A stretch of DNA of 64,000 bases, taken from an uncultured bacterium (GTDB lineage Bacteria > Verrucomicrobiota > Kiritimatiellia > PWTM01). Position numbers and translations under genes: made by a program. Positions 1 to 64,000 of this stretch are shown piece by piece (within the stretch, counting starts at the first letter, position 1; the number at the start of each line of letters is the position of its first letter). Under the pieces are notes generated by a model. It made no database searches. It saw only the letters and a list, made by a program, of their open reading frames with translations, and was not told where the DNA came from. The DNA lies in assembly GCA_938010045.1 (NCBI GenBank), contig CALLFZ010000014.1:1-64000 (forward strand), written 5' to 3'.

Positions 1-257
1 CCCCCGGCGGAAGATTTGCTGTAGTTCCGCCGGTCCCCCGGCGGAAGATACGGGGGAGAATGCTCCGGCGACAGAGCGCCGGAGCTACAGCACAGCGCCG
101 GAGCTACAGCAGAACGCCGGGCCTGCTGCAACGCTGGGGACTGATGGGGACAGGCACACGCGCGAGGTTGGGAGCGGAATCTGGGGACAGAGGATGGGAA
201 GCCCACGCTTTGCCGACGCTTTGATGTACTGCTCGTCCCCAACAGCGCAATCGGCTC
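1..257. mobile_element. Composite repeat island 1 (left part outside window)
   Basis: This gene-free stretch is the right part of a composite non-autonomous repeat. It holds a paired-hairpin REP/BIME unit (about 21-108), a GGGGACAGGCAC word near 147, the shared terminal module with the string GATGGGAAGCCCAC near 193, and ends at 242-257 with ACAGCGCAATCGGCTC. That 16-mer is the inverse of the end GAGCCGATTGCGCTGT seen in other islands. Bases 258-356 hold nothing I recognise. No coding function is proposed. The neighbouring ROK gene is a pseudogene. Confidence 0.75.
21..88. repeat. REP/BIME-like paired hairpin
   Basis: GTAG (21-24) precedes a hairpin with stem TTCCGCCGG/CCGGCGGAA. A spacer follows, then an inverted second hairpin (CTCCGGCG/CGCCGGAG) ends in CTAC (85-88), so both units read 5'-GTAG-hairpin on their own strand. 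This is the layout known for REP sequences processed by RAYT (TnpA-REP) proteins. A further half unit, GGAGCTAC, lies at 101-108. Confidence 0.8.
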
Positions 258-356
258 GGCCGGCCGGGGCCCGCCGGCCCGCACCCGCGGCCGCGATCGC
301 GCCGGGACAGGCCCGACGGCTCAGGCAGGGTAGACCCCAGCGGCGCGGCACCATAT

Positions 357-1311
357 TCAGTAGCTCCCGCCGCCGATCTGCGAGCTCTCGCGCTCGATCG
401 GTTCGCCGGCAGCCTCACGACGGCGGAACTCGTCGAGCATCGCGGTCGTGGCGGTGGCGCCGCAACGCGTCGCGCCCAGCCGGCGCACGCGAATCAAACC
501 GTCCAGGTCCCCCACGCCGCCCGCCAAGACCACGAGCTCCGGATGCAGCACGGTGATCACGTTCGCGACCCCGATGCCCAGCCACCGCGCCGCCCGCTCA
601 ATGGCCTGCGCGACGAGCTCATCCCCCGCTGCGGCGGCTGCGGCCATCGTTTCCGGCGTCACACGGCGCAGATCCCCGCCGGTGATCCCCGCGAGCCTCG
701 GCGCAAGGCCCGACGCAATGAGCCGCACCCCTTCCGCGCGGATCGCGGGCCCACTCGTCACCGTTTCCAAGCAACCCCGGCTGCCGCAACCGCACGACGC
801 GCCGTCGGGCGCGACCGTCTGATGGCCGAGTTCGCCGGCCGCGCCGAGCGGTTCAAGCCGTAGCACACCGTCCACCACCACGCCGCCACCGATGGCCGTG
901 CCGATCGCGAACACCGCCATCGTCGGGCGGCTCCGTCCCCGCCCCCCCACCGAACACGAGCTCGCCGAGCGTCGCGATGCGCACGTCGTTGAGCAGATGC
1001 ACCGCGCAGCCGAGACGCTCCGAGAGCTATGCCGCAACCGGAACCTCGCGCCACTGCGTCGGCAGGTTCGGCAAAAACCGCGTCACGCCAGCGTCGAGGT
1101 CCACGAGTCCCGGCACGCCGAGCCCCAGCGCGCGCGGACGCGCGCCGGCCCCGGCAGTCGCCTCCGTCACGAGCTGTGCGATTCGCTCGGCGACGCGCCG
1201 CGGCCCTTCGTAGGCGGGCGTGGGCGCCGTTCGTTCGGCGAGCACCCGACCGTCGCCCGCCGCGAGGATGACGCCGATCGTCGTGCCGCCCACATCCGCT
1301 CCGGCCCACAC
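357..1311 (-). pseudogene. ROK-family sugar kinase, disrupted
   Basis: This was a ROK (repressor/ORF/kinase) protein, a family of ATP-dependent hexose kinases and regulators. The N-terminal part has the phosphate loop DVGGTTIG and the motif LGVPGLVD. The distal part has the ROK zinc signature CGCGSRGC followed by LE. Two lesions separate the parts: an in-frame TAG at 1027-1029 just after VPVAA, and a +1 shift in a G7 run (plus-strand C7 at 942-948). Reading through both restores LSERLGCAVHLLNDVR and then MAVFAIGTAIGGG. GTG at 1309-1311 is a possible start, 20 nt after the upstream gene on the same strand. The homopolymer shift could be a sequencing error; the TAG is harder to explain that way. 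Confidence 0.8.
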
Positions 1312-1330
1312 GTCGGCCGCCGTATCACCC

Positions 1331-2251
1331 TCAGCGCTGAATGAAATTGCGCAGGTGGCGTGCGGCGGTGCGCAGCGCGCGCTGCCGGCCTTCGAGCGAC
1401 TTGCCGAACGCGTCATCCTCGACCTCGATGCAGACCGGCCCCTCGTAGCCGACCGACATCAATTCGCCGACGAACTCCCCCCAGTCGATCTCGCCGAGGC
1501 CCGGGATGCACGGCTCGTGGTACTGCAACGGCGTCGCGAGAATGCCGACCTCATTGAGTTTGTCGCGGCGGATCCGCACGTCTTTTGCATGAATATGGAA
1601 CAGCCGGTCGCGGAATTCGCGCAACGGCGCCCGCCAGTCCATGTGCTGCCACACCAGGTGCGAGGGATCGTAGTTGAGGCCGAAGTGCCGCGAGGGGATT
1701 TCCTCGAACATGCGGCGCCAGATCGCGGGCGCATGCGCGAGGTTCTTGCCGCCGGGCCACTCATCACGCGTAAAGAGCATCGGGCAGTTCTCGATGCCGA
1801 TCCGCACGCCGTGATCCTCCGCGAACTGCACGAGCGGCCTCCAGGTTTTGCGAAACGCGGGCCAGTTCTCGTCCACGCTCTTGGTCCAGTCGCGACCGAT
1901 GAAGGTGTTCATCTGGCGTACGCCGAGCAGCTCGGCTGCGAGAATCACCTTTCGAATGTGCGCGACGGCCGCCTTTGCGATCTCGGGGTTGGGATCGAGC
2001 GGGTTCGGGTAGTAGCCGAGTCCGCTGATCGCAATGCCGTGCGCCTGCAGCGCCCCGTGGATCTCCTCGGCGCGGCCTTGCGTGAGCGTGGTGACGTCCA
2101 CATGCGTCACGCCCGCGTACTTGCGCTCGGCCTTACCGACCGGCCAACACATGAGTTCGACGCAGTCGAACCCCTCCGCGGCCGCAAACTTCGCCACCGC
2201 CTCAAGGTCGAGATCGGGCAGGATTGCGCTGACAAATCCGAGTTGGATCAT
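1331..2251 (-). CDS. Sugar phosphate isomerase/epimerase (TIM barrel)
   Basis: This 306-aa protein belongs to the xylose-isomerase-like TIM-barrel superfamily (AP-endonuclease-2 fold). It begins [13 protein letters not shown] and carries family strands ending in IGIENCP (glutamate ligand), [15 protein letters not shown] and a C-terminal VCIEVEDD, the usual metal-binding Glu/Asp/His set. The ATG at 2249-2251 has an upstream AAGGAG. The exact substrate is not predictable; such proteins epimerise or isomerise sugars, inositols or their oxidation products. It lies between a broken ROK gene and a broken Gfo/Idh/MocA oxidoreductase in the same orientation, so it is probably the intact survivor of a sugar-degradation operon. 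Confidence 0.85.
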
Positions 2252-2358
2252 GATTGTCTCCTTCTACTGAGGTCAAAACCTCCCATCACACATTCAGCCT
2301 GTAACCTGTCTACCCCATTCGTCCCTTCACGGATGGAGGATCGCCGCCAGAAAACGTT

Positions 2359-3280
2359 TCATTCTTTCTCCTTTCTCTTCAGCGTTCGATGGCCGGCCCC
2401 CGCCGGTGTCGGTCGTCGCACCGCCACCCACCGGCGGGATGCGGCGTTGCGCTGAATGGCTTCGCACACCACCACCTCGTCGTGCCCGTCCGCCGCAGTC
2501 GCATAGAGCGGTTCGGCGGGCGGCCCTTCGAGAATGGCGCGATCAGTCGCTCGGAAGTTCATCTTGAACGTGTCCGCAAATCCTTCGACGTGGCCGGGCG
2601 GAAGGTCCATGAACCCGGCCGCGCCGCGGCCGAACGCGGGCGTCGCGCGCACCGCCGTCGCATTCGGTTCGTCGCGCCGACCGAAGTGCCACACTTCGGG
2701 ATCCTCCGAGCACCACCCGACCGACTGCTTCGAGCCGTAGATCTCCACGCGGATCCAGTTCTTCCGACCCGCCGCAACCTGCGACACCGCGAGGTTGCCT
2801 CGCGCGCCGTTCTCGAACTCGAGCAGCACCGATGCGTCGTCCTCCGTGTTCACCTTGTAGGTCGCGGTCCGCGCGCCGCCGGCGGCCCGCGAAAACGTCG
2901 ACACCGCGCCGAGCGGGCAGCGTCGGACGCGGTGCAAGGTGAACAGGTCGGCCATCACGGCGCTCACCCGTGCGCCGATCACGAACGCGACCAGGTCCAT
3001 CAGTGCGTGCCGACGTCCGCCACCGCGCGCAGCGCAGCAAGCGCCCTCTCCGCATGCGAGGGGTTCGGCGCGGCGATGTGGACGACATCCACCTCCGGAT
3101 CGGCCACCAGCGCGCGCCAGTCCCCATACGCCTTCGGAATACCCAGCCACTTCGCCGCAGCGTCGCCCCTCGGGGCAGGTCGGACAGCGCGGCCACGCGC
3201 AACCCGAGCCCGCGCAGAGCCTCGATGTGCACGGGACCGATGAACCCCACGCCGATCACTCCGGCCTGCAGAGTATGACA
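2359..3280 (-). pseudogene. Gfo/Idh/MocA oxidoreductase, disrupted and internally deleted
   Basis: This is a remnant of an NAD(P)-dependent sugar dehydrogenase. The N-terminal Rossmann motif GVIGVGFIGPVHIEAL is readable from about 3262. The frame then shifts near 3165-3185 and continues as KWLGIPKAYGDWRALV and VVHIAAPNPSHAERALAAL. After that the stretch that should hold the catalytic EKP motif is missing (tens of residues), and the text jumps to VADVGTH. A one-base loss around 3000 moves the frame again into MDLVAFVIGARVSAVMADLF, which runs to the C-terminus at 2359. The rest of the C-terminal domain is intact to sight. It would have been co-directional with the TIM-barrel gene downstream. 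Confidence 0.82.
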
Positions 3281-3281
3281 C

Positions 3282-3591
3282 GACGACTGTATGTCCCCTC
3301 TTTCACCTCCTCGTTGCCGGTCGCCCCGCCGCGGATCCACGCCTCGAGGGAGCGTTGTCGCCGCACGTAGACCGGCTCACCCAAGGTCCGACCCGCCGCT
3401 GGTTTCGCACGCGCTCGCGCCGTCGGTGGCATTTGGCTCAACCACTAACCCACCCGATCGGCGCCGTCAAACGCCGCGGGCTCCGCCGAGCCGCGAGCAG
3501 CCACGGACCGCGCCGACCTCAAGATTCCATGCTCCATCTGATGGGTCGTCGGCCGGCGCCCGATCGGCTGGAGATCAGAGGTGATGCCCTG
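3282..3591. other. Intergenic stretch, nothing recognised
   Basis: About 300 bases lie between the oxidoreductase remnant and repeat island 2. Short open frames exist on both strands, but none shows a recognisable motif, a ribosome-binding site or a plausible domain. It may be further decayed coding DNA. Confidence 0.4.
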
Positions 3592-4140
3592 GAGCCGATT
3601 GCGCTGTGGATGGGTTTGAGGAGTGAGACGAGCGAGCTGAAGGCGGGGAGGGTGAACATCTCCGTCATCGAACCGAACCAATCTCGGCTTTCGCCTTCCC
3701 CGCCGTCGCTGCCGCCTTCGGAGAGCTGCTTCGAGATCGCCCTCTCTCCTCCCTCGGATCGTTTTGCTTCGAGTTCCGGCCCGCGCCGTACCGGCTGAGA
3801 ACTCGCGTGGCTTGCGTTCGTCGAACCCTAGGGTCGGGGTCGAACCCGGCCCTCCAACGGCCGCTGTAGTTCCGCCGGTCCTCCGGCGGAAGATTTGCTG
3901 TAGTTCCGCCGGTCCCCCGGCGGAAGATCTGGGGCGAGAAAGCTCCGGCGACAGAGCGCCGGAGCGACAGCACAGCGCCGGAGCTACAGCAGAGCGCCGG
4001 GCCTGCTGCAACGCGGGGGGCAGCGGATGGGGACAGGCACACGCGCGAGGTTGGGAGTGGAATTTGGGGACAGAGGATGGGAAGCCCACTCTTTGACGAC
4101 ACTTTGATGTACCGCTCATCCCGCACAGCGCTATCGGCTC
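3592..4140. mobile_element. Composite repeat island 2 (complete, TIR-bounded)
   Basis: This copy is delimited by GAGCCGATTGCGCTGT (3592-3607) and its inverse ACAGCGCTATCGGCTC (4125-4140, one mismatch). From the left it contains the ~230-base module (3592 to about 3830), a paired-hairpin REP/BIME block with three hairpins (3866-3987), a GGGGACAGGCAC word near 4030, and the inverted terminal module with GATGGGAAGCCCAC near 4076. It encodes no transposase. The terminal module overlaps the upstream extension of the sulfatase reading frame, which supports the downstream ATG (4224) as the real sulfatase start. Confidence 0.8.
3866..3987. repeat. REP/BIME-like hairpin cluster
   Basis: Two successive GTAG-TTCCGCCGG hairpins (GTAG at 3866 and 3899) are followed by two inverted CTCCGGCG-type units. 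The last ends GGAGCTAC (to 3987); the one before reads GGAGCGAC, a one-base variant of the CTAC tetranucleotide. Confidence 0.75.
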
Positions 4141-4223
4141 GCGGCTGTGCTGTGAGGCTTGTGCTCAGCAAAGGGCCCGTGGTAGAAGGCCTACGGCTCG
4201 GAACGCTGAAGTGGAGACTCGGC

Positions 4224-5750
4224 ATGAACTATCTGGGTGCACTCTTGATGGGGCTCGGATGCGTGGCCAGCGCGGCCCCGCGTCCCAACATTCTGCTGGC
4301 CATCTCCGATGATCAGTCGCATCCGCACACCTCGGCGGCCGGTTGGCGTGCGGTCGCTACGCCGGCGTTTGATCGCATCGCGCGGGAAGGGGTACTGTTC
4401 CGCAACGGCTTTGCGGCATCGCCCGGCTGCAGTCCCTCGCGGGCCGCGCTGCTCACCGGACGGCATCCGTGGCAGCTCGGCGAGGCCGGAACCCATGCCA
4501 GTGGATTTCCAACCAATTCCGTGGTCCTGCCCGACATCCTCGAGGCGGCCGGTTACGCCGTCGGCATGACCGGCAAAGGATGGGGCCCGGGCAACTGGAA
4601 GGTGTCGGGCCGTGTCCGGAATCCGGCGGGGCCGGAATTCAACCGCCGCACGACGAACCCGCCGCATGCCGGACTCAGCCGTGTGGACTACGCCGCCAAC
4701 TTTGAAGAGTTCCTCGAGTCCGTCCCGCGCGGGCGTCCCTTCTGGTTCTGGTACGGCGCGCATGAACCGCACCGCCCCTACACCGCCGGCTCCGGTCGGG
4801 CGCTCCGCAAACGCACGGAGGATGCCCCACCGCCGTCGTTCCTGCCGGATCTGCCCGACGTGCGCGAAGACCTTCTCGACTATGCCGTCGAAATCGAGTG
4901 GTTCGACCTCCACCTCGCACGCATGCTCGAACTGCTCGAACGGCGCGGCGAACTCGATCGCACTCTCATCATCGTCACCTCCGACAACGGCATGCCGTTC
5001 CCCCGTGCGAAGGCGAACGTTTATGAATACGGGATTCATGTGCCTCTGGCGGTCCGCTGGGGCGATCGCGTGCCGGGTGGGCGCATCGTGAATGACCTGG
5101 TCGGCTTTGTGGACATCGCTCCCACCATCCTCGAGGCCGCCGGCATAGCTCCCGCCAGCGACGCTCCGCCGATGGCCGGGCGCAGCTTCCTGAGCGTGCT
5201 CACCTCCACCAACGCCGGCTGGGTCGACACATCCCGCTCAGAGGTGTGGGCCGGACGCGAGCGCCATTCCTCGGCGCGCCACGACAACCTCTCCTACCCC
5301 ATGCGCGCCCTGCGTACGCCCGACTATCTCTACATCCGCAATGCGCGTCCGGACCGCTGGCCCGCCGGCGATCCGGTCGTGTTGCGCGACGACGGCTCAC
5401 CCGCGGGGCCGCACAGTGGCTATAAGGACATTGACGAGTCTCCGACGCTCACCGCCATGGTCGCGCGGGCCGACGATCCCGAGCTGGGCCTTGTTCTTCA
5501 GCGGGCCGTCGCGCGCCGCCCTGCGGAGGAACTGTATGACGTGCGCGTGGATCCTGGCTGTCTATGGAACCTCGCGGGCAATCCCGATTACCGTTCTCTC
5601 TGCGAACGGCTGTCGCGCCGGCTCGAAGAGTATCTTCGTGAGACCGGAGATCCGCGCTTCACTGACCCCGACGGCGGCGACATCTGGGAAACCTATCCCC
5701 GTTACTCGCCGATTCGCCGCTTCCCGCCACCGCCCGCCGCCTCTCCCTGA
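4224..5750 (+). CDS. Secreted sulfatase (formylglycine-dependent)
   Basis: A 508-aa type I sulfatase that hydrolyses sulfate esters, probably on sulfated polysaccharide sugars. It starts MNYLGALLMGLG with a signal peptide ending ASA-A, followed by PNILLAISDDQ, the first metal-binding aspartates. The maturation motif C69-S-P-S-R73 (CSPSRAALLTGR) is intact, so the cysteine can become formylglycine. Later family motifs include FWFWYGAHEPHRPY and VTSDNGMPF. The longer upstream frame runs through repeat-island DNA and is rejected. No sulfatase-maturating enzyme is present in the window. It stands alone, downstream of repeat island 2. The substrate cannot be deduced. Confidence 0.93.
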   Translation: MNYLGALLMGLGCVASAAPRPNILLAISDDQSHPHTSAAGWRAVATPAFDRIAREGVLFRNGFAASPGCSPSRAALLTGRHPWQLGEAGTHASGFPTNSVVLPDILEAAGYAVGMTGKGWGPGNWKVSGRVRNPAGPEFNRRTTNPPHAGLSRVDYAANFEEFLESVPRGRPFWFWYGAHEPHRPYTAGSGRALRKRTEDAPPPSFLPDLPDVREDLLDYAVEIEWFDLHLARMLELLERRGELDRTLIIVTSDNGMPFPRAKANVYEYGIHVPLAVRWGDRVPGGRIVNDLVGFVDIAPTILEAAGIAPASDAPPMAGRSFLSVLTSTNAGWVDTSRSEVWAGRERHSSARHDNLSYPMRALRTPDYLYIRNARPDRWPAGDPVVLRDDGSPAGPHSGYKDIDESPTLTAMVARADDPELGLVLQRAVARRPAEELYDVRVDPGCLWNLAGNPDYRSLCERLSRRLEEYLRETGDPRFTDPDGGDIWETYPRYSPIRRFPPPPAASP

Positions 5751-5882
5751 AACCGTGCCCGGCACGCCCGCCGCCCGCGATTCTGCCGCGTGACGCTGAA
5801 TTCCGCAGCGCGCGGCCTGAAACTTGCGCGTGTCCGCGCCGAGCTGGAAACATCTCCCACTTGCCGATAGAATGCCGCTGGA

Positions 5883-6722
5883 ATGACCGGGCGAGCCATA
5901 CGGATCGGGCCGGTGACGGTTGGCGGGCGCGCTCCGCTGGCACTGATCGCCGGCCCGTGTGTTATTGAGAGCCGCTCCCATTGCCTTCGGGTGGCTCAAC
6001 GGCTGGCCGCATGGGCACGCGCGGCGGGCGTGCCGCTCATCTTCAAGGCCTCGTACGACAAGGCCAACCGCACCTCGATCCACTCGTTTCGCGGCCCCGG
6101 TCTGCGCGACGGCCTCGCGATCCTGGCGGAAGTCAAACGACGGTACGGTCTCCCGATCCTGACCGATGTCCACTCCGTCCAGGAGGTCGGCCCCGCCGCC
6201 GAGGTGGCGGACATCCTCCAGATCCCCGCATTCCTCTGCCGCCAAACCGACCTCGTCGTCGAGGTAGCCCGCAGCGGCCGCGCAGTCAATGTAAAAAAAG
6301 GACAGTTTCTCGCGCCGCACGACATGCGCCACGTTGTCGAAAAAATCGAGTCGGCCGGCAACCACCGGATCCTTCTCACGGAACGCGGCACCTCGTTTGG
6401 CTATCAAAACCTCGTGGTGGACTTCCGAAGCCTGATCTGGATGGCGGAAACGGGATACCCGGTGGTGTTCGACGCGACCCACAGCGTTCAGCGGCCCGGC
6501 GGTGCGGGCGACCGGTCGGGCGGCGACGCGGCGCTGGCGCCCGCACTCGCCCGCGCCGCGGTCGCCGTCGGATGCGCGGCGGTGTTCTTGGAGACGCACC
6601 CGCAGCCGGCGCGCGCGCGTTCGGACGGCGCCAACTCGTTGCCGTTGAGCATGGTGCCGGAGGTCTGGCGCCAGCTGCAGGCGATCGCGGCGGCGCGCGC
6701 ACGGGCGGGGAGGCGGCCATGA
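5883..6722 (+). CDS. kdsA: 3-deoxy-8-phosphooctulonate synthase (Kdo-8-P synthase)
   Basis: This 279-aa enzyme condenses phosphoenolpyruvate with arabinose-5-phosphate to give Kdo-8-phosphate for lipopolysaccharide core synthesis in the cytoplasm. Visible motifs are AGPCVIES (residues 23-30), FKASYDKANRTS, LTDVHS, VNVKKGQF, FDATHSVQRPGG, LETHPQP and SDGANSLPL. The cysteine in GPC (C26), with the later His, Glu and Asp, matches the metal-dependent class; the E. coli enzyme has Asn there. It is the first gene of a run to ptsI, with stop and start overlapping as ATGA with the next gene. Confidence 0.95.
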   Translation: MTGRAIRIGPVTVGGRAPLALIAGPCVIESRSHCLRVAQRLAAWARAAGVPLIFKASYDKANRTSIHSFRGPGLRDGLAILAEVKRRYGLPILTDVHSVQEVGPAAEVADILQIPAFLCRQTDLVVEVARSGRAVNVKKGQFLAPHDMRHVVEKIESAGNHRILLTERGTSFGYQNLVVDFRSLIWMAETGYPVVFDATHSVQRPGGAGDRSGGDAALAPALARAAVAVGCAAVFLETHPQPARARSDGANSLPLSMVPEVWRQLQAIAAARARAGRRP

Positions 6723-7198
6723 GCGCGCACGCGCGCCGGCGATGGATGGCCGCCGCCGCGGCGGGTGCCGCGCTCGGCGCCGTCGCCCAGCTCCAGCCCG
6801 GCGGTAGCGCGACCGCCTTTCGCGTGCCCGACTACGATGACGAAGGCCGCCTGCGATCTCTCTTGTCCGGCGAACGTGCCACCGTGCTCTCACCGGACGT
6901 CGTCGAAATTGAGAACCTTCAGGTGGACATGTTCCGCGACGGCATCGTGGAAACGCGCATTGTGTCGCCGCATTGCCTGTACCATCGTCGAGCACACATC
7001 GCGATGTCCACCTCCCCCGTGCGGATCGTGCGGGGCGATGTGGTGATCACCGGTGAGGATTATCGTTACGAACCGCGCCGTCAGCGGTTTATGATCCAGA
7101 CGAATGCGCGGGTTGTGATTCGGGATGTCCGCAAACTCGCCCCACCGGGGACGTGGAGCGCGGGCACCAACGCCGTCCGTTCGGAGGAAGCGCGATGA
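6719..7198 (+). CDS. lptC: LptC-like lipopolysaccharide export protein
   Basis: A 159-aa protein with an N-terminal basic segment and hydrophobic signal or anchor (about residues 9-28). It continues into a beta-rich region (VEIENLQVDMF, VRIVRGDVVITGEDYRY) typical of the LptC/LptA beta-jellyroll. LptC links the inner-membrane LptB2FG ABC complex to periplasmic LptA. Sequence identity to characterised LptC is not obvious by eye; the call rests on fold-like pattern and position between kdsA and the lptA/lptB genes. It overlaps kdsA by ATGA, and its stop overlaps the next start. Confidence 0.75.
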   Translation: MSAHARRRWMAAAAAGAALGAVAQLQPGGSATAFRVPDYDDEGRLRSLLSGERATVLSPDVVEIENLQVDMFRDGIVETRIVSPHCLYHRRAHIAMSTSPVRIVRGDVVITGEDYRYEPRRQRFMIQTNARVVIRDVRKLAPPGTWSAGTNAVRSEEAR

Positions 7199-7770
7199 AC
7201 AGCGGTTGGCTGGGGCTGGGCATGCTCGTCGTCGCCTCGATGACGCTGTCCCCGGCGCGCGCCGCCACCTCGGCCCCCCCCGCGCGCGGCGCGGCCAGCG
7301 AGGCGCGTCCGGCGGGTACGGCCGAGCCGGCGCTGAACCCCACCGCGGACGTGCCCGAGTTCGGCGAACTAACCGTGATCACATCCGACCGTCTTCTGTA
7401 TGACGGGCGCCGGCAGATCATCGAACTGTCCGGATCGGTCGTCGTGAGCGATCCGCAGGTCAAGATGAAGGCCGATCATGTTCGCATTGACCTGGCCGGC
7501 ACCAACGAGGTGCGGCTCGTAACCGCGACGGGGCGGGTGGTGATCAGCCAGGCCGACAAGCACGCCTGGGCAGGCCGCGCGGTGTACGAGGTGGCCGAAG
7601 GCCGCTTCGTGCTCGAGGACAACCCTCGCGTGCTGCGCGGCCGCGACATGATGACCGCCGATCGGATCGTGTTCTGGCGCGATCAGGACCGGCTCGAATG
7701 CTTTCCGAACGCGCGGCTGATTCTGCAGCCCGATCCGCAGCGGGGTGATATCCTGAAAGGGATGCGCTGA
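7195..7770 (+). CDS. lptA: LptA/OstA-family periplasmic LPS transport protein
   Basis: A 191-aa exported protein with a signal peptide (MNSGWLGLGMLVVASMTLSP, cleavage near ARAA). It has an OstA-type repeat pattern: VITSDRLLYDGRRQIIELSGSV, VKMKADHVRID, ATGRVVISQADKHAWAGRAVY and GRDMMTADRIVFW. These alternating strands build the beta-jellyroll bridge that carries LPS across the periplasm. The ATG overlaps the lptC stop, and the lptB GTG follows directly after its TGA. Confidence 0.88.
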   Translation: MNSGWLGLGMLVVASMTLSPARAATSAPPARGAASEARPAGTAEPALNPTADVPEFGELTVITSDRLLYDGRRQIIELSGSVVVSDPQVKMKADHVRIDLAGTNEVRLVTATGRVVISQADKHAWAGRAVYEVAEGRFVLEDNPRVLRGRDMMTADRIVFWRDQDRLECFPNARLILQPDPQRGDILKGMR

Positions 7771-8505
7771 GTGACCGGCGATGGCGCATTGGTCCGGACG
7801 GACGGCCTCGTGAAGGAATATCGGGGCCGACGCGTGGTCGACGGCGTGGATATCTCGGTCGGCGCCGGCGAGATCGTCGGTCTGCTCGGCCCCAATGGCG
7901 CGGGCAAGACCACGACCTTCTACATGATCATCGGCCTGATTCCGCCCACCCAGGGCCGCGTGTGGTTCGAAGGGCAGGACGTGACCCACATGCCGATGTA
8001 CCGTCGCGCCCGGATGGGTATGGGGTATCTCGCGCAGGAACCGTCCGTCTTCCGGCACCTCACGGTCGCCGAAAACGTACTGGCGATCCTCGAGACGCTG
8101 CCCATGTCGGCGCGGGAGAGGCGGCTGCGGCTGGACCACCTGCTCGGCGACCTCAAAATCGGCCATCTCGCCGCGCAGCGCGCCTACACGCTAAGCGGCG
8201 GCGAGCGCCGCCGCCTCGAAATCACCCGCGCGCTCGTTACGAACCCTTCGCTCATCTTGCTCGACGAGCCGTTCAGCGGCGTGGACCCGCTCGCCGTCTA
8301 CGACGTGCAACAGATCATCATGGATCTCAAACGCCGCGGGCTGGGCATCCTGATCACCGATCACAACGTCCGGGAGACGCTGGCGGTGGTGGACCGCGCC
8401 TACCTGATCTGCGAGGGCAAGGTGCTGCGGGAAGGCACGAGCGAGTTTTTGATCAATGACCCCGTGAGCCGGGAACTGTACCTGGGGCCGAAGTTCAGCA
8501 TGTGA
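7771..8505 (+). CDS. lptB: LPS export ABC transporter ATP-binding protein
   Basis: A 244-aa cytoplasmic ATPase that powers LPS extraction with LptFG. The Walker A motif GPNGAGKTT is at residues 40-48, the Q-loop region contains YLAQEPSVFRHLTVAEN, the ABC signature LSGGERRR is near 141, Walker B LILLDEPFSGVDP near 162, and the H-loop ITDHNVRETL follows. The text matches LptB well. The GTG start immediately follows the lptA stop. No rpoN follows lptB here, unlike the proteobacterial arrangement; the next gene is hpf. lptF and lptG are not in the window. Confidence 0.95.
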   Translation: MTGDGALVRTDGLVKEYRGRRVVDGVDISVGAGEIVGLLGPNGAGKTTTFYMIIGLIPPTQGRVWFEGQDVTHMPMYRRARMGMGYLAQEPSVFRHLTVAENVLAILETLPMSARERRLRLDHLLGDLKIGHLAAQRAYTLSGGERRRLEITRALVTNPSLILLDEPFSGVDPLAVYDVQQIIMDLKRRGLGILITDHNVRETLAVVDRAYLICEGKVLREGTSEFLINDPVSRELYLGPKFSM

Positions 8506-8560
8506 AGCGATTGGATTGCGGGCCGGCGGTGGAGCCGCTGTGCCCAAAGGAGACCCGAGC

Positions 8561-8917
8561 ATGAGGATTCACATTACGGGCCGGCACGTCGAGATCACGG
8601 AGGCGCTGCGCGACCACGTCGAGCAGCGGATTCGCTCCCGTCTCGCCGAGTTTCCGCGGCTGATGGACGTGCATGTGGTGCTCATGGTGGAGAAGCACCG
8701 TCACATCGCGGAGGTCGTGGTCCACGTCCCCCACCACGGTCCGGTCGAGTCGCGGCAGGAGTCGGCCGATATGTACGGCTCGATCGATGCGGCGGTGGAC
8801 CACGTCGCGGTTCAGGTGCGAAAATGGTTCGAGCGCCGCCACGTGCGCAAGGGCGACCGAACCATGGCTGACGTCGCCACCGAGGTCGGGCCGCCGCGCG
8901 ACGGAACCACTCCGTGA
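8561..8917 (+). CDS. hpf: Ribosome hibernation-promoting factor, short form
   Basis: A 118-aa HPF/YfiA-family protein that binds the 30S decoding region in resting cells. It begins MRIHITGRHVEITEALRDHVEQRI and continues with the family pattern SRLAEFPRLMDVHVVL and a long amphipathic helix ending KWFERRH. There is no C-terminal dimerisation domain, so it is the short type. The ATG at 8561 has AAAGGAG nine bases upstream, which decides the start over longer readings. Its stop overlaps the hprK GTG. Confidence 0.9.
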   Translation: MRIHITGRHVEITEALRDHVEQRIRSRLAEFPRLMDVHVVLMVEKHRHIAEVVVHVPHHGPVESRQESADMYGSIDAAVDHVAVQVRKWFERRHVRKGDRTMADVATEVGPPRDGTTP

Positions 8918-9861
8918 CGATGACCGTTCGCCAGTTCGTCGAGGGCGGCCAGCGCACGCTCGAGCTGGAGGTCTTCGCGGGCGCCGAGCACCTCGACCGC
9001 GCGGTGCCGGAACCGGCGATCAACCGACCTGGGCTGGCGCTGGCCGGTTTCCTGCGCTACTTCGCCCACCGGCGCATCCAGGTGATCGGTCTGGCCGAAC
9101 TGACCTATCTCAAAGGGCTCGCGCCGGAGGAACGAATGCGGCGGCTCACGGACTTCTTCGAGGCCGAGGTGCCCTGCGTGGTGTTCGCTCGCAGCATCAA
9201 ACCACCGCCGGAGATGCGCGACCTCGCGGCCCGACACCGAGTTCCGCTGTTGCGGAGCCACCTCATCACGGGCCGGTTCGTGCAACTGGCCGCGGTCGTG
9301 ATCGAGGACCTCACGGCGGCACGCATGCGCTACCAGGGCACCATGGTGGACATCATGGGCATCGGCGTGATCATCGAAGGCGCACCGGGGGTGGGCAAAA
9401 GCGAGACCGCACTCAGCCTCATCGCGCGGGGACACAGCCTCGTGGCCGACGACCTCGTGGAGCTGCGCCGCCTCGGCGTCGGCGAGATCCTCGGCACCGC
9501 GCCGGACCTCACGCGCTACCATATGGAAATCCGAGGGCTTGGACTGATCCACGTGCCGAGCCTCTACGGATTGGCCTCAGTCCGACGGGAAAAGCGTGTG
9601 GACATGATCGTGCGCCTCGAACGCGTGCTCGACGGCCGCGAGGAGGAACGGACCGGCCTCGAGCAGAACACCCGGGATGTGCTCGGCGTCGAGATTCCGT
9701 ATTATCGTATCCCGGTAGTGGCCGGACGCGACATCAGTCTCATCGTCGAGGCCGCGGCGCTCAACTTCCGGCTCCGGCAGCTGGGGCACGATGCCGCGAA
9801 AGAACTCGACGAGCGGATCATGGCGCGGTTCAGCCGCGAGAGGATTCGCAGCAGTGACTGA
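8914..9861 (+). CDS. hprK: HPr kinase/phosphorylase
   Basis: A 315-aa bifunctional enzyme that phosphorylates and dephosphorylates the regulatory serine of HPr, tying PTS state to metabolism. The N-terminal domain (about 1-135) is followed by the catalytic domain with Walker A GAPGVGKSE at 156-164, LVADDLVELRR, and the family signature EIRGLGLIHVPSLYG, then RIPVVAGRD. It uses a GTG start that overlaps the hpf stop (GTGA); an ATG lies two codons in. It sits directly before its substrate gene ptsH, an order common in PVC and proteobacterial genomes. Confidence 0.95.
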   Translation: MTMTVRQFVEGGQRTLELEVFAGAEHLDRAVPEPAINRPGLALAGFLRYFAHRRIQVIGLAELTYLKGLAPEERMRRLTDFFEAEVPCVVFARSIKPPPEMRDLAARHRVPLLRSHLITGRFVQLAAVVIEDLTAARMRYQGTMVDIMGIGVIIEGAPGVGKSETALSLIARGHSLVADDLVELRRLGVGEILGTAPDLTRYHMEIRGLGLIHVPSLYGLASVRREKRVDMIVRLERVLDGREEERTGLEQNTRDVLGVEIPYYRIPVVAGRDISLIVEAAALNFRLRQLGHDAAKELDERIMARFSRERIRSSD

Positions 9862-10186
9862 GACCCGGATTCCATCGAACGAATCTGCCTCGCGCGAGGT
9901 CATCGTGCGCAACCGGTACGGCATCCACGCGCGGCCAGCGGCGCTGCTGGCGAAAACCGCCTCGACCTTTGCCGCGGACGTGGTTCTCTCGAAGGACGGC
10001 GCCGAAGTGTCGGCCAAAAGCGTCATGGGCGTCCTCACCCTCGAGGGGTGCCCCGGCTCGAAGATCCGCATCTCCGCCCACGGGCCCGATGCGGTGGAGG
10101 CCGTGGACGCGCTTGCACGACTCTTTGAGCTGAAATTCTTCGAAGACAAGGACCAGCAGCCGGAGGCCGATCCACCGCATGGCTGA
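9854..10186 (+). CDS. ptsH: Phosphocarrier protein HPr with both phosphorylation sites
   Basis: A 110-aa HPr. The active-site histidine is in RYGIHARPAALLAK (His25 with the GTG start at 9854), and the HprK target serine is in SAKSVMGVLTL (Ser56, equivalent to Ser46 of classical HPr). About ten residues precede the usual HPr start and about ten follow its end (KDQQPEADPPHG). It overlaps hprK by eight bases and ptsI by eight bases, so the three are translationally coupled. Retention of the serine fits a working HprK circuit. Confidence 0.93.
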   Translation: MTETRIPSNESASREVIVRNRYGIHARPAALLAKTASTFAADVVLSKDGAEVSAKSVMGVLTLEGCPGSKIRISAHGPDAVEAVDALARLFELKFFEDKDQQPEADPPHG

Positions 10187-11948
10187 AATGGGGTCCGAGC
10201 TGGAACTGCGCGGTGTCGGCGTCTCATCGGGCGTCGTGATCGGTCCCGCGTTCCTGCTGACGCCTGCGGATGTCCGGATCGTGGAGCGCTCGCTGACGCC
10301 GGAGGAGGTCCCGCGCGAAATTGTCCGCCTCGAGGAAGCGCTGATCACCACTCGGGGGCAACTGCGTGAGATCCAACGTCGCGTGGAGCGCGCACTGGAC
10401 CGCCACAGTGCCAGCATCTTCGACGCGCACCTGCTGGTGGTGGACGACCGCGCGTTCATCGAGGAAGTGATTCGAGGCGTCCAGAGCCGGCACATCAACG
10501 TCGAAGCAGTGCTCCACGAGGTGGCGCGACGGTATGCGGACACGCTCGCGCAGATGGATGACGAATATCTCCGCGAGCGCGCGGCCGATGTGCGCGACGT
10601 CGCGCGGCGAATCCTGATGAACCTGGCCGGCCACCCGATGTCCGATCTGGGCAGCCTCACCGAACCCCGCGTGATTGTGGCGCCGGATCTGTCCCCCTCC
10701 GACACCGCAACGATGAGCCGCGAGCGGGTGCTCGCGCTGATCACGGATCTGGGCAGCCCCACCTCGCACACCGCGATCATGGCCCGCGCATTTGAAATTC
10801 CCGCCGTCGTCGGCCTCCGCGACGCGAGCCAGCGGATTTCAAATGGCGACCTCGTGCTGGTGGATGGCCAGGCGGGGCGCGTCATCGTGCGGCCGTCGTC
10901 CGCCACGCGCGAGCGCTACAAACGCATCGCCCGCGCCCGTGAATGCGTTCGCGACCGCCTACAAACCCTCCGGGACCTGCCCGCGCGCACCCGCGACGGT
11001 TACGAGGTGGTGCTCTCCGCGAACATTGAGCTGCCGCGCGACGTCGACGCCGCGCTCCGCCACGGCGCCCGCGGCATCGGTCTCTTCCGCAGCGAATTTC
11101 TCTACCTCGCCCAACCGACGCTCCCCGACGAATTCGAGCAAGCCCAAGCCTATGAGGAGGTCGCGCGACGGGTGGCGCCAGCGCCCGTCATCATTCGCAC
11201 GCTCGACTTGGGCGGCGACAAGTTCGCCTCGTCGGTCCAGATGCCGAACGAGGTCAATCCCTACCTCGGCTGGCGCGCGATCCGCTTCTGCCTGGCTCAG
11301 CCCGAGCTGTTTCGCACTCAGCTGCGCGCCATTTTGAGAGCCAGCGCCGCCCGCAACGTAAAGATCATGTACCCGATGATCAGCAACGTGGAGGAGGTGA
11401 ACCAGGCCAACGCCCTCCTCGAACGGGCCAAGCAGGAGCTCGCCGCGGACGGCGTCGAGTTTGACCCGCAGATCGAGGTCGGCATCATGATCGAAGTCCC
11501 TTCGGCCGCGCTGGTGGCCTCGCAACTGGCCACCCGCGTTCGATTCTTCAGCATCGGAACCAACGACCTCATCCAGTACACGTTGGCGGTGGACCGTGTA
11601 AACGCTCAGGTCACGTACCTCTACGAGCCCACGCACCCGGCCATCCTGCGCCTGCTGCGCCAAACGATCGAGGCCGCGCGCCGGGCCGGCATCTGGACCG
11701 GCGTCTGCGGCGAAATGGGCGGTCAGGCGGTGCTCGCCCCCCTGCTCGTTGGCCTCGGCATAGACGAACTAAGCGTGAGCCCCGCCGTCATCCCCCTCGT
11801 CAAAGAGGTCATTCGCAGCATGACCTATTCCGAGTGCGAAGCGCTGGCGGCGCGCGCGCTCGAACTCGAACGGGGAACAGAGGTTCTCGCGGCCTGCCGC
11901 GCGTTGACAGAGCAGCGTTGCCCAGAGATAGTAGAGTACTTGGGCTGA
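10179..11948 (+). CDS. ptsI: PTS enzyme I (phosphoenolpyruvate-protein phosphotransferase)
   Basis: A 589-aa cytoplasmic enzyme that moves phosphate from PEP to HPr. The phosphohistidine motif GSPTSHTAIMARA has the active His at residue 197. The PEP-binding C-terminal barrel shows GARGIGLFRSEFLY, MYPMISNVEEV, FSIGTNDLIQYTLAVDR and a cysteine in GVCGEMGG. Length is normal for the family. There is no EIIA, EIIB or EIIC gene in the window, so the system here looks regulatory or serves permeases encoded elsewhere. Confidence 0.96.
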   Translation: MAEMGSELELRGVGVSSGVVIGPAFLLTPADVRIVERSLTPEEVPREIVRLEEALITTRGQLREIQRRVERALDRHSASIFDAHLLVVDDRAFIEEVIRGVQSRHINVEAVLHEVARRYADTLAQMDDEYLRERAADVRDVARRILMNLAGHPMSDLGSLTEPRVIVAPDLSPSDTATMSRERVLALITDLGSPTSHTAIMARAFEIPAVVGLRDASQRISNGDLVLVDGQAGRVIVRPSSATRERYKRIARARECVRDRLQTLRDLPARTRDGYEVVLSANIELPRDVDAALRHGARGIGLFRSEFLYLAQPTLPDEFEQAQAYEEVARRVAPAPVIIRTLDLGGDKFASSVQMPNEVNPYLGWRAIRFCLAQPELFRTQLRAILRASAARNVKIMYPMISNVEEVNQANALLERAKQELAADGVEFDPQIEVGIMIEVPSAALVASQLATRVRFFSIGTNDLIQYTLAVDRVNAQVTYLYEPTHPAILRLLRQTIEAARRAGIWTGVCGEMGGQAVLAPLLVGLGIDELSVSPAVIPLVKEVIRSMTYSECEALAARALELERGTEVLAACRALTEQRCPEIVEYLG

Positions 11949-11996
11949 CGCAAGAACGGCATGGAGCCAGCTCTGCGCACCCCCGGGGATCATCAT

Positions 11997-13190
<1,194 letters not shown>

Positions 13191-13277
13191 CCCGCTCGCG
13201 GCCGGCTTGAGACGCGACTTCGCTCGGGGCAACATGCCCCCGGCGCGGGCGGCCGCGCACCGGAAGGGACGATTCAG

Positions 13278-14708
13278 TTGATTTTCCGGCTCGTCATCCT
13301 GAACGGTCCCCGCCAGGGGGAGAGGATCACGGTCCCGATCGAGCCGCTTCTCGTGGGCCGAGCGCCGGACTGCGGGCTCCGGCTGGACGACCCCGAAGTC
13401 GCGGAGCGGCACGCGGTCATTGAACACTTTCAGGGCGGACTGCTGATTCACGATCTCGGTTCGATGAACCGGATCCTCGTCAATAAGCGCGAAATCACCC
13501 GTTCCATTCTGAAGCACGGCGACGAGATCGAACTGGGCCGAACCCGGCTGCTCGTGCAGGCGTTCGTCCAGGCGGAGGTCAAGGGCCGGTCGCCCGAGAT
13601 CATCAACGAGACGAGCGGCGGTCGCGGGAAGGGTGCGATGGCGATGCTGACCGTTGCCCTGTTGGTCGTCCTGGGCCTCGTCTGGATTGTTCGTACGCGC
13701 CGACCGCCTGCGACGCCCCTGCCCCCGCCGCCGCCCGCCGTTGCAACGACCGCCGCGCCACCGATCGCCGTCGAATGGCCGCCCGCAACCTCGGCGCCCC
13801 CTGCCGGGCCAGTGATGGTGGTCGTCACCAGCGCCGTGCCGGACGAGACGACGGTGGAGGAGATTCGTCGGCTTCGCGCCGAGCTCGCGCTGCTTCAAAG
13901 TTCGTTCCGCGCCATGGCCACACAAGCCGCCGCGACCGTGGAATCCGCGCGGCCACCGCCCCCCCCTTCGCCGCCACCCACCGTCACCACGGCCCCGCCA
14001 ACCCGCGCCGACGTCGCCGCGCACACAATCGCCCGAGCCAAAGCCGAGGCCGCCGCCAACCGATGGGACGCCGCCGACCGCCTCCTCGCCGAACTCCAAC
14101 GGCAGGATCCCGACGTGCTCGCTGCGTACGAACTGCGCGCGACATGGTTCGAACAGCGCGGCCAAATCGAGGCTGCGCTCGCTCAATGGGCCGAGATGTA
14201 CCGACGGGCGGCCGACCGCCCCGACGCCGCGCGCGCGGCCGAAGAGTGGACCCGCCTTTCTCTGGAACAGCGCCGAGCCGGCGCCAGCGGCGCCGGCCGT
14301 GTCGTTATCCACCAAATCTCAGTCCAACGGTTCCCCGAGTCTCAGGACTACGACGACATGCGCCTCGTGCGCATCGTACTGCGCAGCGCCTCCCCTCGCC
14401 CGCCGCCGCCCAACGCACTGCGCGTGGAAGTCGTGATGTTCGATGAATCCGAGGACGGCCACACCATCATGCTCACGCGCGCGATGCCCGCTCGGGTTCG
14501 CGCCTGGATCAGCGAGAGCTGGTCCGCCGAGGGCACACTGAATGCGAGCGCGGCCTACGTCGTACCCGCCGGCTTCCGGCAACAGTCGGCGACTCGCTTC
14601 CACGGCTGCATCGTGCGCGTCTTCTGTGACAACCGTCTCGAAGACGAGGCTGCCCGCCCGGTGGATCTGCTGATCCGTGGTCCGTCCCAGGCGCGCAGAT
14701 CGCTATGA
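13278..14708 (+). CDS. FHA-domain single-pass membrane protein
   Basis: A 476-aa protein with an N-terminal forkhead-associated domain (about 1-95: LLVGRAPDCGLRLDDPEVAERHAVI and later HDLGSMNRILVNKREI), which would bind phosphothreonine partners in the cytoplasm. One transmembrane helix follows (about 120-139, AMLTVALLVVLGLVWIV), then a long proline-rich linker, a short coiled coil (EEIRRLRAELALLQ), a TPR-like helical stretch (about 250-340) and a beta-rich C-terminal domain I do not recognise. The start is TTG. Its stop overlaps the next gene (ATGA). Role unknown; the layout suggests a link between cytoplasmic phosphosignalling and the envelope. Confidence 0.82.
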   Translation: MIFRLVILNGPRQGERITVPIEPLLVGRAPDCGLRLDDPEVAERHAVIEHFQGGLLIHDLGSMNRILVNKREITRSILKHGDEIELGRTRLLVQAFVQAEVKGRSPEIINETSGGRGKGAMAMLTVALLVVLGLVWIVRTRRPPATPLPPPPPAVATTAAPPIAVEWPPATSAPPAGPVMVVVTSAVPDETTVEEIRRLRAELALLQSSFRAMATQAAATVESARPPPPPSPPPTVTTAPPTRADVAAHTIARAKAEAAANRWDAADRLLAELQRQDPDVLAAYELRATWFEQRGQIEAALAQWAEMYRRAADRPDAARAAEEWTRLSLEQRRAGASGAGRVVIHQISVQRFPESQDYDDMRLVRIVLRSASPRPPPPNALRVEVVMFDESEDGHTIMLTRAMPARVRAWISESWSAEGTLNASAAYVVPAGFRQQSATRFHGCIVRVFCDNRLEDEAARPVDLLIRGPSQARRSL

Positions 14709-15502
14709 GCGAGGAGCCCCGTCCGCCCATTTCCGCCTGCGTGATCTGCTTCAATGAGGAGCGGAAAATCCGCCGCTGCCTCGAAAGCGTCCGCTGGTGC
14801 GCCGAGACCGTCGTGCTGGACAGCTTCAGCACCGACCGCACGGTCGAGGTCGCACGCGAATACACGAGCCGAATCTACCAGCACGAATGGCTCGGCTATG
14901 TCGGCCAGCGCAACCTCGTGCGCGAGCTCGCCGCACAGCCGTGGCTCCTGTTTCTCGACTCGGACGAGGAGGTCTCGCCCGGCCTCCGCGAGGAGATCCT
15001 CGCCGAGTTCCGCCGTGGGCCCGCGCCGTTTGTGGGCTATGAGTTTCCGCGTATGGTCCGCTACATCGGCCGATGGATCCGCCACGGCGAGTGGTATCCG
15101 GACGTCAAATTGAGGCTCTTCCACCGCGACTACGGCCGCTCGGAGGGCATCGAGCCCCACGACCGCGTGGTGGTCACCGGCCCCGTCAAACGATTGCGCC
15201 AACCGCTCTACCACTATACGTACGACGACATCGAGGATCACATCGGCACGCTGAACCGCTTCTCGACAATCACCGCGCAACAGAAATTCGTCGCCGGGGG
15301 TCGATTTCACTGGCACGACCTCCTCCTCCGCCCGCCGCTCAGGTTTCTAAAGGGCTATGTTCTGCGCGGCGGTTTCCTCGACGGCACGCACGGCTTCCTC
15401 ATCGCGATGCTCGCCGCGATGGGCGCCGCGATCAAGTACGCCAAACTCTGGGAGCTCCACCGCCGGGCCCGCCAGCGTGACCCCATGCCCCCCCACGCCT
15501 GA
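14705..15502 (+). CDS. Family 2 glycosyltransferase (LPS-core/WaaE type)
   Basis: A 265-aa GT2 enzyme. The N-terminus has ISACVICFNEERKIRRCLESV, then VLDSFSTDRTVEVA and the nucleotide-sugar-binding LFLDSDEEVSP (about residues 82-92). After these come RWIRHGEWYPDVKLRLF and a C-terminal hydrophobic segment (GFLIAMLAAMGAAIKY). This pattern is typical of the WaaE/KdtX-like group that adds glucose or heptose-linked sugars to LPS inner core. The acceptor cannot be told from sequence. It is translationally coupled to the FHA gene upstream. Confidence 0.88.
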   Translation: MSEEPRPPISACVICFNEERKIRRCLESVRWCAETVVLDSFSTDRTVEVAREYTSRIYQHEWLGYVGQRNLVRELAAQPWLLFLDSDEEVSPGLREEILAEFRRGPAPFVGYEFPRMVRYIGRWIRHGEWYPDVKLRLFHRDYGRSEGIEPHDRVVVTGPVKRLRQPLYHYTYDDIEDHIGTLNRFSTITAQQKFVAGGRFHWHDLLLRPPLRFLKGYVLRGGFLDGTHGFLIAMLAAMGAAIKYAKLWELHRRARQRDPMPPHA

Positions 15503-15606
15503 CCCAGCCGCCGATCCGGGCGCAGCCCCATGCCGGCGCTTGTCGCACACGAATGTCGGGAGTATGTTCGCGGCCGAACCGAACAGACCCAGCAGATGTT
15601 CAAGCG

Positions 15607-16752
15607 ATGGACAACGGCGTCTGCATTTTTGTGCACGGCCCCGAGCTCGACGACGATGGTTATCCGCCCATGTGCCCCTTCAATACCCACCGGGCACAGC
15701 GGGCGCGCGACATCGCCGCGCACATGGGTTTGCTCGGCACGCCCGACCGAATCGAACGCCCACCCCGCCCCGCCCGCCGGGATGAACTGGAGTGGTTTCA
15801 CACGCCCGAGTACCTCGATTTGCTGGAGCGCGGCGAGCAGGAGGAACTCGGCTGGGAAGGCATCGAGGCCGGGATCGGCTCGCTCGACTGTCCCCGATTC
15901 GACCACATGTACCGCTTCCCCGCCCTCGCAGCCGGCGCCACCCTCACCGCCGCCGAAGCGATTCTGAGCGGCGAGGCGCGTGTTGCCTTCAACCCCTCCG
16001 GCGGGTTCCATCACGCGTTCCCCGATCGCGCGGCCGGTTTCTGTTACATCAACGACGTCGTACTCGGCGCGATGCGTCTGTCCTCCGCGGGACGTCGAGT
16101 GCTCGTACTCGATGTGGACGCTCACCACTCGGACGGCGTCCAGCATGCCTTCTACCGCCGCGCCGACGTCATGGTCATCTCCGTCCACGAGAGCGGACGC
16201 ACCCTGTTCCCGGGCACCGGGTTCGAAGATGAAATCGGCGAAGACGAGGGCGAGGGGTTCACCGTCAACGTCCCACTGCCCGTCGGCACACCCGATGCCG
16301 TCTATGAACGAGTCCTCCAACAGGTGGTGTGGCCGCTCGCAGAGGCCTTTGCGCCAGACGTCGTGCTGGTCGAACTGGGCATGGATACGCTCGCGGGCGA
16401 TCCGCTGGCCCACCTGCGGCTCTCTAATAACGTGCCCGCGGATGTTGTCGCGCACCTCATGCGCATGGGCCGGCCCATCCTCGCCGTCGGCGGGGGCGGC
16501 TACCAATTTGAACCGACCGCGCGCGGCTGGGCGCTGTGCTGGAGCATCCTGTGCGGAGCCAACGACGGGCTCGACGACTTCGGGGTCGGCTTCGGTGGCG
16601 TGATGCTGCAAAATACTGATTGGATCGGCGGCCTGCGCGACCGAATCCTGATCTCGGACGCCGCAAACATGGCGGAGATCGAAGCCGAAGTCTCCGCCAC
16701 AATCGAGCAGCTCCGCCGCCGCCTCTTTCCCCTGCACGGACTGCCGTTGTGA
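15607..16752 (+). CDS. Histone-deacetylase-family (AcuC-like) amidohydrolase
   Basis: A 381-aa zinc hydrolase of the arginase/deacetylase fold. Catalytic histidines are in GGFHHAFPDRAAGFCYIND (His135-His136). Zinc ligands are in LVLDVDAHHSDG (Asp171, His173). Further family features are VISVHESGRTLFPGTG, ELGMDTLAGDPLAHL and the active-site region GGGGYQ. Bacterial relatives remove acetyl groups from lysines (AcuC on acetyl-CoA synthetase) or from polyamines. ATG 15607 begins MDNGVCIFVHGPE; longer readings add unlikely residues. It follows the glycosyltransferase by about 100 bases and may be in the same transcript. Confidence 0.88.
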   Translation: MDNGVCIFVHGPELDDDGYPPMCPFNTHRAQRARDIAAHMGLLGTPDRIERPPRPARRDELEWFHTPEYLDLLERGEQEELGWEGIEAGIGSLDCPRFDHMYRFPALAAGATLTAAEAILSGEARVAFNPSGGFHHAFPDRAAGFCYINDVVLGAMRLSSAGRRVLVLDVDAHHSDGVQHAFYRRADVMVISVHESGRTLFPGTGFEDEIGEDEGEGFTVNVPLPVGTPDAVYERVLQQVVWPLAEAFAPDVVLVELGMDTLAGDPLAHLRLSNNVPADVVAHLMRMGRPILAVGGGGYQFEPTARGWALCWSILCGANDGLDDFGVGFGGVMLQNTDWIGGLRDRILISDAANMAEIEAEVSATIEQLRRRLFPLHGLPL

Positions 16753-16789
16753 CACGCGGACGCGGAACGGCGCCCGCACTGTCCACCAC

Positions 16790-16818
16790 GGCCGAGTGAA
16801 GCCTCGTCGAACTCGGCC
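16790..16818 (+). terminator. Possible stem-loop after the deacetylase gene
   Basis: GGCCGAGT (16790-16797) and ACTCGGCC (16811-16818) form a perfect 8-bp stem 38 bases after the deacetylase stop. No T-run follows, so this is at best a weak or Rho-assisted terminator. The remaining bases to 17048 hold nothing recognisable; no rpmI or rplT follows infC here. Confidence 0.3.
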
Positions 16819-17048
16819 GGTCCACACTACATGGACGCCGAACCAGACGTGCCGATGGATTCTTGTTCGGTGCGATGCCGGTGCCCAGTGCCCACCGAGC
16901 CAAAGAGCGTTGTCGAACCCCCGCTCGCTCGTTCACGCCCCCTCAACCTCAGAACGAACCCGCGGACCGGCGGCATTTCACAACGCGCGAACGACCACCG
17001 CACGGAGGTTTTTCGAACAGCCAGGCCGCGGTGCACGGACCGACGGCT

Positions 17049-17678
17049 CTACCGCGACGTAGAAGGCGGCACGACCGGCGACGTCGGCTTGGGAGGCGCG
17101 CCACCGCCCGAGGGCGACGGCGTAGAATCCTGGCCGGAGCCGCCCGTGGCCGGACCGGATTTTCGTAGTCCCCGCCGCGGCCCGAGCATCATCACCAGCA
17201 TCCGCCCCATCGAGGTCGGGACCTGGTCGGGCATCGCAATGTCCTGACAGTCGCTCATCACGCGCTGGAGCAACGCGTGGCCCAGCTCCTGATGCGCGTT
17301 TTCCCGCCCGCGGAAGAACAACGCGACCTTCACGCGATGCCCCTCCATGATGAAATCCCGCACCTTGCGTAGCTTGGTCTGATAATCGTGCTCGTCCACG
17401 TTTGCGTGGAACTGGATTTCCTTTACGCGACCCGCCGACTGGTGCCGCCGAGCCTCCCGCTCCTTCTTTTCCGTCTCATACTTGTACTTGCCGAAATCCA
17501 TGATCCGGCAGACGGGCGGAGAGACGTTCGGAGCGATTTCAACGAGATCGAGATGCTCGCGCTCAGCCAACGCAAGAGCATCCGAAGTGCGCATGATGCC
17601 AATCTGGCGGCCATCCGGCCCCACGACGCGAACCTCGGGAACCCGGATGCGATGATTGGTGCGGATGAATGTCCTGAT
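17049..17678 (-). CDS. infC: Translation initiation factor IF-3 with an ATC start codon
   Basis: A 209-aa IF-3, which controls start-codon fidelity on the 30S subunit. N-terminal domain: TNHRIRVPEVRVVGPDGRQIGI. C-terminal domain: KEIQFHANVDEHDYQTKLRKV and later ALFFRGRENAH. The first 19 conserved-domain codons contain no ATG, GTG or TTG. An in-frame TAG lies at 17700-17702. ATC at 17676-17678 follows AGGAGG by six bases, so it is the probable start; infC is known to use AUU/AUC/AUA in other bacteria as an autoregulatory device. A Pro/Gly/Ser-rich tail of about 40 residues extends beyond the usual end. It lies 32 bases after thrS. Confidence 0.92.
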   Translation of the reverse strand: MRTFIRTNHRIRVPEVRVVGPDGRQIGIMRTSDALALAEREHLDLVEIAPNVSPPVCRIMDFGKYKYETEKKEREARRHQSAGRVKEIQFHANVDEHDYQTKLRKVRDFIMEGHRVKVALFFRGRENAHQELGHALLQRVMSDCQDIAMPDQVPTSMGRMLVMMLGPRRGLRKSGPATGGSGQDSTPSPSGGGAPPKPTSPVVPPSTSR

Positions 17679-17690
17679 GGCGATCCTCCT
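17679..17690 (-). promoter_or_regulatory. Ribosome binding site that decides the infC start
   Basis: On the minus strand, AGGAGG (17685-17690) is followed by ATCGCC and then ATC (17676-17678). The strong Shine-Dalgarno sequence at ideal spacing to a non-standard codon, and the absence of any standard in-frame start before the conserved domain, make this the initiation region. Confidence 0.75.
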
Positions 17691-17710
17691 GGGGTTGGGC
17701 TACATGAAGC

Positions 17711-19462
<1,752 letters not shown>

Positions 19463-20330
19463 TCACCGTCCGCCGACGGCCATCCTCCGGGCACGAACCA
19501 CCTGCGCGCGGCGACCGCCAAGCGTGCGTGCGAAGTATCTCCATTTTTGACCCTTGCGCAAGTGCGCCGCCCCCGTCAGGTTCGTCGTCTGTCCCGCCCA
19601 CCGCTCGAAGCGCTGAGAGCAACCAGCAGGAAGAGACCTGGCTCGAGACATTCGCGAGGCGCACGCCAACGCGTTTTCCCCTCCCGCACGTCCCTCCAAA
19701 CTTCCGATCTCCTTCACCAGCAGACAACGCCCCCGAACGGTTGTTTGTGTGTTCAACGGCACCCCTCTCACGGCGAGTACTCCGACGGGTACCCGGTCCG
19801 CATCGCGCGGATCTCAATCAATCATCCGCGCTTCATAGGATCAACTCGCGGGCTTCCCCGACCTGGCCACAATCCGCGCCGTACTCGCACGGATGGAGAA
19901 GGACGTCGGCGTAACGCACCGGTGGGCAGCCGCCACCGCGGCGACTGCCTTATGCATGGGCTCTGCTCGGGCGCTCTCGTGCAGCCGCTCGTTGAGCTAT
20001 ACCACGATCTCGTAGACGTTTTGGGAGGCGGACGGGCTCGACGACGTTGGACCGCCCGCTACGGAGTGGCGGCGTTCTTGCCCCAACGCAGAAAGCTGCC
20101 ACGGGCGATGCCCCTCTTGGCGGCCATTTGCCTGTACGTCTGCACGCTCACGCTCGCGGCCCGGGGCGCCTCCGTAGGCGATCCGAACCGCATTCGTGGC
20201 GCCGCCATGTTCCTTCGACAGTGTCCCACTGCACCGCAAGCTAAGCGCGGCGCAAATGAGTGCGGAGCTCCGTGGAGCAATTCTTTAGGAACATGGCGAC
20301 TCACGGGAAGTGAATCGCCTAAGGGCGAAC
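19463..20330. other. Long intergenic region upstream of thrS
   Basis: This ~870-base stretch has no gene I can support. It contains one clear stem-loop, GCGCGGAT (19805-19812) with ATCCGCGC (19824-19831). Weak minus-strand text near 20060-20200 (VQTYRQMAAKRGIARGSF) might be a coding remnant, but I cannot assign it. No T-box or tRNA was seen. Confidence 0.4.
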
Positions 20331-20607
20331 GAGCCGATTGCGCCGTGGATTGTTCTAAGGGGTGAGACGAGGGGGCCGGGTGCGGGATGAAGGAGCCGAT
20401 TGCGCTGTTGGGGACGAGCGGTACATCTAAGCGTCGGCAAAGAGCGGGCTTCCCATCCTCTGTCCCCAGATTCCGCTCCCAATCTCGCACGTGTGCCTGT
20501 CCCCATCCGCTGCCCCCCCGCATTGCAGCTGGCGCGGCGCTCTGCTGTAGCTCCGGCGCTCCGCCGCCGGAGCTTTCTCACGTTGAGAATTTCTCTTGAC
20601 CGCCGGC
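20331..20607. mobile_element. Composite repeat island 3
   Basis: Two direct copies of the end sequence occur: GAGCCGATTGCGCCGT (20331-20346, one mismatch) and GAGCCGATTGCGCTGT (20393-20408). The second opens the terminal module (CGGGCTTCCCATCC near 20446, TGCCTGTCCCC near 20497), followed by a REP-type hairpin beginning GTAG at 20547 and a degenerate second unit near 20585-20600. The opposite inverted end is not visible, so this copy looks truncated or rearranged. The exported TIM-barrel gene starts 100 bases later. Confidence 0.65.
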
Positions 20608-20708
20608 GGAGACATCGCGAGGATGCACTGAAATTCACCGACCGGCCCGCAAGCATTCAGGCTGCCCAACGGCCGCGCGGCGGAACAGGTAGAAAGGATG
20701 GCCCCACC

Positions 20709-21599
20709 ATGTTGACCCGACGCCAGTTTCTTCAGGCGGGTGGCGCCCTTGGCGCGTTGGGCACGGCGGCCGCCTCCACGGCCCGGCGCGAGCCCGCGAA
20801 ATGGACGATCGGCTGCTACACTCGTCCCTGGGCGGATGTCGAACTCCCGGCCGCCCTCGATGCGATTGTGGAAGCCGGTTATCAACACGTCGGTCTGATG
20901 TCCACCAAGCTGCCGCGACGGCTGGTACTGACGGCCGAAGTGTCCGACGAGGAGGCCGCCCGCATCGCGGCGGAAATTCGCCAGCGCGGCCTCTGTGTTG
21001 TCTCCGTGTACGGCGGCGATATCCCCGCTGGGATTTCGCAAACAGCCGCGGCGGACGCGCTTCGCCGGCTGATTGATCTCTGCGCGATCTGCGGCTCGCG
21101 GAATCTGCTGATGGGCGGCGTCGGCCGGCGCGAGGTCTATGACGCCTACTACGGCGCGATCGCGGACTGCTGCGACCATGCGCAGGCCAAGGGCGTCGAG
21201 ATCTCACTGAAGCCTCACGGCGGCCTCAATGCGACCGGTCAAGAGTGCCGCGCGGCCGTCGAAAAGGTTAGCCACCCGAACTTCCGTATCTGGTATGACC
21301 CCGGCAATATCTTCTACTACTCGGAGGGCCGGCTAGATCCGGTGGCGGATGCGGCGTCGGTCGCAGGCCTCGTCACGGGCATGTGCGTGAAAGACTACGA
21401 CCCGGCCGCGCCCAATCGCGTGCTGGTCACGCCGGGAGACGGCCGCGTGAATTTTCGCGCCGTTCTTGACCGTCTCATCGCGGGCGGGTTCCGGAGCGGG
21501 CCGCTGGTTGTCGAGTGCCTTCGGCCGGTCGAGGGCTCCGCGAGAGTGGCCGAGGCGCGCCGCGCGCGGGAGTTTCTGGAACGGCTGACCGCCAACTGA
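20709..21599 (+). CDS. Tat-exported sugar phosphate isomerase/epimerase-like TIM barrel
   Basis: A 296-aa protein with a Tat-type signal (LTRRQFLQAGGALGALGTAAAS) followed by a xylose-isomerase-like TIM barrel: WTIGCYTRPW, EAGYQHVGLM, ISLKPHGGLN, FRIWYDPGNIFYYS, GMCVKDYDP and a terminal LVVECLRP. Acidic and His positions of the metal site are partly visible (KPHGG, YDPGN). Exported members are frequent in Planctomycetes and Verrucomicrobia, with unknown substrates. ATG 20709 is chosen because it opens the signal directly; the longer frame runs through repeat island 3. Confidence 0.87.
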   Translation: MLTRRQFLQAGGALGALGTAAASTARREPAKWTIGCYTRPWADVELPAALDAIVEAGYQHVGLMSTKLPRRLVLTAEVSDEEAARIAAEIRQRGLCVVSVYGGDIPAGISQTAAADALRRLIDLCAICGSRNLLMGGVGRREVYDAYYGAIADCCDHAQAKGVEISLKPHGGLNATGQECRAAVEKVSHPNFRIWYDPGNIFYYSEGRLDPVADAASVAGLVTGMCVKDYDPAAPNRVLVTPGDGRVNFRAVLDRLIAGGFRSGPLVVECLRPVEGSARVAEARRAREFLERLTAN

Positions 21600-21614
21600 G
21601 CCCCGAACGGGCCG

Positions 21615-22430
21615 TCAGTCGGTGCCGCCCGGGGGTTGGTCGTCGGCCGCCTTAGCGGCGTTCCAGCGGGCGTCTAACTGCTCCGGACTCATCTGCGCGA
21701 GGTCCGCGCCCTCCGCGGCTGCGCCCTCCTCCATCCGGCGAAACCGGCGGATGAACTTGTCGGTGGCCGCACGCAACGCGTCCTCCGCGTCCACCCGCCA
21801 AGCGCGCGCGAGGTTGACGAGCGTGAACAGCACATCGCCGAGTTCGTCAGTGAACCGAGCCACATCACCGGCCGCCGCGGCCTCGCGCAGCTCGCGAATT
21901 TCCTCGTTCAGCTTCTCGAGGACCCCATCGCGGTCGGGCCAGTCGAACCCGACACGCGCGGCGCGCTGTTGGATCTGGTCGGCGCGCCGCAGCGCTGGAA
22001 GCGTGCGGGGAACACCGTCCATGCGCGAGCCGGCCGACGCGCCCCCTTCGCCTTTCTCCGCGCTTTTGATGGTCTCCCAATTGCGCAGCACCTCGTCCGG
22101 TCCGCTGACGGAGACGTCGCTGAACACGTGCGGGTGCCGCCGCAGAAGCTTCTCCGCAATGGCCGCCGCCACGTCCTCGAAGCCGAACCAGCCCGCCTCC
22201 GCGCAAATCTGGCTCTGGAACACCACCTGGAGCAATACATCGCCGAGCTCCTCGCGGATACGCGCGGGGTCCCCCGACTCGATCGCCTCCATCTCCTCGT
22301 GACACTCCTCGAGGAGATACGGCTTCAGTGTCGCCAACGTCTGCTGGCGGTCCCACGGGCAGCCGCCGGGCGACCGCAGAATCCGCATGATCTCCAGCAA
22401 TCGGTCGATCGGTCGTTCGGGCAGCGGCAT
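21615..22430 (-). CDS. mazG: Nucleoside triphosphate pyrophosphohydrolase MazG
   Basis: A 271-aa two-domain MazG that hydrolyses (d)NTPs to monophosphates and pyrophosphate. The first domain carries GGCPWDRQQTLATLKPYLLEE with CHEEMEAIE and REELGDVLLQVVFQ; the second repeats the metal motif as KLNEEIRELREA and DELGDVLFTLVNLAR. Length matches the family. ATG 22430 (MPLPERPIDRLLEIM) is preferred over an upstream reading that overlaps the neighbouring gene. It lies four bases after the HAD-like gene, so the two are probably co-transcribed. Confidence 0.93.
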   Translation of the reverse strand: MPLPERPIDRLLEIMRILRSPGGCPWDRQQTLATLKPYLLEECHEEMEAIESGDPARIREELGDVLLQVVFQSQICAEAGWFGFEDVAAAIAEKLLRRHPHVFSDVSVSGPDEVLRNWETIKSAEKGEGGASAGSRMDGVPRTLPALRRADQIQQRAARVGFDWPDRDGVLEKLNEEIRELREAAAAGDVARFTDELGDVLFTLVNLARAWRVDAEDALRAATDKFIRRFRRMEEGAAAEGADLAQMSPEQLDARWNAAKAADDQPPGGTD

Positions 22431-22434
22431 GTGT

Positions 22435-23127
22435 CTATCGGCGCCCGAACACCGCTGAGGCATCCAGGTCGGAGAGGTGATGCGCCAACACATCGGCGCC
22501 GGAAAAATCCTGGTACAATGTGAAGTCGTCCGGCACCACCACGATCCTCAAGCCCGCCGTGAGCGCCGAACGGCAGGCGACATGCGAATTCACTAGCGCC
22601 ACACTGTCCTGCGGCCGGCGGCCCATCAGCTTCAGGAGTCGAAGCCAACTGTCCGCCCCCGGAAAATCCTGCGCGGCGCTGGTCGGGCAGCACAGAACAG
22701 GCGACCAGCGCGAGAGTCCCAGCCGCTCGATCAGCGCGGCGGCGGCCGTCTCCGTCTGCCAGGAGATGAACCCGATGGCGGCGTTGTTCTCGATCCCGAG
22801 GTTCAGCACCCGATCGAGCCCCAGCAGGGGCACCGCCGCAGCCGACTCCATGAACCGCGTGGCCGCCGTCTCGATGCGTTCGGCCAGGGCAAACTCCGCC
22901 GCCGGCTTCAGCGAGTAGGCGGCGGCCAGCGCCGTGGCGATCCTACGCGGGGTGGCGTGCACGCCATGGCGAATCATCGCCGGCTCGTCGAACGTGATTC
23001 CTTGCTCCGACAGGGCGTCGCGGGCCGCATCGAACATGACGCGGCGCAAAGGAATCGCAAACGTCTCCAGCTCCATCACCAATGCGCGATTCGGCGTCCG
23101 AACCTCGATCAGTATGTCGTCCGACAT
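22435..23127 (-). CDS. HAD-like protein with catalytic residues replaced
   Basis: A 230-aa protein that reads like a beta-phosphoglucomutase-type HAD hydrolase but lacks its active site. The nucleophile motif, normally DxDGT/V, aligns with LVMELETFAIPL (Asp replaced by Glu and Thr). The motif II/III lysine region reads CCPTSAAQDFPGADSWLRLL, with no lysine. The motif IV acid pair is replaced in VALVNSHVACRSALTAGLR, although the surrounding scaffold and VVVPDDF are kept. It begins MSDDILIEVRTPNRA. I infer a non-catalytic or repurposed relative. It directly precedes mazG. Confidence 0.65.
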   Translation of the reverse strand: MSDDILIEVRTPNRALVMELETFAIPLRRVMFDAARDALSEQGITFDEPAMIRHGVHATPRRIATALAAAYSLKPAAEFALAERIETAATRFMESAAAVPLLGLDRVLNLGIENNAAIGFISWQTETAAAALIERLGLSRWSPVLCCPTSAAQDFPGADSWLRLLKLMGRRPQDSVALVNSHVACRSALTAGLRIVVVPDDFTLYQDFSGADVLAHHLSDLDASAVFGRR

Positions 23128-23225
23128 GGTCCTCGGAATCCTTTCTTTGCCCCGATCAAAGTGTGCTATGCTAGGTGAGGGCGAAGCCTCAGGTCAAGCA
23201 GGCCGCCCTCGCGGAGGAACGCACG

Positions 23226-23942
23226 ATGAGAGGACGATTGGCGGTCATCGGCCTGGCAACCCTCCTCGGCGGGACGTTTTCGATCGGTCAGGTGGCAACC
23301 ACCGGATCACCGCCGCCCCTGCTTACCGAATATGAAGCGTTGATGGAGCGGCTCCAGCGAAGTGAATTGGAGCGGCTTAAGGCGATGATGGAGATCGAAC
23401 GGCTTCAGGCCGAGATGCGCCGACTGGACGCCCTGCGCGCGGATGCGACGCAACAGGTTCAACGGCTCGAAGAGGATGTGCGGCGCCTGTCCGCGCGCCT
23501 GGCGGCGACGTCCGCCCAAGCGATCGCGCCCCGCACACCGGTCATGGCGATGGTCGAAACGTCGTTGCGTCGAATGGGCACCTCCGCCCCGCCGGTGCGC
23601 GTGGAGGCCATGACGATCGCGACGGTCGGCGAGCCGGCGCTCACCGGCGCCTGGCTGCGAGTGACGATGGGGGGTGCATTCTATCTGGCCGATCCCGCCG
23701 ATTGGGCCGCCGAATCGGAGATCCTGCGGCGCCTCGAGGAGCGGCGGCAATTCGTGCGCCAACAAATCGCGATGGCGCCCGATCAACCCGACGCCCCGGC
23801 TACCGATCGCCTCGAACGCTACGAGCTGCAATTGGAACGTCTGAGCGAAACGATTCGGAAGGTGCAAGCCGCGTTTCAGCGGCATCGCGCGGGAGCCGGA
23901 TCGGCGTCGGGCGGCGCGCCGGTCACCGTTTTACCCCGCTGA
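23226..23942 (+). CDS. Exported coiled-coil protein of unknown function
   Basis: A 238-aa protein with an N-terminal signal (MRGRLAVIGLATLLGG) and a long heptad-rich helix (about residues 34-95: LERLKAMMEIERLQAEMRRL and following). A small globular middle (ALTGAWLRVTMGGAFYL) and a second helical stretch (about 160-225) follow. GGAGGAA precedes the ATG. No known family was recognised. Its 3' end overlaps the convergent dapF by 12 bases. Confidence 0.75.
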   Translation: MRGRLAVIGLATLLGGTFSIGQVATTGSPPPLLTEYEALMERLQRSELERLKAMMEIERLQAEMRRLDALRADATQQVQRLEEDVRRLSARLAATSAQAIAPRTPVMAMVETSLRRMGTSAPPVRVEAMTIATVGEPALTGAWLRVTMGGAFYLADPADWAAESEILRRLEERRQFVRQQIAMAPDQPDAPATDRLERYELQLERLSETIRKVQAAFQRHRAGAGSASGGAPVTVLPR

Positions 23943-24779
23943 GCCCACCTCCGGCGGGGCCGGATACCTCACGATCCCCTCAAACACACGCACGGCCGGC
24001 CCCGTGAGCATCACATTGTGCGCCGAGCCGTCCGCACCCCATTCCGCCGCGACCGTGAGCGTGTCTCCGCTGGCCGGCACCACGGTGGCGGGAAGCGAGA
24101 TCCTCCCGATCCTCGCCATGCATACCGCAGACGCGACGATGCCAGTGCCGCAGGCGAGCGTCTCCGCCTCGACCCCGCGTTCGTACGTGCGCACACGGAT
24201 CGAGCATGGGCCAGTTGCCTGCACAAAGTTCACATTCGTGCCCGCCGGCTGGAAACGCTCGTGGTACCGAATCGTCCGCCCCAACCCCGCAACATCAGCG
24301 CCCGCCAGATCACCCACCTCGATCACGACGTGTGGAACACCGGTGTTCACAAACTGATACTCCACCCACCGATCGCCCACCGCCAGATGTTGCCGCAGGG
24401 CCCAGCCCGTCGGTGGAGTCATGCGCAGCCGAACCTGTTCGCCTCCCTCCAGAACCTCCGCTTGTAGTTCGCCCGCCACGGTCTCAATCCGCATCGCGGA
24501 TGGCGCGATCCCGAGCTCAAACGCGAGCCGGGCCACACACCGCGCGCCATTGCCGCACATCTCGGCCTCTCCGCCGTCCGGATTGAAGAAACGCATTCGG
24601 AAGTCAGCGGTGTCCGAGGGCTGTATCAGGATCACCCCCTCCGCGCCCACTCCGCGACGTCGCTCGCACAGGCCAGCCATCCAGGCGCGGTCGCGCACGG
24701 GAAAGGTCTGGGCGCGGTCATCCACAAGGATGAAATCATTCGCGGCCCCATGCATTTTGAAAAAGGGGATGTTCATCAT
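23931..24779 (-). CDS. dapF: Diaminopimelate epimerase
   Basis: A 282-aa enzyme converting LL- to meso-diaminopimelate for lysine and peptidoglycan. Both catalytic cysteines are in place: EMCGNGARC (C75) and ETLACGTGIVAS (C210). The N-terminus FFKMHGAANDFILVDD is typical. It starts with two consecutive ATG codons at 24779. It is monocistronic here, and repeat island 4 lies just upstream of its start. Confidence 0.96.
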   Translation of the reverse strand: MMNIPFFKMHGAANDFILVDDRAQTFPVRDRAWMAGLCERRRGVGAEGVILIQPSDTADFRMRFFNPDGGEAEMCGNGARCVARLAFELGIAPSAMRIETVAGELQAEVLEGGEQVRLRMTPPTGWALRQHLAVGDRWVEYQFVNTGVPHVVIEVGDLAGADVAGLGRTIRYHERFQPAGTNVNFVQATGPCSIRVRTYERGVEAETLACGTGIVASAVCMARIGRISLPATVVPASGDTLTVAAEWGADGSAHNVMLTGPAVRVFEGIVRYPAPPEVGSAG

Positions 24780-24834
24780 TTCGGATCCTACTTTATGCGA
24801 TGCTCAGCTTCGTGGCGACTCGCCCTACCATGGC

Positions 24835-25380
24835 GAGTCCGATTGCGCTGGTGGGGAATGGGGAATGAGCGGCCAATACAGGCGTCGGCGAAGGGAAGGA
24901 AATAACGTTTGCCCCTGTTGCCGGTGTGTCTCGACCCTCCCAAAAACACGAATGCCTCCCTCGGGACAGGCACCTCGGACAACTCCTGGGGACAGGCACG
25001 TCGCTGGCAGCTCGGCTTGGCATTGGGGCATTGGGGACAGGAACCTCACTGGACCTGCGATCGCCGAGCCGTAGGGTCGGACTGGAAGCCGGCCGCTCTA
25101 GTTCCGCCGGTCCCCCGGCGGATGATTTCGTGAAGAATCCTCCGGCGGCAGAGCGCCGGAGCTACAGGGCAAGGATGGGGACAGGCACGCGCCAGCCCAC
25201 GGCCCCTGTAGTTCCGCCGGTCCCCCGGCGGAAGATTTGGTGGAGAAAGCTCCGGCGACAGAGCGCCGGAGCTACAGCAGAGTGCCGGAGCTACAGTGCG
25301 CGGCGGGGGACAGAGGATGGGAAGCCCACTCTTTGCCGACACTTTGATGTGCCGCTCGTCCCCAACAACGCAATCGGCTC
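24835..25380. mobile_element. Composite repeat island 4
   Basis: The left end, GAGTCCGATTGCGCTG (24835-24850), is a variant of the shared terminus; the right end is ACAACGCAATCGGCTC (25365-25380). The left ~150 bases are homologous to the reverse complement of the right part of island 5 (shared text near GGCGTCGGCGAAGG and CACGAATGCCTCC). Two paired-hairpin REP/BIME units follow (25098-25165 and 25208-25294), then the inverted terminal module (GATGGGAAGCCCAC near 25316). No transposase is encoded. Confidence 0.72.
25098..25294. repeat. Two REP/BIME-like units in tandem
   Basis: The first unit (25098-25165) opens with CTAG instead of GTAG and closes in CTAC. The second (25208-25294) opens with GTAG at 25208-25211 and closes twice, GGAGCTAC at about 25268-25275 and again at 25287-25294. 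Between them lies GGGGACAGGCACGCGCC, so the hairpins and the GGGGACAGGCA words are interleaved. Confidence 0.72.
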
Positions 25381-26028
25381 GCTTTCAATCCACTGTGACT
25401 TCTTGTCGGGTGCCTGTCCCCATGTGGTGCCCCCGTTTGGAGCCGCGACCTATGGCGAGCGCCCCCGCGCCGGAGTCCGCGACCAGCGAGTCCGCCGTCT
25501 GCGGCGCGCAGTATTTGGTTGGGAACAGGCGTATGTGTACTTTAACCCGAATTCAGACCCAGCGTCTCACCCCTAAATACGCCACAGCCTCATCGGCTCC
25601 CACGGTTCGTCCGGAGGCCGCAAGTCGCTCCGCGATGAACAGCGCGCGCTGTGCGCGGTGTCTCGCGAAGTGCAACGCCGGCACGTCTATTCGCGCCTGG
25701 TCCCGATCGTGTCCTGCGCCCGGACGGTGCCAATGGCCACCGCATCGTCGCACAAGTGGCGCCGGCAACGTCGGCAGCACCCGTTCGACCCCACCGGTCA
25801 TCATCGGCTAGGCCGGTGGAGTGAATGGCCCCTTGCGACGCAACGTCTCGCGACCGGACCTCCGGACCTCACGGCACTCAAACACGCCGACGGGGCCAGA
25901 TCGATCCCCTGTCACACCAGGGATGATGACCTGCACCCGAGTCCGGCAGGCTCTCCGCCTTACGTCCACCATCGCCGTTGGCAGCCGCGGATAGCAGCGG
26001 TATGCTGCAATCCGCGCCCCGACGAGGC
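25381..26028. other. Intergenic stretch between island 4 and the sensor kinase
   Basis: About 650 bases without a supported gene. One TGCCTGTCCCC word occurs near 25411. No promoter or RNA element stands out. Confidence 0.4.
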
Positions 26029-28122
26029 ATGGATTCGCGTTTCATCATCGCATGGGTCGCATGGACGACGGTCATCGCGGTTCCGTCGCCCGGCGAGGTG
26101 TCCACGCACGTCACAACCTTACGGGACCTGCGCCGATTAACCGGATCGCACCTTGCCGCGTCACCAACCGTGTCGGTCACGGGCGTGGTCACGCTCGCCT
26201 GTGTGCAGCCGGCGGACCTCGTGCTGCAGGATTCGACCGACGCGGCGGCGGTCGCCTCGGACGACCTTCGGGCCCTGGCGCCGTTGCCCTCGATCGGCGA
26301 GATTGTAGCCGTCCGGGGCGTCGCTGGCGCTGGACGTTTATCCCCCGTCATCCGAGGCGGACCCGACGGTCTGCATCTGGAACGCCTCGGCCGAACCAAC
26401 CTTCCGCCCGCGCTTCCGGTGGCCGCCAAGGATCTCCTCGGCGGCCGCCATGAGTATCGCCGCGTCGAGATCGAAGGCATGGTCCGCGCCGTTCATGCGC
26501 AAACCGAGCCCTCACGAGCGGAAATCGGGACGGGTATTGGACGCGTCACCCTGCTGCTTCCGTCTCAGCCATCTCCGTCCCCTGAATCGCTGCCGGAGGG
26601 CGCCCGCGTGCGGATTCGTGGGGTCGTGCGTTCGATCGTGAATCCACGGGGCCAGTGGGTCGGCTGCATCTTGCACGCCGCCCTATGGGATGACATTGAG
26701 ATCCTGGCCCCGCCGCCCGCTCTGGAGGAACTCCCGCAGAGTTCGATTGCGGAGATCGCGCGTTGGGGAACGGCCGGGGCCGACTCGCCTCCGATCCGGC
26801 TGCGCGGCGTTGTACTGGCCGTCGAGAGTGGCCACCGACTGTTCATGCGCGACAACGGCGCCAGCACCGTGTTGTTTTATGGGCAAGGCGTGTCCGAACC
26901 GATTGCCCCCGGCGATGAAGTCGAAGCGGTCGGCTACCCGATTCTGCTCGACAAGCGCTGGGTGTTACAGGATGTCGAGCTCCGACGCATTCGCCGCGTT
27001 GATCCCCCCGCGCCGGTCGATCTGGACAAGTCGGACGCGGATCCCGCGCTGCACGACGCCGACCTCGTGCGGATCAGCGGCACGGTGATCAAATACGTCG
27101 ACCGGCATCCCGGCGTCCGCCTCCTGCTGGACACCTCGCGCGGTCTCGCCGAGGTGGACGTGCCTCACGCGCAGCAAGCGACTCCCGACCGTGGCGCCCG
27201 CGTCGAGGCGACCGGCATCGCGGAGGTCCTGACCCGGATGACCAGCGCCGGCATCACCGAAACCATTGGTCTCCGTCTCCTGGCCCTGCCCCCCGGCGGT
27301 GTGCGGGTGCTGCGTCCCGCTCCCTGGTGGACGCCGCGGCGGCTCTGGACCGCTAGCGCTATCGCCAGTGGCGGAATGGTTTGGTTCGCGGCATGGGCGC
27401 TCGGCCTGCGCCGCATTGTTCGCCGCCAAGCCGCTCGCCTCCGCGCGAGTGTCCGCGCTGAGGCCGTCTGGCAGGAGCGCACTCGCATCGCGCGCGACAT
27501 CCACGACGACGTCGGCGCCGTACTCACCCAGATCGCGCTCATGAGCGACATGAGCCGCGACGAACCGGATCCCGCCGTCCGCACCGAGACCGTCCTTCGC
27601 ATCGGCGAGGCCGCGCGCCGGGCGGTCGAGGCGCTCGATCAGATCGTCTGGACCGTGAACCCGTCCAACGACCGGGTGGACCGAACCATCTCGTACTGCT
27701 GCCGGATCGTCCAGAGTCTGCTCGAAGGCCTCCCAATTCGCTGTCGGCTCGACGTCCCCAGCGAGCTTCCCGCCTCCCCGATTCCGGCCAGCGTGCGCCA
27801 TCACCTCGCTATGTCGGTCAAGGAAGCCGCACGCAACGCGGTGCGCCACGCCAACGCCGGCGAGATCCGGCTCGTGGCGCGCTGGCAGCCCGACCGTCTC
27901 ATTCTCGAAATCGCCGACGACGGCCGAGGCCTCGATCCCGCCGCGCTCGACGGCAGCCGATCCGGACTGGCGAATATCCGTCAGCGGATGACAGAGATCG
28001 GCGGTTGCACCCGCATCGAGACGCCCGCGGCCGGTGGCACCGTCGTCATCCTCGAAGTGCCGCTGGCGGCTGACCTCCCCAACTTGAGGGATGGTCAACC
28101 AGCGCGCCATCCGTCAGCATGA
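26029..28122 (+). CDS. Sensor histidine kinase with OB-fold-like extracytoplasmic repeats
   Basis: A 697-aa membrane kinase. A signal sequence (MDSRFIIAWVAWTTVIAV) is followed by about 400 exported residues built of four similar units of the type V-x-V-x-G-V ... L-x-L-x-D ... GD-x-V-x-V-x-G (for example IRLRGVVLAVESGHRLFMRD and LVRISGTVIKYVD), reminiscent of OB folds. A transmembrane helix lies near 440-460, then a HisKA_3 domain with ERTRIARDIHDDVGAVLTQ (phosphoacceptor His492) and a HATPase domain with EAARNAVRHANA and IADDGRGLD. ATG 26029 is chosen; 26002 is possible. Its stop overlaps the response regulator start (ATGA). Confidence 0.88.
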   Translation: MDSRFIIAWVAWTTVIAVPSPGEVSTHVTTLRDLRRLTGSHLAASPTVSVTGVVTLACVQPADLVLQDSTDAAAVASDDLRALAPLPSIGEIVAVRGVAGAGRLSPVIRGGPDGLHLERLGRTNLPPALPVAAKDLLGGRHEYRRVEIEGMVRAVHAQTEPSRAEIGTGIGRVTLLLPSQPSPSPESLPEGARVRIRGVVRSIVNPRGQWVGCILHAALWDDIEILAPPPALEELPQSSIAEIARWGTAGADSPPIRLRGVVLAVESGHRLFMRDNGASTVLFYGQGVSEPIAPGDEVEAVGYPILLDKRWVLQDVELRRIRRVDPPAPVDLDKSDADPALHDADLVRISGTVIKYVDRHPGVRLLLDTSRGLAEVDVPHAQQATPDRGARVEATGIAEVLTRMTSAGITETIGLRLLALPPGGVRVLRPAPWWTPRRLWTASAIASGGMVWFAAWALGLRRIVRRQAARLRASVRAEAVWQERTRIARDIHDDVGAVLTQIALMSDMSRDEPDPAVRTETVLRIGEAARRAVEALDQIVWTVNPSNDRVDRTISYCCRIVQSLLEGLPIRCRLDVPSELPASPIPASVRHHLAMSVKEAARNAVRHANAGEIRLVARWQPDRLILEIADDGRGLDPAALDGSRSGLANIRQRMTEIGGCTRIETPAAGGTVVILEVPLAADLPNLRDGQPARHPSA

Positions 28123-28769
28123 CGCGTATGACGGCAGCCAAATCTGAGGTCATCCGGGTTGCGATCGTCGAAGATCACGAAGCTCTGCGCGCAAGCCTGG
28201 CGCGTTTGATCGGTCGCACCCCCGGATATGTTTGCGTCGCGGCGTGCGCGGACGCCGAGTCCGCTCTGCGCGAGCTGCCCGCCGCGAAACCCCATGTCGT
28301 GCTCATGGACCTCCAGCTGCCCGGCATGTCAGGGGCGGAGTGCATCGCGCGGCTCCGCGAGCGCATGCCCTCGGCGGAGATTCTCGTGCTCACGGTGTAC
28401 CACGACGAAGATCGTGTGTTCGAAGCGCTGAAGGCCGGCGCCAGCGGCTACCTGCTCAAACGCGCCGACAGTCGCCGCATCCTCGAGGCCATCGCGGAGG
28501 TACGAGCCGGCGGCGCGCCGATGACAAGCGAAATTGCGCGCATGGTGGTCCGCTCGTTCCGCCAGGACTCGCCGAGCGCATCCGTCAAAGGCCGCCTTAC
28601 TGCGCGCGAAGAGGAGATTCTCGATCTGCTGGCGCACGGCCTCGTGCCGAAGGAGGTCGCCGCGAAACTCGGCATCAGCTATTTCACCGTCCAAACGCAC
28701 ATCAAAAGCATTTACGAAAAGCTGCACGTGCGCTCGCGGACCGAGGCTGTTCTCCGCTGGCTGCACTGA
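28119..28769 (+). CDS. NarL/FixJ-family response regulator
   Basis: A 216-aa DNA-binding regulator, partner of the kinase it overlaps. The receiver domain has VAIVEDHEALRASLARL, the phosphoacceptor in VVLMDLQLPGMSG (Asp64), VLTVYHDED and the lysine in GYLLKRADS. The C-terminal LuxR-type helix-turn-helix reads LTAREEEILDLLAHGLVPKE through ISYFTVQTHIKSIYEKL. Target genes are not evident; the beta-propeller gene 30 bases downstream is the closest candidate. Confidence 0.95.
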   Translation: MTRMTAAKSEVIRVAIVEDHEALRASLARLIGRTPGYVCVAACADAESALRELPAAKPHVVLMDLQLPGMSGAECIARLRERMPSAEILVLTVYHDEDRVFEALKAGASGYLLKRADSRRILEAIAEVRAGGAPMTSEIARMVVRSFRQDSPSASVKGRLTAREEEILDLLAHGLVPKEVAAKLGISYFTVQTHIKSIYEKLHVRSRTEAVLRWLH

Positions 28770-28799
28770 CGAGTGCTCGCACGAAGGGAGCTCCGAATC

Positions 28800-30485
28800 A
28801 TGTCCCCTACCCGCTCAGTTCGTTGGCTCACTCTAGGCACGCTCCCCATCTGGCTCGCTCGCGCCGACGTCTCGCCCGCGCCGCGCATCACCCGGCTACA
28901 GTTCGGCGGCCCGGATCAAGTCGTCACGAACCTCGACTCAAAAGGCCATCCGAAGATTACGATCCACGGGGATGAAATCCGCGATCTCGCCGTCGCTGCG
29001 GGCGGGCGGCTGTGGGCGGTCGGACAGTTTCAAACCGCCGACGCGACCCCTGCGGCCCACCGCATCTCGCGCCACGGCGACAGCGCCGGCCCCGCGACGT
29101 TCGCTATGAAACTCGCGGCCGATCTCTCCGCCGTGACCGCCGTGGCGCTCTGGCCGACCAGCGTGTTCACCGTGAGCCGGTGTGCCGCCCTGCCCGACGG
29201 CGGCGCCCTCCTCGCGGGCTGGCTCGGACCCGACGGCGGCAACCGCTGGCCCTCCGCAAAAAGCGACAAGACGCAAACTGCCCTGCTGCGGGTTTCGCCC
29301 GAGGGTGACCGTGTGCTCTGGGCAATCCCCGGCGGTCCCAACCAGAGCGACGTCACCGGACTCGCCGTCGCACGCGACGGCCGGCGGTTTTGGTGGACCG
29401 GTGGAACCGTCGGCCGCGGAATGGGTGCCTATGTGATCCAGGCCGACACCGAAACCGGCCGCACCATTCCATTCGACGGCATCGGTGAGTGGGCGTTCGG
29501 CCTCCACCCGAGTTCTAAGCACCTCTCAGGACCCGGCCAGTACCTCTCGCTGTACCAGAAAGGGACAACCTCCCCCTACGATTACGACGGCCCCGAGGGG
29601 TGGGCGCCCGTCCGCTTCTGGCTCCACGGCTTTCGCAGCGACGGTCGCCTTGCCGTCACTCCCGACGGAGATTTGTTGATCGCCCATACGCTCCAGTACG
29701 ACTTCCAGATCCAAGGGGCGAAACGCGAACCCGGCTTCGATCTCTTCGTTGCTCGAATCGCGCCGGACGGTCGCCCACGCTGGTCGGTCAATGCTTACCG
29801 CGACGGCGACAGCGTTCACACACCCGACCAAAAGCCTCAGGACATCCTGCTGCATCCCCGCACCGGTGAGATCCTCGTTGCGGCCTGGCAGCATGGTTCC
29901 AACAAGTACCGGCTGATCGGCGATCTCATCGGCGACAGCGGCAATATCTCCGTGCCATGGATCGGCCGGTTTGACGCCGCCACCGGCCGCGTCCTGGGCG
30001 GCTGGTACTTCCACTGTATCCGCGAACGTGGCGAGTTCGATGCGCAAGGCCGCCCGCAGCGCTGGCCGAAACTCTCCGGCGCCCGCATCGCGCGGCTCGC
30101 GGTCGACCGCGCCGGCCGCATCTGGGCCGCCGCCACCGGTGGACGCTATGCGTTCACAACGCCCGACGCGGCACAGGCTTGGCCAGTCTCCGCCGCCGGT
30201 CAGCCACTCTGGGGCCAGTTCGGTGTCCTCATCGCGCTTTCACCCGACCTCAGCCGAATCGAGTACGCCACACTCGTGCGGGGCCAGGGCGCCGATCGGG
30301 GCGACGGCACCGCGTCCGGATCTAGTGAGCTCAATGCCATCGTCGAATCGGACGGCACGCTCGTCGCGGCCGGCTGTGTCGGCGATGATGGCTTCCCGAC
30401 TGACGACGCTCCCGCCTGGTCACGAAAGCCCTCCGGCGATCGCCGCGACTGCGCGCTGGTTCGCGTCGTCCTTGAACCACGCTGA
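28800..30485 (+). CDS. Exported beta-propeller-like protein
   Basis: A 561-aa protein with a short signal (LTLGTLPIWLARADVS) and repeated blade-like segments such as IRDLAVAAGGRLWAVGQF, VTGLAVARDGRRFWWTGG, ILLHPRTGEILVAAWQ and IARLAVDRAGRIWAAATGG. The pattern resembles PQQ/SBBP-type propellers, which bind ligands or proteins or serve as lyase scaffolds. No catalytic motif was recognised. AAGGGAG precedes ATG 28800. It follows the two-component genes closely and may be regulated by them. Confidence 0.78.
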   Translation: MSPTRSVRWLTLGTLPIWLARADVSPAPRITRLQFGGPDQVVTNLDSKGHPKITIHGDEIRDLAVAAGGRLWAVGQFQTADATPAAHRISRHGDSAGPATFAMKLAADLSAVTAVALWPTSVFTVSRCAALPDGGALLAGWLGPDGGNRWPSAKSDKTQTALLRVSPEGDRVLWAIPGGPNQSDVTGLAVARDGRRFWWTGGTVGRGMGAYVIQADTETGRTIPFDGIGEWAFGLHPSSKHLSGPGQYLSLYQKGTTSPYDYDGPEGWAPVRFWLHGFRSDGRLAVTPDGDLLIAHTLQYDFQIQGAKREPGFDLFVARIAPDGRPRWSVNAYRDGDSVHTPDQKPQDILLHPRTGEILVAAWQHGSNKYRLIGDLIGDSGNISVPWIGRFDAATGRVLGGWYFHCIRERGEFDAQGRPQRWPKLSGARIARLAVDRAGRIWAAATGGRYAFTTPDAAQAWPVSAAGQPLWGQFGVLIALSPDLSRIEYATLVRGQGADRGDGTASGSSELNAIVESDGTLVAAGCVGDDGFPTDDAPAWSRKPSGDRRDCALVRVVLEPR

Positions 30486-30841
30486 CCACGCGCTGCCTCG
30501 AATCCCACGAAGAGCAGGGCGCGGCAAGTTGAGGCAACCGCCGCTCTCACTTCAGCGCGCCAAAGCCAGAGAGTTCAAGCACATGCCCGCTGCGTCGCTC
30601 GCAGATTGGCCCCATCGTGGTCGGTCGGGTCATCGTTCCGATCGTAGGTGCGGGAACTACCGCCGGACGCGCTGTCGTCCGCAGGGCGCCGGCCGCGGGT
30701 GGAACCGCGGCCGAGCGGTCCGCTGGCCCTCGCCGAGAACGGTGCCCCTCCGAGTTGCGATATCCGCCCGATCCAACTCGGGCCGAATTGGCCGCGGTTA
30801 GCTTCCTTCGCCTAATATTGGCGTAAGCCCAGATATTGCAG
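30486..30841. other. Intergenic stretch with one strong inverted repeat
   Basis: No gene is supported. CGGCCGCGG (30690-30698) and CCGCGGCCG (30705-30713) form a perfect 9-bp stem with a 6-base loop and no T-run. Its function is unknown. Confidence 0.4.
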
Positions 30842-30875
30842 TTGACTTGCCATTAAAAATGCAAGCGCTTCCCTG
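30842..30875 (+). promoter_or_regulatory. Possible promoter and LacI/cre-like operator
   Basis: TTGACT (30842-30847) lies in an unusually AT-rich patch, followed by ATGCAAGCGCTTCCC, which contains the palindrome AAGCGCTT and resembles LacI-family (cre-type) operators. No convincing -10 box is placed at the right distance. The downstream frame is broken. The site is suggestive only. Confidence 0.3.
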
Positions 30876-30923
30876 TGATCTTGTTACAACGAAGGAAAGG
30901 AGCACGAAAGGGAGCACAAAAAA

Positions 30924-31082
30924 GTGAAGCACGGCCCCGAGGATACGCGAGCGGATTAGGTGGGGCACGTACAAATCACCCTCACGCACAAGCAACTGAC
31001 GGCGTGGGGCAGGGCGTGCGCAGTGGCGGCGAAGTTTCGGAAGCGGATTCGGTTTCGGGAATGGGTGCTGGGGCATGTGCGC
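30924..31082 (+). pseudogene. Possible broken small ORF
   Basis: After AAGGAAAGGAGC, a GTG at 30924 opens MKHGPEDTRAD and meets TAG at 30957-30959. The same frame continues VGHVQITLTHKQLTAW and FRKRIRFREWVLGHVRR until repeat-rich DNA begins near 31090. The strand-helix-helix look (QITLTHKQL then a helix) is loosely like small ribbon-helix-helix proteins. I do not recognise a family, and it may be noncoding. Confidence 0.25.
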
Positions 31083-31102
31083 CGGGGAGGAACATTCGCC
31101 CA

Positions 31103-31458
31103 CAGTTCCCTATGCCCACCGCGCCCAGAGAGGTGCCTGTCCCCATGACGACTACTTGCCGGCCGACACCGAGGCCACTATCCCCGGCTGCCCAGCCAAC
31201 AGTACGTGCCAACAGTACGTGCCTGTCCCCACCGGATCCCCAGCTCATGTGCCTGTCCCCAACGGGCTCCCGTCACGAAGCCGCAGTAGATTCAATACGT
31301 GATTGTTCCGTCGTCGGAGCTTGTGCCCGGCGCTTGTGCCTGTTCCCAATCAAAGGCGGTGGACAGGCAGCGGGGGACAGGCAGCCGGCACCCCTTGGCA
31401 ACCCCCTCCAGTTCCCTATGCCCACCGCCCCAGAGAGGTGCCTGTCCCCATGACGACT
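31103..31458. repeat. Cluster of TGCCTGTCCCC words with a ~50-base direct repeat
   Basis: A stretch of about 50 bases beginning CAGTTCCCTATGCCCACCGC and ending TGTCCCCATGACGACT occurs at 31103-31153 and again at 31409-31458, with small differences. Between the copies lie further TGCCTGTCCCC or GGACAGGCA words (near 31222, 31250, 31338, 31360, 31374). The same word occurs in the repeat islands, but here there are no REP hairpins or terminal inverted repeats. The region from 31459 to 32151 shows nothing recognisable. Confidence 0.7.
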
Positions 31459-32151
31459 CCCAATCATCACAGGGTGACAACACCATGCCGACCTTCGTTC
31501 GATGCCGGCGCCGGGAACGTCGTCCCCCCGCGAATGGCGCTGCGGTAAACGCATCCATGTGGAGCGCGGCGCCGTTTTGGCTCGGTCAGGCCTGCCGGGT
31601 GGAGTGACAAGCTGCTCGAACTGAGGACGCCAGAGGCAATCGCACCATCAGTGGAGCAGGATCGCCCGCGAACGGCAATACGGCGTTGCCGCCGGACCAA
31701 CATCACACCTTGGCTCCGCACTTCAAGGCACGCAGCCGCGCCCGTGGTGGATCGTGCGGGACCATCGCTGGCATTGCCATGGAGTTCCATGCTTGAACCT
31801 GGCTTCTCAGGTGCCGTCCGATGATGGGACCGCCCACAGCCACGCGACGGCGCCTTCACTGAGCCTGACGCCGCGTGGGACGCCGCGACCGCCTCCCCCT
31901 GCCAAGAACCGTGGCCGAAAGAGTTTTCTTCGTAAGGTGGCGGTGACCCGAAAACGGAGATGCAGTCCGTGGAGAATCAGGCGATCATGCCGTTCACGAA
32001 GGCCGCCATCCACCGCTCGCCCCTCACCACGCATCCCGCGCCAACGGCCGTCTCGGTTGACAATCCCGCTCCGGCGAGGCAGGCTATCCCCCGCTCGGTT
32101 GGTGAACCGCCGTCTGCGGTCCAGTGTCGTACAAGGAGGCGAGTGGCCTTC

Positions 32152-33183
32152 ATGATCGCAATGTCGTTGCACGGGCACTTCGGCCATGTTCAGCAGGTCG
32201 CACAACAGGCGCGCTGGATCGGCGCATGTACGCTCGTCCTCGCCCTCTCGGCCCGTTCGCAGCCCCCGCCGCAGCCCGAGCCGACGGGTCTCGTCCGCAT
32301 CCAGAACGGCATCGTCACCGTCGGCGTCCACCGCGGCATGGGCGGCTCCATTTCGTGGCTGTCCTGGACCGAGCATCCGCAGAACGTCGTGAATCACAGC
32401 GATCCTGGCCGTCTGATTCAGCAGTCGTACTATGCGGGCCGTCCCCTCGACCGGCGGTCGGAGGGACAGTCCCCCCACTGGAGCCCCTGGCCGTGGAATC
32501 CGATCCAGGGCGGCGGCTTCGGCTCCTGGGCGCATGCGAAGATCCTGCAACGGATGGGCGATGGGTCGCTCTTCGGAGAAACCGCGCCGAAGCTGTGGGA
32601 CATGCCCAACGAAACCGCCGCGGCGATCATGCGGCAGTGGACAGGATTCGAACCGGCTTTGTCCAACACGGTCGTGGTCCGATGCGAGTTCATCGCGCTG
32701 CGAAACCCGACGAACGATCGCTGGGGCGTCGCGAGGGCTAGCCCACAGGAGATCCCGGCCTGTTATTTCACGCGAGAGTTTGACCGCGTTCGCAGTTACC
32801 TCGGTGATGGCCAGTGGCGGGACGAGATCGTGAGCCCCGGTCCGCCCTGGCGCCGCGCCTCACCGCCGCGGAATGCGATGGCCGTGTTCAACGCCGACGG
32901 CCGCGGCATCGCGGTGTTCAGTCCGGCCGCGACTCAGCCTTGGAACTACGGCGTCCACGGCCCGCCCCAACCCTCCGCGCCGGAGGCCGGGCCTTGCGTC
33001 CATCTCGCCCCGATCGATCGCGCGCTGATGATGGGGCCGCGATTTGTCTACCGCTACCGCTATTGGCTGGTCGTGGGCACGGCGGCTGAGGTGGCCGCAA
33101 GCCTCGACCACCTTCTCGCGAGGCACGCCAACGAACGGGCCGACGTCCAGCCCCAACCGCCCCCCCAGGACCTCGCCCGATAA
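32152..33183 (+). CDS. Exported protein of unknown function, possibly carbohydrate-related
   Basis: A 343-aa protein with a signal-like hydrophobic segment (RWIGACTLVLALSARSQ). The mature part begins LVRIQNGIVTVGVHRGMGGS and contains LIQQSYYAGRPLDR, PWPWNPIQGGGFG and RYRYWLVVGT. The aromatic-rich text looks like a beta-sandwich seen in secreted proteins of polysaccharide degraders, but I cannot assign a family or activity. An AAGGAGG lies 12 bases before ATG 32152; GTG 32143 is an alternative. The next gene is a sulfatase pseudogene. Confidence 0.72.
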   Translation: MIAMSLHGHFGHVQQVAQQARWIGACTLVLALSARSQPPPQPEPTGLVRIQNGIVTVGVHRGMGGSISWLSWTEHPQNVVNHSDPGRLIQQSYYAGRPLDRRSEGQSPHWSPWPWNPIQGGGFGSWAHAKILQRMGDGSLFGETAPKLWDMPNETAAAIMRQWTGFEPALSNTVVVRCEFIALRNPTNDRWGVARASPQEIPACYFTREFDRVRSYLGDGQWRDEIVSPGPPWRRASPPRNAMAVFNADGRGIAVFSPAATQPWNYGVHGPPQPSAPEAGPCVHLAPIDRALMMGPRFVYRYRYWLVVGTAAEVAASLDHLLARHANERADVQPQPPPQDLAR

Positions 33184-33185
33184 AC

Positions 33186-33903
33186 CGTCTGATCTCGATC
33201 GCATGGCTGGCCGGCATAGCCATCACAACCCTCGCCGCCCCATTGCCCAGCCGGCTCAACGTCGTGTTCATCCTGGCCGACGACCTCGGCTGAGGCGACA
33301 CAACGCTCCACGGCACGACGAGCTTTTATCGCCCGCCCAACATCGAGCGTCTCGCCCGCCGCGGCATGACATTCACTCGCGCGTATGCCGCCAAGTCCCC
33401 TTTGTTCCCCCACTCGCGCCGCGATCCTCACGGGTCGAAGCGCCGCACGAATCGGCATCACCGCGCCAGTGTGCCATCAGCCCGAGGAGGTGTTGGCATC
33501 GTCCGTTGACCGCTCCGGCTCGCCAGAGTTGCCCGCGCGGCCCGTGCGATCGGTCACGCGTCTCGCCACCACATACCGCACGATCGCCCTCGCGCTCAAG
33601 GAGGCGGGCTACGCGACCGCTCACTTCGGCAAGTGGCACCTCGGTCCCGAACCGTATTCCCCCCTTCAACATGGCTTTGATGTGGACCTACCGCACTGGC
33701 CCGGGCCGGGCCCCAGCGGCGGTTACCTCGCGCCATGGAAGTTCAAGAATTTTGCCGCCCGATCGCCCGGCGAACCTATTGAGGCCCGCATGGCGACGGA
33801 GGCGGTTCGTTGAAAGGAGGCAAACCGCGACCGTCCATTTTTCCTCAATTATTGGGCCTTCAGCGTCCATGCGCCCTTCGAGGCGAAGCCATCGCGAATC
33901 GAG
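33186..33903 (+). pseudogene. Sulfatase, multiply disrupted and cut by repeat island 5
   Basis: The reading starts with a signal-like stretch and RLNVVFILADDLG, where the expected Trp codon of DDLGWGD is TGA (33291-33293). It continues [23 protein letters not shown], shifts frame near 33390, and resumes [15 protein letters not shown] with an intact formylglycine motif, then [19 protein letters not shown]. After a stop near 33813 another frame gives RPFFLNYWAFSVHAPFEAKPS, and homology ends exactly where GAGCCGATTGCGCTGT of island 5 begins (33904). The rest of the gene is absent. Confidence 0.85.
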
Positions 33904-35016
33904 GAGCCGATTGCGCTGTGGATGGTTTTGATGGGTAAGCCGAGAAGGCTGAATGCGCGTAGGGCGAACATCTTCGTGATCGAGCCGAACAACCTCGGCT
34001 TCCGCGTCCTCAACCGTCGCTTCCCCCTTCGGAGAGCCACTTCGAGATCGGCCTCCTCCCTCCTCGCTCGTGTGCTCCAAGTTCCGGCCTGCTGCGATCG
34101 TCGAGCCGTAGGGTCGGACTGGAAGCCGGCCGCTGTAGTTCCGCCGGTCCCCTGGCGGATGATTTCGTGAAGAATCCTCCGGCGGCAGAGCGCCGGAGCT
34201 ACAGCAGAGCGTCGGAGCTACAGGGCAAGGATGGGGACAGGCACGCGCCAGCCCACAGCCGCTGTAGTTCCGCCGGTCCCCCGGCGGAAGATTTCGTGAA
34301 GAATCCTCCGGCGGCAGAGCGCCGGAGCTACAGCAGAGCGTCGGGCCTGCTGCAACGCTGGGGACAGATGGGGACAGGCACATACTGTCGCGCGCCAGCC
34401 CACAGCCGCTGTAGTTCCGCCGGTCCCCCGGCGGAAAATTTTGGGAAGAATCCTCCGGCGGCGGAGCGCCGGAGCTACAGCAGTGCGCCGGAGCTACAGC
34501 GGGCGGGAGACCATCCGCTAGAGCTGCGCGCCGCAGACGGCGGCCTCGCTGCTCGCGGGCTTCGGCGTGGAGCCGTTTGTCATCGCCCGCGGCTCCACAT
34601 GGCCACATGGCCACATGGGGACAGGCACCCGCCATGAAGTCACAGTGGATTGAAAGCGAGATCCTTGCATCGCCTGCGCATGTGCCTGTCCCTATCACGG
34701 CTGCGGCCCATGACGGCTCCATGGCGGCCGAGGCGAGGCGACTGACGCCCAGCGCCCGATCGGCAGTACGTGCCTATCCCCAACTGCCCGCAACTACCGC
34801 GCTGCTTGCCCCAGCAACCCCAAAGCGGACAGGCTGCCGGCCTCCGATCGGCGCCCCCAGCATCCCGCGCGACGTGCCTGTCCCGAAGGAGGCATTCGTG
34901 CTTTTGGGGATGCTTTTGGGGAGGGGCGAGAAACACTGGCGATGGGGCAACCGCGATTTTCCTGCCTTCGCCGACGCCTGAATTGGCCGCTCATTCCCCA
35001 ACAGCGCAATCGGCCG
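33904..35016. mobile_element. Composite repeat island 5 (largest)
   Basis: This copy is bounded by GAGCCGATTGCGCTGT (33904-33919) and ACAGCGCAATCGGCCG (35001-35016, two end mismatches). Contents: the ~230-base module (33904-34134), three paired-hairpin REP/BIME units (34135-34221, 34264-34331, 34411-34497), several GGGGACAGGCAC or TGCCTGTCCC words, and a right part homologous in inverse orientation to the left of island 4. It abuts a truncated sulfatase on the left, and the TPP riboswitch begins 52 bases to its right. No transposase gene is inside. Confidence 0.78.
34135..34497. repeat. Three REP/BIME-like units
   Basis: Each unit starts GTAG-TTCCGCCGG (34135, 34264, 34411) and ends in GGAGCTAC. 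The inner spacer GATTTCGTGAAGAATCC is nearly identical in the first two and varied in the third. Half units are added after the first and third. GGGGACAGGCA words sit between them, as in island 4. Confidence 0.75.
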
Positions 35017-35067
35017 CGTTTCCGGTTCATAGTTGACGCTGCTGCCGTCCTCGCGTAGGTTGGCGTT

Positions 35068-35167
35068 GGTCGCTGGGGGAGCTCCGAATCAAATGGAGCT
35101 GAGACCGCCGGTGGCGGCGGAAACCCCGCGAACCTGATCCGGATCATGCCGGCGTAGGGAAGCGACC
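35068..35167 (+). promoter_or_regulatory. Thiamine pyrophosphate (TPP) riboswitch
   Basis: The conserved THI-box elements are readable: P1 GGTCGCT (35068-35074) pairing with AGCGACC (35161-35167), GGGGGAGC, GGAGCTGAGA, then AACCTGATCCGGATCATGCC and GGCGTAGGGAAGC. The order and spacing match TPP aptamers. It lies 49 bases upstream of thiC, so high TPP should shut off thiamine synthesis. Confidence 0.95.
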
Positions 35168-35184
35168 GCCTTCCGAGGCCGTTG

Positions 35185-35211
35185 CCTCCGCCCGGCAGTT
35201 TAACCCGGAGG
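35185..35211 (+). promoter_or_regulatory. Shine-Dalgarno-sequestering hairpin of thiC
   Basis: CCTCCG (35185-35190) can pair with CGGAGG (35206-35211), which is the ribosome binding site of thiC (ATG at 35217). Placed directly after the TPP aptamer and without a T-run, this suggests translational rather than transcriptional control. Confidence 0.55.
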
Positions 35212-35216
35212 TTCCG

Positions 35217-36515
35217 ATGGCCGACCGTACGTTGATGGAGTTGGCGCGCGACGGCGAAACACCGTCGGCGGTGGTGGAGGTCGCGCGCAACGAAGGGTTG
35301 CCGCCGGAGAGCATCTGTGAAGGATTGGCCGCGGGCCGTATTGTCATCCCGGCCAACCGCCGGCACTCGAACCTTCGACCGGTCGGGATCGGGCGGGCGT
35401 TGCGCACGAAGGTCAATGCGAACATCGGGACCTCCGCTCAGGCCGGGACACTCGTCGGCGAGCTGGAGAAACTGCGAGTCGCACTCGAAGCGGGTGCTGA
35501 CGCAGTCATGGACCTGAGCACGGGCCCGAACGCCGGAACGATCCGCCGCGAGCTGCTGGCGCGCTGTCCGAAACCGTTCGGGACCGTGCCGGTGTACGAT
35601 GCCGCCGCCGGTGTGGAGGATCCGGCCGACCTCGCCGCCGACGATTGGCTGCGGGCGATTGAACGGCATGCGGCCGATGGCGTGGACTTCATGACCATCC
35701 ACGCCGGCCTCCGTCGCGCGCACATCCCGCTGGCGCGCCGCCGCCTCGTGGGTATCGTCAGCCGCGGCGGCGGACTGCTCGCGCACTGGATGAGTCGCCA
35801 CGGTGAGGAGAACCCACTGTACACGCGGTTCGACGACATTCTCGCGATCTGCCGCGCCCACGAGGTGACGCTCTCGCTCGGCGACGGTCTGCGGCCGGGA
35901 TGTCTCGCCGATGCTTCCGACGAGGCCCAGTTCGCGGAACTGGCCGTGCTGGGCGAACTCGTGCGGCGCGCGCGCGCGGCCGGCGTGCAGGCGATGGTCG
36001 AGGGGCCGGGCCACATCCCCCTCGATCAGATCGAATCGAATATGCGTCGCGAGCGCGAACTGTGTGATGATGCGCCGTTCTACGTCCTCGGTCCCGTCGT
36101 CGCCGACTGCGGTGCTGGTCGCGATCACATCGCGGCAGCGATTGGCGGCGCATGGGCCGCGTTCCACGGCGCCGCGATGCTCTGCTACGTGACGCCGACC
36201 GAACACCTCGGCCTGCCCGACGCCGCCGACGTCCGCGAGGGCGTCGCGGTGTTCCGACTCGCCGCGCACGCCGCCGACACCGCGCTGCGGCGTCCCGGGG
36301 CTCGCGAGCGCGACGATGCGATGTCGCGAGCCCGAAAGCGGTTTGATTGGCCCACGCAGTTTCGGCTCGCGCTCGATCCGGACCGGGCGCAAGAGGTGTG
36401 GCGACGAACGCGGACCGCGGCCGGTCTCTCCTCCGAGCCCGCCGAGGCCGAACCTTGCACCATGTGCGGTCCGAAGTTCTGCCCGATGCGGGGTCAGGCC
36501 GCCGCGAACGACTGA
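35217..36515 (+). CDS. thiC: Phosphomethylpyrimidine synthase
   Basis: A 432-aa radical-SAM-type enzyme that rearranges aminoimidazole ribotide to the thiamine pyrimidine (HMP-P). Core motifs are KVNANIGTS, DAVMDLSTGPN, GVDFMTIHAG, SRGGGLLAHWM, EGPGHIPLDQIE, GAAMLCYVTPTEHLGLP, and the C-terminal iron-sulfur cluster motif C414-x2-C417-x4-C422 (CTMCGPKFC). It lacks the N-terminal extension of the longer E. coli form. It is controlled by the TPP riboswitch upstream and stands without other thi genes. Confidence 0.97.
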   Translation: MADRTLMELARDGETPSAVVEVARNEGLPPESICEGLAAGRIVIPANRRHSNLRPVGIGRALRTKVNANIGTSAQAGTLVGELEKLRVALEAGADAVMDLSTGPNAGTIRRELLARCPKPFGTVPVYDAAAGVEDPADLAADDWLRAIERHAADGVDFMTIHAGLRRAHIPLARRRLVGIVSRGGGLLAHWMSRHGEENPLYTRFDDILAICRAHEVTLSLGDGLRPGCLADASDEAQFAELAVLGELVRRARAAGVQAMVEGPGHIPLDQIESNMRRERELCDDAPFYVLGPVVADCGAGRDHIAAAIGGAWAAFHGAAMLCYVTPTEHLGLPDAADVREGVAVFRLAAHAADTALRRPGARERDDAMSRARKRFDWPTQFRLALDPDRAQEVWRRTRTAAGLSSEPAEAEPCTMCGPKFCPMRGQAAAND

Positions 36516-36599
36516 GTCCGGCGACCAGACGCCATTCGGCACACGGATTGCCGACCCGCGCGGCTTGGCCCACCCCGAACCTTGTGCGATGCTTCCAGC

Positions 36600-37049
36600 G
36601 TGAAGCGGATCCTCGTGGCGGTGGATTTTTCTCCGGTGACGGGCGATCTCATCCGCACCACCACGGCGCTGGCCCGGGTGCTGGGCGGCGAGCTGCGACT
36701 CGTTCACGTCGCACCGCCTGAACCTGATTTCGTCGGTTACGAGGCCGGCCCGGCCACTGTGCGCGAGCGTGTCGCGGATGAATACCGCGCCGCGCGACGG
36801 CAGTTGCACGCGCTGGAAGAAAGCCTCCGCGGCGACGCCGCGAAGGTCAGTTCGATCACGGTGCAGGGTGATCCCGTCGAAAAGATCCTGTCCCTCGCGC
36901 GCGAATTCGGAGCCGACCTCATCGCGCTGGGTTCGCATGGGCACGGCGCGCTCTACGAACTGCTGGTCGGCAGCGTGGCCTCGGGCGTTCTCAAGGCTGC
37001 GCCCTGCCCAGTGCTGGTGGTGCCCACGCGGCGCGCGCTGCCAGGGTAA
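36600..37049 (+). CDS. Universal stress protein (UspA family)
   Basis: A 149-aa single-domain USP beginning VKRILVAVDFSPVTGD. The ATP-binding motif G-x2-G-x9-G-S is visible in GSHGHGALYELLVGSVA, followed by APCPVLVVP. The GTG at 36600 gives the usual family start; TTG at 36582 would add six residues. Its role in stress resistance is known only in general terms. Confidence 0.9.
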   Translation: MKRILVAVDFSPVTGDLIRTTTALARVLGGELRLVHVAPPEPDFVGYEAGPATVRERVADEYRAARRQLHALEESLRGDAAKVSSITVQGDPVEKILSLAREFGADLIALGSHGHGALYELLVGSVASGVLKAAPCPVLVVPTRRALPG

Positions 37050-37123
37050 ACCGCATTGCGCGCCGTGTGGCCGCCTCGTAGAGTGACCGAGAACCCGCCG
37101 CCAAGAGCGGAGGAGTTGAACCC

Positions 37124-37813
37124 ATGAAGATTGACCTTCGAACCCAAGCCCAGATGGGAGCGGCCGCCGCGCTGCTGCTGGCGGCGGCCGCCGGCTGCGA
37201 GATCGGTTCGCCCGACGAGGTCGTCCGCGAAGTCGGCCTCAACATCTCCGGCTTCTATGCGAACAGCAATGGTCGCCTCGTCTCGCAAAACAGCGGCGCG
37301 CCGATCATCCACATGAACCTCATTCAGCACGGTGAACAGCTTCAGGGCATCGACAACAACGGCCGGGTGTTCCGCGGCCGCGTTCTCTCCGCCTCGCCCT
37401 CCTCCGCCTCCATCACGCTAGAAGGGCGAACGAGCTCCGGGGTCTCCGGCGTGATTCAGGCCAACGTGGACGTAAGCGGCGGCCTGGCCACCATGCGCGG
37501 CACATGGATCGAAGCCACCCTCTACGGAATCGTGTACGGACAGGCGACCGTGCCGACCAATCAGGGCGGCGGCGGTGGCAACCTCGCGATCAATCCGTCC
37601 GGCTCGATCACCGTCGCGCGCAACAGTTCCACGACCTTCACCGCTTCGGGTGGAACCGGTTCTTACTCGTGGTCCGTCGGGAATCCCTCGCTCGGCTCGA
37701 TCAACGGCAGCGGATCTTCGGTCATCTACCTCGCCGGAAACGTCGCAGGCACGCAAACCGTGCGCGTGAGCTCGGGCGGTCAGACGCGCTCCACGACCGT
37801 CGTCCAGCAATAA
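37124..37813 (+). CDS. Putative lipoprotein with C-terminal Ig-like domain
   Basis: A 229-aa exported protein. The N-terminal signal ends in AAAAGC, a plausible lipobox with the cysteine near residue 25. The middle region (about 35-145, GLNISGFYANSNGRLV and MRGTWIEATLYGIVYG) is beta-rich and unrecognised. A glycine-rich linker (NQGGGGGN) leads to a C-terminal module (AINPSGSITVARNSSTTFTA, SYSWSVGNPSLGSI) like bacterial Ig-like folds. Likely surface or periplasmic; function unknown. Confidence 0.75.
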   Translation: MKIDLRTQAQMGAAAALLLAAAAGCEIGSPDEVVREVGLNISGFYANSNGRLVSQNSGAPIIHMNLIQHGEQLQGIDNNGRVFRGRVLSASPSSASITLEGRTSSGVSGVIQANVDVSGGLATMRGTWIEATLYGIVYGQATVPTNQGGGGGNLAINPSGSITVARNSSTTFTASGGTGSYSWSVGNPSLGSINGSGSSVIYLAGNVAGTQTVRVSSGGQTRSTTVVQQ

Positions 37814-37822
37814 AGGTAGGGT

Positions 37823-39079
37823 TCAGCCCGAAGAGGCGGGCGGACTGTCCGTTTCGCCGGCCGTCATTCCGGGTGTGGCTTTCCTGCGACGAGCGCGGCC
37901 CCGGCGACGCTTCCGATGTTCGCGGACGGCCATCTCACGCGCGGCCGGCGTGCCGAACAACTCATCGCCCGGCACCCCGTCCATCGCCAGCAGCGCCGCG
38001 CCATACGCCGCGCCCGCGGCCGGTACGTCCGCGCACTCCACGCGAATCCGCCGCTCCGCGTACCATGGGCGCACCCGCTCATTCACGCGCGCTTCGAACA
38101 AATTCAGCACCGTTCGGTTGCGCCAGTCCACTGTCCCCCCGAGAACGATCGCGTCGGGATCGATAAAGCCCGCCAGCATCGCGGCTAGCGGGGCCAGAGA
38201 CTCCACCACGGCCTCGATGCGGTCGTTGATCGCGGCCTCCGAAGTCTCAATCATCCGCAGGTCATTCGCGGTGATCGGCGGTGGCAGTGCCGGCCGAAGA
38301 TCACCCCAGATTTCCCCCGCTCCGCGATGGCTGCCCCGAAAAATTCGGCCGCCCAGCACGATCGCGGTGCCGACGTCGGTAAACTCGACCTGCCCACCCT
38401 CCTCGCGATGTCGGACGTACAGAAACAGAAGATCCGCCCCCGCTGCAACCTCCGGTTGATTCAAATGCGCAATCGCCTCCGCCCGGGCGTCATTGTCAAT
38501 AACCGTGCGCACGCCAAACACGCCCCGAACGGCCTGCGCCAGCGGATGATTCCGTACCCGAAAACCTTCGGAATAGATCACGATCCCGGCCTCCGGGTCG
38601 GTCACCCCCGTGACGGCGACCCCAACCCCGAAAAAACGACCGGCCGGCGCGGAATTGGCCGCCAGCCACTCGTCCGCCCGGGCCTTCAGGATGGCCGGCA
38701 CCTTCGACAAATCCGGATCAATCGGAAACTGAGTAGCCCCCATCACCCCTCCGGCTACGTTGACCACCGCCATCCGCGACGTTCCGGGACTCAGCCCGAA
38801 ACCGAGCGTCCACCCCGCCTCACCACACAGTTCAAGATGAATCTGCCGCTTGCCCACCCGACGCTTCGGCGGCTGAACCGGCCCCACCTCCCGGGCGAGC
38901 CCACTCGAAAGAAACTCCGCCATAATTTTCGAAAGCGTGGACCGATGCAGTCCCGTCATGTCGGAGATTTGTTGACGCGAAGCTCGGCGGTAGCGCCGTA
39001 GAATCTGAAACACAAGCTTCCGGTTGTGTTCACCCGCCATTCGTAGCGTCGCTTTACTTTGTCCGAACGTCATAGTCAT
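37823..39079 (-). CDS. ROK-family transcriptional regulator
   Basis: A 418-aa NagC/XylR-like repressor. The N-terminal winged helix reads NRKLVFQILRRYRRASRQQISDMTGLHRSTLSKIM. The ROK domain has GVGVAVTGVTDPEAG, TVIDNDARAEAIAHL and GTAIVLGGRIFRG, but the classic CxCGxxGCxE zinc motif is not visible. A basic C-terminal tail (about 45 residues, HRKRRRGRARRRK) is unusual. ATG 39079 has GAGGAGAC upstream. A perfect inverted repeat lies 42 bases before the start. The controlled sugar genes are not obvious nearby. Confidence 0.9.
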   Translation of the reverse strand: MTMTFGQSKATLRMAGEHNRKLVFQILRRYRRASRQQISDMTGLHRSTLSKIMAEFLSSGLAREVGPVQPPKRRVGKRQIHLELCGEAGWTLGFGLSPGTSRMAVVNVAGGVMGATQFPIDPDLSKVPAILKARADEWLAANSAPAGRFFGVGVAVTGVTDPEAGIVIYSEGFRVRNHPLAQAVRGVFGVRTVIDNDARAEAIAHLNQPEVAAGADLLFLYVRHREEGGQVEFTDVGTAIVLGGRIFRGSHRGAGEIWGDLRPALPPPITANDLRMIETSEAAINDRIEAVVESLAPLAAMLAGFIDPDAIVLGGTVDWRNRTVLNLFEARVNERVRPWYAERRIRVECADVPAAGAAYGAALLAMDGVPGDELFGTPAAREMAVREHRKRRRGRARRRKATPGMTAGETDSPPASSG

Positions 39080-39120
39080 GTCTCCTCAATAAGTTTAAAC
39101 ACAATTAAATGTTCTCATCA

Positions 39121-39138
39121 AGTGCAAATAGGTGCACT
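39121..39138. promoter_or_regulatory. Perfect inverted repeat upstream of the ROK regulator
   Basis: AGTGCA (39121-39126) and TGCACT (39133-39138) are separated by six bases in a locally AT-rich stretch 42 bases upstream of the regulator start. Position and symmetry suit an autoregulatory operator or a binding site for another factor. Sequence alone does not show which. The ~430 bases beyond, to 39564, contain no supported gene. Confidence 0.4.
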
Positions 39139-39564
39139 CAAAAGTTGACGCAAATTCTGCTCCGACGAGATTTCTCCCGCACCACCTGGGCCATTCGTCG
39201 GCGCAGGGACGCCATGCAGGTTGTACAATCCTTCCACAAAGGCGAAGCCATGGGACTTGGGGTGTCTTGCCGCACCCTGGACGTGAAAGCCGGGTTGAGG
39301 CACAGCGGCGACCGTTTCTTCGGCCGATGGGGATACGGGCGGAGTCAACCAACGGCGTTTCAAAATCGGCACGCCGAGGAGCGCCGGGCCGGCTGCGAGG
39401 CTCGGGAGGCTGGGGACAGAGGATGATCGCCTCCGATACCGCCGCAACCTCGCTCGTCGCGTGATCCGCTGCGTTCAACACCGCCTCGGCGCCCTGCACA
39501 CAGCTCACTCCCTCGGCGAGTGTCTCGGTTGTCCGCTCTGTGTTGTGCTAAATCTGATGCATCG

Positions 39565-40180
39565 GAGCCCATTACGCTGTCGGGGACGAGCGGTGCATCA
39601 AAGTGTCGTCAAAGAGTGGGCTTCCCATCCTCTGTCCCCAGATTCCGCTCCCAACCTCGCGCGTGTGCCTGTCCCCATCAGTCCCGCGACCGTGGGCTGG
39701 CGTGTGCCTGTCCCTATCCTCGGCGACCGTGGGCTGGCGTGTGCCTGTCCCTATCCTCGCACTGTAGCTGCGGCGCTCTGCTGTAGCTCCGGCGCTCTGC
39801 CGCCGGAGCTTTCTCCCCCAGATCTTCCGCCGGAGGACCGGCGGAACTACAGCGGCGTCCATCCGCTGCGACCGCCGTCACGCGCGACTCGAATCTTCCG
39901 CCGGAGGACCGGCGGAACTACAGCGGCCGGCTTCCACCCCGACCACGGCGCGGCGATTGCAGGGCACGCGAGCTCTCACCCGGTACGGCGCAGGCCGGAA
40001 CTCGACGAACAACGATCTGAGGAGGAAAGAGGCCGATCTCGAACCAGCTCTCCGAGGGCGGAAGCGACGGTTGAGGACGCGGAGGCCGAGGTTGTTCGGT
40101 TCGATCACGAAGATCTTCGCCCTTCGCGCAGTCCGCCTTCTTGTCTTACCCATCAAAACCATGCACAGCGCAATCGGCTC
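39565..40180. mobile_element. Composite repeat island 6
   Basis: Bounded by GAGCCCATTACGCTGT (39565-39580, two mismatches) and ACAGCGCAATCGGCTC (40165-40180, perfect inverse). It holds the terminal module in plus orientation (GGGCTTCCCATCC near 39619, TGCCTGTCCC words near 39666, 39705, 39742), an inverted paired-hairpin REP/BIME (39783-39850), an extra single REP (39895-39921), and the ~230-base module in reverse (39922-40180). This module order is the mirror of islands 2 and 5. The bases to 40303 hold nothing recognised. Confidence 0.78.
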
Positions 40181-40303
40181 GATGCATCGCCAATCCACAC
40201 ACGGCTCATCGTGCCCCTCCGTTGTTCACGGGAAATGTACGCTTGCTGGGGAACGAAATGTCCCGGAGGAGACGAACCGAAGCCATCGGCAGAAAGGCCC
40301 CGG

Positions 40304-41548
40304 TCAGGCGCGCAGACCGCTGGTCAGATCGAACACGGCCGCAAGCATGCTGATGGCGACGAACCCCACGAGTGTCGCGATGGCCACGATGAGCGCCGGC
40401 TCAAGGATCGTGATGAATAGCTTGAGCGTGCGCTCCAGTTCCGCCTCGTAACGGCGGGCGATGTGCGCGAGGGCGCCGGGCATGTCGCCAGTGCGTTCTC
40501 CCACGGCGAGCATGTCGGTCAACAGCGAGGGAAACACCTTGCCCGCCGCCAGCGGCCGCGAAATGGTCGAGCCGTCGGTCACTCGTTCTCGCGCCTGCCG
40601 GATTTCACGGGCGATGACCCGGTTGCCGATCGTCCGCTCGACGATCGAGAGCGCCGACAGCACCGGCACGCCGTTGGCCAGCAGCGAGCCGAGCATCTGC
40701 GCGAACTGCGCGAACGCGGCCGCGCGGACGACCCGCCCCACCAGCGGCAGCCGGAGCTGGACCCGGTCCCACCATTCGCGGCCCGCTTCGGTCCTCAGTG
40801 CGCGCCGTAGCGCGACGATCGCCACGACGACGACCGCCGCCAGCACCAGGCCCTGGACGCCCGTCAGCGAGCGGCTGATGCCGATCAAAATCCGCGTGGG
40901 TAGTGGCAGCGTGCTGCCCAGCTCAGCGAACATGCTCGCAAAACGCGGGATCACAAACACCATGATGAACACCACGGTGAGGCTGCCGACGAGCAGCACG
41001 ATCCCGGGGTACGTGAGCGCCATCAGAATCTTCTCTCGCGTCTCCTGCGAGCGCTCGAAATGCGCCGCGAGCCGCTCGAGCGAGGCGGCGAGAGTGCCGG
41101 CCGCCTCGCCCGCCCGCACCATGCTCACGTACAAGGGCGGAAACGTTTCCGGGTGTGCCGCGAGAGCATCGGAGAGGCTGCGCCCCTGTACGATCTGGTC
41201 CCGCAGATCGGTGATCACTCGGGTGCCGGCGTCGCCCTCGCCGCCGCGCCGCGCGAGCGCGTGCAACGCCTCCCCCAGCGTCATGCCCGATCCGACCAGG
41301 TCGCTCAGCTCCCGCGTGAACTGCAGCATCTGCCGCGTGGACATCCTGGCCGAACCCCCTTGGCGTCGCCAACGGAACCGTCCTGCGGCGGGAGCGGCCG
41401 CGGGCACCGAACCGCTTTCCTCGACCCGCACCGGCACGCAGTTCATCCGGGACAGTTCGGCCAGCACCGCGCCGCGGTCCGCCGCCTCGAGCACCCCCTC
41501 AAGCCGATGCCCGTCGCGCGTGCGGGCCACATAGCGGAAGGTCGGCAT
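40304..41548 (-). CDS. gspF: Type II secretion / type IV pilus inner-membrane platform protein
   Basis: A 414-aa GspF/PilC-family protein. It begins MPTFRYVARTRDGHRLEGVLEA and has the two repeated T2SSF domains, each opening with a helical stretch (FTRELSDLVGSGMTLGEALHAL; FAQFAQMLGSLLANGVPVLSAL) and ending in transmembrane helices (IVLLVGSLTVVFIMVFVIP; a C-terminal one near LIVAIATLVGFVAI). It anchors the assembly ATPase at the inner membrane. The start lies 13 bases after the gspE stop. No pseudopilin or secretin gene is nearby. Confidence 0.94.
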   Translation of the reverse strand: MPTFRYVARTRDGHRLEGVLEAADRGAVLAELSRMNCVPVRVEESGSVPAAAPAAGRFRWRRQGGSARMSTRQMLQFTRELSDLVGSGMTLGEALHALARRGGEGDAGTRVITDLRDQIVQGRSLSDALAAHPETFPPLYVSMVRAGEAAGTLAASLERLAAHFERSQETREKILMALTYPGIVLLVGSLTVVFIMVFVIPRFASMFAELGSTLPLPTRILIGISRSLTGVQGLVLAAVVVVAIVALRRALRTEAGREWWDRVQLRLPLVGRVVRAAAFAQFAQMLGSLLANGVPVLSALSIVERTIGNRVIAREIRQARERVTDGSTISRPLAAGKVFPSLLTDMLAVGERTGDMPGALAHIARRYEAELERTLKLFITILEPALIVAIATLVGFVAISMLAAVFDLTSGLRA

Positions 41549-41561
41549 CGGAGCGGTGCGC

Positions 41562-43319
41562 TCAGCTCTCCGCGAGCGCCTCGTCCTCCTCCGAGACGCG
41601 CAACACTTCTTCGATCGTCGTGACGCCCTCGAGCACCTTGCTCCATCCATCGTCGCGTAGCGTCCGCATACCCCGCCGGATTGCCTCCGCCTTGATCTCG
41701 TTTGCCGAGGTGCGCGCGGTGACGAGCGAACGGATCGCATCGTCCATCACGAGGATCTCGTAAATCCCTGTGCGGCCGCGGAACCCCGTGCCGCGGCACT
41801 CCTCGCAACCCACCGGTTCCCAGATACGCCCCTCCCCCATCCGGCCGAGCGGGAATCCGATCTTGCGCAGGAATGATGCGTCCACCGAAGCCGGCCGCTT
41901 GCAGGCCGGACACAACCGCCGCACGAGACGCTGGGCCACCAACCCTTCCACTGACGAAGCCACCAGAAACGGCTCTATCCCCATGTCGAGCAGACGCGTC
42001 ACGGCACCGGCCGCGTCATTGGTGTGCAATGTACTGAAGACGAGATGGCCGGTCAGCGCCGCGCGAATCGCGATCTCCGCGGTCTCCTTGTCGCGAATCT
42101 CACCGACCATGATCACGTCCGGGTCCTGACGCAGGATATGCCGCAGTCCCACTGCGAACGTCAGCCCGATCTCGGGCCGGATCTGCACTTGGTTGACGCC
42201 GGGCATCTCGTACTCGATCGGATCCTCGACCGTGATGATCCGCAGGTCCGTCTTGTTGATCGTGTGCAGCCAGGCGTACAACGAGGTGGATTTGCCCGAG
42301 CCGGTCGGACCGGTCACGAGCAAAATGCCATGTGGCTTTGTGATCAGTCGCCGTAGAATCGCCTCGTCTCGCGGCGAAAGGCCGAGCTTGTCCATCCCGA
42401 GCAGTCCGCTCGATCGCATCAGGAGACGAAGGCTGACGCTTTCCCCGTAGACCGTGGGCATCGTCGAGACGCGGACGTCAATCTCCTCACCGCGGATCCG
42501 CAGGCTGATACGGCCATCCTGCGGCAGACGTTTCTCGGCGATGTCCATTCCTGCCATCACCTTGATCCGCGAGATCACGGCCGACTGGAACCGCTTGAGT
42601 TGCGGCGGCACCGGCGTCTGGTGCAGCACGCCGTCAATCCGGTAGCGCACGCGCAGATCGAATTCCTGCGGCTCGATGTGGATGTCCGTCGCGCGGTCCT
42701 GATAGGCCTCCCAAATGATCTGGTTCACGAACTTGACGATCGAGGCCTCCTGGTCCAGCGAACTCAGATCGAGCTTGTCTTGTGCCTCTTCCGGCTCAAC
42801 CTCGATGCGGTCGTCCTGGCTCATCCGTTCGAGCGTGTCCGCGCCGACGCCGTATAGCCGCTTGGCCGCCGCCTCGATCTCCGCGGCGGGGCTCAACGCG
42901 AACCGCACACGCCGCCCACTCGCCAGCCGGAGCGCATCGGTCAGGCCCGGTGTCCACGGGTCGCTGGTGATCACCCACAGCGCCCCGTTCTCGATGCGCC
43001 ACGGCAACGCACGGAACTGCATCACCGCCTTCGCAGGCAGCGCGTCGAGCGATTCCCGAGGGATCGGCACCTCCGAGGCGCGCAGATACGGCACATTCAT
43101 CGCGCGAGCCAGCGCCTCAAGCAGCGCAGGCTCGCGCGCAAACCCCGCCGCGAGTGCAGCTTGAAGCACCGTCGTGCCGCTCTCCCGCGCGCGCCGGAAC
43201 GCCTCATCGAGCTGCGATGGCTCGAGCAACCCGCATTGCTCCAGCAGCGCCCGAATCCGTCCCGCGCGGACCGCAGCCGGACTTGTCGAAGATGCCGACG
43301 AAGACGTCGAATTGCTCAT
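41562..43319 (-). CDS. gspE: Type II secretion / type IV pilus assembly ATPase
   Basis: A 585-aa hexameric ATPase. The N-terminal MshEN-like domains (about 1-170) precede the core with SIVKFVNQIIWEAYQDRATDIHIEP, Walker A GPTGSGKSTS near residue 337, the Asp box and Walker B DVIMVGEIRDKETAEIA, and FSTLHTNDAAGA. The tetracysteine zinc motif is present (CPAC and CEEC). ATG 43319 is preferred over a GTG six codons upstream. With gspF it forms a two-gene unit, probably for pilus or secretion assembly with parts encoded elsewhere. Confidence 0.95.
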   Translation of the reverse strand: MSNSTSSSASSTSPAAVRAGRIRALLEQCGLLEPSQLDEAFRRARESGTTVLQAALAAGFAREPALLEALARAMNVPYLRASEVPIPRESLDALPAKAVMQFRALPWRIENGALWVITSDPWTPGLTDALRLASGRRVRFALSPAAEIEAAAKRLYGVGADTLERMSQDDRIEVEPEEAQDKLDLSSLDQEASIVKFVNQIIWEAYQDRATDIHIEPQEFDLRVRYRIDGVLHQTPVPPQLKRFQSAVISRIKVMAGMDIAEKRLPQDGRISLRIRGEEIDVRVSTMPTVYGESVSLRLLMRSSGLLGMDKLGLSPRDEAILRRLITKPHGILLVTGPTGSGKSTSLYAWLHTINKTDLRIITVEDPIEYEMPGVNQVQIRPEIGLTFAVGLRHILRQDPDVIMVGEIRDKETAEIAIRAALTGHLVFSTLHTNDAAGAVTRLLDMGIEPFLVASSVEGLVAQRLVRRLCPACKRPASVDASFLRKIGFPLGRMGEGRIWEPVGCEECRGTGFRGRTGIYEILVMDDAIRSLVTARTSANEIKAEAIRRGMRTLRDDGWSKVLEGVTTIEEVLRVSEEDEALAES

Positions 43320-44108
43320 GCAATGGTCACTGCTCACTCAGCATAGGCGCGCCCGCGCCGCCACGTCAATGGCCCCGCCCTGCGCTGTCAACGTCGCGCG
43401 GCCAGGACGGCCAATGACCCGGAAACTATGGCTCCAATGCCCCATGCCACTGCCCTATCTCGCCCTCCCGCTCAACCAGCACGGGCTGCGTTGAACGCCG
43501 CCGGGCGCATGGCACAGAGCCAGGCCGCGGATGTGGAAGCCCCGAACGCGATTGCCGTACCAAGCGACGATGACTGCCTCTGGCGGCCGCTGCCGCTGTA
43601 CTCACCCACACACCGAACGCGATTGCCGTACCCAGCGACGATGACCGCGCCCCCCGAGTCGTCCGCCATGTCACCGTCGCCGATGTCCAAATTCGAGTAT
43701 GTCGGCGCGAGCGTGCTGCCGCTGGCCTTCGGTCGAGAGCGGCCGGACGTCTGGACGGGAATCGCGACGGTGACCAGTGGGTGCCGTACACTGCACCGGT
43801 TCGTCGGCGCCGGTCGATCGCCAACGGTGGAAGTCAACCCGCTCGCCGGAATACCCGGTTCGGGTTGCGCGCGCCCCGATCGCGCGCGCACCCCATGAGG
43901 GGGCATCCGGTTCAACAATCGTTCGCCGCCGACGGGTCGAGAAAACCAGAGCGTGCAAGCCGGCACTGCGGGCGGGGCGTTCATGGGCCGGCGACCGCGG
44001 CCACGGATCGGCGATCGGTATGGTTCCCGCACCTGCGCCAGGATATGCTGCTGGCGGCGGCGCCGGGAGCGCGGGCGAGGCTCGGCGCCTGGCCGAGGAG
44101 ACTCCAGG
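43320..44108. other. Intergenic region with a 32-base direct repeat
   Basis: No supported gene. A near-identical 32-base stretch starting CGAACGCGATTGCCGTACC occurs at 43543-43574 and 43614-43645 (71-base period). Minus-strand text such as GGAVIVAGYGNRVRC could be a decayed repeat-protein gene, but I cannot identify it. Confidence 0.45.
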
Positions 44109-45167
44109 ATGCCAGACGAGCAGACGCCGGTGACGGCCGCGACGATGCGGCGGCGGGATTCGGATCTGATCGTGATCACGGGCGCAGGCGGCTTCATTGG
44201 CGGAGCGCTAACTCGCTACTTTCGGGAGCAAGGCTTCGAACGGATTCGCGCGGTGGATCGCAAGCCACTGCCGCTCTGGTACCAGCGCGTGCCGGGGGTC
44301 GAATCGCTATGCCTCGACCTCACCGATCCCGAAGCGTGCCGCCGCGCCTGTGAGGGCGCGGTGGAGGTCTACAACCTGGCTGCGGACATGGGGGGTATGG
44401 GTTTCATCGAGCGGTTTCGCATCGCGTGCATGCGCAGCGTGTTGATTTCGGTGCACATGCTGGAGGCCGCCGACCGGGCGGGAGCCGAGCGATATTTCTT
44501 CTCTTCCTCCGCTTGCGCATATAACACGCAACTACAGCAGGATCCGAACGTGCGCGCGTTGAAGGAGTCCGACGCCTACCCCGCGATGGCCGAGCGCGGC
44601 TACGGCTGGGAAAAGCTGTACTCCGAGATGCTCTGTCAGGAGTATACCGCTGAGCGCGGGCTCAAGACGTTCATCGCGCGATTCCACAACGTCTACGGAC
44701 CGTGGGGTACCTGGGACGGCGGGCGCGAAAAGGCACCTGCTGCGATTTGCCGCAAAGTGATTGAGGCGCGGGAGACCGGGCAGCGGCGCATCACGATCTG
44801 GGGCGATGGCCAACAGACGCGCAGCTTCATGTATATTGACGATTGCGTGTACGGCATTGACCGCATCATGCACTGCGATCGGCTCCTCGCAACGCCGACC
44901 AACCTCGGATCCAGCGAGCTGGTCACGATCAACGAGCTCGTGTCGATCGTGGAAGCGATCGCGGGCGTGAAGCTCGAACGCGAGTACGATCCCACCGCGC
45001 CGCGCGGTGTCGCGGGCCGGAACAGCGACAACACGTTCATTCGGTCGGTGCTCGGTTGGGAACCCTCGACGCCGCTACGCGAGGGGCTCGTACCCACGTT
45101 CCGTTGGATCGAGCAGCAGTGGCGCGACCGGCGCGCCGGTCGCCCAACCGTGCGGGATCTGCCGTGA
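44109..45167 (+). CDS. NAD-dependent sugar-nucleotide epimerase (GDP-mannose 3,5-epimerase-like)
   Basis: A 352-aa extended SDR enzyme. The cofactor loop is VITGAGGFIGGALTRYF, followed by NLAADMGGMGFIE, a signature of GDP-mannose 3,5-epimerases. The catalytic residues are in SSSACAYN and Y165-G-W-E-K169. Further motifs are FHNVYGPWGTWDGGREKAPAA and GDGQQTRSFMYIDDC. It probably converts GDP-mannose to GDP-L-galactose or a related product. The stop overlaps the next start (GTGA), and the GDP-mannose-forming enzyme lies two genes downstream, which supports a GDP-linked substrate. Confidence 0.88.
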   Translation: MPDEQTPVTAATMRRRDSDLIVITGAGGFIGGALTRYFREQGFERIRAVDRKPLPLWYQRVPGVESLCLDLTDPEACRRACEGAVEVYNLAADMGGMGFIERFRIACMRSVLISVHMLEAADRAGAERYFFSSSACAYNTQLQQDPNVRALKESDAYPAMAERGYGWEKLYSEMLCQEYTAERGLKTFIARFHNVYGPWGTWDGGREKAPAAICRKVIEARETGQRRITIWGDGQQTRSFMYIDDCVYGIDRIMHCDRLLATPTNLGSSELVTINELVSIVEAIAGVKLEREYDPTAPRGVAGRNSDNTFIRSVLGWEPSTPLREGLVPTFRWIEQQWRDRRAGRPTVRDLP

Positions 45168-45970
45168 GCGATGCGCGGCCCGCCGCCCGTCCGCCCGCAT
45201 GGGGGTTCTGGCCGTACCGCGTGGCGCTCGCGGGCGGCTGGATGGACCAGCCATGCGTTTCCTCGCGGAATCCGGATGGCGTCGGCTCCAGGGTGGTGGT
45301 TAGCATTGAGCCGATCGCCCCCGATATGGGACGGTCCGGCCTGGTGACCGGCACCCGCCGAGCTGCGCTGCAACTGTGGCCCGACGGTGTGCGCGCCGCG
45401 CCACCGGCTGACGTGGTGCGCGTTCTGTATGACGCCGAGAACCGCGGACGACCCGATCCCTCGGGAGCGCAGGACATGATCGGTCTTGTCAACCCCGGCA
45501 TCTCGCGCCTCGACTACGACGCGCGCGTCTACGGCGGCATCTTCCCAGCACGAGTCGAGCGGCTCGATGATCCCGCCGCGGAGAACTGGCTGGAACGTGT
45601 GCTCCAGCTGGTGCCCGCGGCGCCCCGACCGCCCGGCGACCATCCGCTCGGCGAACGCCGGCTCGATCCCGCCTGGATCCGACGCCTCGGTCGCTGCGGC
45701 GCGGCCTGCGGTGACGCGATCGCAGCACGCGATCTCGATGCGCTGGGGGCGTCGTTCCAGGAGTGCATGCGCGGCTGGGCCGCCCTGCTGCCCCATACGG
45801 TGCGACACCCAACCCTCACCATCGATCGTGAGGCGGTGTTGCGCGACTATCCGGCGCGGTGTGCCGGCGCCATGTACTCGGGACGTGGTGGCGGTTACCT
45901 GCGGGTGGCGTTCAACCCGCCGGTGCCCGGTGGCGCGCACATCGTGATCCGACGGGGTCGCCGGTCGTGA
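45164..45970 (+). CDS. GHMP-kinase-like protein in a GDP-sugar operon
   Basis: A 268-aa protein whose N-terminus, PYRVALAGGWMDQPCVSS, resembles the sugar-binding opening of GHMP kinases (galactokinase, fucokinase and heptose kinase relatives). The usual ATP motif PxxxGLGSSA is replaced by MGRSGLVTGTRRAALQLW, and DMIGLVNPGISRLDYD follows. It is shorter than typical GHMP kinases. It may be a sugar kinase for a GDP-sugar precursor or a non-catalytic relative. GTG 45164 overlaps the epimerase stop; manC starts 36 bases after its end. Confidence 0.65.
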   Translation: MSDARPAARPPAWGFWPYRVALAGGWMDQPCVSSRNPDGVGSRVVVSIEPIAPDMGRSGLVTGTRRAALQLWPDGVRAAPPADVVRVLYDAENRGRPDPSGAQDMIGLVNPGISRLDYDARVYGGIFPARVERLDDPAAENWLERVLQLVPAAPRPPGDHPLGERRLDPAWIRRLGRCGAACGDAIAARDLDALGASFQECMRGWAALLPHTVRHPTLTIDREAVLRDYPARCAGAMYSGRGGGYLRVAFNPPVPGGAHIVIRRGRRS

Positions 45971-46006
45971 GGAGGCCGGGCCGCGGTTCGAGAGAGGATA
46001 TGTGAG

Positions 46007-47101
46007 ATGCGTCACGCCATGATTATGGCCGGCGGGGCAGGCACCCGGCTATGGCCGATGAGCCGCAAGGGCCGCCCCAAGCAACTCTTGCCGTTGGTGG
46101 GCGGTCGCAACCTGCTGCAATTGGCCTTCGAGCGACTCGATGGCCTGGTGCCGGTCGAGCGCCGCTGGGTCTGTGCCGCGCGCGAGCACGAAAGCGCCGT
46201 CCGCACCGCGCTGCCGGCGCTCGCCCCGCTCCGCTATCTTGACGAACCGTGCGGGCGCGACACGCTTCATGCGGTGGGTCTCTCTGCGCAGGTGATCGCG
46301 TGCGAGGACCCCGATGCGGTGATCGGCGTCTTCACGGCCGACCACGTGATCGCCCCCGCTGAGCGGTTTCGCGCGGCCGTCGAGACCGCCTTCGCGGCGG
46401 CCGAATCGCTGCCAGCGTCTCTCGTGACCTTTGGCGTGCGGCCGAGCGGTCCGAGCACGGCCTATGGATACCTCGAGCTGGGGGAATCCCTGGGCAGCTC
46501 GGTGCGGCGCGTCGTGCGGTTTCGCGAAAAGCCGCCCGCCGAGGTCGCACGGGAATACGTCGCGGCGGGACCGGAGAGATTTCTCTGGAACAGCGGGATG
46601 TTCGTGTGGCGCGCTCGCACGCTGTTGGACGCGATCCGGCGGTACCGGCCCGAGAGCGCCGCGGCACTCGAGCGGATCGCGGCGGCCTGGCACGGATCGG
46701 ATCGGATCGCGGTGCTCGATCGCGAATACGCCGCGCTTCGGCCGATCAGCGTAGACTACGCCGTGATGGAGCCCGCCTCGCGCGACCCTTCGTTCACCGT
46801 CGCCGCTTGTCCGCTCGAGGCAGAGTGGGCCGACATCGGTTCCTGGCCCGCGTTCGCCGGGATCGCGCCAAAGGACGCGGCCGGGAACGTGCACGTGGGC
46901 GGGCGCGCTCTCTTTCTCGACGTGCACGATTCACTGGCGGTGTCCGAGGATGCCGATCACTTGATCGCGGCGATCGGGCTGGCGGGGGTCGTCATCGTGC
47001 ATACGCCGCGCGCGACGTTGATCTGTGCCGCCGATCGCGCCGAAGAGATCAAGCGGCTTCATCAACGCCTTGCCGACGAAGGGTTCTCCGACTATCTCTG
47101 A
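46007..47101 (+). CDS. manC: Mannose-1-phosphate guanylyltransferase
   Basis: A 364-aa nucleotidyltransferase making GDP-mannose from GTP and mannose-1-phosphate. The pyrophosphorylase loop is MIMAGGAGTRLWPMSRKGRPKQLLPL, with GRDTLHAVG, FTADHVI, YGYLELGE, FREKPPAE, FLWNSGMFVWRA and VDYAVMEP. It has the short form, without the C-terminal isomerase domain of bifunctional enzymes. It is the last gene of the three-gene GDP-sugar operon feeding surface glycans. Confidence 0.93.
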   Translation: MRHAMIMAGGAGTRLWPMSRKGRPKQLLPLVGGRNLLQLAFERLDGLVPVERRWVCAAREHESAVRTALPALAPLRYLDEPCGRDTLHAVGLSAQVIACEDPDAVIGVFTADHVIAPAERFRAAVETAFAAAESLPASLVTFGVRPSGPSTAYGYLELGESLGSSVRRVVRFREKPPAEVAREYVAAGPERFLWNSGMFVWRARTLLDAIRRYRPESAAALERIAAAWHGSDRIAVLDREYAALRPISVDYAVMEPASRDPSFTVAACPLEAEWADIGSWPAFAGIAPKDAAGNVHVGGRALFLDVHDSLAVSEDADHLIAAIGLAGVVIVHTPRATLICAADRAEEIKRLHQRLADEGFSDYL

Positions 47102-47145
47102 GCGCCTCGGCCGTTCCATCCGACGGCGTTACCGCGCGATCCCAC

Positions 47146-47165
47146 AAAAACGGCCGGCCCGGCCG
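47146..47165 (-). terminator. Probable Rho-independent terminator for the polyol operon
   Basis: Read on the minus strand, CGGCC-GGGCC-GGCCG (47165-47151) forms a GC-rich hairpin followed by TTTTTG (47150-47145). It lies about 180 bases past the end of the dehydrogenase gene and points away from manC, so it fits the minus-strand operon. The rest of 47102-47345 is empty. Confidence 0.45.
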
Positions 47166-47345
47166 CCCGCAGCCGAGGGCCGGCGTGATAACACCGCGGT
47201 AGGAAAAAAGCGGCGAAACCTGGCCCACGTTCAAAGTTCATTAAACGATCCACCCTGCTCAGCCGGCGGGACGCAAGCGCGGGCGGCGGCGAGAGCTGGC
47301 CATCGCTCGACTCATCGTTCGCGATGCCCCAGCGCCCAAGGCTCG

Positions 47346-48596
47346 TCAATCTGTCCTTAGCCAGTCCAACCAGTGACCCCGCGCGGCGAACAGTCGGTGC
47401 GCCCAACGCCGGATCTCCGGCTCATCCGCCGACCGTCCCCAGAGATCGGACAGCGCGGCGGCCATGGTCTCCTCCCCCTCGGGTACCGAGGCCTGACCCT
47501 CGGCCGCGCCGGCGCGCCATACGGCGACGCCCCCCAGCGCCGCCGCCTCGAGGTTGGGCGCCCAGACGCCGTGCTGGTCGCACACCGCCAGCGCTCCGAA
47601 CAGACGGTCGTCCCGAGCCAGTTTGCGCGGCAAATCCCGAATGACCCTCGTAACCGCATCGCCGAGCCAGGGATTCATCATTCGATCCACCAGCTCCATG
47701 GCGTAGCGCCGGAGCGTTTCGTCCGACGCCAGCTCGCCGTCTGCCCCCGGCCAGCGCCGTCGCAGCGCGGCACCGCTTTCGAGGAAAATCATCCGCCGCG
47801 CCGCCTCTACCACGGCCGGCAGTTTTCGAAGGCCGGGCATCCACGGCACCCCCCGGGCACGCGCCACCAGGCCGAGCAGTACGTGCGCGGCGTTGTGGCC
47901 ATAGAGCTTCAGCTCCTGATGCGGCCGCAGGTCATCGGCCTCGATCAGGCGTGAGAGTCGCCCCACGCGACATGCATCGGGCACGCGCCCCGAAATGATT
48001 CGATCAAACGATTCAACGAGAAACGCGCGCGGCACCCCGGGCGCGATCGCCGCCAAACCGCGACGGCGAGCCGCATCCTCGCCGCTCACGATCTGGCTCA
48101 TCTTCCCGATGACCGTCCCGACGAAGACCGCCGTTCGAGCCGGCACACCGCCCAAACGCTCTCGAACCGCGCGCTCGAGCCGCGTCGGTGCCTCGGGGTG
48201 ATTCTCCGCCGTATACACGACCACCGGCGGACCTGGTTCCCCGAGCGCCGCCGCGATGCGCGCAGCCACACTCGCCCCGCCGCCGGCCGCGTAGGCGGCC
48301 GGCGAGGGCAGCGCAGTGACGACGGTCGACGCCTCGCGCAACCGGCGCGTAAGTTCGCGATCATCGTCCAGATCGAACGGATTCAGAATCTCCACGCGGT
48401 GCAGCCACATGGTCTCCAGCCGGTCCGCGTGGGCGATGTTCAGCGCGTAGGCTCCCTCGTTCGCGCGCACCGCGCGCACGAGGTCGGCGTCAATCTCGGC
48501 GACCGTAATGCGGTCGAAGCCGTCCGCACGCGCGAAGGGCACGAACAGCCCCGCCTGGATCGGCCCGAATCCAAAGCCGACGAAGCCGGGGTTCAC
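47346..48596 (-). CDS. Mannitol-1-phosphate 5-dehydrogenase-like polyol dehydrogenase
   Basis: A 416-aa protein of the long-chain mannitol dehydrogenase family. The N-terminal nucleotide-binding stretch is GFVGFGFGPIQAGLFVP with an acidic strand end (VAEIDADLV). The C-terminal domain contains ELKLYGHNAAHVLLGLVA, the family K-x-x-N-x-x-H pattern, and later GHWLDWL. It would interconvert a polyol phosphate and a ketose phosphate with NAD(H). The GTG start overlaps the stop of the kinase gene upstream (GTGA). Exact substrate unknown. Confidence 0.8.
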   Translation of the reverse strand: MNPGFVGFGFGPIQAGLFVPFARADGFDRITVAEIDADLVRAVRANEGAYALNIAHADRLETMWLHRVEILNPFDLDDDRELTRRLREASTVVTALPSPAAYAAGGGASVAARIAAALGEPGPPVVVYTAENHPEAPTRLERAVRERLGGVPARTAVFVGTVIGKMSQIVSGEDAARRRGLAAIAPGVPRAFLVESFDRIISGRVPDACRVGRLSRLIEADDLRPHQELKLYGHNAAHVLLGLVARARGVPWMPGLRKLPAVVEAARRMIFLESGAALRRRWPGADGELASDETLRRYAMELVDRMMNPWLGDAVTRVIRDLPRKLARDDRLFGALAVCDQHGVWAPNLEAAALGGVAVWRAGAAEGQASVPEGEETMAAALSDLWGRSADEPEIRRWAHRLFAARGHWLDWLRTD

Positions 48597-49828
48597 GCAC
48601 CGGCCGTCCCGCCGACCCCCAACGCCGCCGTCAACGCCGCAAGGTCGTCAAACGAAGCCCCCGTCCGGACCACGTTCAGCAGCTGGGGTAGCGGCGCAAC
48701 CAGAGCGCAGCGGTCGCGCAACGGCGACTTGATGAACAGCGACGCTGTGAGATTGCCCAGTTGCACCGCCTCCTCGGCATCGAGGCGCCCGGAGCGGAAT
48801 TCCTGGGCATGGCGCGCGAGCCACCCAATGATGCCTGCCCGGAACGCATCGCCGGCCCCGACGAGGTCCACCACTTCGCCGGCCAGGAACCTCGACCGCA
48901 CAAACACTGCGGGAGCCGCCCTGCCATCCGGCCCCACAGCCCGCGCCCATGCGCCGTTGGCCACGGTCATGCCGATGAGTCGCGTCCGGGCCGGGTCGCT
49001 CGGGCGCTCGATCCGCGGCAGCAGCCAGTCCAGAAAGGCCGGCCCCAACCGCGATGCGTCGTCCATGGGCACGCGGTGTCCCGGCTCGAGAGTGTTCAGG
49101 ATCATCCGCGCTTCGTCTGCCGACGTGAAGAACACGTCCAGCTCTGGCCAGAGCGGTTCGAGCAGCCGATACGCCGGCACCGCTTCGCGCCGACGGATGA
49201 TCTGCGCGGGGTTGCCCGCCAGCGTATGACTGTCCGCGATGGTGATCGCACCCAGCGCGCGACAGTCAGCCATGAACCGGGCCAGATCCCGTCCCCCGTT
49301 CGCGTCGCCCCGCGTCGACAATCCCGAGTACATGTAGTGCACGACACTCGGGCGAAGGCGCACCACATGCGTGCGGAACCGGTCGAAGTCGAACTCATCG
49401 TTCGCGTTTGGAAAGTACGCGATGCCGCCTCGTTCGCCCGCCGGCGCCTCGTGGATGAACGTGGTGCCGGTGGGCAGCGCGGGATGCGCCACCAGCGCCG
49501 AGAGGTCAACGCCCGCCGCGGCCAGCTTGTCCGCGAAGAGGCGCCCGACCGCATCGAGGCCGCCGAACGGCCCGCGCCCCACCATCGCGCCGACCGCAAC
49601 GCGCAGACCCGCGCGCGCGAGCAGCGGAGCCACGTTGCCGCAACCACCCGCCGTCGCCGCGCCGGCCCGATCGAGGGCGAACACCGTCTCCGGGTCGAGC
49701 GGCGGCAGGTCGCTCGCGGGGCACTTCGCGAGGCCGCCGGCGCCCACCAGCGCATCCACGAACCCGAACTCGCGGCTGCGCAGATCCAACACCGCGGTGT
49801 TCAGAATCAGAGCATCCATCGCGGCCAT
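48593..49828 (-). CDS. PfkB-family carbohydrate kinase
   Basis: A 411-aa ribokinase-fold kinase. The N-terminal glycine motif is TAGGCGNVAPLLARAG, and the catalytic signature is VDLVGAGDAFRAGIIGWLA with the general-base aspartate in GAGDAF. It is longer than ribokinase (about 310), with an insertion around residues 170-260. It presumably phosphorylates the ketose or polyol of this operon. ATG 49828 or 49819 is possible. It sits 16 bases after the isomerase gene. Confidence 0.88.
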   Translation of the reverse strand: MAAMDALILNTAVLDLRSREFGFVDALVGAGGLAKCPASDLPPLDPETVFALDRAGAATAGGCGNVAPLLARAGLRVAVGAMVGRGPFGGLDAVGRLFADKLAAAGVDLSALVAHPALPTGTTFIHEAPAGERGGIAYFPNANDEFDFDRFRTHVVRLRPSVVHYMYSGLSTRGDANGGRDLARFMADCRALGAITIADSHTLAGNPAQIIRRREAVPAYRLLEPLWPELDVFFTSADEARMILNTLEPGHRVPMDDASRLGPAFLDWLLPRIERPSDPARTRLIGMTVANGAWARAVGPDGRAAPAVFVRSRFLAGEVVDLVGAGDAFRAGIIGWLARHAQEFRSGRLDAEEAVQLGNLTASLFIKSPLRDRCALVAPLPQLLNVVRTGASFDDLAALTAALGVGGTAGA

Positions 49829-49844
49829 GCCCGGCGCCGCCGCC

Positions 49845-50882
49845 TCAGCCTCGCCCCATCAAGGCGCGGATGATGAGCAGGTCGAGCTCCTCGTAGTTGC
49901 GTTCCGCGATCAGCCGGTCGACGGCCGCACTGTCCAGACTGCGCACCACATCCAGCAGCATCAGGAAGAACGTCCGGCTGTTCGAGAGGTGTTGCGTGGC
50001 GGGCTCGCCCCGCTGCGTGCGCAGCGCCTTGACGTCGAGCCCCACATACTCGCCGCGCCGGCCGTAGTCGTACCGGTCCAGCACGCGCACCTGATTGAAC
50101 GCGCGGCGCAGGTCCACGCTACCGAAACTGCGGTCCTCGTCGAACTTGAGGCCGTTCTGGTCGTTCAAATGCACCGTGTAGAGCTTCTCGAACGCGAGCG
50201 CGAACCCCATCTCATCGGACGGGTCGAGCCCGGCCAAGATCGCGTGGGCAGTTTCGATGTTGACGCCGACCCGGCTGGGATCGCGCGTCAAATACCCAAT
50301 CGCCATCGCGTGACCGGTTGTCGGGATAAAGGCGTGGTCCATCGGCTCGTTCGGTTTCGGCTCGATCGCGATGCGGATCTCCGGATCGTACTCGAGCATG
50401 CGGTCGATCGCCTCAACGATTTGCTCGACCGCGCGGCGGCTGTCCTTCGACTCGCGCACGTACGTGCCCTCGCGCGCCAGCCAGAGCACAATCAGCTTCG
50501 TGCCGACCTCGCGGGCGATGTCGATCGCACGCAGACTTCGCTCAATCGCCCACGCCCGGCAGGCCGCATCGTTCGAGGTGTAGGCTCCGTCAACCGTCCG
50601 CGGGTCTTCCCAGAGACGCGGCGCGACGAACTCGGCGGCGAGTCCCTCGGCGTCCAGCAGCCGTTTCACCTCGGCGGCTCGCCGCCGGATGGTGATCGCG
50701 TCGAGCTCGCTCATGCTCGGCACGACGTCGTCGTCGTGGAACTGCACCGCGTCGAACCCGAGCGGTTTGAACAGCCGGAATTTCTCCGCAAGCGAGATGC
50801 CGCGGCGCACGGTCGGGCCGAACGGATCGGCCCCCTCATGGAGGTTCCAGGGACCGAACGAGAAACGATATTCACCGCCCAT
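49845..50882 (-). CDS. Xylose-isomerase-like sugar isomerase (actinobacterial XylA type)
   Basis: A 345-aa TIM-barrel isomerase. Its text closely follows class I xylose isomerases of the Streptomyces type: FSFGPWNLHEGADPFGP, VQFHDDDVVP, IRIAIEPKPNEP with the metal-binding glutamate, PTTGHAMAIGYL, VGVNIETAHAILAGL, and LNDQNGLKFDEDRSFG with acidic ligands. The C-terminal part diverges. It may isomerise xylose or another aldose. ATG 50882 is preceded by GGAGAAG; an upstream reading adds about 20 unlikely residues. It is first in the operon with PfkB and the polyol dehydrogenase. Confidence 0.85.
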   Translation of the reverse strand: MGGEYRFSFGPWNLHEGADPFGPTVRRGISLAEKFRLFKPLGFDAVQFHDDDVVPSMSELDAITIRRRAAEVKRLLDAEGLAAEFVAPRLWEDPRTVDGAYTSNDAACRAWAIERSLRAIDIAREVGTKLIVLWLAREGTYVRESKDSRRAVEQIVEAIDRMLEYDPEIRIAIEPKPNEPMDHAFIPTTGHAMAIGYLTRDPSRVGVNIETAHAILAGLDPSDEMGFALAFEKLYTVHLNDQNGLKFDEDRSFGSVDLRRAFNQVRVLDRYDYGRRGEYVGLDVKALRTQRGEPATQHLSNSRTFFLMLLDVVRSLDSAAVDRLIAERNYEELDLLIIRALMGRG

Positions 50883-51013
50883 GACTGCTTCTCCGTTGAC
50901 GGTCGAGCCCATCCCGGCCGTCCTTGGGTCATGGTCCCCCAATGCGCTTGCAAGGTCTTGTCCGCGCGAATCAAAAATGTGTAGAAATGTCTCACGTTGC
51001 GAGGCACAACGGC

Positions 51014-51967
51014 ATGAAACTGCTCGCCGAGAACATTGACGTGCCGCCGAACAGCTCCTTCCGCCTGTTGCGCTGGCGGCGTTCGCTGGCGCAAGTTGAG
51101 GTGCTGGACCCAGCCGGTCGAGCCCACCCTCTGGCGGGCGCCGGACGCCGGTGGCACTACCATGCCCACACGGAACTCACGGCCCTCGTTCAGGGCTCGG
51201 GGCTTCGGTTCATCGGCGATGACATCCGACCGTTCCACGCACCTGACGTTGTGCTGATCGGCGGGGGGTTGCCGCACTACTGGCACGAGGCCGGCCCGAC
51301 CGTCGGGTATGCGATCCAGATGGGCCCCGAATTCGAGGAAAGCCTGCGGAGGTTCGGCGAACTTGCGCTGCTCGGCTCGATCTGGCTCGAGGCCGAGCGC
51401 GGCGTGCAGTTCGTGGGCGGCGGCGTGCCCGCCCTGATCCGAGGTCTTCGCGAGGTGGAACGGGCGCGGGGACCCGAGCGGCTCGCGCGGCTGTTCGCGG
51501 TGTTGGCCATGATCGCGAGATGGCCGGCTCGCGAGCGCCGTCCCATCGCCCGTTCCTCACCGTCCACGGCGCCCCGCCGCACGCCGCCGTACCGCGGCAT
51601 TCAACTGGCCGTGCACGCCGCGTTCGATCGCTTCGCCGAGCCGCTGCATCTCAGCGAAGTCCTCGCCGAAGCCCACATGAGCAAAGCCACTTTTTGCCGG
51701 CAATTCCGTCGCTTCACAGGCCGCACCTTCACCCGCTTCGTCGCGGATGTCCGGCTCAACCATGCCGCGCGGCGACTCGCCGAGACAGAGGAATCCGTGA
51801 GCGAGATCGCGTTCGCCTCCGGCTGGAATAACCTCTCTCACTTCCACCATCAATTCCGCGCGATGTTCCGTTGCTCGCCCCGCGAATTCCGCCGGCGCCT
51901 GCGCATCGGAGAAGGATGCGAGGGCGCCCGCGCGCCTCGTGATCCGACGGTCCGCCGTACATGCTGA
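51014..51967 (+). CDS. AraC-family transcriptional regulator
   Basis: A 317-aa regulator divergent from the isomerase operon. The N-terminal cupin-like effector domain (RWHYHAHTELTALVQGSGLRFI) is followed by the C-terminal pair of helix-turn-helix motifs (LSEVLAEAHMSKATFCRQFRRF and EESVSEIAFASGWNNLSHFHHQFR). ATG 51014 has GAGG nine bases upstream; ATG 50987 would add nine residues. The 131-base gap to the isomerase start should contain its operator; it probably senses the sugar used by that operon. Confidence 0.92.
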   Translation: MKLLAENIDVPPNSSFRLLRWRRSLAQVEVLDPAGRAHPLAGAGRRWHYHAHTELTALVQGSGLRFIGDDIRPFHAPDVVLIGGGLPHYWHEAGPTVGYAIQMGPEFEESLRRFGELALLGSIWLEAERGVQFVGGGVPALIRGLREVERARGPERLARLFAVLAMIARWPARERRPIARSSPSTAPRRTPPYRGIQLAVHAAFDRFAEPLHLSEVLAEAHMSKATFCRQFRRFTGRTFTRFVADVRLNHAARRLAETEESVSEIAFASGWNNLSHFHHQFRAMFRCSPREFRRRLRIGEGCEGARAPRDPTVRRTC

Positions 51968-52091
51968 CCGGACACGGCCAGGGACGCCCGCGAGGGCAAA
52001 CGCATCGCGTGCCGCACTGAACTCGGGCTGGGGCTTGAACCGGGCGCGGACGAACCGCGGACGCCATGGCCGCCCGCTCACCGGTCTCGGC

Positions 52092-53861
52092 TCAGGGCTC
52101 GACGAGGGTCCGGATGTGTACCTCGCGCAATTGCTTCGGATCCGGGCGGGAAGGCGCCCCCATCATCAGGTCCACCGCCTTCTGCGTCTTCGGGAACGCG
52201 ATCACGTCGCGGATGGACGCGGCGCCGGTGAGCAGCATGACCAACCGGTCCAGCCCCAGCGCAATGCCGCCGTGCGGCGGCGCGCCGTACGAAAGCGCGC
52301 GCAGCAGATGCCCGAACCTCTCCTCGATTTCGGTATCGGGCAGGCCCAGCCGGCGGAACATCTCGCGCTGCACGTCAGGCTGATGAATCCGAATGCTGCC
52401 GCCGCCCAATTCGACGCCGTTCAGCACGATGTCATAGGCGCGCGCTCGGACGCTCAAGGGATCCCGATCGAGGCGATCGAGATCATCCGGATGTGGGGCC
52501 GTAAACGGATGATGCATCGAAGTGAGCCGGCCATCCGGGTCGCGTTCGAACAGCGGGAACTCCGTCACCCATGTGAACGCCATCGCCTCAGGTCGGATCA
52601 CCCCCGCATGGGCGGCGGCCTCCAGCCGTAGCCGCCCGAGGAACGAGTGCACGCGGTCGGCCTCGTGAGCGGCAAACAGCACGAGGTCTCCGGGTTGGAT
52701 ACCCAACCGCTCGCGCAACGCCGTCTTTTCACCCTCGCTAAAAAATTTGGTGATCGGAGACTTCCAACTTCCATCGGGCTGAACCCGGATGTGAGCGAGC
52801 CCCGCAAATCCGGCCGACTTGGCCGCTTCGGTCCATTCATCGGTGACTCGCAGCGGCACCGTCTCAAGACCGCTGGCGTTGATCGCCTTAACCACGTGGC
52901 CCTGCCTGACGGCCTGCGCAAACACCTTAAATCCGCTGTCACGAAAGACGTCGGTCAGGTCGGTGATCGGCATCCCAAACCGGAGATCGGGCTTGTCGCT
53001 GCCGTACCGGCTCATCGCCTCCGCATAGGTCATGCGCGGGAGCGGCAACGAGGGAGCGGGACGGCCGGCGGCGTTGCACAGTTCCACCAAAAGACCGTCC
53101 ACGAGGTCGTAAATGTCCTCGGGCTCGACGAAGGACATCTCGACGTCGATCTGCGTGAATTCCGGCTGGCGGTCGGCCCGGAGGTCTTCGTCCCGGAAGC
53201 AGCGCGCGATCTGCACGTAGCGATCGAACCCGGCCATCATGAGCAGCTGCTTATACTGCTGCGGCGCCTGGGGCAGCGCGTAAAACAGGCCGGGATTCAC
53301 GCGGCTGGGCACCAGGTAGTCGCGCGCACCCTCGGGCGTGCTCTTGGTGAGAATCGGGGTTTCGATCTCGACGAAACCAAGCCGGTCGAAATAGCGGCGG
53401 GCGGCCATCACCGCCGCATGTCGGAGTAAGAGATTCCGTTGCATCGAGGGCCGCCGGAGGTCCAGATAACGGTAGGTGAGCCGGAGATCCTCGCCGACGC
53501 GCTCTGAGCCCGCATCATCCAACGGAAACGGCGGCGTCGCACTGCGGTTCAACATCTCGATGAAGGCGCACCGCACCTCGATCTCGCCCGTCGCGAGCTT
53601 GGGGTTGACCATGTCCGCGGGCCGGAGCTCGACGACGCCGCGAACGCGAATCACGTACTCCGGCCGCACCTGCTGCGCAAGTGTCCACGCCTCGCTCGAA
53701 TCGCGCGGATCGAACACAACCTGCGTGACGCCGTAGCGGTCGCGCAAGTCAATGAACACCAGGCCGCCGTGATCGCGGATCGTGTCGGCCCAGCCGCACA
53801 AGGTGACCTCGCGGCCGGCGTCCGCCGACCGCAGTTGTCCGCACGTGTGGCTTCGCATCAT
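52092..53861 (-). CDS. aspS: Aspartyl-tRNA synthetase
   Basis: A bacterial-type class II synthetase of about 589 aa. The N-terminal OB anticodon-binding domain opens MRSHTCGQLRSADAGREVTL. The core has YRYLDLRRP, PILTKSTPEGARDYLVPSR, QIARCFRDEDLRADRQPEFTQIDVEMSF, the inserted GAD domain (about 290-400) and motif 3 PPHGGIALGLDRLVMLL. Several ATG codons lie between 53885 and 53858; MMRSHTCG fits the family best. Whether it is discriminating (Asp only) or also charges tRNA-Asn is not decided here. Confidence 0.96.
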   Translation of the reverse strand: MMRSHTCGQLRSADAGREVTLCGWADTIRDHGGLVFIDLRDRYGVTQVVFDPRDSSEAWTLAQQVRPEYVIRVRGVVELRPADMVNPKLATGEIEVRCAFIEMLNRSATPPFPLDDAGSERVGEDLRLTYRYLDLRRPSMQRNLLLRHAAVMAARRYFDRLGFVEIETPILTKSTPEGARDYLVPSRVNPGLFYALPQAPQQYKQLLMMAGFDRYVQIARCFRDEDLRADRQPEFTQIDVEMSFVEPEDIYDLVDGLLVELCNAAGRPAPSLPLPRMTYAEAMSRYGSDKPDLRFGMPITDLTDVFRDSGFKVFAQAVRQGHVVKAINASGLETVPLRVTDEWTEAAKSAGFAGLAHIRVQPDGSWKSPITKFFSEGEKTALRERLGIQPGDLVLFAAHEADRVHSFLGRLRLEAAAHAGVIRPEAMAFTWVTEFPLFERDPDGRLTSMHHPFTAPHPDDLDRLDRDPLSVRARAYDIVLNGVELGGGSIRIHQPDVQREMFRRLGLPDTEIEERFGHLLRALSYGAPPHGGIALGLDRLVMLLTGAASIRDVIAFPKTQKAVDLMMGAPSRPDPKQLREVHIRTLVEP

Positions 53862-53952
53862 GATCCATTCATCCATCCTGCGCATGAAAGTTCAGCACAC
53901 TAGGGGGCCGCCATCGCCGCGTCAAATCGCGTCGCCGGCCGTCGGGCCGCCC

Positions 53953-55032
53953 CTAACGGGCCGCGGGCGGCGTACCGGCGGTCACTTCGATCGTGAGCTC
54001 CGTCTCGTCCCGCAAAACCTCCAACTTCACTTTGTCGCCCGGCTCATGCACGTGCATGTACTGTTTGATTTCATTCAACGTCGGTGTTGGGTGCCCGTCC
54101 ACGCGGAGGATGATGTCGCCGGTCTTCAGCCCCGCGGCTTCGGCGGGCGACCCGGGTGCGACGTTCGCAATCCGCACAGCTTCGCTCAAACCGCGCGGCA
54201 GGGGTGTCCGGGACGGCACCATCTGCTCGGGCACAATCCCAATGTACGAGCGGACCATCTGCCCGTGCCGCGCGAGAATATCGGCGACACGCCGTGCGAT
54301 CGCGGACGGGACCACGAAGCCGATGCCCACGTTGCCGGCGTTCTCGCTTGTGGTTTCGATCATCACGCTGACACCGATCCAGCGGCCATCCGCATCGAGC
54401 ACCGGTCCGCCACTGGTGCCCGGATTGATCGAAGCGTCGGTCTGGATGAAGCGTTCGTACGTCAGTTTGCCGACATTTCGGCCCTTCTGGCTCACGATGC
54501 CAAAGGTTGCGGTGTTCTCGAGGCCGAGCGGTGCGCCGAGCGCGATCACCACCTCGCCGACCCGGATCGCATCCGAATCGCCCGCCGGCAAGGGCGGATA
54601 CCGCCGCCCTTCGGGCGCCTCGACGGCCAGCACGGCCAGATCGGTGTTCGGATCCGCCCCCACGACGCGCGCCGGCAGCACGTCGCCGGAATGGGTCCGC
54701 ACCACAATCTCGACCTGCCGCCCCTCGACCACGTGGTGCGCGGTGAGCACGCGATTCTGGTCATCGAAAAAGAAGCCGGACCCGATGCCGACGACGACAC
54801 CCTCGACATCCTTCAGTTCGTTGCGTTCCCGGTCCACCACGGCGTGCCTGACGTGCCGCGCAACCTTGACCTGCACGACGGACGGCACCGCCCGTTCGAT
54901 CGCATCCGCGAGCGACTCGCCGAGCAGTCGGGCGAAACTGCGTCCCGACGGCACATGGGTCTGCGCCAGGGCCGCGCCGGCCCACGCCGCCACAACGCTC
55001 GCCACCCCGCATTTCATTGTTGAGATGTTCAT
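53953..55032 (-). CDS. HtrA/DegP-like periplasmic serine protease
   Basis: A 359-aa trypsin-fold protease with a signal peptide (VASVVAAWAGAALAQ) and one C-terminal PDZ domain (about 255-345, ANVAPGSPAEAAGLKTGDIIL). The catalytic triad is visible: His100 in LTAHHVV, Asp131 in NTDLAVL, Ser207 in INPGTSGGP. In the last motif GNSGGP is changed to GTSGGP, but the serine is kept. Single-PDZ members resemble DegS or the HhoA group and act in envelope protein quality control. It is separated from aspS by about 90 bases. Confidence 0.93.
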   Translation of the reverse strand: MNISTMKCGVASVVAAWAGAALAQTHVPSGRSFARLLGESLADAIERAVPSVVQVKVARHVRHAVVDRERNELKDVEGVVVGIGSGFFFDDQNRVLTAHHVVEGRQVEIVVRTHSGDVLPARVVGADPNTDLAVLAVEAPEGRRYPPLPAGDSDAIRVGEVVIALGAPLGLENTATFGIVSQKGRNVGKLTYERFIQTDASINPGTSGGPVLDADGRWIGVSVMIETTSENAGNVGIGFVVPSAIARRVADILARHGQMVRSYIGIVPEQMVPSRTPLPRGLSEAVRIANVAPGSPAEAAGLKTGDIILRVDGHPTPTLNEIKQYMHVHEPGDKVKLEVLRDETELTIEVTAGTPPAAR

Positions 55033-55059
55033 GATCAGCCTTCGAGCGCCCCGCCGGCT

Positions 55060-57195
55060 TCACCGCCCGCTGCCTTCATCATACAAAAGGGCCGCGCCGG
55101 CAACGATCACAGCGCCCGTTTGCCCCCTCGCGTGGTCGCGGTCCACCAGCAGCGCCGCCTGCCACTGGAGCGGAGGGGTCGGTACTCCGTCCCGGTCGCC
55201 GCCCCACCAGCCCCCGCCATCACCCGGCCATGGTAGCCGAAGGAGCCGCCAGCCCTCGTCAGCGCGCAACTGCGCGGCCCGGGGCTGAAACACCTCGCCA
55301 CTCGAGTCCTCCACCCGACACGTCAGTCGCAGAGGATCCCCCTCAACTTTCGCCCAAAGCACCAGCGCAGTGGGCCGCCCCTCGATGCGGCGGTCGGCCA
55401 GATGCTCGAATCTCACTGGGAAATACTGAAAACCGGCCGCCGTAGCGATGGAAATCCGCACCGCTTCACCGGGTGCGCCGGGACAATCAGCGGGCGCCGT
55501 GATGCGCTCCAGCAAAATCTCATGGGGCACAGCCGGTCGACCATCGGTGTTCGCTCCGATCTTCATCGGTGCGCGCCACCACGCCGTGATCGGTTTGAGC
55601 CGGGCGCTCGACCGCCGCGCCACAATCACGTCGTCATCGCGGGCCACCTCGAGACGGATCGGTATATCCGCCGCCGCCATGCCGGTCGCCACGCGCACCG
55701 CCGCCTCACCCTCCCCCGCCGACCATGACCACGTGCTGGTCGGCCCCGCCGTGAGCACTCTGACGATCCCCCGCATGGCTGGGCCGTAGCCCTTGCGCAG
55801 CTCAACCCACACATCGCCGCCGGCCCCCAGCCCCGCCTCGACCGACTCGATGCGTCCATCGCTCCAGTCCCAACGGCCCGGACGGACCAGCTCCGCGGCA
55901 GCCGCGGCGTCCAGATCGGCGTACACGGGCGCCGGACCAAGCCGCACCTCCAGAGCCTCTTGGATGGTGCTCGTGCCCGCCAGTCCGTGGGGCTGGCCCA
56001 GGTGCGTCCGCAGACCCAACACGCCGGGCACACGGACCACCGCGGCCCCACCGGTCGAGGTCGTCCACATCACCAGCCGCCAGCGCCCCGTACGCTCGAA
56101 GAGCAGCAGCCAGTCGGCCGGGTCCGCCTCGCCCGACGTTCGCTCCAGACTCACGCGCCGCACGAAACGGTGCCCGTCAAGCTCACCATGGAACGCGCGC
56201 ATCGCATACCACGCCGGTTTCGGATCGAACGGGGGCCATCCCGCGAACCAGCGATGGCGCACAGTTCCGAAATTGTGCTCCGGCTCGGTCGGATCGGCAC
56301 CGTCGTCCCGCCAGTCGTACCAGATCGAGAGCGGAATCCCGGCCGCCGCATTCACGAGCCACTGCCGAGCCAACAGCGTTCCCTGCCGCTCAGCATTCAT
56401 GCCCCGCCACGCCGTCGAATACCCCCACTCGCTCGAAAGTATCGGCAGCTCACGGCCCGCCGGCGCATAACGCCGGATCATGTCGCGCAACCGCCCGTAG
56501 TCCACCATCACGGTCTCGGGCTCCGTCTGGCGGTAGGGGTGAACCGACACTGCCCACCAGTCTTCGAGCACGCCGCCGCGGAAGCACTCCTCGAGGAATT
56601 CCAGATCAATCGTCGACGTGGCCGGTCCGATCAGCCGCTCGTCCGGCGCTGCCTCGCGCACCGCTCGGCCAACCGCGCGGGCCAGCGCCACGTAGTCGGC
56701 GACGTGTGGCTGCGGTTTCCAAAAATTCGCATGGTTGGGTTCGTTCCAGATCTCCCAGAGATAGCCGCGTCCCCGATAGCGCCCGACCGCCGCCGCCGCC
56801 CACCTCGCGAACGCCGCCCGCCCCGTCTCCGTATGCGGCGCCAACCCGCCGTCGTAGAGCGGATTCCCGTAGTCGAGAATGAAGAGCGGCCGCAGACCGT
56901 GCCGATCGAGTGTCGCGACCAATCGGTCGTACGACGCGAAATCATATTCGCCGCGCTTCGGTTCGGTCCGCGCCCACGTTAGATCCATTCTCACCCACCG
57001 ACATCCCGTGGCGGCCAGCATGTCCATCTCGCCTACACGCGCGTCGGTGAAGTGAATATTGACCCCGTGTTCGGGCAACGCGGCCTCCGCCGCGCACGCG
57101 GCCGCCGCCATGAGCAAGGCCATCGCCGCGGCGCACCGCCCCCGCGCGCGCCCCACCATCGCCTCCGCCGTCGTTTGCTTTCGCTCTCGCCTCAT
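55060..57195 (-). CDS. Secreted clan GH-A glycoside hydrolase
   Basis: A 711-aa exported enzyme. After a signal (AAAMALLMAAAACAAEA) comes a (beta/alpha)8 barrel (about 42-345): TGCRWVRMDLTWARTEP, acid/base Glu152 in YLWEIWNEPNHANFW, SVHPYRQTEPE, and nucleophile Glu256 in LPILSSEWGYST. The pattern is like GH5/GH39-type enzymes. The second half (about 350-710) is beta-rich, probably accessory sandwich or carbohydrate-binding domains. The specific polysaccharide is unknown. AAGGGG precedes the ATG, within a CT-repeat leader. Confidence 0.87.
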   Translation of the reverse strand: MRRERKQTTAEAMVGRARGRCAAAMALLMAAAACAAEAALPEHGVNIHFTDARVGEMDMLAATGCRWVRMDLTWARTEPKRGEYDFASYDRLVATLDRHGLRPLFILDYGNPLYDGGLAPHTETGRAAFARWAAAAVGRYRGRGYLWEIWNEPNHANFWKPQPHVADYVALARAVGRAVREAAPDERLIGPATSTIDLEFLEECFRGGVLEDWWAVSVHPYRQTEPETVMVDYGRLRDMIRRYAPAGRELPILSSEWGYSTAWRGMNAERQGTLLARQWLVNAAAGIPLSIWYDWRDDGADPTEPEHNFGTVRHRWFAGWPPFDPKPAWYAMRAFHGELDGHRFVRRVSLERTSGEADPADWLLLFERTGRWRLVMWTTSTGGAAVVRVPGVLGLRTHLGQPHGLAGTSTIQEALEVRLGPAPVYADLDAAAAAELVRPGRWDWSDGRIESVEAGLGAGGDVWVELRKGYGPAMRGIVRVLTAGPTSTWSWSAGEGEAAVRVATGMAAADIPIRLEVARDDDVIVARRSSARLKPITAWWRAPMKIGANTDGRPAVPHEILLERITAPADCPGAPGEAVRISIATAAGFQYFPVRFEHLADRRIEGRPTALVLWAKVEGDPLRLTCRVEDSSGEVFQPRAAQLRADEGWRLLRLPWPGDGGGWWGGDRDGVPTPPLQWQAALLVDRDHARGQTGAVIVAGAALLYDEGSGR

Positions 57196-57201
57196 ACCAC
57201 C

Positions 57202-57219
57202 CCTTCTCTCTCTCTCTCG
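57202..57219. repeat. CT-dinucleotide run in the glycosidase leader
   Basis: A run of TCTCTCTCTCTCTC-type sequence lies between the divergent glycosidase and SGNH-hydrolase starts. On the minus strand it is a GA run just upstream of the glycosidase ribosome binding site, so length changes could affect spacing or translation. This is inference only. Confidence 0.5.
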
Positions 57220-57272
57220 GCCGCGTGCTCCGCGTTGTTCGGCGGAACGCGCGCCGCTAGAATGTCGAAACC

Positions 57273-58013
57273 ATGGAGAATGTCCAGAAGATGAAGATTC
57301 TCGCGCTCATACCGTCGGTCGTGTGCATCGCCGCCGAGGCGATCGATCTGCCCGCCACCCGTCCCGCCGACCGGCTCAAGGAAGAGTGGTGGCGCACCCG
57401 TCATGAGGCTCGCGTCGCCGAGGCCCGCGCTCGCAATCACGACCTGATCTTCATCGGCGATTCCATCACGCAGGGCTGGGAAACGAAGGCCAAATCGGTG
57501 TGGGAGACGTACTATGGCCACCGCCATGCGTTCAACCTCGGCTTCAGCGGCGACCGCACCGAACACGTGCTCTGGCGCCTCGACCATGGTGAGATCGAGG
57601 GGCAAACCCCAAAACTCGTCGTGATCATGCTCGGCACGAATAACACCGGCCATCGCAAGGACCCGCCCGAACACACCGCCGAAGGCATTCGACTCATCCT
57701 CGAACGGCTCCGCAACCGAATGCCCGAGGCAAAGGTGTTGCTCCTTGCCGTGTTTCCTCGTGAGGAGCGACCAGACGGTGAGCTGCGCCGGCTCAACGAC
57801 CGCCTGAACGAGCTGCTCCAGTCGTTGGCCGACGGCCAGCGCGTCGTGTTTCTCGACATCAACCGGGAGTTGTTGCAGCCCGACGGCACCCTGTCGCGCG
57901 ACATCATGCCCGACCTGTTGCACCCCAACGAGCAGGGATACCGAATCTGGGCGCGTGCAATGGAGCCCACGCTCGCCCGACTCTTCGGCGACACACCCGT
58001 CCCCACACCCTGA
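57273..58013 (+). CDS. Exported SGNH/GDSL-family hydrolase
   Basis: A 246-aa esterase-type hydrolase. The nucleophile block is LIFIGDSITQGW (Ser64). Block III GTNNTG and the catalytic pair in PDLLHPNEQGY are in place, and FNLGFSGDRTEHVLWRL is typical of acetylhydrolase-like members. A signal-like start (MKILALIPSVVCIAAEA) follows a few residues after ATG 57273; ATG 57291 is equally possible. Such enzymes often de-acetylate polysaccharides, and it is divergent from a secreted glycosidase. Confidence 0.9.
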   Translation: MENVQKMKILALIPSVVCIAAEAIDLPATRPADRLKEEWWRTRHEARVAEARARNHDLIFIGDSITQGWETKAKSVWETYYGHRHAFNLGFSGDRTEHVLWRLDHGEIEGQTPKLVVIMLGTNNTGHRKDPPEHTAEGIRLILERLRNRMPEAKVLLLAVFPREERPDGELRRLNDRLNELLQSLADGQRVVFLDINRELLQPDGTLSRDIMPDLLHPNEQGYRIWARAMEPTLARLFGDTPVPTP

Positions 58014-59128
58014 CGTAGCGTCGATGCGTGACAGTTGCGCCGCTCCGGCGAAGGCATGGCGGACGAGCGAACCTTCGTGCACAGCGGCGAGAACTGCTCG
58101 GAACGCCCAATCGCCGTCCGCGCGCGCCTCAAGGGGCGCCGCCCAACGCGGCATGCGCCGTCCCCCGCGAGCCCCACCCCCTGGAGCTTACCATGGCCGG
58201 TTCAACGGTCGGTCGCCGTCGGGTCGATCTCTCGTGCTCCGGGCGTCCACCGCGGACTCGCCTCCCGCGCCGTGCACGCGACACGAGATGCGCAGATGGA
58301 CGATGTGCACACACGGCCGGTTGAGCATCTTCGCGTCCACGCCCAGTGCGCTGGACAATCCCTCCCCCTCCTTCTCGCCGCACCGCTCGGACCCCTTGCC
58401 GAGTGCCCATGGCAACGCGTCCCCTGGCTCGCGCGCAACAGTGGAATCATCCGCATCCGCCATCTACCCGACGCGAACGGTGATCGACGGCCGCGGACGG
58501 CACCGATTTCTCTGATGCATTGGCCGAATGCGCCGGTGCTGGCGGGCTCCAATGCCGGCGATCCTACTCGTAAGGGACCACGGCGCCTGGCCCAATCGCC
58601 AGCCCCACCGACAGCCCCCAACGGAGTGCCGAATTGAGCGGACTCCAAAGTCCTCCGATCGCGCACAGCGCCGCAGCAGGTTCGCACCCCACGGCACGGT
58701 TGATCGGGGCGTCGCTGTCGCGACGCTGAACGAAGGCGCCACAGAGATGAGCGCTGCGCGCTTCGAGAGTGACGACCACGAAGATGTCGGCACATTTGGT
58801 CGGTATCCGACACCCTCTGTGGTCTTGACCGCGGCGGAATTCACCACAGCGGCGTCCCGCCAACGTTCCCCACCTGCTCCGGCCTGGGCGATTCGGGATC
58901 CTTCGACCTCGCGGGCAACGGCGCGCAGACGTTTTCCCCCGACCGGGCCCCATCGAAACCGCCGGCCAGAACGCGTTTTTACCGACGACGCGAACGACGA
59001 GAACCGAAGGGCACATCCGTACGGACGGCGAGCCGCTGGCGCGTCGTTGTCCCGTCCAGCACGGCGGCGCGCGATCGCCGTCGCCACGACCATCCGGCGT
59101 GTTCGCTGATCGATTCACCCGAGCGAAT
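58014..59128. other. Long region without a recognisable gene
   Basis: About 1.1 kb. Open frames on both strands are of shadow type; a few stretches such as GIIRIRHLPDANGD (plus, near 58440) and ALCAIGGLWSPLNSALRWGL (minus, near 58640) look protein-like and may be decayed genes. I cannot assign them. No repeat-island modules occur here. Confidence 0.4.
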
Positions 59129-60190
59129 TCAGGTTGATTCACCTCGCTCCAGGATGTTTTCGATCGCCGCCAGAAATGCGTCCATTTCAGAATCGGTGCC
59201 GATGGTGACGCGCAGAAAATCTCCCGTACGGCGCCCCGGGAAATGCCGCACGAGGATGCGCCGCGCACGCAGGTCGCGCTGCACCTCGGACGCGGGCCGG
59301 CCCGGAGGCCGGAACCAGAGGAAGTTTGTCTCCGACGGCCAGACTCGGCAGCCTAAGTTGCTCAGCCGCGCGCGGACACGCTCACGCGTCGCGCGGATCC
59401 GTTGCGTGGTCTCGCGCATCCAGTCGAGGTCGCCGAGCGCCGCCAGTCCGAGCGTTGCCGCGAGGCGATCCACGTTGTAGGAGTCCTTCACGGTCATCAT
59501 CGCGCGGATCAGCGTGGGCGGCCCCACGACGTAGCCAAGGCGAAGACCGGCCAGCGAAAAGGATTTCGAGAGGGACCGGAACACCAGCGTGCGATCGTCG
59601 TCGAGCGCCATTCGCATGAGGTTCCGCTCCGCGAAGTCCACGTAGGCCTCGTCGATCGCCAGCACGCCACGGAATCGTCGGCGGAACGCTTCGATCGACG
59701 CCACGGGATAGACGCATCCGCTGGGCGCGTTCGGATGCGTGAGAAAGAAGAGCGCGACATGCTCGGTCACCGGCTCGCGCCACTCAAACTCGGGTCCGAG
59801 CTCGGTCGGCACCGCACGCAGCTCCTCGATCGCGGCCAGCACGGGATAGAGCGAATAGGACGGTTCGAACCATCCCACCGCCGCGTCGCGGGGCACGAGT
59901 GCGCGGACACAGAGCGCGAGCAGCTCATCCGAGCCGTTGCCCACCAACACCTGGTCCACCCGCGCCCCGTGCATCTCCGCGATACGCGCGCGCAGATCCT
60001 CGCATAAGGGGTCGGGGTACCGTCGCAGCGACGCCGGATCGAACTCGCGCAGTGCGCGCACAACCGCCGGTGAAGGCGGATACGGATTCTCGTTCGTGTT
60101 GAGCTTGATGATGTCCGGGTCCCGCGGCTGTTCGCCCGGCGTATAGCCGGTCATCGCTGCGATCGCCGGCCGGATTGGAATCGGGTCCAT
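59129..60190 (-). CDS. hisC: Histidinol-phosphate aminotransferase
   Basis: A 353-aa PLP enzyme of fold type I. Its motifs are KLNTNENPYPPSP, LVGNGSDELL, FFLTHPNAPSG, VLAIDEAYVDF and the PLP-binding lysine in SLSKSFSLAGLRLGY (Lys209). These support HisC, which makes histidinol phosphate; related aromatic aminotransferases cannot be fully excluded. No other his genes are adjacent. Confidence 0.93.
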   Translation of the reverse strand: MDPIPIRPAIAAMTGYTPGEQPRDPDIIKLNTNENPYPPSPAVVRALREFDPASLRRYPDPLCEDLRARIAEMHGARVDQVLVGNGSDELLALCVRALVPRDAAVGWFEPSYSLYPVLAAIEELRAVPTELGPEFEWREPVTEHVALFFLTHPNAPSGCVYPVASIEAFRRRFRGVLAIDEAYVDFAERNLMRMALDDDRTLVFRSLSKSFSLAGLRLGYVVGPPTLIRAMMTVKDSYNVDRLAATLGLAALGDLDWMRETTQRIRATRERVRARLSNLGCRVWPSETNFLWFRPPGRPASEVQRDLRARRILVRHFPGRRTGDFLRVTIGTDSEMDAFLAAIENILERGEST

Positions 60191-60388
60191 GGACGATGCT
60201 TACCAGACTCGCCGCCGTGCTCCAAGACGCACACCGCTCGAGTCGCACGCGTCACGGCACTCGCCCGTGAGGTGCGGACAGAGGGCACATTCGCGTCATT
60301 TCCAATCTTGGAACGAATCGTGCGGGCCCGCGTCCCACCGTTGGACGCTCACGGCGGGCTTGTCGCGCGGGAGCAGCTGGGCCAGCAT

Positions 60389-61234
60389 GTGCGCGTGAAC
60401 TGGCACGGGATCACCCTTGCGCGGGTGGCCGGAATACCGATCCGGCTGCACGCCACCCTTTTGATCGCACTTCCGCTGATGCTCGTTCAGTTCCCGTTGT
60501 CGCTCTGGCCGTTGGGACTCACGTTGATGGCCGGATTGTTCGGAAGCGTCGCACTGCATGAGCTGGGTCATTCCCTCGTCGCCCTTCGCTACGGCTGCCG
60601 CGCACGCGAAATCGTGCTGCTGCCGATCGGGGGCATGGCGCGCATGGACTGCCTACCGCGCTCGCCGCGCGAGGAGATGCAGATCGCGATCGCGGGACCG
60701 GCGGTGAGCCTTGGGCTGGCCTGGCTCTTCGGCGTTCTGCGCGGCTCCGGAGGCGCGGCTCCGCCCACCGCTGGCACCGCCATCGCCGATCAGCTCCATC
60801 GCATCAACCTGATGCTGGCGTTGTTCAACTTGATCCCCTCGTTTCCGATGGATGGGGGCCGGATTTTCCGGGCCTGGCTCTCGCCATGGATCGGCCGGCT
60901 CGCCGCCACGCGCCTCGCCGCGTGGATCGGCCAGGGGTTCGCGATCGCGCTCATCGTGTGGGCGCTGTGGCCGCCGCTCTCGCTGATGACCGCGGCCCTC
61001 GGTGTCTTCCTTTATCACGCCGCGCGAATCGAATGGGAGGCGACGCTGCGACAGGAGATCCTCGAGTCGTGGTGGGGCGGCATGCACCGGTGGTGGGGCT
61101 GGCAGGACAGCGGAGCGGACGACCTGAACGACGACATCATCGTCGGTCCGCCGCCGTACGGCCGCGAGTCTCTGTTCGACCGCTGGCGACGGCGATGGAA
61201 CGCGCGCCGGCCCACGCGCTGGCAAGACGAATGA
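60389..61234 (+). CDS. Site-2 protease family (M50) membrane metalloprotease
   Basis: A protein of about 281 aa with several transmembrane helices. The zinc motif HELGH (His57, His61) lies at the edge of a helix (LTLMAGLFGSVALHELGH), and the second site is NLIPSFPMDGGRIFRA, the NPDG-type motif. No CBS domains are attached. It may cleave a membrane-bound regulator. GTG 60389 or 60395 begins RVNWHGITL; longer upstream readings are possible. The stop overlaps the start of the next (broken) gene as ATGA. Confidence 0.85.
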   Translation: MRVNWHGITLARVAGIPIRLHATLLIALPLMLVQFPLSLWPLGLTLMAGLFGSVALHELGHSLVALRYGCRAREIVLLPIGGMARMDCLPRSPREEMQIAIAGPAVSLGLAWLFGVLRGSGGAAPPTAGTAIADQLHRINLMLALFNLIPSFPMDGGRIFRAWLSPWIGRLAATRLAAWIGQGFAIALIVWALWPPLSLMTAALGVFLYHAARIEWEATLRQEILESWWGGMHRWWGWQDSGADDLNDDIIVGPPPYGRESLFDRWRRRWNARRPTRWQDE

Positions 61235-62231
61235 GCGAAACGCCGCCGATGAAGGACCGGACCTTTCGATGTGCGGCGGCGGCGATCATCGTGGTTGCGC
61301 TCGCGAGGCCGTCGTGGGCAACGCCCGGCGAGTTCGTGCAAGGGAGTCGCCGAAACCCGCGCTATCGCGAGACCGCCGACGGGCTTCCCTTCATCCCGAA
61401 CGGCCTCCACCTGGCCCACCCACTCCACGGCGGGCCCGGTCATGAACGCGAGAATAGGACCGCATGGGTCAATGCGCTCGCCAACCAATGCGGCCACCGG
61501 ATCCGAGTATGGCGGGGGCATTCATGGTGGTGTCCCGAGACTGCGCTGGGCGTGTTCGATGAGTCCGCGGCGCACCGACGCCGCGATCTGCTGGATCTCT
61601 GCGGACGCCGCGGCGTGCGCGGTCGGACGCCCTTCACACGCTTGCGACGGTCGCCACGGATCGGCCGCTCCGACTGGCCGTGGGAGGCGCCGTGAAGCCG
61701 AACCAGATCGGTCCGTTCCCTCTCTGCACGCGGGACTGCGAGGGGACGCTGTTGCACGACGTACTGTTCGCGCCGTTGTTCACGGGCTCGGCGGGCAGTG
61801 GTCAGCCGCGGCACTGGGACGCAGACATCGCGACGCAGGGACTCTGGTGGCACGTCGGGCGCTTCGCGAGTGGGATCGAGGAGTTCGATCCCATCGCGGA
61901 GGCGCGGCGCGCCATACTCCGGACCTCATCCCCGCCGTTGCGAGTGTCCGCATGGGTCGGACGCTCCGCGACATTGGCGGGGTGTCGCGAGGGACGAGCC
62001 GACGGGCGATCGGAACTCGAGCGTCGAGCACCGCCGCGCGCTCTCGCGGGGCTCGCGGTCCCGCTCGAGCCGCTCCGCGGCCCGCCTCACGAGGGGCGGG
62101 TGGACGTGTACGACCCATGGGCCGACCGACGTTCCGCGCTGTCGGCGGATCGCGCGAACGTGCCCCTGCCCGAGGGGCGGCGATCCCTCGTGCGTCGATG
62201 GCGACGGACGGCCAACGCACGCGCACCATGA
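61231..62231 (+). pseudogene. Cellulase-like glycosidase, internally deleted and frameshifted
   Basis: The 5' part reads MSETPPMKDRTF, a signal (AAAAIIVVALARPSWA), then NPRYRETADGLPFIPNGLHLA and IRVWRGHSWWCPETALGVF, typical of cellulase-family barrels. The frame ends at 61695. From about 61730 another frame carries the C-terminal text GTLLHDVLFAPLFTGSAG, HVGRFASGIEEFDPIAE and VDVYDPWADRRSAL. The barrel middle with the catalytic glutamates is missing. The ends are still coupled to neighbours by ATGA overlaps on both sides, so the deletion looks recent. Confidence 0.75.
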
Positions 62232-63244
62232 GTCGACGTCCTCCAGCGCCCTCGGAGGTGCGGCGGATCCTCGTGGTCAAGCTCAGTTCGCTGGGCGACG
62301 TGATCCACGCCCTGCCCACCGTGCGCAACCTCAAAGCGGCGTCGGCTGCGACGATCGACTGGCTTGTCCAGCCCGAGTACGCGCCGCTCGTGCGTGCGTG
62401 CCCCGACGTGGAGCGGGTGATTTTGTTTCCGCGCCGCGGAAGTGGGCGCGAACGCTGGCAGATGCTGCTGGATTTGCGGCGCGAACGCTATGACCTGGCA
62501 GCGGACCTGCAGGGGCTGCTCAAGAGCGCGATTCCCACCTTCTTGGCGCGCGCGCGGCTTCGCGTGGGGCCGTCGTTCGCGCGAGAGGGGGCGCGCTGGC
62601 TCTACGACGCCGTTGCGGGACCGACCCACCGCAACCGCCATGCGGTCATGCAGGTCGCCGATCTGATCCGCTGGCTCGGTTGGCCGGAGATGCCGATCGA
62701 ATTTCCGCTGCGGTTTGCGCCAGGTACGCCGTTGGGCGCGCCGCCGCGCGTGGTGTTCGCACCCTGCTCTCGGTGGCCAACAAAAAACTGGCCACCGGAG
62801 TTCTTCCGCGCACTCGCGGCGCGACTGTTGGACGCTGGCGCGACGGTGTTGATCGTCGGCGCGGAACGCGACCGCGCGGCTGCAGCGTCCATCGCCGCCG
62901 GCCTTGGTCCGTCGGACCGTGTGATCAATCTGGCCGGCCGCACCACGTTGGAACAATTGGGCGCGCTGCTATCTCACGCGGACCTCGCGATCACCGTGGA
63001 TTCGGGCCCCATGCACCTGGCCGCCGCACTCGGGGTGCCTGTGCTTGCGATCTTCGGCCCGACCGATCCTGTTCGCACCGGCCCCTACGGCCCATTGTCG
63101 CGCGTCTTGACCGCGCCCCCCCTGCCGTGCATGCCGTGTTGTTCAGACCAGTGCGCTCGTGGAGATCACGCCTGCCTGCGCAATATTCACCCGAGCCGTG
63201 TCGCGGACGAGGCGCTCGCGATCCTGCGCGGCGCCTCAATCTGA
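62228..63244 (+). CDS. Lipopolysaccharide heptosyltransferase (GT9)
   Basis: A 338-aa GT-B glycosyltransferase. N-terminal ILVVKLSSLGDVIHALPTVRNLK is the hallmark of heptosyltransferases I/II. Later motifs are DLAADLQGLLKSA, FAPCSRWPTKNWPPEFF, NLAGRTTLEQLGALL and ITVDSGPMHLAAALGVPVLAIFGPTDP, with a cysteine-rich CMPCCSDQC near the end. It adds heptose to the Kdo region of the LPS inner core and resembles WaaC most. ATG 62228 overlaps the upstream remnant; its 3' end overlaps the convergent methyltransferase by nine bases. Confidence 0.92.
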   Translation: MSRRPPAPSEVRRILVVKLSSLGDVIHALPTVRNLKAASAATIDWLVQPEYAPLVRACPDVERVILFPRRGSGRERWQMLLDLRRERYDLAADLQGLLKSAIPTFLARARLRVGPSFAREGARWLYDAVAGPTHRNRHAVMQVADLIRWLGWPEMPIEFPLRFAPGTPLGAPPRVVFAPCSRWPTKNWPPEFFRALAARLLDAGATVLIVGAERDRAAAASIAAGLGPSDRVINLAGRTTLEQLGALLSHADLAITVDSGPMHLAAALGVPVLAIFGPTDPVRTGPYGPLSRVLTAPPLPCMPCCSDQCARGDHACLRNIHPSRVADEALAILRGASI

Positions 63245-64000
63245 ACCGCGCGGCGGCCCGGGATCGCGCTCGGCGATGATGATGTCCTGCAGAGTCGGGC
63301 CGGGCCGATCCGCCCACTGTCCGTAGGCGATCGGTTCACGGATGCGCAATCCACGCGCCGCGAATGCCGCCCTCACCCAGGCTTCGGGAAATGCGATCGC
63401 GCCCTCGGGGTCCGCGCGACTCACCACGCGATCGTCGCCGAATCGTTCCGTGAGCTTCACCCGACCGCCTCCGCGGCCGAGCACGGCTTCGGTCTCAGAC
63501 GTCAACAGAAACATCGTCGCAAAACAGCGTCCGCCAGGGCGCAGCACGCGCGCGATTTCGTCAAGATAGTGCTCGACCGCCGGCCGCAGCATATGGGTGA
63601 ACACCGAGGTCAACAACACGAACGTCCGGTCCGCATCCGGACACGGAAATTGGTACTCCTCTGCGCGCCGCCGCCCGCGCGGGTTGTAGTGCCAGTTGAA
63701 CACGTCGGCGTGTTCGAACCGCATGTACGGGTAGCGCGGAGTGATGTTTCGTTGGCACCAGCGGATGCCCGCACGGACAATATCGAATCCCAAATAGTCG
63801 CCCGGCGGCCGCAAAAACGCGGCCAGTGGCACCGCCATACGGCCGATGCCGCAGCCCACGTCCAGTACCCGATCCTCGGACGTGAGTCCGCCGAACCGCA
63901 CGAACAAATCGAGAAACTCGCGCCCGGTGTGCTCGAAGTCCGAGTCCCCCACAAATCGTAAACGCCGCGGCGGTACAAGCGGCGGACGCCGGCCAGTCAG
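63236..64000 (-). CDS. Class I SAM-dependent methyltransferase (5' end outside window)
   Basis: The visible part covers about 255 residues. In-frame text continues upstream of the first internal GTG (63952) as LVPPRRLRFVGDSDFEHTGR to the window edge, so the true start lies beyond 64000. The SAM-binding loop is RVLDVGCGIGRMAVPLA, with acidic strand 2 (YLGFDIV) and LLTSVFTHM, YLDEIARVLRPGGRCFATMF. The acceptor is unknown; neighbours suggest a cell-surface sugar or lipid. Confidence 0.88.
   Translation of the reverse strand: MTGRRPPLVPPRRLRFVGDSDFEHTGREFLDLFVRFGGLTSEDRVLDVGCGIGRMAVPLAAFLRPPGDYLGFDIVRAGIRWCQRNITPRYPYMRFEHADVFNWHYNPRGRRRAEEYQFPCPDADRTFVLLTSVFTHMLRPAVEHYLDEIARVLRPGGRCFATMFLLTSETEAVLGRGGGRVKLTERFGDDRVVSRADPEGAIAFPEAWVRAAFAARGLRIREPIAYGQWADRPGPTLQDIIIAERDPGPPRGSD

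Follow-up and report, generated by a model that had tools for sequence, protein, structure and literature searches.

A sulfatase pseudogene that ends exactly at the terminus of a MITE-like element, which looks like a fusion of two transposon copies

The window analyzed here is a stretch of 64,000 nucleotides from the draft genome of an uncultured bacterium of the Kiritimatiellia (contig CALLFZ010000014.1), and coordinates refer to this window unless another sequence is named. A sulfatase remnant and a repeat island, termed island 5, lie between an intact gene and thiC. The features of this locus are as follows.

31960–33183, + strand: intact upstream gene of 407 aa with no Pfam match, the left syntenic marker (64% homologue near thiC in the congener G001)
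33204–33903, + strand: sulfatase pseudogene, 5' part only (PF00884 in two frames; relatives L082, L083 and L084)
33291–33293, + strand: TGA replacing the Trp of DDLGWGD (sequence reading)
33393–33403, + strand: single frameshift region between the two sulfatase frames (frame reading, relatives)
33403–33417, + strand: intact CSPTR motif (sequence reading)
33811–33813, + strand: another in-frame TGA, where L082 has Trp (comparison with L082)
33904–35016, no strand assigned: island 5, a transposon-derived element of 1113 bp with its B end on the left and its A end on the right (end profiles, pairing, coverage)
33904–33919, + strand: B-side terminal inverted repeat, a perfect 16-mer (16/16 match)
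33904–34506, + strand: half apparently from a subfamily-I element, with the B end and three palindromic units; nearest relative L014 (similarity, distances)
34108–34500, + strand: a G+C-rich palindromic unit of family D1, present three times (repeat analysis)
34508–35016, − strand: half apparently from a subfamily-II element, with the internal part and the A end; the B-terminal ~80 bp are missing (similarity, distances)
35001–35016, − strand: A-side terminal inverted repeat, with the outer two bases CG for GA (14/16 match)
35065–35177, + strand: TPP riboswitch of thiC (homology to G001 begins at ~35054)
35217–36515, + strand: thiC, the right syntenic marker (Pfam; G001 homologue 83%)

The remnant matches PF00884 over profile positions 2–45 and 49–181 of 301, one stretch per frame, with scores of 28 and 45 bits against a cut-off of 25 (TGA read as W). 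These two stretches and the CSPTR motif, which is the sulfatase signature and is intact from 33403 as the first-pass annotation had read it, are what the remnant has in common with sulfatases of this family, whereas its truncation, two TGA codons and one frameshift mark it as a pseudogene. The profile is unmatched from about position 182 to its end at 301, and the locus holds no complete open gene. No upstream in-frame ATG or GTG start was found for the remnant, only a TTG at 33243. The TGA in place of the Trp of DDLGWGD, also noticed in the first pass, is present at 33291; the count of at least two frameshifts had to be corrected to one, between the frames of 33204 and 33403, the other lesion being the second TGA at 33811. 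Both TGA codons align with Trp positions of L082. A code change in which TGA specifies Trp was nevertheless set aside, because the main frame of the remnant still has four TGG codons and 50 of the 53 PF00884 matches in the same genome are without an internal stop. The three matches with one TGA are the remnant itself, counted as two rows, and one at G000:C1 9817. The sulfatase at G000:C1 9450–10281, in two pieces and with one TGA, is probably a second pseudogene among the approximately 50 sulfatases of this genome.

The sulfatase frame from CSPTR to VHAPFEAKPSRIE covers 33403–33903 and can be followed ungapped to the residues RIE, the last base being 33903; past this point it would read EPIALW, which is element sequence. 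The 16-mer GAGCCGATTGCGCTGT starts at 33904, directly after the last sulfatase base, and the earlier observation that sulfatase homology stops at the start of the 16-mer is thus confirmed to the base. Among the 38 genomes searched, the nearest relatives of the remnant were L082, L083 and L084 (66%, 63% and 60% identity, the last from a congener). These genes have no internal stops and extend more than 240 residues beyond the break, which rules out a natural sulfatase end at 33903 and answers the comparison with intact relatives proposed in the first pass. No genome with a sulfatase ending naturally at this position was found in the search.

With up to 3 mismatches, GAGCCGATTGCGCTGT occurs 12 times in the window, compared with 1.5 expected, and the 3.2-Mb draft genome contains 28 exact copies (0 for the reversed control). 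The 16-mer is present in 6 of the 38 searched genomes, the own genome counted; the copies elsewhere number 22 in G005, 35 in G014, 3 in G008 and 1 each in G002 and G003, and many of those in G005, G008 and G014 are situated close to contig ends, at distances of a few hundred bases at most. A 20-base version matched 30 stretches in the genome contig database, almost all of them belonging to the isolate CSSed11_284R1 (PVC group) or to one of two uncultured bins, and was also matched singly in Halalkalirubrum, Geomonas and actinobacterial records.

The sequence just inside the 16-mer was described by two end profiles, A and B, built from the stretches around exact and B-end hits. With these profiles, 83 ends were found in 47 sequences of the genome (the window and 46 stretches); since these sequences were selected for their proximity to known hits, and one listing scored 40 of the 95 candidate B ends of the genome, the true copy number is higher than the number counted. 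The ends pair head to head and face inward, with terminal inverted repeats at both sides, and 25 of the 26 pairs consist of one A and one B end. Paired elements are 404–1113 bp long, except for a 296-bp one located where a contig begins. Their 9-bp flanks agree at 7/9 or better in 8 of the 26 pairs, three of them perfectly (window 39565–40180, L010 and L014), compared with 1 of 650 shuffled partners and none at 9/9. No functional transposase was seen within the elements of this genome using a C-terminal transposase probe. The 16-mer forms the terminal inverted repeats of short, non-autonomous, MITE-like DNA transposons of ~0.4–1.1 kb that make 9-bp target duplications; its paired inverted ends and the duplications in other copies bear out the first-pass view of it as a true element end.

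The family resembles bacterial MITEs, as characterized in a review (PMC10969869), in being short and without a transposase gene, with paired terminal inverted repeats, target duplications and many copies. It differs from them in its long copies (404–1113 bp in complete pairs), its palindromic units and its GGGGACAGGCAC motifs. This likeness was judged by features. The review describes MITEs as hotspots for homologous recombination (PMC10969869). A literature search, judged by titles, found no publication on this transposon family. The G+C-rich palindromic unit, CTGTAGTTCCGCCGGTCCCCCGGCGGAA...CGCCGGAGCTACAG, is ~95–117 bp long and is repeated within subfamily-I elements in many islands; it is possibly an element within the element.

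A candidate source of transposase was traced through the 907-bp copy L118 of G005, which carries transposase relics in several frames between the same terminal inverted repeats. Its C-terminal transposase piece led to L162 in G017 (81%), an open frame of 376 aa that is cut by the contig start and is followed after ~140 bp by GAGCCGTTTGCGCTGT, with one mismatch to the 16-mer. The L162 protein has a PF01609 DDE_Tnp_1 domain (60 bits against a cut-off of 23). Its best NCBIfam match was NF033551 (IS1182) with 93.2 bits, below the equivalog cut-off of 270, and the next was IS5_4 with 58 bits against a cut-off of 140; it is therefore related to IS1182 and IS5, yet by these models not a member of either. 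The elements may derive from an insertion sequence whose DDE transposase is a distant relative of IS1182/IS5. When applied to the own genome, the C-terminal probe gave 7 partial matches, three of them with an internal stop, and no intact transposase; a complete autonomous copy, with both terminal inverted repeats and a whole transposase, was not seen either. Since no intact transposase was seen, the elements of this genome appear to be immobile now or to have depended on a source since lost. In plasmid records, 11 records contained relatives of the transposase, all below 60% identity.

The borders of island 5 are sharp. When 33701–35220 was compared with other stretches of the same genome, repeat coverage was 0 up to 33900, ~26 in 33901–33920 and 0 after 35016; as the coverage steps at 33904 and 35016, both borders are exact element ends. 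Island 5 itself shows no target duplication of the kind seen in other copies: its flanks agree at 5 of 9 bases, and agreement of 5/9 or better was reached by 40 of the 650 shuffled pairs. A decayed duplication may conceivably be hidden in these five agreeing bases. The two halves of the island also differ in their relatives. The left ~600 bp resemble copies of subfamily I, among them L014 (87% over 320 bp), and the right ~500 bp resemble subfamily-II copies, including the island at 24.8–25.6 kb, and carry a subfamily-II A terminus. The distance between island 5 and L014 is 0.03 at the B end and 0.41 at the A end. Seven other subfamily-I A ends differ from that of L014 by no more than 0.13, and the A ends of subfamily I group in a clade (support 1.0) outside which the A end of island 5 falls.

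Pairing within subfamilies was considered as a general rule and dropped because of a weak Mantel test: over all 25 A+B pairs, A and B distances were weakly correlated (r 0.10), and 230 of 2000 permutations gave a value as high. L177 and L195 are counter-cases, sharing the B type of island 5 yet having divergent A ends. The mismatch of the ends of island 5 is therefore a suggestive, though not conclusive, sign of fusion. Because no target duplication is found and the ends are of different subfamilies, island 5 looks like a fusion of two elements. An irregular island is also present at 24836–25599, where a subfamily-II element (A end at 24836, weak B end at 25599) encloses a subfamily-I element; the latter has an exact A end at 25380 and no B end, giving the sole A+A pair of the 26.

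The first-pass annotation had suggested looking for the missing 3' part beyond the island or elsewhere, and these searches did not recover it. To the right of island 5 no sulfatase sequence was found, the TPP riboswitch coming next. The C-terminal 243 residues of L082 matched 46 places in the own genome, the best at 48% within an open frame of 1006 aa; these are paralogues, and none of the 46 matches reaches the 60–66% identity of the remnant's relatives. The 3' part is absent from the assembly, a draft of 49 contigs at ~98% completeness in which it could sit in a gap. Relocation or inversion was rejected, as the junction of an A end with CGAATCGAG is absent genome-wide (0 matches with up to 3 mismatches), and the best A-end flank in the set agrees with the sulfatase flank CGAATCGAG at 5/9. 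The B-end flank of L177 agrees at 7/9 with the right flank of island 5, which was taken as chance given that 83 ends were tested.

The outer neighbours of the locus are conserved in the congener G001, where the upstream gene (64%) and thiC (83%) have the same order and orientation and are 3.6 kb apart. Similarity between the window and G001 breaks off shortly after the upstream gene; it is found again from 35054 onward, 38 bases to the right of island 5. In G001 the interval between the two markers contains an arabinofuranosidase-like gene and no sulfatase, and the state before the event is therefore not seen directly; a sulfatase may never have stood at this position in G001. The arabinofuranosidase gene is present in all three congeners searched (G001, G002 and G003; broken in G002) and gave 0 matches in the own genome. 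This synteny is consistent with a deletion whose end lies in island 5, and it speaks against misassembly.

The junction had been described in the first pass as one of insertion or deletion, and the evidence favours both, in that order: island 5 lacks a duplication (5/9), its ends belong to two subfamilies, and the 3' part was not found. We consider it probable that a subfamily-I element was inserted into the sulfatase gene and that a deletion then fused two elements. The family would have been mobilized at some time by a DDE transposase of the IS1182/IS5 neighbourhood, and the B terminus of a subfamily-I copy inserted into the sulfatase gene would form the boundary seen at 33904. Subsequently, a deletion running from this copy to a subfamily-II copy just upstream of the thiC TPP riboswitch would have taken the right part of the first copy, the 3' part of the sulfatase and all intervening DNA, together with the left portion of the second copy, leaving the fused island 33904–35016. 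The sulfatase remnant would have decayed afterwards, or its decay may already have begun. We infer this order of events and the recombination mechanism from the structure of the locus.

Adjacent deletions are an established behaviour of IS elements, and the locus might instead result from a one-ended transposase event, in which the B end attacked the sulfatase gene in cis and deleted the adjacent DNA, with no recombination between two copies. The exact B junction without a matching duplication would fit such an event, as would the island at 24.8–25.6 kb, where likewise one subfamily-I end is exact and the opposite side is truncated. However, a whole subfamily-I element with its A end would be expected, the sole A end found is that of subfamily II, and a second rearrangement would be needed; we regard this course as unlikely. 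Pseudogenes shrink, and an old single insertion could have been followed by loss of the sulfatase 3' half through small deletions and by blurring of the target duplication through mutation, for which the 5/9 agreeing flank bases may be cited. This history is quite improbable, as nothing of the 3' half remains between 35016 and the riboswitch, the sharp right border requires that a deletion stopped precisely at the A terminus or within it, and the ends come from unlike subfamilies. Although the draft has 49 contigs and family copies lie at contig ends in relatives, a misjoin of two loci inside the repeat is very improbable, because G001 also has the upstream gene close to thiC, with order and orientation unchanged; misjoins usually arise at identical stretches, whereas the left half shares no more than 87% identity with its nearest copy (L014); and the other half of the misjoin was not found.

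With insertion followed by deletion as the preferred reading, the novelty lies in the identity of the repeats; the mechanism is ordinary, a usual kind of genome decay. Unexplained repeat islands become a defined transposon family with known ends, a known duplication length and a candidate source transposase, and other islands in these genomes can now be read as insertions or deletion scars. The locus provides one concrete loss of polysaccharide-degradation genes beside such an element, namely the sulfatase and possibly the arabinofuranosidase. Because a second fused or nested island lies 9 kb away (24.8–25.6 kb), and island 5 would have removed part of the sulfatase and perhaps the whole arabinofuranosidase gene, fusion of unlike family copies might repeatedly have led to gene loss in this lineage and many repeat islands might be deletion scars, a generalization that we offer tentatively and hold to be doubtful.

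Further repeats were observed in the window. The 12-mer GTGCCTGTCCCC has 14 copies, 7 per strand and mostly within islands, at 146, 4029, 20493, 24988, 25177, 25410, 31133, 31219, 31249, 31438, 34233, 34370, 34617 and 39665; its cluster at 31.1–31.4 kb has no 16-mer end nearby. In G005, three B ends show 100% identity to one another across 140 bp; together with the copies near contig ends in G005, G008 and G014, this suggests recent multiplication of the family there.
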